From positions 1 to 32,382 of IMG/VR virus record IMGVR_UViG_3300022934_000091: a stretch of 32,382 nt of DNA; one strand, given 5' to 3'. Source of the DNA: a virus. Made by a program: the position numbers and the translations under genes. Under the pieces are notes generated by a model. That model was given only the letters and a program-made list of their open reading frames with translations, ran no database searches and had not been told where the DNA came from. Below are positions 1-32,382 of the stretch, in pieces (the stretch's first letter is position 1; each line of letters begins with the position of its first letter).

Positions 1-156
1 AGGGTATTCGGGGCGCTCCGTTCAGGTAGGCATCTGCGCAAAAAGTTGTTTCGATGCGCATACACGCATAGTTACTCCAAGGACCGAATTTGCAAAATCG
101 GCCATTTTACCACAGATATTTGATGTGCGCTATATTGACTTGATCGTACTTAAGAC
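1..156. other. Leader upstream of terminase, possible cos/terminase-binding region
   Basis: No convincing gene lies here. The stretch sits just upstream of the small terminase gene, where lambda-like phages carry cos. It holds two TGCGCA palindromes 20 bp apart (35-40 and 55-60, the second inside ATGCGCAT) and an AT-rich segment at 100-140. A TATATT at 131-136 could be a -10 element, but no good -35 lies at the right distance. A packaging role is inferred from position only; the window does not show a genome end. Confidence 0.3.
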
Positions 157-711
157 ATGGCTTTAATTACACGCGCAGAAGCAGCCCGAGCCATGGGTGT
201 TACGCCCGAAGCTGTATATGCCGCTGTAAAAGCAGGTCGCCTTTCTGTTGTTACTGGACGTAACGGAAAGCCGTTGGTCAACAGCGAAACCATGCGTGAG
301 GAATGGTCACGCAATACACAGACCAGAATCGGCATGGGTCCGAAACCTCCTGGCGAGGGTCGAGAGAAGAAACCACTGCGAAGCCGAGAGGAGCGAATGA
401 AGCCAAAAGAAGAGGCGAGGATTAGCAAAACAAGTGAAGCCATCCCTGATTATGACGAGTCTCGCGCCAGAACGGAACACTTGAAGGCTGAGTTGCTTGA
501 GCTTGAGCGACAACAAAAAGAGGGCTTGCTAGTCAAAGCTGAGGATGTAGAACATGAGTGGGTAGAGATCATCACTCGTGCAAGAACCAAGCTGCTGGGA
601 ATACCAACCAAGGCAAAACAACGGATACCAGACTTAGACACCGATGCAATCGGCGTGCTGGATGATATTGTGCGTGAGGCATTAGAAGACCTTGCTGTTG
701 ATAATGAGTAA
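157..711 (+). CDS. terS: Terminase small subunit (Nu1-like)
   Basis: A 184-aa protein that probably recognises the packaging site and recruits the large subunit. Residues 2-50 read as a winged helix-turn-helix of the Nu1 type (LITRAEAARAMGVTPEAVY, then a basic wing and a second helix). A highly charged linker (about 55-90) follows, then an acidic/helical C-terminus (about 100-184) expected to mediate oligomerisation or contact with the large subunit. Its stop overlaps the next gene by 8 bp (ATGAGTAA), typical of terS-terL coupling. No Shine-Dalgarno is visible before the ATG. The family call rests on fold-like sequence and position; a search against the phage Nu1 family would settle it. Confidence 0.85.
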   Translation: MALITRAEAARAMGVTPEAVYAAVKAGRLSVVTGRNGKPLVNSETMREEWSRNTQTRIGMGPKPPGEGREKKPLRSREERMKPKEEARISKTSEAIPDYDESRARTEHLKAELLELERQQKEGLLVKAEDVEHEWVEIITRARTKLLGIPTKAKQRIPDLDTDAIGVLDDIVREALEDLAVDNE

Positions 712-2554
712 TCGCGAAAAGCTCAAAAAGGCTGCATTTTTGGCGTTCAAGCCGCCAAAAAAGATGACTTTAAGCGAATGGGCGGATAGTTATGCGTATT
801 TGAGTTCAGAGTCGAGTGCGGAAGGTGGCAGATGGCACACGTTGCCTTACCAGAAGGGAATTATGGATGCAATCACAGATCCGAAGATCGAGCAGATCAC
901 GGTGATGAAATCTGCCCGTGTTGGATATTCTAAGATTCTAAATCATGTTGCAGCGTATCATATTCATCAAGATCCATGCCCTCTTATGATAGTTCAACCG
1001 ACTATCGAGGACGCGCAAGGTTACTCGAAAGAAGAGATCGCGCCGATGTTGCGTGATACGCCGTGCTTGCGTGGTTTGGTCAGTGAGGCGAAGTCGAAGG
1101 ATGGTGCCAACACGATCCTGCAGAAGCAATTCCCTGGCGGGAGTTTGAGCTTGGTAGGTGCGAACAGTCCACGCGGATTCCGTCGCGTCAGCCGCCGCGT
1201 TGTGCTGTTTGACGAGATTGATGGCTACCCGGCATCAGCTGGTACGGAAGGTGATCAGATCAAGCTTGGTATCAGGCGGACGGAGTACTACTGGAACCGC
1301 AAGATCGTCGCGGGAAGTACGCCAACAGTGAAGGACTTCAGCCGGGTGGAGCGCATGTTCCAGCAGGGTGATCAGCGGCGATATTTTGTGCCCTGCGCGG
1401 AATGTGGGCACATGCAGTATTTGAAATGGGCAAACATCAGGTGGATTGACAATGATCCAGACACTGCGAGCTATGCGTGCGAGAGCTGTGGCGTGCTCAT
1501 CCCGCATTCAAAAAAGCGATGGATGGTGGAGCGTGGCGAGTGGAGAGCTACGGCGCCTGGCAATGGGAAGCATGTGTCGTTTCATATCTGGGCGGCGTAT
1601 AGCTACAGCCCGAACGCAACATGGCCGAACTTGGTTGAAGAATTTTTAGACGCAAAAAATGACGCAGAACAATTAAAGACGTTTGTGAATACGGTGCTTG
1701 GTGAGTCCTGGGAGGACGAGTATGCGTCGAAGGTTGGCGCGGATGCGTTGAGCGAACGTGCAGCGACCGAGGAATATCAGCAGGGCATTGCGCCGGCTGA
1801 TTGCTTGTTGCTGACGATTGGCTGCGACGTGCAGGACGATCGATTGTCGTTGAGTGTGTGGGGCTGGGGCCGTGAGGAACAGGGCTGGTTGATCGATCGC
1901 GTTGTGATTTATGGCGACCCAAGCCGACCGGATGTGTGGAAGCAGTTGGATGAGATTCTGCAAGCGCCGTATGAGGGCGAGGGCGATCGGAAGCTGAAGG
2001 TGATGGTGACGGCGATCGACTCTGGCGGCCACCACACGGCAGAGGTTTACCAGTATGCGAGGGAGCGCCAGGGGATGGGCGTGATTGCGATCAAGGGCAT
2101 GGCACAGAAAAATAAGCCGCCGATTGGTAAGGCGAGCAAGGTGGATCTGAATGCGAAGGGCAGGACGCTGAAAAAGGGAGCGCAGGTATTTCCGGTTGGA
2201 TCTGACACGGTGAAGTCACTGCTGTTTGGGCGACTGAAGCACAACGATCCAGGGCCAGGGTATTTGCATTTTTACCCAACAGTTGGAACAGAATATTTCC
2301 AGGAGTTGACCGCAGAAAAGCAGGTAATGAGATTCAAGAACGGCTTTCCGGAAAGGATATGGGTAAAGAAAAGCAGCGCAAGAAACGAAGCGCTTGACGA
2401 GCTTGTTTATGCGTATGCAGCGTTAAATCGCGTGTATCAAATCAAAGATCGCCGAACGTTGTGGGATCAGGTTGAGTCTGGTGCAACAGAGAAGCCGAAG
2501 AAGCGTGCGGCAGCGAAGAGGGGTACAGGAAGAAGTTTCATTAACCAGTGGTGA
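704..2554 (+). CDS. terL: Terminase large subunit, GpA family
   Basis: A 616-aa ATP-driven packaging motor and nuclease. Counting from ATG 704, a Walker A-like loop KSARVGYSK is at 69-77 and Walker B VVLFDE at 166-171. A four-cysteine zinc knuckle (C231, C234, C259, C262) sits between the ATPase and nuclease parts. Nuclease acidic residues are likely D375 (GCDVQDD), D439 (AIDSGGHH) and the Asp in NEALDELVYAY near the C-terminus. Length and motif order fit lambda gpA. A TTG at 692 in the same frame would add four residues, but ATG 704 gives the usual short overlap with terS. GpA-type terminases usually belong to cos-packaging phages, which suggests defined genome ends. Confidence 0.97.
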   Translation: MSNREKLKKAAFLAFKPPKKMTLSEWADSYAYLSSESSAEGGRWHTLPYQKGIMDAITDPKIEQITVMKSARVGYSKILNHVAAYHIHQDPCPLMIVQPTIEDAQGYSKEEIAPMLRDTPCLRGLVSEAKSKDGANTILQKQFPGGSLSLVGANSPRGFRRVSRRVVLFDEIDGYPASAGTEGDQIKLGIRRTEYYWNRKIVAGSTPTVKDFSRVERMFQQGDQRRYFVPCAECGHMQYLKWANIRWIDNDPDTASYACESCGVLIPHSKKRWMVERGEWRATAPGNGKHVSFHIWAAYSYSPNATWPNLVEEFLDAKNDAEQLKTFVNTVLGESWEDEYASKVGADALSERAATEEYQQGIAPADCLLLTIGCDVQDDRLSLSVWGWGREEQGWLIDRVVIYGDPSRPDVWKQLDEILQAPYEGEGDRKLKVMVTAIDSGGHHTAEVYQYARERQGMGVIAIKGMAQKNKPPIGKASKVDLNAKGRTLKKGAQVFPVGSDTVKSLLFGRLKHNDPGPGYLHFYPTVGTEYFQELTAEKQVMRFKNGFPERIWVKKSSARNEALDELVYAYAALNRVYQIKDRRTLWDQVESGATEKPKKRAAAKRGTGRSFINQW

Positions 2555-2564
2555 GCGTTACACT

Positions 2565-2595
2565 GGAGGAAATGTTGGCGTTTAGCCGGAAGTGA
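2565..2595 (+). promoter_or_regulatory. Strong SD with 7-codon mini-ORF overlapping the next start
   Basis: GGAGGA at 2565-2570 is the best ribosome site nearby, yet it lies 21 nt from the GTG start at 2592, too far to serve it directly. Just after it, ATG 2572 (or TTG 2575) opens a mini-ORF, MLAFSRK, whose TGA (2593-2595) overlaps that GTG start. In the frame of the downstream gene a TAG at 2583-2585 excludes an upstream start. Coupled re-initiation is a plausible reading; the ATG is closer to the SD than ideal. Confidence 0.4.
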
Positions 2596-3176
2596 ACATC
2601 CCCGCAACTATTGCTGCTGGCACGACTGTTGCGTGGATCGACGATGCAACTGTTGATGTATTCGGCGCTGCGGTAGATAATACGACACACAGTCTGACGT
2701 ATTACTTGCGCAGAAATGCGCCTTCTGCGGGCGTTACGGCGGTTGGCGTTGCGTATAACTCTGGATGGAAAGTAACGCTATCGGCGGCCACGACTGAGAC
2801 GATGGACGCTGGCGAGTGGTACTTCCAGGCGGTTGCCACGAATCTGTCCGATAGCACTGTCATTGAACTGGGGCGCGGAAGCCTTGTCGTTGAAGCTTCG
2901 CTGGTCTACAGCCAAGGGCCTGGCGCCTACGATGGCCGATCGCAGCTCCAGAAAGATCTTGATGCTGTGCAAGCAGCGATCCGCACAATTATTAGCGGTG
3001 GCGCAGTAGCTGAGTACCGAATTGGTACTCGCAACCTGAAGAGGTTCGAGCTGACAGAATTGATGGAGCTTGAATCTCGCTTGAAGGCACAGCTTGCTCG
3101 CGAGAAGAAAGCCGAGATGATTGCCAATAATCTTGGCAATCCACATTCGCTTTACGTTCGGTTCAATCAAGGCTGA
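2592..3176 (+). CDS. Head-tail connector, gpW-like with N-terminal beta domain
   Basis: A 194-aa protein in the slot of lambda W, between large terminase and portal. Residues about 1-105 look like a beta-sandwich. Residues about 112-185 are helical and follow the gpW pattern: a helix (QKDLDAVQAAIRTII), a short beta hairpin (AVAEYRIGTRNLKRFEL), a second helix and a basic tail. gpW (about 68 aa) plugs the portal and helps form the tail joint, so this would be gpW with an added domain. The start is GTG, fixed by an in-frame TAG seven nt upstream. Its stop overlaps the portal ATG (TGATG). Assignment is by position and secondary-structure pattern, not by a search. Confidence 0.72.
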   Translation: MNIPATIAAGTTVAWIDDATVDVFGAAVDNTTHSLTYYLRRNAPSAGVTAVGVAYNSGWKVTLSAATTETMDAGEWYFQAVATNLSDSTVIELGRGSLVVEASLVYSQGPGAYDGRSQLQKDLDAVQAAIRTIISGGAVAEYRIGTRNLKRFELTELMELESRLKAQLAREKKAEMIANNLGNPHSLYVRFNQG

Positions 3177-4669
3177 TGGGATTCCGTACTCGATTTCTGC
3201 GCAGACTTGGCCTGCAGCCGATCCCCAGATCACTGCCGCCAGTGCGTCGTCGGCGTAATTATGCAGGCGCAATTATCAGCCGTCTGACGAGTGACTGGAT
3301 GTCATCTCAGGCAAGTGCTGACGCTGAGATTCGTACCAGCCTGCGAAAGCTGCGCGACCGCAGCCGCGAGATGGTGCGGAACAATCCGTACGCAAAGCAG
3401 GCTAAGCGGACGACGCAGATCAATGTGGTTGGTAGCGGCATCAAGTTGCAGTCGCAAGTGCAGCAGCTTCGCGGTCGAAAGCTGAATGATTCAGTGAATC
3501 GGTTGATTGAAGAGAAGTGGAATGCTTGGTGTCGCGCTGAGAATTGCGATGTTGCTGGTCGCCATAACTTCCACATGATGGAATGGTTGGCGGTTGGTGC
3601 ATTACCGGAATCCGGCGAGGCACTGTTCCGGATTGTTCGTCGTCCATTTGGTGGCAGCCGAGTACCTCTGGCGCTGGAGATGCTTGAGGCTGATGTATTG
3701 GACGAGGAATATCAAGGTCCGACGTTGGCGCGGAACAATGAATGGCGGATGGGTGTTGAGATCAACGAATGGGGTCGTCCGGTTCGGTATGCGTTCTTGA
3801 CGAGGCATCCAGGTGATTACTGGTTCCAGAATGTTGAGCAGAAAGGCGGCAAGCATGTCTTCTTGCCAGCAGAGGACGTAATCCATCTGTTTATTCCTGA
3901 GCGCCCGCAGCAGCATCGCGGTGTGCCGTGGTTCCATCCTGTGATGGCCGATGCGCATCAGCTGCAGGGTTACGAGGAAGCCGCTGTGATTCGAGCCCGT
4001 GCAGGTGCATCGATCATGGGATTTGTGACATCACCTGAAGGCGAGCTTGATGGCGATGACGTTGAGGGCGAACGCCGCATTTCGGAGTTCGAGCCTGGGA
4101 TGTTCAAGTATTTGGAACCAGGCCAGAACGTGACGGTGCCTGACATTGACTCACCGGATCAGCAGTATGAGATGTTCGTGCGCAATAAAGTGCGCAGGTT
4201 TGCAAGTGGCTTTGGATGTAGCTACGAAACCCTAAGTCGTGATTTTAGCAATACTAATTACAGCAGCAGCAGGTTAAGTTTACTCGAAGACCGCGAGCAC
4301 TGGAAAGTCGTGCAGCGGTACATGATTGAGCATTTTCATACTCGTATTTTTAGGGAATGGCTGAGTCTTTCGGTGCTTGCAGGTGATCTGCCGTTTGATG
4401 ATTTTGATCAGCGTCCTGAGCGTTATGACAATCCACGATGGACTGCCCGTGGATGGGATTGGGTTGATCCGTTGAAGGAGGCGAAGGCTTACCGCGAAAT
4501 GGAGCAGGCGGGTTATATGACCAAGGCGCAAATTGTCGCGAAGCTTGGCGGTGATTTTTACGACAACCTGGCGGAATTGTCGCGTGAGCAGCAAGCAGCG
4601 GAGGACCTTAACGTAGAGCTTGACCGTGACATCATTGAAGCAGATCCTGCAGTGGAGGTTATCGAGTAA
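3176..4669 (+). CDS. Portal protein, lambda family
   Basis: A 497-aa portal subunit forming the dodecameric ring through which DNA enters and leaves the head. The sequence follows the lambda gpB family: a basic N-terminus, RNNPYAKQAKRTTQINVVGSG near 68-88, DVIHLFIPERPQQHRGVPWF near 239-258, a central stem region with RARAGASIMGFV, and the conserved RRFASGFGCSYETLSRD with NYSSSR near 340-370. The C-terminal part is helical and acidic. It ends at TAATG, overlapping the next start by one base. Length is close to the usual size for the family. Confidence is high from the run of conserved motifs. Confidence 0.97.
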   Translation: MGFRTRFLRRLGLQPIPRSLPPVRRRRNYAGAIISRLTSDWMSSQASADAEIRTSLRKLRDRSREMVRNNPYAKQAKRTTQINVVGSGIKLQSQVQQLRGRKLNDSVNRLIEEKWNAWCRAENCDVAGRHNFHMMEWLAVGALPESGEALFRIVRRPFGGSRVPLALEMLEADVLDEEYQGPTLARNNEWRMGVEINEWGRPVRYAFLTRHPGDYWFQNVEQKGGKHVFLPAEDVIHLFIPERPQQHRGVPWFHPVMADAHQLQGYEEAAVIRARAGASIMGFVTSPEGELDGDDVEGERRISEFEPGMFKYLEPGQNVTVPDIDSPDQQYEMFVRNKVRRFASGFGCSYETLSRDFSNTNYSSSRLSLLEDREHWKVVQRYMIEHFHTRIFREWLSLSVLAGDLPFDDFDQRPERYDNPRWTARGWDWVDPLKEAKAYREMEQAGYMTKAQIVAKLGGDFYDNLAELSREQQAAEDLNVELDRDIIEADPAVEVIE

Positions 4670-7143
4670 TGCCTGCAATGCCGACCGAAGGAATGCGCGA
4701 AGAAGCGCGTCGATACCGGGAATGGAAGAAAGAAGGCCGCAAAGGCGGCACAGATGTTGCATCCCGTCGCGCAACTAAAATTCTCTCGGGCAATGAGCTA
4801 AGCGACGACACTATTGTGACGATGAGCGCTTGGTTTGCTCGTCACGAGGTGGACAAACAGGCGGAAGGATTTAGCCCCGGAGAGGATGGCTACCCATCAC
4901 CAGGTCGTGTGGCATGGGCTGCTTGGGGTGGCGATGCAGGTAAAAGCTGGGCGGACAAGCACCGCAAAAGTATCGACCGAGCGGCTGATGATATTAAAGA
5001 GGATGAGTCTATAGACTCTGTAACGAATAAACCTGAGTCACTGGAGATGGAACAGGAACACGAAAGGGCCGAGCCCGATGCACTGAAGGTAGGCGATTAC
5101 GTTTCTTGGAATTCCTCCGGTGGTCGCGCTCGTGGTTTGATCGAAAAGGTTGAGCGTGACGGCAGCATTAACGTGCCTGACTCTGAGTTCACTGTTAATG
5201 GCACGGCAGATGATCCTGCTGCGTTGATTTGTGTGTATCGCCCTACCGGAGAAGGTGGCAGCTACGAGAAGACTGATACTCGTGTTGGGCATCGATTTAG
5301 CACACTGACCAAGATTGAGCCCTTGCGTTCAGCCGAAGATGTGACTGAGGCTCGATCCGAGGACGTTGCTGAAAAGCACCAAACTCGCGACATTGAAGGC
5401 TCTAAATTCAAGCGCGTTGAAGCCACGAACTTCAACATGCTCGACGAGCGGAGCATGGAGTTTCCATTCAGCTCCGAGTATCCCGTGTCTCGTTATTTCG
5501 GAAACGAGATTTTGAGCCATGGAATGGAGTCCGCGAATCTTTCGCGGCTCAATGATGGCGCACCGCTTTTATATAACCATGATCCAGATCGCATGATCGG
5601 CGTTGTCGAACGTGCATGGATTGATGGTGATAAAAAACGCGGTTACGCCAAGGTGCGTTTCTCGCGCAATCAATTTGCGCAAGAAGTGCTCCAAGACGTT
5701 CGCGATGGCATTCTTCGCGGCGTTTCTTTCGGCTACTCCATTGATAAAATGGAAGAGCGCGAAGATAACTTCGTGGCGACCAATTGGTCTCCCTACGAAG
5801 TATCACTGGCTGTTATCCCAGCCGACCCCACTGTCGGAATTGGTCGTTCTCTTGAGGACACTGATTCCGAGCCTGCGGCTTCAACCGCATCTCCTGCAAA
5901 CACTATGACTGAACCTGTCATGGACAACACTCCTGACCTGGAGGTGATCCGGTCCGAGGCCGTAGAGGCCGAGCGTACCCGGACTGCTTCTATCTCCAGC
6001 ATGGGCGAGCGTCACAAGCTCCCCGAATTGGCACGCGAACTCATCGATGGCGGCAAGTCTGTCGATGAAGCTCGTGCTGCATTCCTCGACAAAATCGGCA
6101 CCCAAAAAGTGGAACATCGCATCGATGCCAACGATGTTGGCCTTTCCGACAAGGAAACTCGTAGCTTCAGCTTCATCAAGGCTCTGAACTACCTCGCCAA
6201 TCCTGGCGATCAATCTGCACGCCGTGCTGCTGAGTTCGAGATCGAAGTCGGCAAAGCTGCTGCAAAGCAGTACGAGCGTTCGTCTAACGGCATTGTCGTC
6301 CCGAACGAAGTGCTGCGTCGTGACTTGGTTGTTGGCACCCCGACTGCTGGCGGCAACCTCGTCGATGATGTGCTGCTGTCCGGTAGCTTCATCGATCTGC
6401 TGCGCAATCGTCTGGCCCTGTCTCAGGCTGGCATGACGATGCTGAGCGGCCTGCAAGGCAACATTTCGATTCCTCGTCAGACATCGGCCGCGACTGCTTA
6501 CTGGGTTGGTGAAAACTCTTCTCCGACCGAAAGCCAGCAGGCGATCGATCAGGTGAATATGTCGCCCAAGACCTGTGGCGCCTTTGTTGACTATTCCCGT
6601 CGCCTGCTGCTGCAGTCCAGCATTGACGTTGAAGGCATGGTCCGCAATGACCTGGCCCGCGTGATCGCGCTCGAACTGGACCGCGTTGGTATCTACGGCA
6701 CCGGCTCTTCTAACCAGCCTCTGGGTATCAACAACACCAGCGGCATTGGTTCGCAGACTCTGACCAGCTTCGGCACCTTCGCTGAGTACATCGGCATGGA
6801 AACCGATGTGGCTGTTGCTAACGCTGATGCCGGCTCCCTGCGTTACATCGTGAACGCTTCTGCTCGCGGTGCGCTGAAGAGCACCGAGAAGGCATCGAAC
6901 ACCGCTCAGTTCGTGTTCGAGAACAACGAGATCAACGGCTATCCGGTGATCGTCTCGAACCAACTGCAGAACAACGATGCACTGTTCGGTGACTTCAGCA
7001 TGTTGATCATGGGCATGTGGTCTGGCCTGGATCTGACTGTTGATCCTTATGCAGGCGCTACTGCTGGCACCGTCCGCATCATTGCACTGCAAGATGTTGA
7101 CTTTGCTGTCAAGCAAGCTGGTGCATTCTGCCTGGCCACCTGA
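4669..7143 (+). CDS. Four-part fusion: N-domain, Tudor-like, prohead protease, major capsid protein
   Basis: An 824-aa polyprotein. Residues about 7-105 form a small domain I recognise from phage head genes (MREEARRYREWKKEGRKGGT, later SPGEDGYPSPGRVAWAAWGG). Residues about 138-220 match the Hva1/Tudor-like fold (KVGDYVSWNSSGGRARG...TADDPAA...GHRFSTLTKI). Residues about 235-400 are an HK97-type serine prohead protease with likely catalytic His304 (YNHD) and Ser353 (RGVSFGYS), 49 residues apart. From about 413 a helical scaffold-like delta region leads into an HK97-fold major capsid protein (about 535-824; VGTPTAGGNLVDD, IPRQTSAATAYWVGE, YGTGSSNQPLGI). No stop, frameshift or well-placed internal start separates protease from capsid, so the capsid subunit is presumably freed by self-cleavage. 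In most phages protease and capsid are separate genes. Confidence 0.95.
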   Translation: MPAMPTEGMREEARRYREWKKEGRKGGTDVASRRATKILSGNELSDDTIVTMSAWFARHEVDKQAEGFSPGEDGYPSPGRVAWAAWGGDAGKSWADKHRKSIDRAADDIKEDESIDSVTNKPESLEMEQEHERAEPDALKVGDYVSWNSSGGRARGLIEKVERDGSINVPDSEFTVNGTADDPAALICVYRPTGEGGSYEKTDTRVGHRFSTLTKIEPLRSAEDVTEARSEDVAEKHQTRDIEGSKFKRVEATNFNMLDERSMEFPFSSEYPVSRYFGNEILSHGMESANLSRLNDGAPLLYNHDPDRMIGVVERAWIDGDKKRGYAKVRFSRNQFAQEVLQDVRDGILRGVSFGYSIDKMEEREDNFVATNWSPYEVSLAVIPADPTVGIGRSLEDTDSEPAASTASPANTMTEPVMDNTPDLEVIRSEAVEAERTRTASISSMGERHKLPELARELIDGGKSVDEARAAFLDKIGTQKVEHRIDANDVGLSDKETRSFSFIKALNYLANPGDQSARRAAEFEIEVGKAAAKQYERSSNGIVVPNEVLRRDLVVGTPTAGGNLVDDVLLSGSFIDLLRNRLALSQAGMTMLSGLQGNISIPRQTSAATAYWVGENSSPTESQQAIDQVNMSPKTCGAFVDYSRRLLLQSSIDVEGMVRNDLARVIALELDRVGIYGTGSSNQPLGINNTSGIGSQTLTSFGTFAEYIGMETDVAVANADAGSLRYIVNASARGALKSTEKASNTAQFVFENNEINGYPVIVSNQLQNNDALFGDFSMLIMGMWSGLDLTVDPYAGATAGTVRIIALQDVDFAVKQAGAFCLAT
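5940..5950 (+). promoter_or_regulatory. SD-like sequence inside the protease-capsid linker
   Basis: GGAGGTGATCC is an 11-base perfect complement to the usual bacterial 16S 3' end. It lies inside the fusion gene at the border of protease and capsid delta region, encoding part of DLEVIRS. No in-frame start lies 5-12 nt downstream; the next ATG is at 6001. It might slow ribosomes between the two parts, or be chance. Confidence 0.3.
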
Positions 7144-7175
7144 TAACAGGTGATTTGTTTCATCGCTTTTGACTC

Positions 7176-7394
7176 ATGAAAGTTCAAATCCTGAGGCAAG
7201 TGATGATCTCTGGTGAGCCCGCTTCGGCGGGCTCCATTATGGAGGTCAGCAACGAGGATGCTCAGATCCTGATTGGACTCAAGAAGGCTGTTGAGTACAA
7301 GGAAGAGCCAGTTGTATGCCCGGCTAAGCCACCGGCAAAGGAGGAGTCTGCGGCTCCAGCTAAAAAAACCACCACTCGACGGAGCACTAAGTAA
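7176..7394 (+). CDS. Small head-module protein of unknown function
   Basis: A 72-aa protein directly after the capsid gene. The N-terminal 45 residues read as a compact beta domain (MKVQILRQVMISGEPASAGS, then EVSNEDAQILIGLKKAVEY), a pattern common in small proteins next to phage capsid genes. The C-terminus is a low-complexity tail rich in Pro, Ala, Lys and Thr. The position corresponds to lambda FI, but no homology is claimed. It has a one-base overlap with the next gene (TAATG). A very stable hairpin lies inside its first third. ATG 7239 (residue 22) is a possible alternative start behind that hairpin, but would cut the beta domain. Confidence 0.75.
   Translation: MKVQILRQVMISGEPASAGSIMEVSNEDAQILIGLKKAVEYKEEPVVCPAKPPAKEESAAPAKKTTTRRSTK
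7215..7234 (+). other. Stable UUCG hairpin downstream of the capsid gene
   Basis: GAGCCCGC and GCGGGCTC form a perfect 8-bp GC-rich stem closed by a C(UUCG)G tetraloop. There is no U-run after it, so it is not a classical terminator. It lies within codons 14-20 of the small gene after the capsid gene. It could protect the capsid mRNA 3' end or lower expression of the next genes; this is inference. Confidence 0.6.
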
Positions 7395-7771
7395 TGTCTA
7401 TCGGCAACACTCGGCGGACCATGACCGCCTTGTCGTTTGCACCAAACGACGTTGTTACCGCTACTGGCAACGAAACAGGTGTGGACCTTCTGGACTATGA
7501 GGGTGACATCACTCTTGTGTTGGATGCTGAGGCTGGCGGGTCAGGTATCACCTATGCGGTGAAGATTCAGGACTCTGCCGATAACGTCACTTTTGGCGAT
7601 GTCACTGGTGCTGCGTTTACCACGACCACTGCCAACACTGCTCTTGTTGAGAGTCTTGTGATCAACAGCGACGAGATCAAACGCTATGCGCGTGCGGTGA
7701 TCACTGTTGCGGGTGGTACTGGCGCTGGCGCCGTCAGTGTTGTGGGCCTGGGCCGCAAGAAGTACAACTGA
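7394..7771 (+). CDS. Probable capsid decoration or small structural beta protein
   Basis: A 125-aa protein with alternating beta-type segments and many Thr, Val, Ala and Gly residues (ALVESLVINSDEIKRYARAV, GAVSVVGLGRKKYN at the end). No catalytic motif or membrane segment is visible. Genes of this size and composition between capsid and head-tail joining genes usually encode decoration or head-stabilising proteins. It resembles in layout the 110-aa protein at 27377-27709 (segments like DSADNVTFGD and GSLDDENFFN, then a Gly-Thr rich last strand), so the two may share a fold. The specific role is inferred from position. Confidence 0.7.
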   Translation: MSIGNTRRTMTALSFAPNDVVTATGNETGVDLLDYEGDITLVLDAEAGGSGITYAVKIQDSADNVTFGDVTGAAFTTTTANTALVESLVINSDEIKRYARAVITVAGGTGAGAVSVVGLGRKKYN

Positions 7772-7783
7772 TTGTTCTGATAC

Positions 7784-7812
7784 GCGCCCGGTGCAGATCG
7801 GGCGCTTTCTCT
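7784..7812 (+). terminator. Possible weak intrinsic terminator
   Basis: GCGCCCG (7784-7790) pairs with CGGGCGC (7799-7805) across an 8-nt loop, followed by TTTCTCTC. The T-run is interrupted, so it may attenuate rather than stop transcription between the decoration-like gene and the joining protein. Confidence 0.45.
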
Positions 7813-7813
7813 C

Positions 7814-8098
7814 ATGGCATTCGACGAAGACCTGAGCGTATTTCTGAGTGATGATGAATTTTCAGTACCTGTTGTCGCTGGCGCAGTGTCGGGGCAGGGA
7901 ATTTTGGATATGCCGTCTGAGATTATTGCAGATGGTGTTGTATTGACGACTGACTATAAGGTGACGTGTGAGGCATCAAAGTTTGGGTCTTTGCTGCATG
8001 GCGATGCGATTACGGTCAATACCATCGCCTACACAGTCAGGAATGTTGCGTTGATCGATGATGGAGCATTCTGTGAAATCATGATGCAAAAGACATGA
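7814..8098 (+). CDS. Head-tail joining protein, gpFII-like
   Basis: A 94-aa protein in the lambda FII position. The C-terminal half has the FII-like pattern in which a turn (LLHGDAITVNTIAYTVRNV) leads to a last strand after an acidic loop (LIDDGAFCEIMMQKT); lambda FII has a comparable RGDTLTI...F.V segment. The acidic N-terminus (FDEDLSVFLSDDEF) also fits. Such proteins cap the portal/connector and form the tail interface. The stop overlaps the next gene by four bases (ATGA). No enzyme motif is present. Recognition is from residue pattern and gene order. Confidence 0.72.
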   Translation: MAFDEDLSVFLSDDEFSVPVVAGAVSGQGILDMPSEIIADGVVLTTDYKVTCEASKFGSLLHGDAITVNTIAYTVRNVALIDDGAFCEIMMQKT

Positions 8099-8523
8099 CG
8101 ACGAAGCGCGAGCAGATTCTCTCTCAGATCGCAACAACGCTTGCGAGCACTGCGGGCGTCAGTGGTCGAGTGTATCGATCAAGAGTGACCGCTGCAGCAA
8201 GAGCGGAGTCACCGATGATTATCGTGGAACCGACTACTGATGCAGCGAGGCAATTGACATCGCTGCCGAAGCTAGATTGGCGGATGCGTGTAAGAGTGAC
8301 AGTAGTGGTGCGCTCTCAAACGCCAGACACTGATGCTGATTCAATTATTGAGTCAATGCACTCGCTGTTGATGTCCGATCTTACGGTTGGAGGGTATGCG
8401 ATTGATATTCAGCCAGTGCTGACTGAATTTCAATTTTTAGACGCAGATCAACCAGCTGGGGTTATCTCGAATGAATACGACGTTCTTTATCGTACTGCCG
8501 TCGATAATCTCGCTGCCGGCTAA
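8095..8523 (+). CDS. Tail terminator / minor tail protein, gpU-like
   Basis: A 142-aa protein between the FII-like joining gene and the tail tube. The sequence has helix one (KREQILSQIATTLAS), strands around VYRSRV and PMIIVEP, then LDWRMRVRVTVVVRS, a helix with SIIESMHSLLMSD, and a C-terminal strand YDVLYRT. This matches the alpha-beta fold of tail terminators, which cap the tail tube and join it to the head. Only one gene fills the lambda Z/U interval here. Starts with ATG in an ATGA overlap with the preceding stop, so the two are co-translated. Confidence 0.78.
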   Translation: MTTKREQILSQIATTLASTAGVSGRVYRSRVTAAARAESPMIIVEPTTDAARQLTSLPKLDWRMRVRVTVVVRSQTPDTDADSIIESMHSLLMSDLTVGGYAIDIQPVLTEFQFLDADQPAGVISNEYDVLYRTAVDNLAAG

Positions 8524-8548
8524 TATTTAAGCAGGCGCAAGTATTAAC

Positions 8549-8782
8549 ATGAATGACGAGTACCGAGGGCAGGGCGGGTCTTACCTTCTCGACCCAGAAA
8601 CCGGTAAGCGCACTTTAATTCAGCGCACTCTTCCCGCAAACTCTCCTGAGGACAATGGCACTTCTTCTTCGGAAACGACTGATTCTGATCGAGACGGAAT
8701 CGACTTACGGGACCGATCCGACTCCGGATGGAGCGGACGCGGTTTTGGTGAGGGATCTGAACATTACTCCTCAGCAGAGTGA
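8549..8782 (+). CDS. Small hypothetical protein overlapping the tail-tube gene
   Basis: A 77-aa frame. The first 40 residues look like a genuine small phage protein (MNDEYRGQGGSYLLDPETGK, then RTLIQRT), a type often found beside tail genes. The last 42 residues are encoded antiphase over the start of the tail-tube gene and are low-complexity, rich in Ser, Asp and Arg, as expected of an out-of-frame read-through. One reading is a short gene whose stop has been lost, extending it 128 bp into its neighbour. I do not know its function. The ribosome site of the tube gene (GAGGA, 8648-8652) lies inside it. Confidence 0.5.
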   Translation: MNDEYRGQGGSYLLDPETGKRTLIQRTLPANSPEDNGTSSSETTDSDRDGIDLRDRSDSGWSGRGFGEGSEHYSSAE

Positions 8783-9590
8783 TGTTGTCAGCCGTGACCT
8801 GATTCGTCCTTATCTTGGTGCATCTGAGCAACTGCTGGCTAACACTCGGGTTGAGTGCACGTTCAGCGTTGAGCTTGCTGGCTCTGGCACCGCCGGTACT
8901 GCTCCTCAGTACGGCAAGGCGCTCCAGGCTTGTGGACTGAGTGAAACTGTTGCTGCTGGCACCAGCGTGACCTACGCACCGGTTAGCTCATCGTTTGGAT
9001 CTGTCACCATTCACTACAACATTGATGGTGTGCGCCATAAGGTAACTGGCTGCCGTGGCACTTTCGCTCTCAATACCAATGTTGGTGAGATTCCGACGAT
9101 CGATTTCACCTTCACTGGTATCTACAACGCACCGGATGATTCCGCGCTGCCTAGCGTGACTTACGCGGATCAAGCCACTCCTCTGGTGTTCAAGGATGGC
9201 AACACCGATACCTTCCAGCTGCTGTCTTACGCAGGCTGCTTGCAGTCGGTAACGTTCGATGTGGGTAACACCCTGGTGTATCGCGAGCTGATTGGTTGCA
9301 CCAAAGAGGTGCTGCTGACCGATCGTGCATCGAATGGCACTGTGGTGCTGGAAGCTGTGACGATGGCAACGAAGGATTACTTCACTGCTGCGCTCACTGA
9401 CAGCACTTTGGGCAACCTGACCTTCCAGCACGGTACGACTGCTGGGAACATCGTTGACTTCGCATCCACTCGGATCGATATTGGTGATGTGTCCTACAGC
9501 GACCAGGATGGCATCGCGATGCTGAACATTCCGTATACCGCGATTCCGTCCACTGCGGGCAACGATGAGTTCAGCCTGATCTATACTTGA
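8655..9590 (+). CDS. Major tail (tube) protein
   Basis: A 311-aa structural protein expected to stack into the tail tube. It follows the pattern of the phage tube family with two beta halves: N-terminal LLRKRLILIETESTYGTDPT, then RDLNITPQQSDVVSRDLIRP, a strand-rich middle, and a second half with LVYRELIGCTKEVLLTDRAS. Near the C-terminus a strand-rich IGDVSYSDQDGIAMLNIPYT leads to the last residues. Start ATG 8655 has GAGGA three nt upstream of it. An intrinsic terminator follows at once, which separates this high-level product from the chaperone gene. Position upstream of a frameshifted chaperone and tape measure strongly supports the call. Confidence 0.92.
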   Translation: MALLLRKRLILIETESTYGTDPTPDGADAVLVRDLNITPQQSDVVSRDLIRPYLGASEQLLANTRVECTFSVELAGSGTAGTAPQYGKALQACGLSETVAAGTSVTYAPVSSSFGSVTIHYNIDGVRHKVTGCRGTFALNTNVGEIPTIDFTFTGIYNAPDDSALPSVTYADQATPLVFKDGNTDTFQLLSYAGCLQSVTFDVGNTLVYRELIGCTKEVLLTDRASNGTVVLEAVTMATKDYFTAALTDSTLGNLTFQHGTTAGNIVDFASTRIDIGDVSYSDQDGIAMLNIPYTAIPSTAGNDEFSLIYT

Positions 9591-9612
9591 TCCGAGAGGC
9601 GTAGAGCGCACG

Positions 9613-9642
9613 ACGGGCTGCTTCATTGCGGCCCGTTTTTTT
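9613..9642 (+). terminator. Intrinsic terminator after the tail-tube gene
   Basis: ACGGGC (9613-9618) pairs with GCCCGT (9631-9636), with extra pairing inside (TGC with GCG), and runs straight into seven T residues (9636-9642). This is the strongest rho-independent terminator in the window. It lies 23 nt after the tail-tube stop, so tube mRNA should exceed that for chaperone and tape measure unless read-through is allowed. Confidence 0.82.
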
Positions 9643-9676
9643 GTGGTGTATTGTATTGAGGAGTCTTTTATTATTC

Positions 9677-10003
9677 ATGGCTTTCGTCCGCAAAAAGGTC
9701 AAGACTTTTAAGTGGCCCGTAAAAGTTGAAGAGCCTGCTGATGGCGGCGTGTTTGAAGAATCTACTTTTGATGCGATCTTCAAGCGCGTGCCTCGGTCTG
9801 AGTTTCAGAAGTTGGCCGATAAAGGCGACCTGGAGCTGCTCAAGGCCGTGCTGACTGGTTGGGAAGGCATTGAAGACGAGGATGGCAAGCCGGTGCCGTT
9901 TTCTCAGGTGGCGATGAAGGAGTTCGCTGATGATGCGTACTGGATTCGTGGCGTGCTGAGTGCTTATACCGAGACGTTTGAAGGCGCCAAGCTGGGAAAC
10001 TGA
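9677..10003 (+). CDS. Tail assembly chaperone, gpG-like (zero frame)
   Basis: A 108-aa product of the zero frame, in the slot of lambda G between tail tube and tape measure. The start is ATG 9677, with GAGGAG upstream at 9658-9663; a same-frame start at 9626 would add 17 hydrophobic residues reaching back into the terminator and is unlikely. The C-terminal half is helical and acidic (FSQVAMKEFADDAYWIRGVL, then SAYTETFEGAKLGN). The last sense codons, CTG GGA AAC before TGA, contain the slippery heptamer that links it to the DUF1799-type frame downstream. Chaperones of this type coat the tape measure during tail assembly and are absent from the mature tail. Confidence 0.85.
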   Translation: MAFVRKKVKTFKWPVKVEEPADGGVFEESTFDAIFKRVPRSEFQKLADKGDLELLKAVLTGWEGIEDEDGKPVPFSQVAMKEFADDAYWIRGVLSAYTETFEGAKLGN

Positions 10004-10036
10004 GGGATGCCGCCAAATATTGGGTAAGCGGCGGCA
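9994..10036 (+). promoter_or_regulatory. Programmed -1 frameshift signal (GGGAAAC plus stem-loop)
   Basis: The heptamer GGGAAAC (9994-10000) is phased as G GGA AAC in the chaperone frame, directly before its TGA. The lambda G-T site is GGGAAAG. After a 7-nt spacer, TGCCGCC (10008-10014) pairs perfectly with GGCGGCA (10030-10036) around a 15-nt loop, a fitting stimulatory hairpin. The -1 frame is open from 9982 to 10344 and has no ATG or GTG before the conserved DUF1799-like part. Confidence 0.88.
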
Positions 10037-10344
10037 AGAAGGTTGAGGATAAAAGCAATGCGGATGCTGCGGCTTTCGGTTTGAAGCCGCAGCGTCCTGC
10101 TGCTCCCGTGGAGGAGCATTTTGAAGTATGGGATGACAACTGGGAAATTGTGACGATGTTCCTGCGAATGACGACGCAATGGAACGTCACGATGGGCGGC
10201 TACGTCGGCTTGAAGTATGAGGTGCTGGTCGGTGCAGGCGGTTTAATGGCGCTGTATGATGTGGATAATCCCCGCGAGATGCTCGAAGGTATCCAAGAAA
10301 TGGAATCTGTAGCACTCGTGGAATTGAATAAGGAGAAGAAATAA
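10000..10344 (+). CDS. Frameshift extension of the tail chaperone, gpT-like (DUF1799-type)
   Basis: The -1 frame extension adds about 114 residues to the 108-aa chaperone, giving a G-T-like product of about 222 aa. It reads LRDAAKYWVSGGKK, a linker, then a DUF1799-like segment (HFEVWDDNWEIVTMFLRM, TTQWNVTMGGYVGLKYEVL, REMLEGIQEMESVAL). In lambda the T part binds the tube protein while G binds the tape measure. No good independent start exists: only a TTG at 10081 with no ribosome site. Its stop overlaps the tape measure ATG (TAATG). Domain family is recalled from pattern; the frameshift evidence is direct. Confidence 0.85.
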   Translation: MRDAAKYWVSGGKKVEDKSNADAAAFGLKPQRPAAPVEEHFEVWDDNWEIVTMFLRMTTQWNVTMGGYVGLKYEVLVGAGGLMALYDVDNPREMLEGIQEMESVALVELNKEKK

Positions 10345-13300
10345 TGGCTACTAAGATGGTGCAGCCTATAGCCATTGAGCTTGGTATTAAAGGCGGCGAA
10401 AAACTTGGTGCTCTAAACAGAGCTTTCAGGGATCTTTCCAAGCAAACAAAGCTAGCCGACAAGGACATTGTTCAGGCTACGAAAGATATTGTAAATTTCT
10501 CTAAGGATTTAAACGCTAGCGAAGCTACGATCAAAGGCCAGATCAAGGCCCTTGAAGGTCTGCGTGAGCAGGCCGCAATCGGCGGAAAGGTATATGGCGG
10601 CCTGTCACGTGGCATTACAGAGCTGAAGGCTCGGCTTAATGGTTCAACTTCTGCTATTGACGCTCAGCGTAAATCTTTACTTGAAACTGCTGGTAGCGTA
10701 AAAGCCACTCAGGCGCAGCTCCTAAATGTTGCAAATGCTTTAAGTACTCTGCAAAAGCAAACTGCATTAGGCTCTAAAGCTTTCGTTGAACTTGGCGCAG
10801 ACATCGCGAGCCTTGAGGGCAAAATTGCCAAGGTCAAGACTGAGCAAGAAGAACTTAACAAGCTAAATTTTGCCGCAAATCAAATAGCGGCTGGCGGTGC
10901 AGGGGCAACAAGACGGCAAATTAAGGCAATTGATGCAAGAGTTGCGAGCCTTCGTGAAGAGAAAAGAGTAAGAGAAGAGCTGGAAGCTCAGAAAAGAGTC
11001 AGGCAAGGGATGCAGGAGATCTTGGATCGACCTGGTGATGTGCCTTTCAGGACCAGGGAATACATAGAACAGGCAGTTGCTACAAGCTTATTGGCCGAAG
11101 AAGGACTGCCCGGCAAAAGGCTTCCGCCTGATTTAAATATCTTAAAAATGTTTGCCCCTGGAGAAATACTTGCCGCTGTAGAAGCTGTTAAGAAAAGTGT
11201 CGCAGAACTTCAGGTTGAAATTGAACGTGATTTGGGCCGCAGCGCCAGACGAGCGTTCCAAGAGATGGCGCGTGAGGGCAGGGAATCAGCCCGATCGCTG
11301 GCGATAGCTTTTTCCGGCCTAGAGTTTGAGCGAATTTTTGCTAATTTAGAAAAAAATGTAGGAGAACTTCCTGATACTACGGCTGGTTTATCTCAGAGAC
11401 TTCGGGAGCTGGAGCGTGTTCTAAATAACACTGCTCGTGGGGGTAATAATTATGTTGCTGTCGCCCTTGAGATCGCTCGCGTTCAACGCGAAGCGTCTGC
11501 CGCAACTCAAGGCTTAGGAGCTGCTTTAATCAAAGATTTAGCAAGTGGCGTTGCAGTAAGAAACCAAAAGAATCTGCGCGAAGCTATTGGACAGCTTCAG
11601 GCAGAAATGTCTGAACTTAATACCGAAACAGCAGAAGGTTCGGCCAAGTATGCGGAAAATGCAAGGCAGGTAAATAGGCTTCAGAAAGAGCTTGATCAGA
11701 TTTCAAATAGCTACCGCACTGTTGCTGACGTTGCACGTCAGGCTGGCATGGCGATGGGCGGAAGCCTGAATCCTTTCACGGTGGCTGGTGGTAGAAGAAG
11801 AGCTACGCCTGATTTTGCTGCCTACGAACAGCCCATAGGCCCAGAAATTTCACCAGCTGCCAAGCAGGCGGCAGAAGATCGCAAGCAAGAGATAAGGGAT
11901 CGCATCGCAAATCTTAAAAGAATAAATGCCGAAAACGATGCACTGCGAGAGCAGAGAGCGATTAGAAGGTCTATTGCTAAAAATCGCGAAAAGGTAGCAG
12001 CACTCGCAGGTATTGATCGGCCTATGCGTGAAATTAGCGGTCTCTACAAGGGTATCGCGGACATTGGTATGTCTAAAATTGCCGCAGATATTGATCGAAT
12101 GGGCAACAGCTACTACCAAGTAGCCAATGATATTAAGAACGCTACGAAGGCGTCTAATGGCAGCATCAACAGTCTTCAAGCCCAGCGTAATGCGTGGGCA
12201 TCATTACGCGCTGGTCTTGATCCAACGAGCAAAGCCTATGAAGATGTCGGACGCGAAATCGAAAAGGTTGATCGCCGGCTTGAAAAGCTAAACAGGAGCC
12301 GCCGTCGGATGTCACCGATGCAGATGACACAAGCTGCTGGTGCTGCAATCTCTGGTGGTATTTTTGGCGGCCCGGAAGGTTTCCTTGGTGGTGTCGGTGG
12401 TGCGCTGGTTGGCGGCGTTGGCGGTGCATTTGCTGGCGCTGCTTTTGGTGCGCAGGTTGGTGGTATTCGCAGAACGCTTGGTGAATATACAGAATATGCA
12501 GCGCAAATTGCACGTCTAAAGATTGCACTTGAAGGTATTGCAGGTTCGCAGAATCAGTACAATCGTGCGCTTGCTGCGGCGGCGGATGTAACCAAGAGTC
12601 TTAACGTTCCACAAGATGTAGCGATTCAGGGTATTACACGCCTTACTGCTGCAGTAAAAGGCGCAGGTGGTGGTGTTGCTGATGCTGAACTTGCATTCAA
12701 GAACATTAACTCGGCAATTATTGCTACTGGTGGTGGTGCAGAGCAAGTCGAAGGCGCTGTAACTGCACTTGTTCAGATTTTCAGTAAAGGCAAAGTTTCA
12801 GCAGAAGAAATTAACCAGATCGCTGAACGATTGCCTGGTACGTTTAATAAGATTGCGGCAGCGTCTGGTCGAACCGGACCAGAGCTGACCAAGGCACTGC
12901 AAGACGGTAAGGTTGGCCTGAATGACTTGATGAAGTTCCTCGTCAGCCTTGGCGATGAATACGGCGAGCTGGCTGGCAAGATTGCAGGATCATCGGAAAA
13001 TGCAGGTGCAAGGCTGCGAGTTGCATTTGATCAAATGCGTGTCGAAGTAGGTAATGCGCTGCAGCCTATTGGTGCTGAATTCCAAGATATTTTTACGGAG
13101 TTCATTGAAGATATTACTCCAACGTTGGTTGCGGTGTTGCCGAAGATTGGGAAAGCGTTCTTGGTGATAGCGAAAAATATAGATACTGTTGTCGTAGCGA
13201 TGACCGCAGCTCTTGGGGTATTTGCTGTAGGCAAAATTGCTGCAATTATTGGCAGTATTGGCAGCTTGGCAGCAGCTATCTTTACCTTGAAGTTAAACGC

Positions 13301-15185
13301 AGTAGCCGCCGCCAAGGCGCTTGTTGGCTTGAATACTGCTGCCATGCTTAACCCTTACACAGCACTGGCCGCTGGTGTCGCAGCTTTTGCGACAAATCTA
13401 TTTTTGGCAAATAAGCGGCAGAGAGAGCTAAATAATTTAATAAGGCAAGGCCCAGTTGCAGAAGTTCAGTCAAAAATAAGCAAGCTTCAGTCAGAGCAGG
13501 CTGAAATCGAACAAAGATCTATTGCTCCGAAGTCGGCTACTCAGAAGGCCTTGGATCTAGCCGGAAGGGTTGCCACTTCCACTCTTTTTGTGGACTCCAA
13601 TGAAGATGATCGCCGGAGGCTGGCTGAAATAAAAGACTTGCTTCCGAAACTTAGGGAAAGACTTCGTGTTGCGGAATATGATGCAAGGCAAGGTGCGGCA
13701 TTAGATTCCTCCACTTTTGGCCTAACAGTATTCGACGAACCAAAGCCAGACGGCACCGGCACCGGCACTGGCACTGGTGGAGTGCGCCAGTCACGGCTAG
13801 GTGCTATTCAGGCTGCTGAGCAGTTGCTAGGTATTGAAAAACAAATTCTTGATAATGCAAGACAGATTGGAGTTGCTCAAGCGGGCTCTAATTTTGAAAG
13901 AGTGAATCAACTCAACAATCAAAAAATTTCGCTGGAATTCGCCAAGAGGGCTGCTGAAAATCAGTTTGAGCTTAACGAAGCCCTTGCAAGAGCTGCTGGT
14001 GACAAAAATGAAGCAGCACTTAAAGCCGAGGCTTTTGCTAAAAAAGAAATTTCCGACAAGTTGCTACTTATTCAATATGAATCTGCGTTAGCAGATGAGG
14101 CTCAACGCCGTGCACTTGCCGAAGAAGAAAGAAACAAAGCCATGTCTGATCAGCTGTTTACATTGCGTGAACAGCTTGGCTTGGTGACTGATGATGAGCG
14201 TATCGCACGATTCAGGCAAGAGCAGGAAAAGCAATTTGGCAAGGATGATCCTCGTGCTGCTGAGGCCACGGATCTTTTCCGTCGACAGGTTGCGCCAACT
14301 TTTGCGGAAGGGTTAGGCCAGAAGATTCGCGAGCTGAAGGGAGAGCTAAAGGAGCTGGTTAATCCAATCAATCAAATTACATTTGCAGCTAATACTATTG
14401 GCACTGCATTTAGCAATGCTTTTGGCCAGGTCATCACTGGTTCCAAATCAGTCAAAGAAGCACTATCGGATGCGTTTGCAAGTATTGGCAAGGCGTTCCT
14501 CGATATGGCAACGCAAATTATTGCGAAGCAGCTTGTGTTGATTACTTTGGGATTGATTCAGAAAGCCCTTGGAGTGGGTGTTGCGGCAAGTTCGGGCTCA
14601 AGTCCAGCCGTAGGCGCCTCGACCGTACAAGACGGAGGTTCTTTCAACCTGCCAAATGAAATTATTCAACTAGGCGGCCCTAGCGATTTTGCGGCAAAAG
14701 GTGCTTATTTTGACGGACAAACAGCAAGGTTTGCCAAGGGTGGAATCGTTTCAGCGCCAACGCCATTCAAATTCTCAGATGGCGGAACTATTAAGAACGG
14801 CTTGATGGGCGAGGTTGGCCCTGAAGCGATTTTGCCGTTAGAGCGTGGTGCAGATGGAAAGTTAGGAGTTAAAGCTTCGATTCCCTTCGTAGCAGGAGCG
14901 TCCAGCGTGAACAACAACTTCCAGCAGTTGCAGTCAGTCCAACTACCGTTTACACGCACGAGCGAACGCATCGAAACGGAACGTCAGGAGCGTGAACGGA
15001 TTTCAGCGATGCAAGATCCTGGCTCGATTGACGTGCGTTACGAATCCACCGTGATCAATAACACCGAGTACGTTACCGCTGAACAACACCGCAGGGGCAT
15101 GGCGCAAGCAGCTGAGCAGGGTCGTGCGCTGACACTTGTAGCATTACAAAACAGCGTCAAGACACGACGGAAGGTTGGATTATGA
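10344..15185 (+). CDS. Tape measure protein
   Basis: A 1613-aa protein that sets tail length and probably aids DNA entry. Residues 1-660 are mostly charged helix/coiled coil. Residues about 673-715 are Gly-rich and hydrophobic. About 715-905 match the tape-measure domain (IARLKIALEGIAGSQNQYNR, LTAAVKGAGGGVADAELAF, ERLPGTFNKIAAASGRTGPE). About 948-1023 hold two or three membrane-like stretches. A second helical region follows. The C-terminus is lambda H-like, with AKGGIVSAPTPFKFSDGG near 1464 and GEVGPEAILPLERGADGKLG near 1490-1510. Taking roughly 1.5 angstroms per residue, the tail would be about 240 nm; that figure is an estimate. ATGA overlap with the next gene. Confidence 0.96.
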   Translation: MATKMVQPIAIELGIKGGEKLGALNRAFRDLSKQTKLADKDIVQATKDIVNFSKDLNASEATIKGQIKALEGLREQAAIGGKVYGGLSRGITELKARLNGSTSAIDAQRKSLLETAGSVKATQAQLLNVANALSTLQKQTALGSKAFVELGADIASLEGKIAKVKTEQEELNKLNFAANQIAAGGAGATRRQIKAIDARVASLREEKRVREELEAQKRVRQGMQEILDRPGDVPFRTREYIEQAVATSLLAEEGLPGKRLPPDLNILKMFAPGEILAAVEAVKKSVAELQVEIERDLGRSARRAFQEMAREGRESARSLAIAFSGLEFERIFANLEKNVGELPDTTAGLSQRLRELERVLNNTARGGNNYVAVALEIARVQREASAATQGLGAALIKDLASGVAVRNQKNLREAIGQLQAEMSELNTETAEGSAKYAENARQVNRLQKELDQISNSYRTVADVARQAGMAMGGSLNPFTVAGGRRRATPDFAAYEQPIGPEISPAAKQAAEDRKQEIRDRIANLKRINAENDALREQRAIRRSIAKNREKVAALAGIDRPMREISGLYKGIADIGMSKIAADIDRMGNSYYQVANDIKNATKASNGSINSLQAQRNAWASLRAGLDPTSKAYEDVGREIEKVDRRLEKLNRSRRRMSPMQMTQAAGAAISGGIFGGPEGFLGGVGGALVGGVGGAFAGAAFGAQVGGIRRTLGEYTEYAAQIARLKIALEGIAGSQNQYNRALAAAADVTKSLNVPQDVAIQGITRLTAAVKGAGGGVADAELAFKNINSAIIATGGGAEQVEGAVTALVQIFSKGKVSAEEINQIAERLPGTFNKIAAASGRTGPELTKALQDGKVGLNDLMKFLVSLGDEYGELAGKIAGSSENAGARLRVAFDQMRVEVGNALQPIGAEFQDIFTEFIEDITPTLVAVLPKIGKAFLVIAKNIDTVVVAMTAALGVFAVGKIAAIIGSIGSLAAAIFTLKLNAVAAAKALVGLNTAAMLNPYTALAAGVAAFATNLFLANKRQRELNNLIRQGPVAEVQSKISKLQSEQAEIEQRSIAPKSATQKALDLAGRVATSTLFVDSNEDDRRRLAEIKDLLPKLRERLRVAEYDARQGAALDSSTFGLTVFDEPKPDGTGTGTGTGGVRQSRLGAIQAAEQLLGIEKQILDNARQIGVAQAGSNFERVNQLNNQKISLEFAKRAAENQFELNEALARAAGDKNEAALKAEAFAKKEISDKLLLIQYESALADEAQRRALAEEERNKAMSDQLFTLREQLGLVTDDERIARFRQEQEKQFGKDDPRAAEATDLFRRQVAPTFAEGLGQKIRELKGELKELVNPINQITFAANTIGTAFSNAFGQVITGSKSVKEALSDAFASIGKAFLDMATQIIAKQLVLITLGLIQKALGVGVAASSGSSPAVGASTVQDGGSFNLPNEIIQLGGPSDFAAKGAYFDGQTARFAKGGIVSAPTPFKFSDGGTIKNGLMGEVGPEAILPLERGADGKLGVKASIPFVAGASSVNNNFQQLQSVQLPFTRTSERIETERQERERISAMQDPGSIDVRYESTVINNTEYVTAEQHRRGMAQAAEQGRALTLVALQNSVKTRRKVGL
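13752..13775 (+). repeat. Hexanucleotide repeat encoding a Gly-Thr linker
   Basis: Four tandem units GGCACC, GGCACC, GGCACT, GGCACT encode (GT)4 inside the tape measure, between a helical part and a second helical part. It looks like a flexible, length-variable linker. Confidence 0.7.
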
Positions 15186-15676
15186 GCGGCTATGCTTTTT
15201 GCAACTATGTCAAGTTTTTAGAGCCTTCAGGCTCTAGCTATACGGAGACGAGTTATTACTTCCAAAACTTTACTATCAACGGAACACGCAGTCGTGGTGG
15301 TGATACATATGTGTTCGCCCCATTCGCATTAGCAACTGGTGGAGGAGAAAAAGGCGGAGATCGCAGTTCTAATACTTTGGGTATTGGAGCATCCAGTGAG
15401 GCTAGCTCGACGATCATTTTGAATCTATTTAAGCAAGCGGTTGAAAATCGTTGGCTTTTGCAGGTAGAAACTGTGAGCTTAAATGTCAGCACCTTTGCTG
15501 ACGATTTACTTGTTTCAACCGAAACTTGGCGCGTTGCTTCTTATCAGATGGATACAAAGCTGATCAAATTGCAACTTATTTCACCATTAGATGCAGTCAA
15601 GGGGCAAGTACCACGCAGGAAGTTGAGTGAGAGTTTAGTTGGAGCATTGCCGACAACAGGTCAAATCTCAATATGA
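15182..15676 (+). CDS. Minor tail protein in the gpM/gpL position
   Basis: A 164-aa protein between tape measure and the gpK-like protease, the slot of lambda M and L. It is strand-rich and aromatic at the start (GYAFCNYVKFLEP, YTETSYYFQNFTING). The end carries LISPLDAVKGQVPRRKLSES, a short motif I associate with phage minor tail proteins that connect tube and tip. No clear metal-binding cysteine cluster of the lambda L type is visible. Overlaps its neighbours by four bases on both sides. Function is assigned by place in the tail-tip assembly order. Confidence 0.68.
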   Translation: MSGYAFCNYVKFLEPSGSSYTETSYYFQNFTINGTRSRGGDTYVFAPFALATGGGEKGGDRSSNTLGIGASSEASSTIILNLFKQAVENRWLLQVETVSLNVSTFADDLLVSTETWRVASYQMDTKLIKLQLISPLDAVKGQVPRRKLSESLVGALPTTGQISI

Positions 15677-16044
15677 AACGCTGGCATCATTATCTAAGTT
15701 TGCCACATCAGTTTGGTGCTGATCCAGATGATGGAATTGGATGCGATTGCGTGATCATGGTTTGGAACGTCCTGCGTGATGCTGGTGTTGACCATCCGCA
15801 CTATGACGAAAGCTGGTTGAAGATGGCAGCGTGTGGTGAATGGGCTGCACTGAAGCAGCAGTGGCTAGAACGCACTAAGCCGTGTCCGCAGCAAGAATAT
15901 GCGCTGACGTTATTTGAGGAGCCAGGCCATTTGGGCTTGGGTATTATTGTGGACGAAGGGTTGCTGTTCCCACATCACAAGCGTGGTGTGCATTGGCTGC
16001 CTAACAAGAAAGTTGCAAATCGGGAGTACAGGACGTTTCGATGA
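15673..16044 (+). CDS. NlpC/P60-type cysteine peptidase, gpK-like tail protein
   Basis: A 123-aa protein with the compact core of NlpC/P60 peptidases. The likely nucleophile is Cys26 in GIGCDCVIMVWNVL, where the family usually has D-C-S/x-G-L-V. The likely histidine is His86 in EPGHLGLGIIVDEG, with a third polar residue around His101/His102. In lambda, gpK combines such a domain with a JAMM domain; here only the NlpC/P60 part is present, hence the short length. It probably helps assemble the tail tip and may cut peptidoglycan at DNA entry. ATGA overlap with the tip gene behind it. Confidence 0.82.
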   Translation: MKRWHHYLSLPHQFGADPDDGIGCDCVIMVWNVLRDAGVDHPHYDESWLKMAACGEWAALKQQWLERTKPCPQQEYALTLFEEPGHLGLGIIVDEGLLFPHHKRGVHWLPNKKVANREYRTFR

Positions 16045-19000
16045 ACATGCTTCCATCTGATCGCTACCTGTGCAGCCTGCTTGGTATCACCGAGGACGAG
16101 TTCATTGAGTTTCAGGCTGCAGCTCGGCAGCACCTGAAGGACAACCCGATTGAAGGGCCGGTTGCAGGTGAGACGGCAGTTACGCTTGCAATCATCAGCC
16201 TTGTACTAAGTGTTGGTTCCACTGCGCTTTCATTTCTTCTTAGGCCAAGTATTCCAGAGCAAAGGGCGCCTGGTCAGATTAGAACAAGTACAAGAACAAA
16301 GGATCCTATACTAACTAATCAATCCTTTGCGCCTCGGTATGGATTTGATTCAGTACAAAATATTGTAGAACTTGGCAGTACAATTCCACTTGTTTATGGT
16401 AAAAGAGAAGTTAGCGGCACAAAGGTTGGCGGCGTTCGGCTAAATATGCCGGTCATCTGGTCGCAGATGCTGTCGTTTGGTACGTCGCAGATGTTGCGAT
16501 CTGTATTTCTAGCCAGTGAAGCTGATATTGCTTCATTTGATAATGACCTTTGGGCAGTTGGGTCCAACCTATTAAAAGGCTATAAGTTTGATTCCAATGT
16601 TCAAACACAGGCTGCTTCCAGGGTCACTGTTTATGTAAGTAAAGACGGCGGTGCGATTATTGAATCTGACCGAGTTTTTGGGCGGACTGGTGAAAATGAT
16701 AGACGCACGAATGGCGGTGGATCATCTGCCACTGCGTCTACGGAACAAGTATTTAAGGTTCAGCTAGGAGCTTCGCAGACAGAAACCGCTGCATCTTCTG
16801 CGGTGCATACACCGGCATCAAACACTGCGTTTGGTGTCTACGGGTTTATCGGCAATGACCTTGCATTTAAGGTTAATCCTATTGTCGAGGCTGGTTGTAG
16901 ACTGCAACTTAAACCATTCAGTGATGGAGACGTTAGGCCAAAATGCCCTTATGACGAAGGTAAAATTTCTAAGAGACTAAAATATATTAACCACTTTGCG
17001 AGCTTTAGTGGAATTTTTCAAGAAAACGGGACTGACATCGCGGCGAATGGCAACTTAACTCTTTCCAAGGGCGAGACAGTTACATATAAGTTATTTAGCG
17101 AATCTGAGAAGTTAGTTAAATTTCGTGGAGGCGATTCTGATTCAGAAGAATTATCAAAGGACGTTGCATCTAGAGTCGCCGCACGTCAAACACAATATGA
17201 TCAAAACCTTGTTGAAGGCGAGGTTTACAAGATAGGTTCTGCGCTTGGTGTTCTTACAAGCAGGACTGAGGCTATTTTTCGATCAGAGGCGGAGGATATT
17301 GCTGGAGTTGAGCAAGCTGTAATAGCTACTTTCAGAATTGTTGAAGCTGGCAGTTGCTATGGATACACGCCAGCGCACCTTAAAGGCCGACACACTGGTT
17401 CAACCGTAGTTTTAGGACGAACCGCCTTAGACAGTCTTGCCGAGAATCCTGTTCGCGCCGTGGCAACAACCAAGGGGCATATCTTGCGCTATGCACAAGC
17501 GATTGTAACTAATACTAAAGCCTGCGACGTAACCGAGATCGGTATTGATTCAATCATTGGAGGAAGAATTAATACCCTTTGCAATTTTGCTGATACCAAA
17601 ACTTATAAAGCGGCTGATGATTTAATGTGTGAAGCCGCCAACAAAGAAGACACTGAAGACGTTGAAAGCACTGCATATCAAAGCGGAATAGTTACTGTTT
17701 CCTTTACGAGAATTAGTTGCTTTACGCTGCAATACAAAGAAGCTGATACTGATTTTGACGATGATTGGAACGATAGCGGCGAAGTTTTTGCTATAAGTGG
17801 TGAAACACAGCAGTCTCTTTTTAACTTCTTACGACTAGAGTTTACCGACGCCAAGCTGCGTCTTTTTAGGCTGCAACCTTTGACGGGTTTTGAGGTTCGC
17901 AGTAAAACAACCGGGCGAATTTTAATGCTAAATGCCGTTGACTCTTATCAACACTTGGCGCTACCAAGCGGCACATGGGGCAGCAATTCTTATGTAGCGT
18001 TCAACGGTTCGATCATCGCTGCAGCAGATTTTCATGATAGGTTCCGCAGCAAGTTCAATGAAGGCAATGATGCTTTAGCTGTTAATTACAGCAAGACTAG
18101 GAATACAGCAAAAGAAGACGGCACAATTGAATCTGTTTCACTTGCCACTGCAGGGAGCGGGTACGGACAAGGCACTTACAACGGCGTAGCGGCCACGGGT
18201 GGCGATGGTTCTAACGCGACGTTGAATGTCACTGTTAATTCAAGCGGCCAAGTTAGCGCCGTAAGCGTTGAAGATATTGGTCAAGATTACGCCGTGGGCA
18301 ATGTTTTAAGTGTTAATCAGTCTGACATTGGCGGCACAGGTAGTGGAGCTGGATTCACCTGTACAGTCGATGCAATTGATAACAATAAGTCACTGGATTA
18401 CCTTGGCTTGCCAACTGTTGACACAAATGCGGTCTCTGGTTACGGCTCATATGTGGATGATTATATGAAACTGGCCGAGGCTTTTATTTACGACGAAATC
18501 TCTACAAGTGCAGCGTCTGCGCCTGAACACCGAGTCTCGTATGTAAATGAGATTGTCACTAATCAAACGGGCGATTATGCAAATCTTGCGCTGGTTGGCA
18601 TCAATATTCGCTCCTCAACGGAATGGCAGCAATTCAGCCAATTCTCAGGCTACGTCAAAGGCGGCATCAAAACGCGGAGCTTGTCTGATTATTCGGGCAG
18701 TTTACCGTTCAATCCAACATTGCAAAATGTCTTCCTGTTCCCGGATGTCTTGCTTGATTTGATGACAAACACTCGGTATGGAATGGGCAGCTTTGTCAAA
18801 GACGACATAATTGATCTTGTTGGCTTTAAAGAAGCTCATAATTGGTGCTCAAGTCGCAGTTATTTTTTCAATGGCGCAATCGCTGATTTAGTCAACATTA
18901 GAAGCTATGCGGCTGATCTTGCTGTAACGCATCTTTTATATTTTGCTGAAATCAATGGGAAGTTTACGCTTCGTCCTGCGCTACCAGTCAGCGGTTCAGG

Positions 19001-19745
19001 TTTTACGGCTGCAGACATCAAAGGTTTATTCACTGTTGGCAACATCCTTGAAGACAGCTATCAGATTGAATACTTAAGTCCAGAAGATAGGGAACCGATT
19101 GAAGTCAGCGTTACTTACAGGGAAGAGCGCACAGCCAATGATCTAACAAGTGACGGATCTTTCCCTGCAGTGCGTGAAGCATTGGTAAGTGAATCTGGCT
19201 ATGCACCGCTTGACACAGTATCGCTAGACATGACCGACTATTGCACTCAGCGGGACCACGCCATTGATGCGGCAAAGTTCATTATTAGGATGCGCAGGTT
19301 GGCCGATCACACGGTAACTTTTAAGGTCACGCACGAATCTATCTACAGCAACATCGCGCCTGGTGACTACATCAAGGTCGCAATGGATGCAACAGAATAT
19401 GAGCATTACAATAATGGCGTTGTCACAAATGAAGGAGGTTTAGTTTCGACAGAACCCTTATCTGACGGAACATATAATGTTTACGCTTGGAATCCAAGCT
19501 CAGGCAATGATCCTGCTGCTGCAACGTTGACCGTCTCTAATGGCGGGACAACCGCAAGCCCTACTGGAATCCTGTTTACAGAAATTATCAGCAATCAAGC
19601 TTCTCGCACCTATCAAGTCGAACGCATTGCAGCAGATCAAGATGGGACGTTTACAATAGAAGCGTTGCACATGCCTGTAAACAGCTCTGGCGTTCCGCTG
19701 GTTGCTGATGGCTTTGATACAGCCGGTAACTGGACGATTTCGTAA
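16041..19745 (+). CDS. Tail tip protein, gpJ-like, with gpI-like N-terminus
   Basis: A 1234-aa protein. Residues 1-40 are soluble; about 41-68 form a hydrophobic segment (ETAVTLAIISLVLSVGSTAL) like the membrane-type part of lambda gpI. From about 108 the gpJ pattern begins (IVELGSTIPLVYGKREVSGT, KVGGVRLNMPVIWSQ). A middle insert at about 695-790 is rich in Gly, Ser and Val (AGSGYGQGTYNG, IGGTGSGAGFTC) and looks like a beta module inserted in the hub. Residues about 920-1110 return to hub-like sequence (SRSYFFNGAIADLVNIRSYA, YQIEYLSPEDREPIEVSVTY). It would form the distal hub that touches the host. gpI and gpJ are separate genes in lambda. Confidence 0.9.
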   Translation: MNMLPSDRYLCSLLGITEDEFIEFQAAARQHLKDNPIEGPVAGETAVTLAIISLVLSVGSTALSFLLRPSIPEQRAPGQIRTSTRTKDPILTNQSFAPRYGFDSVQNIVELGSTIPLVYGKREVSGTKVGGVRLNMPVIWSQMLSFGTSQMLRSVFLASEADIASFDNDLWAVGSNLLKGYKFDSNVQTQAASRVTVYVSKDGGAIIESDRVFGRTGENDRRTNGGGSSATASTEQVFKVQLGASQTETAASSAVHTPASNTAFGVYGFIGNDLAFKVNPIVEAGCRLQLKPFSDGDVRPKCPYDEGKISKRLKYINHFASFSGIFQENGTDIAANGNLTLSKGETVTYKLFSESEKLVKFRGGDSDSEELSKDVASRVAARQTQYDQNLVEGEVYKIGSALGVLTSRTEAIFRSEAEDIAGVEQAVIATFRIVEAGSCYGYTPAHLKGRHTGSTVVLGRTALDSLAENPVRAVATTKGHILRYAQAIVTNTKACDVTEIGIDSIIGGRINTLCNFADTKTYKAADDLMCEAANKEDTEDVESTAYQSGIVTVSFTRISCFTLQYKEADTDFDDDWNDSGEVFAISGETQQSLFNFLRLEFTDAKLRLFRLQPLTGFEVRSKTTGRILMLNAVDSYQHLALPSGTWGSNSYVAFNGSIIAAADFHDRFRSKFNEGNDALAVNYSKTRNTAKEDGTIESVSLATAGSGYGQGTYNGVAATGGDGSNATLNVTVNSSGQVSAVSVEDIGQDYAVGNVLSVNQSDIGGTGSGAGFTCTVDAIDNNKSLDYLGLPTVDTNAVSGYGSYVDDYMKLAEAFIYDEISTSAASAPEHRVSYVNEIVTNQTGDYANLALVGINIRSSTEWQQFSQFSGYVKGGIKTRSLSDYSGSLPFNPTLQNVFLFPDVLLDLMTNTRYGMGSFVKDDIIDLVGFKEAHNWCSSRSYFFNGAIADLVNIRSYAADLAVTHLLYFAEINGKFTLRPALPVSGSGFTAADIKGLFTVGNILEDSYQIEYLSPEDREPIEVSVTYREERTANDLTSDGSFPAVREALVSESGYAPLDTVSLDMTDYCTQRDHAIDAAKFIIRMRRLADHTVTFKVTHESIYSNIAPGDYIKVAMDATEYEHYNNGVVTNEGGLVSTEPLSDGTYNVYAWNPSSGNDPAAATLTVSNGGTTASPTGILFTEIISNQASRTYQVERIAADQDGTFTIEALHMPVNSSGVPLVADGFDTAGNWTIS

Positions 19746-19750
19746 AGACA

Positions 19751-20170
19751 ATGCCTGTTCTGACTGTTCAACGAGCACCAACCAGCCGCAGCTTTCGTGC
19801 CGGTAAGTGGCCGACCACGACTGCAACAAGCCAGTCCGGCGTGCGCAGCAAAAGACTTTGGGGCAGTTTGCCTAGCGGCGGTGCGCTGAGCTTGACCTAT
19901 GCAAACATCCCTGATGACGTAGCCGAGGACTTCATTTCTTCCTGGCAGCAGACAAAAGGTGGGTTGGACTACCTAGAAACAACAAGTGGTAATGGCATTC
20001 AATCGACGGACTTAATGTTCGATGGCATGTCGGCTGATATGAAAGCTGAGGTCTTAAGTGCAACGACAGGCACACAATGGACCTACGCGGCGGCACCCCG
20101 GGTCGAAAGCGTAGCGCCAAAAATCAGCACTGTTAAGATTGAGCTGATTGCTGAGCTTAGGTCTGACTGA
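19751..20170 (+). CDS. Tail-associated protein of unknown function
   Basis: A 139-aa protein just after the gpJ-like gene. The sequence begins with basic, Thr/Ser-rich residues (SRSFRAGKWPTTTATSQSG), then LSLTYANIPDDVAEDFISSW and a short beta region, ending in an acidic-basic strand (STVKIELIAELRSD). No signal peptide, membrane segment or catalytic motif is apparent. Its stop overlaps the next start by one base (TGATG), so it is part of the tail operon. I do not recognise a named family. A small tail-tip or fibre-adaptor role is suggested by place alone. Confidence 0.72.
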   Translation: MPVLTVQRAPTSRSFRAGKWPTTTATSQSGVRSKRLWGSLPSGGALSLTYANIPDDVAEDFISSWQQTKGGLDYLETTSGNGIQSTDLMFDGMSADMKAEVLSATTGTQWTYAAAPRVESVAPKISTVKIELIAELRSD

Positions 20171-20568
20171 TGGCTGTTAAAACAGGCGCTACCGCTGAGC
20201 TTCGGTTTGATGGAACTGCCATCGCAAAAGTCCGCGATGTAAGCGTTACATTCGTCCGTGATGCGTTAGAAACAACCGGCATCGGTGAGGATGATCGTAC
20301 TTATGCGTATGGCATTCGCGGCACCAGTGGAAGCGGAACCCTTCTCTATGATGCTAGTGATAATGCAACAGTCAATGTAATCAATCGTCTGCTGAGTGAT
20401 TCGACTAGTTTGAACTCTATTCAGATGGTGCTAGATACGTCTACATCTGAAGGCACAATTACTGGCGATGCATTGGTAACGCAAGCTGGAACAAGTGTCA
20501 GCGTTGGCGACCTGGTGAGCATCCCGGTTTCATTCACGTTTAGCGGCAAGCCTAGCGGGTCATTCTGA
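20170..20568 (+). CDS. Small tail-tube-like protein
   Basis: A 132-aa, strand-rich protein. The order of elements resembles a single tube-type beta domain: AELRFDGTAIAKVRDVSVTF, ETTGIGEDDRTYAYGIRGTS (34-53), GSGTLLYD, a helix VNVINRLLSD, then paired strands ending in VSIPVSFTFSG. The motif at 34-61 lines up with residues 264-291 of the next protein, so the two probably share a domain. Since the major tube gene is elsewhere (8655-9590), this is likely a distal or baseplate-associated tube-fold protein. Starts in a TGATG overlap and ends in another. Confidence 0.75.
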   Translation: MAVKTGATAELRFDGTAIAKVRDVSVTFVRDALETTGIGEDDRTYAYGIRGTSGSGTLLYDASDNATVNVINRLLSDSTSLNSIQMVLDTSTSEGTITGDALVTQAGTSVSVGDLVSIPVSFTFSGKPSGSF

Positions 20569-21704
20569 TGGCAATCCTCGGCAACGGTGGAATTCTTGAG
20601 CTGAGCCGCGAAACACCGCAGCCAATTGCGATGAGCATTGCGCGGTTCAATGCTAATGCCACTCCAATCTCAATCTCTCTGGCAAATCAAGGGTATTGGA
20701 CTGGAGATCGTGTGGTGATCGCCAGCTCCGATGGCTTGCCGTTTGATGTCAACAGTGACGACTACGCTGATTCGCCTGACGGCCATGGCATTTATCGTGG
20801 CCCAACTTGGCTGACTGGGCCTTCCAGAGCGTTTTATACAGGCTCGGATACAGATGAAAGTCCGTTTTATCATCAATTCACAGATACGTTTACTCTAATT
20901 GCACAATCTGGGGACACATTGATTACGCAGTCAGGAGATACGTTAATCGGATTATCTCAGGTTGAAGACAGCGATAATTGGTACAACAATACAGCTAGCA
21001 CTGGACTCGCAACAACTTTTGATGCGTACATTCACCGTGATGAGCTAGATCGGATTACGTTTTTTCCGACCGAAGCCGCTGCTTACGCCGGAGATGCTGC
21101 TGATCGCATCGAAATGAAGAAAGTAAACTTCGGAAATTTCGTGATTGCAGCTTATAGTTCTGACTCTGGGTACGCGGCTGCAATGAACAGTGCCGCCACC
21201 AGTGTTGATGCTTTGACGCTGACTAATTCTGAGCAGCCATTGGCTAAAACTATCACGATGCCTGCGCTGTTCGATACGCTGTGCGAGACTGATCGCCAGT
21301 GGGTGCTGCAATGCGATCTTGAAAGCTGGGCGTTGAGCATTGATGCAGCCAATCTTGACACCACTGCTATTGGCGAAACTTTTGGCGAGCACATCAAGTC
21401 TTTGGTGCGTGGTGCCGGAACATTGAATTTTCTTGTGGACCACCGGAATCAAGCCAATGAGCTTGACTCAATGACGCTGCTGCGTCTTGTACTGCTTACC
21501 GAAAACCAATGCGATACAAACGCGAAATTCTACCTATACAAAAATCGCAACGAGCCAACGAATCAAATCAATGGTTCAGCGTATTATCAATGCGACCTTT
21601 TGTTGACAAACACTCGCGTTGATACAAGCGCAACTGATTTGATTGCCGGTACTGCTGATTTTGTCGCGACATCTGACATTCGGTTGAAAGTAGCAAGCAG
21701 TTAG
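20568..21704 (+). CDS. Tail protein with C-terminal tube-like domain
   Basis: A 378-aa protein of two parts. Residues 1-230 are Thr/Ser/Asp-rich and unrecognised, with two tandem LIxQSGDT units at 110-125. Residues about 235-378 look like a tube-fold domain (MPALFDTLCETDRQWVLQCD, DTTAIGETFGEHIKSLVRGA at 264-283, then GTLNFLVD) and resemble the whole preceding protein. That suggests a gene duplication in which one copy gained a large N-terminal extension. No enzyme motif seen. Probably a tip/baseplate or collar component of the tail; the exact role is unknown. The gap to the fibre gene is 33 bp. Confidence 0.75.
   Translation: MAILGNGGILELSRETPQPIAMSIARFNANATPISISLANQGYWTGDRVVIASSDGLPFDVNSDDYADSPDGHGIYRGPTWLTGPSRAFYTGSDTDESPFYHQFTDTFTLIAQSGDTLITQSGDTLIGLSQVEDSDNWYNNTASTGLATTFDAYIHRDELDRITFFPTEAAAYAGDAADRIEMKKVNFGNFVIAAYSSDSGYAAAMNSAATSVDALTLTNSEQPLAKTITMPALFDTLCETDRQWVLQCDLESWALSIDAANLDTTAIGETFGEHIKSLVRGAGTLNFLVDHRNQANELDSMTLLRLVLLTENQCDTNAKFYLYKNRNEPTNQINGSAYYQCDLLLTNTRVDTSATDLIAGTADFVATSDIRLKVASS
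20895..20942 (+). repeat. Two tandem LIxQSGDT units
   Basis: Two 24-nt units encode LIAQSGDT and LITQSGDT, followed by LIG as if a third unit were truncated. The same LITQSGD peptide recurs at 27826-27846 in another small gene. Confidence 0.7.
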
Positions 21705-21737
21705 GCCGGTTGCTAGGATCGTGTTATCTAGTGCCGG

Positions 21738-24700
21738 ATGATTGTGTCGAGTCTGGAGTTCGCGGGTGACAGCGGTTCGCTGAGCAATATCAACAGCACT
21801 CAGGGCGAGTTCCGGGCGCAGATCGCTGCTTTGACCGATATGGTTAAGCAGATCGCCGGTAACGCAGCGGTTTCGGCAGGCAACACCGCGCAAGCAGATC
21901 CACTCAGTGCGCCATTTCAACTATACGTCAATCCTTATACCGGCAGCGATCAGTTTGAAGGCGGCTCGTATAACGATTATGAGACGACTGCAGCTGACAG
22001 ACTGAAACGACTCGAAAAGCAGCGATTAGTCTGCGGCTATTCACCCCAGCGTCCGTTCAAAACAATCAATAGGGCTGTCCTTGAAGCAGCAATTATTACC
22101 AGTAAGGATTGGTACGCGCCGACTGACATTGCGGCCACGACTGATGTCGTAAGCATCATTCTTAGCCCTGGCGAGCATACTCTTTATAACGACCCCGGCC
22201 AATCAAGCACAACGATTCCAAGCTACGGCGCATCGCGAGATGTAAGCGCTGAAGACTTGATCCAGTTCAATCCCGCCACCGTTGGTGGTGTGCTGCTGCC
22301 GCGAGGCTGCAGTCTGTGCGGGCCTGATCTGCGTAAGACGGTGATCCGTCCCAACTGGGTGCCTGCAGCTGCTAACGAGGAGTCTGACTACAGCAACCGC
22401 AGGGGGATGCTGAAGATCACCGGCACCGGCTACTTCTTTGGTTTTACGATCAAAGACAAGGCAGGCACTACTACAAGCCATCACTTGCTGGATGGATTCC
22501 ATTTTGCTAGTAAAGCTGAGCTTGATGATTTTTACGCCAAGACTCGTTCTGCTGTTGGCACTGGCGCAGATCTTTCAAATGAGTTGGCCCTTACTCGTAG
22601 CACTGAATTTCAAATCGTTGGCCCTATCGAGCAAGGCCAAAACCCCAGCAGCGCATGGGATACGACTGCATCAGCGTCACCTTATATCTTCAACTGCTCT
22701 ATCCGCTCTGAGTATGGACTAGGCGGTGCATTCATGGACGGCGCCAAGGTTGAGGGCCTTAGGAGCATGGTGTGCGCCAACTTTACTGGCGTCAGCTTGC
22801 AGAAGGATATGAGCTGCTGGCAGATTTATCAAAACGGCACTTGGGAGGATACACCTACCTATCAGCAATACATTGATGCTGATCCAGATGATGTGCGGAT
22901 GAAGCCCGAACGACTGAGTCGTCATATCAGTGCAATCAATGATTCCATCATTCAAGAGGTTTCGATTTTCGCTATCGGCCAAGGTATTCATCATTTTACT
23001 GATCTTGGCGGTGAAGTTACTATCACCAATAGCAATTCTTCGTTTGGTGGCTGTGCTGCTTACAGCAAGGGATACAAGAATGCTGCATTTCCTAGTGACA
23101 GGAATTGGGCTGTCAGCAAGATCCGCGTCCCGCTTGACCTGCAAGAGAAAACCGGCAACATTCGTAAGATCTTTCTTGGCACGATCTCTGCTGTTACCAG
23201 CAGCACGATTACACTCACCAATGCTTTAGCCGTTGATAGCTCGTCAACGTCAACGCCTCAGATTTTGTTGAATGACGGCTACACCCTGAAAAGCGGTACT
23301 TACATCTGGGCTGAAAATCCGCAAGGTGATCCGTGGTACGCACCATTAGCGGCAAACGCATGGGATTCAAGCGCTGCAACCGAGATCGACATAACGGCCG
23401 CATTTACTAACACTGCCGGGGAACCCACCATCGGCATCGACGGTACAACAAATCTGCTTCTTGGTAAGCGCGTCTACATTCGACGACTTGTGGATACACG
23501 CACGCCAAACGAGCGCCGTGTTTCAATTGTTGCCAGCAATACTGCATCAGTCAGACTGCCCCAGCGTAATTTCATCATTCAGACTGATCCGGCACGATCT
23601 GGCGGCGCGATCAGCGATGAGTTTGACACTAACTCTGAAATTTTTGCCGTCAGCAATGCAGGAGCAGGTGATGAGTCAGGCGTAACAACATCTGCGGAAT
23701 TTACGCTTCGGCGGTCAGCACCAAGCCAAGCCTACGCATCTGGCGAGTTCTATCCGGCTGGTACTGTTGTTCGTCACAGCAATAAGCATTTTATTGCTAA
23801 CAAGGACATCTATACGTCAACATCTACACCTGATACTACTGTATGGCTGGAGACCTTTGTTCATACTGAGGAGTCCTACAACTCTGAAGACCCAATCACT
23901 CAAGAAGCGCGTCAGATTGTCATCGACACTGACAACGACACCGATGGAGCAAGTACAACATTAGGTATCACTTGGTCAACAGTTTGGGCGGATTATTCAT
24001 ATCGAAGCTCAACTGATTACAAGGGTATGCACGCATTCTTGGTCGCGTTGGGATTTACCAATACCCAAGCACACGCAGCATTGGTGCCACAATCTGCGGA
24101 TGATCGGCTACTGGACCCGGCTAGCGCGACTGACTTTCCTGACGCTCCGTCTGGTGGTGCTGCGACTGGCCTAGGGAATTGGGCGATTGAGTTCCGGCGT
24201 CCTAGCACGCTGCGCCTTTATGGGCACGCCTGGGAGTGGGCTGGCTTCCTGAACTACAGCAAGGCTGTTCCTGCAGTTCAAAAGGATCTCGGAGCGCAAA
24301 ACGCATTCACTTATTACTTCACCCATGACAGCGGCGGTCGCGTTGTGCCACAAGGCAGCAACGAGAACGGCTTTAACATCACGCCGCGTGGACTAGAGGA
24401 CGTTGAGACTGGCTCAACACTGACGGTTGAGGACATCGGCAGCAGCTCGATTGATGATGTTCAGCAGACTGAATTTCAGAATCTTACAGTAACAGAGCTG
24501 ACGGCCACTAATATCAAAGGAGTCCAAAGCCTAGAGTATGATTTTGGAGATCCAATTGACGCTAGTACGACGGACAAAGGGGTTGTCGAACTAGCGAGTT
24601 TGACAGAGCTTCAAGCACCAGCCCCAGCGGCTACAGACGGTCAGATCAATGCAGATCCAAAGATTGTCACAACTAGAGGCTTGGCGTATTGGAAAGAGTC

Positions 24701-25940
24701 CCAAAACATCCTGTCCGGCATCCAAGCTGGCGCAACCTTGGTGGTATTGCACGTTGCCAGTAGCGAGTCAGCAGCCTTGCAAGACAGCGATTCAGTGCCT
24801 GCAGAGTATCCAACCTCCGGCCACTCTTACCAAGGCCCGAATGGTCCCGGATTGCAAGGTAGACTTTTCACAAGTGTGACGGCTGCAGTACAGGCCGCTG
24901 CGGGCATTTTTGTCCCAATAGGCAGCGAAGTGATCATTAGTGTGCATGAGGACATCTCCAGCAGCATTGAGGCTGGCCCGCTTGTTATAGGCAACGGTAT
25001 GGCCCCATTCGTCGTCGCAGGTGCGCGTGGTGCAACGACACCTAAAATAAAATTGCAAGCTGGCACTACAGGCAACGCAATTAACAACTCACCCGGCATC
25101 GATAGCGGATCTATATTCCTGTCAGCTGGTTGCGTGTTTTCTGATATTGAGGTGGTGGCTGATATGAACGAAATTAGCAATAATGTAGTACTTACTCTAA
25201 ACGGCGGCTTTGGCAACGGAGACAAAGATTGCAAAATTACGTTTACAAACATAGGAACAGATACTAAACTCATTGCCGCAACGGCAACCTATGGCGAAAA
25301 GATTTATTTCCGCACATACGGTGCCGACAATTCCTATAAATTTGATTTTCAATATGCGAGCGGTGTCACGACGTCATACCCCGTATTAATACTCGGACCA
25401 GATAAGCCGGACTCTGGGCTGATGGGGCACGGCGTTGATGTGAGATTTGACTTCGCAAGCGCAAATCATGACACAACTATCGCGCTCTCCCACAACCTAG
25501 GAGCTGGAGAAACGGCAGTTGTCTTGAATTTTCTAGACCTAGGTTCGCGTGGCGGGTGTTCTATAGGTGGGCGAGTAGTGCCAGACGTTACATGGGATCT
25601 TTCCAATGACTACTGGGATTTAGCAGACTTTATAGGGAGAGACAGTTGGTGTAAGTGTCAAAACTATTGCGGGCCATCATTTAACACACCTGTCGGTGGA
25701 GTAATTAACATCCACAGCAGTTCGCCCGGAACCCTTTCTACAGACCTGTTCATACTCAGGGGCGGTTCGAGTGTGTCAGGCGAGACGGCTAACAGTCTGA
25801 GGGAAACAGGCCCATTTGGGTTTCTGATTGAGCTTGAAGCTCAACAAGGAGCCAATTATATCAAGGCCCGAAACCTTGAAGGATCCTACTTTTACAACGG
25901 AGGTACTGCCAAGAACGATACGACGACACCAATCAGCTGA
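21738..25940 (+). CDS. Large tail fibre / virion structural protein (cyanophage type)
   Basis: A 1400-aa fibre-like protein. The N-terminus (FAGDSGSLSNINSTQGEFRA, then QIAALTDMVKQIAG) and residues about 65-130 (LYVNPYTGSDQFEGGSYNDY, VCGYSPQRPFKTINRAVLEA) resemble a block I associate with cyanophage fibres, where it probably precedes a beta-helix. Residues 130-900 are repetitive beta with Gly/Asn turns, consistent with a beta-solenoid. A short joint near 905-960 (TELTATNIKGVQSLEYDFGD, STTDKGVVELASL) leads to a distinct C-terminal part (about 1000-1400) with a Cys-rich patch (WCKCQNYCGPSF near 1302), probably the receptor-binding end. No SD before ATG 21738. The host-range role is inferred. Confidence 0.88.
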   Translation: MIVSSLEFAGDSGSLSNINSTQGEFRAQIAALTDMVKQIAGNAAVSAGNTAQADPLSAPFQLYVNPYTGSDQFEGGSYNDYETTAADRLKRLEKQRLVCGYSPQRPFKTINRAVLEAAIITSKDWYAPTDIAATTDVVSIILSPGEHTLYNDPGQSSTTIPSYGASRDVSAEDLIQFNPATVGGVLLPRGCSLCGPDLRKTVIRPNWVPAAANEESDYSNRRGMLKITGTGYFFGFTIKDKAGTTTSHHLLDGFHFASKAELDDFYAKTRSAVGTGADLSNELALTRSTEFQIVGPIEQGQNPSSAWDTTASASPYIFNCSIRSEYGLGGAFMDGAKVEGLRSMVCANFTGVSLQKDMSCWQIYQNGTWEDTPTYQQYIDADPDDVRMKPERLSRHISAINDSIIQEVSIFAIGQGIHHFTDLGGEVTITNSNSSFGGCAAYSKGYKNAAFPSDRNWAVSKIRVPLDLQEKTGNIRKIFLGTISAVTSSTITLTNALAVDSSSTSTPQILLNDGYTLKSGTYIWAENPQGDPWYAPLAANAWDSSAATEIDITAAFTNTAGEPTIGIDGTTNLLLGKRVYIRRLVDTRTPNERRVSIVASNTASVRLPQRNFIIQTDPARSGGAISDEFDTNSEIFAVSNAGAGDESGVTTSAEFTLRRSAPSQAYASGEFYPAGTVVRHSNKHFIANKDIYTSTSTPDTTVWLETFVHTEESYNSEDPITQEARQIVIDTDNDTDGASTTLGITWSTVWADYSYRSSTDYKGMHAFLVALGFTNTQAHAALVPQSADDRLLDPASATDFPDAPSGGAATGLGNWAIEFRRPSTLRLYGHAWEWAGFLNYSKAVPAVQKDLGAQNAFTYYFTHDSGGRVVPQGSNENGFNITPRGLEDVETGSTLTVEDIGSSSIDDVQQTEFQNLTVTELTATNIKGVQSLEYDFGDPIDASTTDKGVVELASLTELQAPAPAATDGQINADPKIVTTRGLAYWKESQNILSGIQAGATLVVLHVASSESAALQDSDSVPAEYPTSGHSYQGPNGPGLQGRLFTSVTAAVQAAAGIFVPIGSEVIISVHEDISSSIEAGPLVIGNGMAPFVVAGARGATTPKIKLQAGTTGNAINNSPGIDSGSIFLSAGCVFSDIEVVADMNEISNNVVLTLNGGFGNGDKDCKITFTNIGTDTKLIAATATYGEKIYFRTYGADNSYKFDFQYASGVTTSYPVLILGPDKPDSGLMGHGVDVRFDFASANHDTTIALSHNLGAGETAVVLNFLDLGSRGGCSIGGRVVPDVTWDLSNDYWDLADFIGRDSWCKCQNYCGPSFNTPVGGVINIHSSSPGTLSTDLFILRGGSSVSGETANSLRETGPFGFLIELEAQQGANYIKARNLEGSYFYNGGTAKNDTTTPIS

Positions 25941-26050
25941 TCATAACTACGGCGTACGCCTCCATCGTGGTGGTCAAAATCTAATCGGCGCGACCTGCTC
26001 GCTAGATGGGTAGCAGCTAGACTATAGGCACGCAGTCTTGAGCCTTTACC
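25941..26050. promoter_or_regulatory. Intergenic gap with a possible -10 element
   Basis: A 110-bp gap between two fibre genes. It holds a perfect palindrome GGCGTACGCC (about 25951-25960) without a T-run, and TAGACT at 26018-26023 directly followed by TATAGG, which could be a -10 element. No matching -35 is seen at 16-18 bp. One other frame across the gap and the gene end has no stop until 26013 but looks like chance. Confidence 0.3.
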
Positions 26051-26797
26051 GTGGCAAACGTCAAAATCACAGAACTGACGGCACTGACCAATCCCGCTAG
26101 TTCTGACGTATTGCCGATTGTTGATGTCGGTGCTGACGAGACGAAGAAAGTAACGATTGCGGATTTGCTTGAGAATGCAGGCTCAGGCACTGCTAGTGCT
26201 GCTGCATTTGCATTTGACGGTGACGCTGACACTGGAATGTATCGGACTGGGGCTAATGCTCTGGGCTTTACGACTGGTGGAACGGGCAGGTTGTTTATTG
26301 ATAGCTCGGGCAATGTCGGGATTGGCGCTGCGAGTCCTGCAGTTGCGTGTGATGTTGTTGGCCAAGTTCGTGCCTCCACGGGCATTTTGTTTGGTAGTGA
26401 CACCGCAGCGGCTAATGCGCTGGATGATTATGAGGAGGGAACATGGACTCCAGCATTAAACTGGAATAATGTTACTTACACTTTACAACAAGGTAAGTAT
26501 ACCAAAATAGGCAACAGGATATTTTTTAGCATCAATCTTGTTTGGTCTGCTAACGACGCTTCTACACTTACATCAATAAACCTGCCTTTTACGTCTACAT
26601 CAGCGAACGAAAGAGCTACTATTTCCGTTCAAGATGTAGCCATTCCTGGAAGCTTTCAGTATCCAGTTGCGGATATATTTGCCAGCACCGTATTTGTACG
26701 TTATGTAAATACATCAGGTACATACATTACAAATTATGGAGTAGCGGCAAACGATGCGGGAAGAATCGCGATTACTGGAAATTATGCAGTTTCTTAA
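26051..26797 (+). CDS. Second tail fibre protein
   Basis: A 248-aa protein starting at GTG 26051. Residues 1-50 resemble a short fibre-base block (ANVKITELTALTNPASSDVL, then PIVDVGADETKKVTIADLLE). Residues 55-100 have the repeat-like pattern DTGMYRTGANALGFTTGG and FIDSSGNVGIG that is typical of phage fibre shafts. About 130 onward (DYEEGTWTPALNWNNVTYTL, YTKIGNRIFFSINLVW) matches C-terminal tip or head-domain sequence seen in many fibres. No catalytic residues. Together with the 1400-aa fibre it suggests two adhesins with separate binding ends. Upstream spacing and the lack of an SD make the GTG start likely but not certain; the next in-frame ATG is far inside. Confidence 0.82.
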   Translation: MANVKITELTALTNPASSDVLPIVDVGADETKKVTIADLLENAGSGTASAAAFAFDGDADTGMYRTGANALGFTTGGTGRLFIDSSGNVGIGAASPAVACDVVGQVRASTGILFGSDTAAANALDDYEEGTWTPALNWNNVTYTLQQGKYTKIGNRIFFSINLVWSANDASTLTSINLPFTSTSANERATISVQDVAIPGSFQYPVADIFASTVFVRYVNTSGTYITNYGVAANDAGRIAITGNYAVS

Positions 26798-26843
26798 AAT
26801 TAAGCCCGCAACGGCTCAAAACTACGACCCCTGTAAACCTGTT

Positions 26844-26858
26844 ACGTCTGGAGGACGT
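26844..26858 (+). promoter_or_regulatory. Ribosome site presented in a hairpin loop
   Basis: ACGTC (26844-26848) pairs with GACGT (26854-26858) and the SD GGAGG (26850-26854) falls in and beside the loop, 12 nt before ATG 26867. Such a stem could expose or hide the site. Confidence 0.4.
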
Positions 26859-26866
26859 TCCTAATC

Positions 26867-27067
26867 ATGGCTCTCTCAAAAGAAACCGTTGTTGACAAAA
26901 TCGAAGTACTGGAAAGCAACGCCATCCAAGTTCGTTCTGCTACCCGAGTGCTGGAAGATGGCGTAGTGCTGTCTCAGTCCTATCACCGCCACGTTCTGCA
27001 GCCTGGTGATGATCTGACCAACGAAGACCCGAAGGTTGTGGCGATTGCTAATGCCGCGTGGGCTTGA
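26867..27067 (+). CDS. Small conserved-type protein in fibre cassette
   Basis: A 66-aa acidic soluble protein (LSKETVVDKIEVLESNAIQV, then LEDGVVLSQSYHRHVLQPGD). The pattern of a short helix-strand followed by an HRHVL.PGDD turn resembles small proteins that sit beside fibre genes in several phage groups. It has a good SD (GGAGG) in a small hairpin. I know no assigned function; a fibre chaperone or attachment protein is possible, but this is inference from position. Confidence 0.75.
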   Translation: MALSKETVVDKIEVLESNAIQVRSATRVLEDGVVLSQSYHRHVLQPGDDLTNEDPKVVAIANAAWA

Positions 27068-27094
27068 GCAGTCTCCTTCACTTAGGACTAGCTG

Positions 27095-27226
27095 ATGGCC
27101 GTTAAATCACGCACTGCCCTTGGCAATCAGTTCGTCAAGGGTAAACCTAAAAAGAGTCGGCAAGGGCACAGCTCTAATTCCAAGCCGCGTCACAATAAAA
27201 AAATGTATCGCGGCCAAGGAAGGTGA
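27095..27226 (+). CDS. Very small basic protein, cyanophage type
   Basis: A 43-aa, strongly basic protein ending in KKMYRGQGR, with KGKPKKSRQGHSS in the middle. Very small proteins with a KPKK-RQG centre and a YRGQG end recur, to my recollection, in cyanophage genomes. Its basic charge would allow nucleic acid or virion binding, but no function is known. The stop overlaps the next start by one base (TGATG), which supports translation of both. Start ATG 27095 is the only suitable one. Confidence 0.7.
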   Translation: MAVKSRTALGNQFVKGKPKKSRQGHSSNSKPRHNKKMYRGQGR

Positions 27227-27351
27227 TGGATCGTCACACCCTTAAGAATTGGAAAAAGATAAAGGAACTCATGGAACGAGAAGGCCGCACAGACAGCATG
27301 TTTTACAAGCGTGCAGTCGCCATTTTGGCGGGGAAGCCTGATTTGCTGTAA
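27226..27351 (+). CDS. Very small protein, TDSMFYKRA family, intact copy
   Basis: A 41-aa protein, MDRHTLKNWKKIKELMEREG then RTDSMFYKRAVAILAGKPDL. A helix-turn-helix-like layout with two short amphipathic helices is likely. A shortened second copy of its C-terminal half lies at 27877-27951, with 26 identical bases. It is translationally linked to the 43-aa gene before it. Similar sequences occur in cyanophages, to my recollection; the role is unknown. Confidence 0.68.
   Translation: MDRHTLKNWKKIKELMEREGRTDSMFYKRAVAILAGKPDLL
27289..27314 (+). repeat. 26-bp direct repeat, copy 1
   Basis: Identical over 26 bp to 27889-27914, exactly 600 bp downstream and in the same reading frame. It encodes most of TDSMFYKRA. 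Homology continues weakly on both sides at protein level (GR before, ILAGK after). Confidence 0.85.
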
Positions 27352-27376
27352 GATCTATTCAAACGCTGGCTTGAGC

Positions 27377-27709
27377 ATGGCCTTAGGAACTTTCGCTGGC
27401 TACGAAGTCGCTGACCTTGGTAGCTTGACTGCTGTTGGCGTCACCAGCTCACAGGCCACGACTGGTGTTAATCTTTGCTTTCAAATTGTTTTGGATTCTG
27501 TCGGTACTGATGTCGTCATCAGGCTAGAAGGAAGCTTGGATGATGAGAATTTTTTTAACCTAGACGAAACAGAGCAGGACACTACCTTGACTACTAATAA
27601 GACTTATGGTTATGCGTTGAACGGTTGCCCAGTAAAATTTATTCGTGTGCGACTGGTTAGCATTACTGGTGGTACGCCAACCGTAAGCGTCAAGGTAGGT
27701 TCCGCCTAA
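27377..27709 (+). CDS. Small structural beta protein in fibre cassette
   Basis: A 110-aa strand-rich protein. ATG 27377 is preferred over an upstream same-frame start at 27311 because the extra 22 residues overlap the preceding gene and look non-native. The sequence (YEVADLGSLTAVGVTSS, FQIVLDSVGTDVVIRLEGSL, DDENFFNLDETEQ, VRLVSITGGTPTVSVKVG) suggests a beta-sandwich like those of decoration or fibre-attached proteins. Its layout resembles the 125-aa protein at 7394-7771. No enzyme or membrane motif. The stop overlaps the next start by one base (TAATG). Confidence 0.72.
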   Translation: MALGTFAGYEVADLGSLTAVGVTSSQATTGVNLCFQIVLDSVGTDVVIRLEGSLDDENFFNLDETEQDTTLTTNKTYGYALNGCPVKFIRVRLVSITGGTPTVSVKVGSA

Positions 27710-27876
27710 TGGCTAAAGCTTTACGATTCAGCATCAATACGGGTTTACGCACAAGCGTTGCGGGCGGCCTGTCTCAAGGTTTTGCCTTGATTTTTAAATT
27801 ACTTTTCACGCAATCTGAAGATCAGCTCATAACGCAATCTGGTGATTCAATTGGCGGTAATGCCAGAATGCAGTAA
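27709..27876 (+). CDS. 55-aa protein with LITQSGD motif
   Basis: A 55-aa protein with a basic start (AKALRFSINTGLRTSVAGG), a short hydrophobic stretch (FALIFKLL) and a C-terminal TQSEDQLITQSGDSIGGN. The LITQSGD block is identical to one in the tail protein at 20568-21704. Start overlaps the previous stop by one base. Function unknown; the shared motif hints at virion association. A gene-fragment copy follows in the same frame right after its stop. Confidence 0.6.
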   Translation: MAKALRFSINTGLRTSVAGGLSQGFALIFKLLFTQSEDQLITQSGDSIGGNARMQ

Positions 27877-27951
27877 AGGAAAGGGCGTACAGACAGCATG
27901 TTTTACAAGCGTGCTTGCATGATCCTCGCTGGAAAGGACCCCTTGCGCTAA
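27877..27951 (+). pseudogene. Truncated duplicate of the 41-aa TDSMFYKRA gene
   Basis: In frame after the stop of the 55-aa gene the sequence reads RKGRTDSMFYKRACMILAGK, then DPLR and stop. It matches the C-terminal half of the protein at 27226-27351 but lacks its N-terminal helix. The only start inside is ATG 27898, which would give MFYKRACMILAGKDPLR, 17 residues. I read it as a remnant of duplication; a single stop (27874-27876) separates it from the upstream gene, so a read-through fusion is possible but unproven. Confidence 0.6.
27889..27914 (+). repeat. 26-bp direct repeat, copy 2
   Basis: Second copy of the repeat at 27289-27314. Together the copies flank the two small beta/LITQSGD genes, so they may mark an insertion or a tandem-duplication event. 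Confidence 0.85.
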
Positions 27952-27984
27952 TCTGACTGTATGAGAGTTTCGTGAGTCAGTGCC

Positions 27985-28230
27985 GTGCGTGTTGAGATTG
28001 TCGCGGCGCTGGCAGCCACAGGACTCGGAGTAAGCGGGACCGCTTGGATGGGCTACCTACAGGCCAATTCTGACGCTAGGGAATCTATTGTCCGCCTAAG
28101 CACAGTGGCAGAATCAATCAGTGAGCAGCTTGGGCACATGCGTGAAGAAATGAAACGTGATCGGCAAGTCGTGCGCGAAATGATGGTGGATCACAACGCA
28201 CGCCTCCGAGTGCTTGAATCTCAACGCTGA
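27985..28230 (+). CDS. Small membrane-anchored coiled-coil protein, holin- or spanin-like
   Basis: An 81-aa protein from GTG 27985. Residues about 4-25 form one hydrophobic helix (IVAALAATGLGVSGTAWMGY), followed by a 55-residue charged amphipathic coiled coil (STVAESISEQLGHMREEMKR, then DRQVVREMMVDHNARLRVL). The layout, one membrane segment then a coiled coil next to the endolysin, fits small holins or i-spanins. No lipobox or second membrane segment is seen. The GTG lacks a clear SD. The function is a reasonable inference from topology and neighbours, but the protein could also be a structural membrane protein. Confidence 0.6.
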   Translation: MRVEIVAALAATGLGVSGTAWMGYLQANSDARESIVRLSTVAESISEQLGHMREEMKRDRQVVREMMVDHNARLRVLESQR

Positions 28231-28243
28231 AGCGAAGTAGACT
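28214..28243 (+). promoter_or_regulatory. Candidate sigma-70 promoter before the lysis genes
   Basis: TTGAAT (28214-28219) and TAGACT (28238-28243) are separated by 18 bp, a near-consensus layout, about 24 bp upstream of ATG 28267. The -35 lies inside the end of the preceding gene. It could give lysis genes their own transcription start. Confidence 0.45.
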
Positions 28244-28266
28244 GCTTTCAAGGCACCTGAATCATC

Positions 28267-28416
28267 ATGCACGTCGATCAAATCCTTGCTTCACCCATTA
28301 CTTGGATCATTGTGGCTGCTGTATCTGAAATTATTGCGTTGTCGCCAATGAAAGACAACAGCATCGTCCAGCTTGTGTTGCATGTTCTGGACATGCTGAA
28401 AGCAAAAAAGAACTGA
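28267..28416 (+). CDS. 49-aa membrane protein, candidate holin
   Basis: A 49-aa protein: MHVDQILASPITWIIVAAVS then EIIALSPMKDNSIVQLVLHV and a basic end LDMLKAKKN. One clear hydrophobic helix (about 8-28), a polar turn, and a second, amphipathic helix (about 32-46) precede the basic tail. It sits immediately before the endolysin group, so it is a good holin candidate. I recall similar tiny proteins in cyanophages. Size is small even for a holin. The predicted promoter at 28214-28243 would serve it. Confidence 0.62.
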   Translation: MHVDQILASPITWIIVAAVSEIIALSPMKDNSIVQLVLHVLDMLKAKKN

Positions 28417-28436
28417 TCCCGCCAGACGGGCGTTGG

Positions 28437-28631
28437 TTGTGGCGCTTCTCCACCCGATCTAGGTGGAGCAACGTGCAACGCGCCATTCAGCGGCGGAAGT
28501 TTGAAGCAACGCTTAAGCCAAGGCTTGATTCCGAGATCGAAGAATGGCACAAAAGCCAACCTCCGACAGTGCCGCCACCTGTTCAAATCGACGATCTACA
28601 CATCCAAGCGCCTTGGCATGACGAACAGTAA
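28437..28631 (+). CDS. Small protein before endolysin, non-ATG start
   Basis: A 64-aa reading from TTG 28437: a basic N-terminus (WRFSTRSRWSNVQRAIQRRK), an acidic helix, then PPTVPPPVQIDDLHIQAPWH and end. The same frame is open back over the preceding stop, and the extended IPPDGRWLWRF also looks protein-like, so the true start may be an unusual ATC or CTG around 28413-28416 (TGATC instead of the usual TGATG). Its last 14 bases overlap the endolysin start. Pro-rich tail and place between membrane protein and endolysin suggest a lysis accessory, but no spanin signature (lipobox or membrane segment) is present. Confidence 0.5.
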   Translation: MWRFSTRSRWSNVQRAIQRRKFEATLKPRLDSEIEEWHKSQPPTVPPPVQIDDLHIQAPWHDEQ

Positions 28632-29667
28632 ACCGATCACGCTTGAGCAGCTTTTCAGGTACTACAGAGGACTGCCGCATCAAATGGCGGCAATCCAGAT
28701 GCTGGAGGAAGACATCAGGGAAAACGGCTATGCCGTCGCCATGCGTCGAGACCGACCGTGGTTCGCGGTCTGGAGCCAGTCTGGGAAGCAGCCAGACCCG
28801 CCACAAGCATTTGACAACACATGGGAGGGAGTTTTTGCTGCGGCCAAGCATGCTGGAGCAAAGTTCCCCGAGGTTGTCGCAGCGCAATGGGCGCTCGAGT
28901 CTGGCTGGGGCAAGCACACCTCAGGCCAGCACAACTACTTTGGCCTGAAAGGATCCGGAACGGCCACAACCACACGCGAATTCTTGGACGGGCAATGGGT
29001 CACGATCACTGATAGCTTCATTGATTTCCCATCACTGGCTGCCTGCGTTGAGTATCTTGTGTCGCGCTGGTATCAAGATTATCGTCAGCATCAAGGCGTG
29101 AACCGCGCCGACGATCGTAGCGAATGCGCTCGGTTGCTGGTAAGCGAGGGCTACGCCACTGATCCTGAATACGCCAGCAAGTTGATTTCAATTATGGATA
29201 GAGCCGCAGTCAAGAGTAAGACCGCAGAAGAGAAACCACGCGAGACAGCAAAGTTAAGACCCGCTTCACCATTCAGCAGCAGGCTGACACCACACATTAC
29301 GTTAGGTGAGTTCGCGCTAGGGCAAGAGGCAAGACGCTTCGATCATCAGCATCAGCTCGACACCGCAGCAGAGCTTGCCGCTTTCTTGGAGCGTGTTCGC
29401 AGCCGCTTCGGTGGTCCTGTGATTATCACCAGTGGATACAGGCCGCCAAGGATTAACAAGAGCGTGGGTGGGGCGAGCAGGTCAGAGCATCTGTTCCCGG
29501 CTCCTGGTGAAGGCGCCGTTGACTTCTACGTTAAAGGCGCATCTATGCTTAGCGTGCAAGAATGGTGCGACCAAAACTGGCCCTGTAGCCTTGGCTATGG
29601 TGCCAAACGCGGATTCGTTCACATTGGGATTCGCGAAGGTCGTCCTCATGTTCGCTGGGATTATTGA
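28618..29667 (+). CDS. Two-enzyme endolysin: glucosaminidase plus M15 peptidase
   Basis: A 349-aa protein that should cut both sugar and peptide bonds of peptidoglycan. Residues 7-55 form a small N-terminal unit (ITLEQLFRYYRGLPHQMAAI, AMRRDRPWFAVWSQ). Residues about 70-195 are a mannosyl-glycoprotein endo-beta-N-acetylglucosaminidase-type domain with catalytic Glu94 (WALESGWGKH) and NYFGLKG. Residues about 225-349 match a zinc M15 peptidase, with His291 (SEH), Asp302 (AVDF) and His335 (GFVHIGI). The linker (200-222) is charged. ATG 28618 is preferred; an in-frame start further upstream adds a basic stretch overlapping the previous gene. No signal peptide, so release depends on a holin. Confidence 0.93.
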   Translation: MTNSKPITLEQLFRYYRGLPHQMAAIQMLEEDIRENGYAVAMRRDRPWFAVWSQSGKQPDPPQAFDNTWEGVFAAAKHAGAKFPEVVAAQWALESGWGKHTSGQHNYFGLKGSGTATTTREFLDGQWVTITDSFIDFPSLAACVEYLVSRWYQDYRQHQGVNRADDRSECARLLVSEGYATDPEYASKLISIMDRAAVKSKTAEEKPRETAKLRPASPFSSRLTPHITLGEFALGQEARRFDHQHQLDTAAELAAFLERVRSRFGGPVIITSGYRPPRINKSVGGASRSEHLFPAPGEGAVDFYVKGASMLSVQEWCDQNWPCSLGYGAKRGFVHIGIREGRPHVRWDY

Positions 29668-30186
29668 ATGATTTGGCCTGACTGGAAGATCGAGCAAGCC
29701 TGTGAAGCGGAGCCGCCACTAATCTGGCCGTATCGCAAGGAGCAGCTAGGCCCTGCCAGCTACGATCTGAGGCTTGGCAACACGATCATGATCGAGGTTG
29801 CAGACACACCAGAGCTACAAGAACTGGATATTTCCGGCAAAACCAAAGAGCATCCATACTTGTTAGAACCAGGCCACTTCATGCTTGCAGAAAGTCAAGA
29901 AGTATTTAACATCCCAACTTGGGTAGCAGCCGATTTCAAGCTCAAGTCTTCACGGGCTAGGAGTGGGCTGGAACATCTTCACGCGGGATTCGCGGATCCC
30001 GGATGGCACGGCAGCCGGCTCACGATGGAGTTCGTGAATATGCGTCGTTTTCATCCGCAGCGTTTATATCCTGGCTTCCTTGTCGGACAAATGGTGTTCA
30101 CCCAGATGCTCGGAACGCCTCTGACAAGCTACGCACAAACAGGCCGCTACAACGGAGACCTGAGGGTAACGGCAAGCAAGGGGTAG
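29668..30186 (+). CDS. dCTP deaminase / dUTPase-family protein
   Basis: A 172-aa protein of the dCTP deaminase family. It has LGPASYDLRLGN near 28-38, KSSRARSGL at 93-101 (Ser94 and Arg98 line up with family Ser111 and Arg115), DPGWHG at 110-115 and Glu121 in LTMEFVN, aligned with catalytic Glu138 of the E. coli enzyme. The Arg98-Glu121 spacing of 23 equals that of the E. coli enzyme. The end has GRYNGD, part of the substrate loop. It would make dUMP precursor or remove dUTP, helping keep uracil out of phage DNA. ATG lies directly after the endolysin stop. Deaminase versus dUTPase versus both cannot be told from sequence alone. Confidence 0.88.
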   Translation: MIWPDWKIEQACEAEPPLIWPYRKEQLGPASYDLRLGNTIMIEVADTPELQELDISGKTKEHPYLLEPGHFMLAESQEVFNIPTWVAADFKLKSSRARSGLEHLHAGFADPGWHGSRLTMEFVNMRRFHPQRLYPGFLVGQMVFTQMLGTPLTSYAQTGRYNGDLRVTASKG

Positions 30187-30266
30187 CAAAGGTCTCGACA
30201 GCTAGCATGAGTGTGTCGGGTCGCGCACATTTACGTGGCTGAAGAATTCAGGCAGTGCAGGCGAAG

Positions 30267-30282
30267 TTCTCTATGCAGAGAA
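30267..30282 (+). other. Inverted repeat before the HNH start
   Basis: TTCTCT, loop ATGC, AGAGAA form a perfect 6-bp hairpin ending 9 nt before ATG 30292. The purine-rich AGAGAA arm could be the ribosome site and so be hidden in the stem, or the site may bind a regulator. Confidence 0.4.
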
Positions 30283-30291
30283 TCTTTGCCA

Positions 30292-30864
30292 ATGAATCAG
30301 CTCACGTTAGTAAATGGCAGTTGGATGTGTGAACCAAATAAATGCCCAAGACGGGCGCCACAGCAAGAAGAATCAACGTATCGCGTCGAAAAACGCTACT
30401 TAAACGTCGCAAAAATTATGTTTTTGAGTTCGGGCGCTAACGGTCAAGATCCAGATGAGTTTGCAGAAAACTTTGCAGCTAGACTTGAAGAGTTGACCGA
30501 GGAGATAATTGATCTTGACGTTGAGGTTTACCCACTGGAAGGCGGCTTTATTGGTCATGCGATTGAAGGCTCTGAGCTAGTACCGAAGAAAACAAGCAAA
30601 AACAGATTCCGCAAGCAGATCTTCGAGGAATGGGATCATCGCTGCGCATACTGCGACAAGCCAGCAGATACGCTTGACCATGTCGTACCGAAGTCGAAGG
30701 GTGGTATGACCGTAAAGTCGAACCTGATTACCGCCTGCCGGATCTGCAACGGCTCCAAATCGGACAAGCCCTACAAAGAATGGTATAGAGATCAACCGTT
30801 CTGGGACCAGGCTCGTGCAGATGCTATTGAGTATTGGCTTCAGAACGGAACTTTAGATCAGTAA
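30292..30864 (+). CDS. HNH endonuclease
   Basis: A 190-aa protein. Residues about 105-160 form the beta-beta-alpha metal HNH motif: zinc ligands Cys118/Cys121 (CAYC) and Cys149/Cys152 (CRIC), central Asp129-His130 (LDHVVPKSKGG) and Asn144 (SNLI). Residues 1-100 are not recognised but contain C13 and C18 (WMCEPNKCPR) and an acidic helix. A GTG at 30211 in the same frame is a less likely start. It could nick or cut DNA in packaging (HNH proteins act with terminases in HK97-like phages) or be a free-standing homing enzyme. Its 3' end overlaps the convergent minus gene by 7 bp. The 105-bp gap before it holds no obvious promoter. Confidence 0.9.
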   Translation: MNQLTLVNGSWMCEPNKCPRRAPQQEESTYRVEKRYLNVAKIMFLSSGANGQDPDEFAENFAARLEELTEEIIDLDVEVYPLEGGFIGHAIEGSELVPKKTSKNRFRKQIFEEWDHRCAYCDKPADTLDHVVPKSKGGMTVKSNLITACRICNGSKSDKPYKEWYRDQPFWDQARADAIEYWLQNGTLDQ

Positions 30865-31085
30865 TACTGCGCATAGATCTGCGCTTGCCACAGATCCGAT
30901 GAGTACCGGCAAATTGCTCCACCCTTGGAGCACGTCCGGTAGTATGGCTCCCCAGTGCGCTTATCGTACAGCGTTTCGATGTACGCCCCGTTCTCGCATT
31001 CGATCACCTCAGTCTGCCCAAAATGCTGAGCATTGATTTGCGAATCGTCCGCCACTGCGTCGTCCCTCTGGAAATCCAAGTCCAC
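30858..31085 (-). CDS. Small minus-strand protein, unknown
   Basis: A 75-aa reading from GTG at 31085. The recognisable part is ECENGAYIETLYDKRTGEPY and YRTCSKGGAICRYSSDLWQA, with three cysteines. The N-terminal 20 residues overlap the preceding gene by 77 bp, so the real start may be GTG 31055 or further in. Last gene of the leftward group; it overlaps the HNH gene tail to tail. I do not know the family; its cysteines suggest metal binding but no four-cysteine pattern is complete. Confidence 0.6.
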   Translation of the reverse strand: MDLDFQRDDAVADDSQINAQHFGQTEVIECENGAYIETLYDKRTGEPYYRTCSKGGAICRYSSDLWQAQIYAQYY

Positions 31086-31314
31086 AATCTGATGTTACTG
31101 GCTGCCAGTGGATGCACTGCCAGCAATAAGGCTTAGAGTTTGTCACCGCTCGCGCATCGGCATAAAGCTGCTCGGCTTCCAAGATCGCAGCATCAGGTGC
31201 AGTCGATGTCAGCTTCAGCTCTACCGTTTCCTGCCGCGTCTTGATTGTCGCAAACCAGGCATCGTCGCGATCAAAGATGGCAAGACGACCTGCGTGGAAA
31301 CGGTAACTTGCCAT
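31009..31314 (-). CDS. Minus-strand protein with C-terminal Cys4 module
   Basis: A 101-aa protein. The N-terminal half is a small alpha-beta segment (YRFHAGRLAIFDRDDAWFAT, IKTRQETVELKL) and a helix. The C-terminus holds C64-x2-C67-x2-W70, C77-x3-FP and A92-x2-C95-S-x-F, a four-cysteine pattern shared with the 95-aa protein at 31544-31831. Such patterns usually bind zinc or an iron-sulphur cluster. ATG 31314 is the start. Function unknown; the module suggests an early regulatory or host-interacting role. Confidence 0.72.
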   Translation of the reverse strand: MASYRFHAGRLAIFDRDDAWFATIKTRQETVELKLTSTAPDAAILEAEQLYADARAVTNSKPYCWQCIHWQPVTSDCGLGFPEGRRSGGRFANQCSAFWAD

Positions 31315-31323
31315 GCTCGAATG

Positions 31324-31527
31324 CTACCAGTGATTCACGAAGCTGCCTTGGCCAGATCGCGATGAAATTGACTGCTTAATCCTGGTGGCAGAAGCTTCTG
31401 CGCTGGATCTGGTGCGTTCAGGTTCGCCCCAGTACACAGTCTTGCCGTCAAAATACCAAGGCTTAAAATACGCAGCAATGCCATGGGTCATCAACTGCGC
31501 TCCGGTATTGCCGGGTTGCATTGCCAT
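31324..31527 (-). CDS. Small minus-strand hypothetical protein
   Basis: A 67-aa protein from ATG 31527 (MAMQPGNTGAQLMTHGIAAY, then FKPWYFDGKTVYWGEPERTR). A same-frame GTG at 31560 would add 11 Cys/Tyr-rich residues and overlap the neighbour by 17 bp; I prefer the ATG, 16 bp after the previous stop. The C-terminal third is low-complexity Ser/Arg/Ala. No recognised domain. Its place in the compact leftward group is the main support. Confidence 0.55.
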   Translation of the reverse strand: MAMQPGNTGAQLMTHGIAAYFKPWYFDGKTVYWGEPERTRSSAEASATRIKQSISSRSGQGSFVNHW

Positions 31528-31543
31528 ATAGCAGTTGCGCGAA

Positions 31544-31831
31544 TTATAGCTGGTACACACTGCAATAATTAGCAGCTTGCGGTCCTTCTTCTATTGGATC
31601 TGGAAATTCAAACATGCAAGCGTTGTTTTTCCAGTTTTTACACTTGAAGCATGAGCGACCAAGCCTGCGCTGAATCTCAGGACGAACGTTTTTGTAGGTT
31701 TTGCCGGTCCTGATCTGGCCGACGCTAGAGCGCGAAATCCCGAATCTCTTGGCAACCTTTTTGTCACTGTCTGGACTGGTGAGGATCTCCTCGATTTGAT
31801 CGTCAGTAAATCTTCCGGTGAATTGAGTCAT
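31544..31831 (-). CDS. HTH protein with C-terminal Cys4 module
   Basis: A 95-aa protein. Residues 8-45 read as a helix-turn-helix (FTDDQIEEILTSPDSDKKVA, KRFGISRSSVGQIRTGKTYK), of the kind found in small phage regulators. Residues 61-92 hold C61-x2-C64-x2-W67, C72-x3-FP and A87-x2-C90-S-V-Y, the same module as in the 101-aa protein nearby. The start is ATG 31831 in an ATGA overlap with the KOW-like gene before it. Likely DNA-binding, possibly an early regulator. Confidence 0.78.
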   Translation of the reverse strand: MTQFTGRFTDDQIEEILTSPDSDKKVAKRFGISRSSVGQIRTGKTYKNVRPEIQRRLGRSCFKCKNWKNNACMFEFPDPIEEGPQAANYCSVYQL

Positions 31832-32121
31832 TCGGCATGGCCATTAAATACAGACTGCGTTACTTGAGAAAATTCCTCGATTGCGCATAGACGCATTTGC
31901 TCATGGTCGCTTGGCGTTTGATGGCCGTCCCAAAGCACAGAAATAAATTTGCGCTTAGAACCGCGAGCATTCGTTCGGTGCATAGTGCCAGTCACCGTGC
32001 CATATCTCTGCCGACCGTGGCGTCCATAGCGTTCTCGGCCTTCTGTCGTGGATGCGATATTCAGCGTCAGCCTTGGTCGTTCAGCAACGCGGTCGCCTGG
32101 TTTGAATTTGAAGTCGGGCAT
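31828..32121 (-). CDS. KOW/SH3-like small protein, cyanophage type
   Basis: A 97-aa protein from ATG 32121. It starts FKFKPGDRVAERPRLTLNIA and later has QRYGTVTGTMHRTNARGSKR, then KFISVLWDGHQTPSDHEQMR, a layout of an SH3-like beta barrel such as KOW domains. A longer start at 32205 adds 28 residues that look unlike the family and overlap the preceding gene. I recall similar proteins (PGDRVAERP with QRYGTV) in cyanophages. Function unknown; SH3-like folds often bind nucleic acid or protein tails. Confidence 0.72.
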   Translation of the reverse strand: MPDFKFKPGDRVAERPRLTLNIASTTEGRERYGRHGRQRYGTVTGTMHRTNARGSKRKFISVLWDGHQTPSDHEQMRLCAIEEFSQVTQSVFNGHAE

Positions 32122-32152
32122 ACCAAAAGATGTGCGTTGAACTTTGAATAAT

Positions 32153-32170
32153 TGAAAGTGTTGTGAAAGT
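32153..32170. promoter_or_regulatory. Direct repeats with 11-bp period in early-operon gap
   Basis: TGAAAGT occurs at 32153-32159 and again at 32164-32170, an 11-bp period that places both on one face of DNA. They lie in the 64-bp AT-rich gap between two minus-strand genes, upstream of ATG 32121. A regulator-binding site or internal promoter is possible; no clear -35/-10 pair is evident. Confidence 0.35.
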
Positions 32171-32185
32171 TTTGATTTGCAATAA

Positions 32186-32374
32186 CTATACCGAGTTTTG
32201 CGCATTTAGGAAACGAGCGAATGCGCCGGGGCGTGGTTTGAAGCTGCGACGGTAGGTTTTGTTGGTGCTTGAGATGTAGAGCTTGCGGCCATCGTCGGTG
32301 ATGATGTATCTAGCACCGCGTGGGGAAGTGTGGATTTTGTGGTTGCCGATGTACTTTTCAGAGATCGTTGCCAT
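32186..32374 (-). CDS. Small basic minus-strand protein
   Basis: A 62-aa, basic protein from ATG 32374: TISEKYIGNHKIHTSPRGAR, YIITDDGRKLYISSTNKTYR, then RSFKPRPGAFARFLNAQN. The middle looks like two or three short strands of a small beta domain. It is the first leftward gene visible; its promoter must lie beyond the window. Function unknown. Basic charge suggests contact with nucleic acid. Confidence 0.65.
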   Translation of the reverse strand: MATISEKYIGNHKIHTSPRGARYIITDDGRKLYISSTNKTYRRSFKPRPGAFARFLNAQNSV

Positions 32375-32382
32375 CAGTTGTT

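Follow-up and report, generated by a model that had tools for sequence, protein, structure and literature searches.

Phage genes in which a prohead protease and the capsid protein are read as one frame raise the question how the virus avoids one protease per shell subunit. Such a gene is present in the IMG/VR record IMGVR_UViG_3300022934_000091, of which positions 1 to 32,382 were analysed (32,382 nucleotides, referred to below as the window). We conclude that it probably encodes two nested in-frame proteins, a minor full-length product and a major delta-capsid product starting at Met418.

The full-length fusion ORF (4669..7143, plus strand as all features given here) comprises 824 amino acids (90.0 kDa) without a stop. 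The portal gene lies directly upstream (3176..4669) and overlaps the fusion start, the portal stop and the fusion ATG sharing the sequence TAATG, and a GGAGG (4654..4658) ahead of this first ATG is located within the end of the portal gene. The protein begins with a helical module, here called N1 (residues 5-98, 4681..4962), which is assigned to phrog_2859, a PHROGs family without assigned function. It is followed by a Hva1/Tudor-like SH3-type barrel (residues 138-217, 5080..5319), an S78 prohead protease domain (residues about 255-394, 5431..5850) and a linker with pLDDT below 50, predicted to be disordered, which encloses the proposed nested start (residues 384-423, 5818..5937). The delta (scaffold) region (residues 418-560, 5920..6348) is helical from residue 424 in the predicted model, and its end was fixed from the capsid chain of phage R4C. 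The remaining 264 residues (561-824, 27.9 kDa, 6349..7140) would form the mature capsid protein of HK97 fold.

These assignments rest on Pfam matches to Hva1_TUDOR (PF11160, residues 142-187, 26.6 bits, gathering cut-off 24.1), Peptidase_S78 (276-392, 43 bits, cut-off 21) and Phage_capsid (561-823, 147.3 bits, cut-off 24.2), and on the PHROGs family phrog_617, 'major head protein', at residues 257-823. His304 and Ser353 are invariant in an alignment of 45 sequences, and the capsid part matches 8gta_A (E 5e-13), with the HK97 and RcGTA capsids also among the matches. By family score and the His/Ser pair the protease belongs to S78, and by score and fold the capsid part belongs to the HK97-fold capsids. 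The uninterrupted frame and the four modules with the two protease residues, as read in the initial annotation, are thereby borne out, and relatives share the modules.

For the Tudor-like part the initial annotation is supported to some extent. In an AlphaFold model of residues 1-225, residues 144-216 form a seven-strand barrel with pLDDT mostly 80-89, and its best structural matches include the Tudor domains of SETDB1 (Z 7.1, the best score) and PHF1 (Z 6.8) as well as Cryptococcus CNAG_02591 (Z 6.1, 25% identity), all of which are middling scores. A Foldseek search with the predicted barrel gave no match at E <=0.001. The two predicted models have pTM values of 0.41 and 0.31, at which the relative placement of the domains is unreliable. 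Tudor proteins are a class known to bind methylated peptides.

The proposed survey of relatives for the same fusion found the four-module set in 55 of 80 viral contigs of the window's clade and in Roseobacter phage CRP-811. The relatives are the best 80 of more matches (79 distinct in one set), which biases the shares of modules towards the query. The window is not alone in this architecture, as the isolated phage CRP-811 likewise combines the fusion with an added Tudor part, and protease-capsid fusions as such are an already known design. The Tudor part is one of a number of exchangeable modules found on the protease side; the fusion proteins of relatives reach up to 974-985 amino acids. In phiPsal1 a weak HIPIP match, N1 and S78 are found in one protein and the capsid gene is separate, and in DC31 N1 occurs with S78_2 next to a Tudor gene. 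The R4C protein gave no match when searched against the viral contigs.

The main evidence for a second start comes from the linkers of related fusion genes. A Shine-Dalgarno core precedes the linker Met in 58/58 distinct linkers of the CRP-811-like clade, in 52/52 of the CRP-406-like clade, in 38/49 of the Persinger-like clade (46 with a Met in range) and in 13/20 from isolate phages, against 12.9%, 8.2%, 7.9% and 6.0% of the other internal Mets, respectively. Amino-acid-preserving codon shuffles lead to expected numbers of 38.6, 17.2, 14.7 and 4.0 in the same order. Identical linker DNA was collapsed to one before counting and short sequences were dropped (9/69 loci in group C, 1/80 in E and 7/79 in F); the counts include related sequences and hence are not independent. 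The spacing from core to ATG is 5-11 nt at 126 of 144 distinct sites; among the other Mets 229 of 2943 have a core at 4-12 nt. The site is retained across differing upstream peptides, namely before all 30 distinct hexapeptides of the CRP-811-like and all 26 of the CRP-406-like clade. The lowest synonymous windows of the CRP-811-like clade lie elsewhere than at the linker start. Prophage loci are weak in this respect, with the site at the linker Met in two of the four usable loci among five taken out of 28 genome_contigs loci.

The same arrangement is seen in other fusion families, where a junction ATG with a Shine-Dalgarno site was found in 14 of 15 genes (NF045541 11/12; NF045540, with a ClpP-like protease, 3/3) and in 5 of 176 other Mets, for a junction window of residues 420-490 that was set after seeing the data (400-500 for two genes). 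In L414, a relative without the fusion, a ClpP-like protease ORF is followed by a stop, AAGGAG and a capsid ATG in the same frame, and the capsid gene starts at the place which matches the linker start of the fusions. A further candidate for an unfused relative, L240, was rejected because its stop falls inside homologous sequence. A linker start directly behind the protease, conserved here as well as in NF045541 and NF045540, would supply a capsid precursor free of protease.

In the window the corresponding position is Met418 (5920..5922), which would open a nested gene for delta and capsid (5920..7143; 407 amino acids, 43.6 kDa). This Met is invariant in the 81 clade members listed though the preceding residues vary, so that on sequence grounds the window's clade has a conserved in-frame candidate start codon of the lambda C/Nu3 type. 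Met413 was discarded as start; it is Met in only a part of the clade and Val in most others. No Shine-Dalgarno core precedes Met418 in the window. In its clade a core is found at any linker Met in 7 of 52 Met-containing linkers (shuffle expectation 5.4), and in the S-CBS3-like clade in 5 of 57 linkers (expectation 6.9). In the window's clade the synonymous minimum of the whole ORF begins at residue 424 (0.18; median 1.01). It is located in part downstream of Met418 and shows zero synonymous change at codons 425-428 in the pairs compared. In the S-CBS3-like clade a Met is located 5-8 amino acids ahead of the delta motif in 37/40, and the synonymous minimum is at that Met.

RNA structure was also considered. 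In three clades 28/28, 35/35 and 41/41 putative start sites have less structure than half of all other Mets, and in two other clades only 33/47 and 18/37. Compared with synonymous shuffles the RNA at Met418 is less structured in 14/27 of the window's clade, and in 28/35 and 37/42 of two other clades tested. According to the shuffles the signal in the window's clade is largely explained by amino-acid composition, and low structure was rejected as evidence for a start. For the window's own clade the use of Met418 as start is inferred.

The synonymous minimum encloses GGAGGTGATCC (5940..5950), downstream of Met418, which is exact in 80 of 81 clade members and is a perfect complement of the 16S rRNA 3' end. 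It lies within the most constrained codons, about 30 residues past the protease end at residue 394. A 14-mer around it has at least 120 matching stretches, and at 54 of 117 loci checked it lies in the same capsid frame. GGAGGTGATCC was rejected as the signal for a start further downstream, since by inspection no start codon follows within 4-15 nt in any frame. We consider it improbable that both parts of a wider reading hold together, namely that tailed-phage protease-capsid fusions in general have convergently retained, at the former boundary between the genes, an internal start which sets the protease to capsid ratio, and that in the window's clade this start no longer has an upstream Shine-Dalgarno site and relies on the 11-nt GGAGGTGATCC about 20 nt downstream. 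We know of no precedent for a start signal with an rRNA complement downstream of the start codon.

The initial annotation had concluded that protease and extra domains come with each capsid subunit in a 1:1 ratio. This would correspond to a true polyprotein, made at full length only, of which each subunit brings N1, Tudor and protease that are all cut off and expelled. The single open frame, the lack of a Shine-Dalgarno site at Met418 in the window's clade and the PHROGs scan, which found no separate scaffold or protease among the 20 other window ORFs, agree with such a polyprotein. It is set against the linker start conserved in relatives and other fusion families and the retention of Met418 in 81/81. 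The packing estimate argues against it as well: at 62 kDa each, 415 N-terminal parts amount to 25.8 MDa and would take up about 70-109% of the lumen, assumed to be of HK97 size, and relatives of 974-985 amino acids would weigh even more. We therefore regard a true polyprotein as quite unlikely, and the 1:1 conclusion is probably wrong. Another possibility, somewhat unlikely in our view, is that Met418 is no start in the window's clade and that the GGAGGTGATCC stretch is a programmed ribosome pause which aids protease folding at the tunnel exit, the protease dose being set otherwise. The near-complete conservation of GGAGGTGATCC, its place in the most constrained codons, its distance to the protease end and the missing start codon behind it would fit a pause. 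Against a pause stand a Met418 that is invariant despite variable residues ahead and homologous in position to the Shine-Dalgarno starts of other clades, and the sister S-CBS3-like clade, in which the Met is retained and coincides with the synonymous minimum.

The N1 and Tudor-like modules could also be cargo that remains in the mature head for delivery to the host, instead of a protease accessory that is removed. They are varied and swapped among relatives, as host-facing parts often are, and folds of the Tudor type serve elsewhere to bind peptides or nucleic acids. However, phiPsal1 and DC31 have the same modules attached or adjacent to capsid proteases that are not fused, and the 12 virion components named for R4C in the available portion of PMC10276861 include no such part, R4C itself being without the modules; cargo is accordingly a doubtful reading. 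An assembly or sequencing artefact joining two genes, for which a stop between residues 400 and 420 was to be expected, has a negligible probability. This stop is absent, the frame is open through the linker in all 80 clade relatives listed and therefore not a joining error, the isolated phages have the same open frame, and nothing was found in favour of an artefact.

In the preferred reading of two nested products, translation from nt 4669 would yield the minor full-length protein with N1, Tudor-like part, S78 protease, delta and capsid, and initiation at Met418 (nt 5920), just past the protease, would yield the major product of delta and HK97-fold capsid. With a second start at this place the virus could make many plain shell proteins and few protease-bearing ones. 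Both products would co-assemble via their common capsid part, so that a limited number of subunits brings protease into the prohead. The protease may then cut near residue 560, giving a 264-amino-acid shell subunit, and delta and the N-terminal fragments would exit the head. N1 and Tudor would act as protease accessories which enter the head at protease dose. Start usage, product ratio, cleavage site and fragment fate are inferred.

In the open-licence literature searched we found no description of a protease-capsid fusion with an internal start. If true, a conserved internal start is a testable mechanism for limiting protease. It would account for the tolerance of the fusion and for a junction that is constrained despite being disordered, and in many phages what is annotated as a single 'major capsid protein' would probably be two proteins. 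The Tudor-like and other N-terminal modules, placed with the protease, would be low-dose, swappable accessories.

Among known systems, Dinoroseobacter phage R4C has a protease-capsid fusion gene of 629 amino acids with GGAGG before the linker ATG and, unlike the window, lacks the N1 and Tudor modules. Its virion capsid model (8gta, PMC10276861) comprises 268 of the 629 amino acids. The solved R4C chain begins at the residue matching window residue 561. The CRP-811 'major capsid protein' (XYH46322.1) agrees with the window in all four modules and their order, with 45.5% identity over the full length; AAGGAG is located shortly before its linker ATG, which is not the case in the window. The 'major head proteins' of Synechococcus phages S-CBS1 and S-CBS3 are N1-protease-capsid fusions of about 45% identity, in which a different small module (labelled 'RPYPNEH' here) replaces Tudor and the linker Met is, like in the window, without a Shine-Dalgarno site. 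The prohead protease-capsid fusions NF045541 and NF045540 also combine a protease with an HK97-fold capsid in a single frame. The window scores 176.2 bits against NF045541, over residues 259-523 only and below the curated cut-off of 525, and 16.5 bits against NF045540 (curated cut-off 475), whose protease is ClpP-like and not S78; it is of NF045541-type design and not a member. The S78 protease, delta-like helical region and HK97 fold are shared with HK97 gp4/gp5. There protease gp4 and delta-capsid gp5 are two genes, in contrast to the one frame of the window, and the proposed nested product of 407 amino acids is close to gp5 in size and layout. In lambda C/Nu3 and Mu I/Z two product levels result from an in-frame internal start downstream of the head protease; these phages make a scaffold from the nested gene, whereas the nested product proposed for the window would be the major capsid precursor.

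The fusion gene (4669-7143, plus strand) is an uninterrupted open reading frame of 824 aa in a record typed as virus. Pfam matches over the cut-off were obtained for Hva1_TUDOR, Peptidase_S78 and Phage_capsid, PHROGs matches for phrog_2859 (residues 5-98) and phrog_617 (257-823), and the predicted structure runs from a helical N1 module through a barrel (144-216) and the protease to a disordered linker (384-423), behind which lie a delta region, helical from 424, and the capsid. These results bear out the four modules in one frame described in the initial annotation. The barrel resembles Tudor-type folds with middling Z scores, and its matches include the Cryptococcus protein CNAG_02591, the Hva1 prototype. 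Terminases, a joining protein and the portal are encoded 5' of the fusion, and tail genes, an endolysin, a dCTP deaminase (29668-30186) and an HNH endonuclease (30211-30864; both assigned by PHROGs) 3' of it. No separate protease or scaffold gene was detected among the 20 other ORFs of the window scanned with PHROGs. The roughly 250 nt that follow the capsid stop (7144-7393), up to the next gene, carry no listed ORF of at least 80 aa. A mechanical ORF listing also returned an antisense ORF of 411 aa (5881-7116, minus strand) opposite the delta-capsid region, which is likely a by-product of codon use.

Protein comparison revealed a methionine in the otherwise variable linker after the protease in every relative first compared, and the DNA 5' of it frequently reads GGAGG or AAGGAG. 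Relatives carrying these sites were scored, in four groups, for a Shine-Dalgarno core (AGGA, GGAG or GAGG, 4-17 nt 5' of the linker Met), counting distinct linkers. The core is present in 58/58 CRP-811-like and 52/52 CRP-406-like linkers among the matches listed, in 38 of the 49 Persinger-like linkers (46 have a Met in range) and in 13 of the 20 isolate phages, the seven without it being S-CBS1, S-CBS3, S-LBS1, Mica, MQ-4, Mano and Murka. At other internal methionines of the same ORFs it occurs in 12.9%, 8.2%, 7.9% and 6.0%, respectively, and shuffles of synonymous codons, which leave the protein unchanged, lead to expected counts of 38.6, 17.2, 14.7 and 4.0. Prophage-like loci carry it in 2/4 cases. 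The spacing between core and ATG is 5-11 nt in 126 of 144 distinct sites, with a peak at 6-8 nt (40-nt search), compared with 229 of 2943 other methionines with a core at 4-12 nt; the Fisher odds ratio is 83, with related sequences counted as independent. The core is kept across distinct upstream hexapeptides, 30/30 in one group and 26/26 in another. Since the peptides encoding it differ while the core stays, selection at this site acts on the nucleotides.

In the window's clade, sampled as the window and the best 80 of its contigs, the proposed internal start Met418 (nt 5920) is kept in 81/81 and precedes the delta motif by 5-6 residues in 27/27 distinct sequences. An equivalent Met is found in 37/40 sequences of the S-CBS3-like clade (36 at 5-6 residues before the motif, one at 8); the background frequency of Met is 2-3% of residues. 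The core precedes the linker Met in 7/52 of the window's clade and 5/57 of the S-CBS3-like clade, and Met418 has no upstream site; on inspection, most other gene starts of this phage likewise have none. Synonymous variation (observed over expected, 11-codon windows) reaches its minimum for the whole ORF in the window's clade at residue 424 (0.18 versus a median of 1.01). In the S-CBS3-like clade, whose Met is residue 409, the minimum was located at 410 (0.46); in the CRP-406-like clade (Met at 356) minima were located at 341 and 355 (0.46), and in the Persinger-like clade (Met at 216) at 200 (0.40); in the CRP-811-like clade the minima are not at the linker Met but elsewhere. In the window's clade, constraint is strongest at the codons forming GGAGGTGATCC (5940-5950), a sequence exact in 80/81. 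This element lies 3' of Met418 with no start codon after it, and may cause a pause, aid initiation upstream or do something else.

Protease-capsid fusions already form named families. Searches of 289 and 274 genomes supplied genes that exceed the curated cut-offs of NF045541 (S78-type) and NF045540 (ClpP-like protease); 14 of 15 possess a junction Met with core, 428-489 residues from the end (11/12 and 3/3), compared with 5/176 other internal methionines. Two of the 15 (L597 and L600) are near-duplicates by junction, and a single gene (L603) has no junction Met with core. In an Anaerolinea bin (locus L414, 685-2817) the TAA that closes the protease ORF is followed by GGAGACAAA and then, without a change of frame, by the capsid ATG. 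The capsid protein can be aligned with the window from roughly residue 422 onwards, its start site resembles those within fused genes, and the protease would be ClpP-like on a reading of its translation. This locus looks like the state before fusion. The initial annotation had found it puzzling that protease and two extra domains are made 1:1 with every capsid subunit; given a probable internal start after the protease in relatives and other fusion families, that puzzle probably dissolves.

A tblastn search with the fusion protein returned 127 phage records, 10 of them with at least 80% query coverage. CRP-811 has all four modules of the window, S-CBS1 and S-CBS3 have N1 and a module other than the window's, whereas R4C, RcCronus, S-LBS1, Mica, VP882 and others have protease and capsid only. 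Within the window's clade (window and best 80 contigs) the Tudor module is present in 81/81, as N1+Tudor in 56 (55 contigs, of which two are truncated 5', plus the window), N1+RPYPNEH+Tudor in 15, RPYPNEH+Tudor in 5 and Tudor alone in 5; N1, RPYPNEH and similar names are module labels coined in this analysis. In CRP-821, a stretch that matches DUF5824 below threshold accompanies N1 and RPYPNEH. In Pontimonas phage phiPsal1, whose capsid gene is separate, the protease carries N1 along with S78 and also shows a sub-threshold HIPIP match, and in Limnohabitans phage DC31 N1 is joined to an S78_2 protease with Tudor in the adjoining gene. The same modules are thus fused to, or encoded next to, proteases that are not joined to a capsid, which assigns the N-terminal additions to the protease half of the gene. 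One clade member (L075, fusion at 1759-4650) has an extra module with cysteines that separates N1 from the following module (residues 98-201). It resembles a HIPIP-like stretch seen in other phage proteases, but a Pfam search of these residues gave no HIPIP match. Roseobacter phage CRP-823 is annotated with two overlapping major capsid protein genes (2980-3696 and 3656-5908), in place of which close relatives have a single fusion; the break falls within the N-terminal modules and the protease-capsid part stays whole.

The solved capsid chain of R4C covers 268 aa out of a 629-aa gene, and its first residue matches window residue 561, which suggests cleavage there; neither "cleav" nor "protease" occurs in the word-searchable text of that study (PMC10276861). 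The start of the fusion overlaps the portal stop (TAATG), an arrangement that would fit low-level synthesis of the full-length protein, coupled to portal translation. With a lumen radius of 190-220 A, assumed from the size of HK97, residues 1-560 on all 415 subunits would amount to 25.8 MDa, or 70-109% of the lumen, and delta alone on all subunits to 18-27%; a mixture with 5-20% full-length protein would occupy 25-35% at an assumed 205 A.

Searches of an open-access library listed no paper on a conserved internal start through which a protease-capsid fusion gives rise to a capsid precursor. Nested in-frame starts as such are known from lambda C/Nu3 and Mu I/Z. Initiation at Met418 would yield residues 418-824 (407 aa, 43.6 kDa), a product whose layout matches that of HK97 gp5, a delta domain plus capsid.
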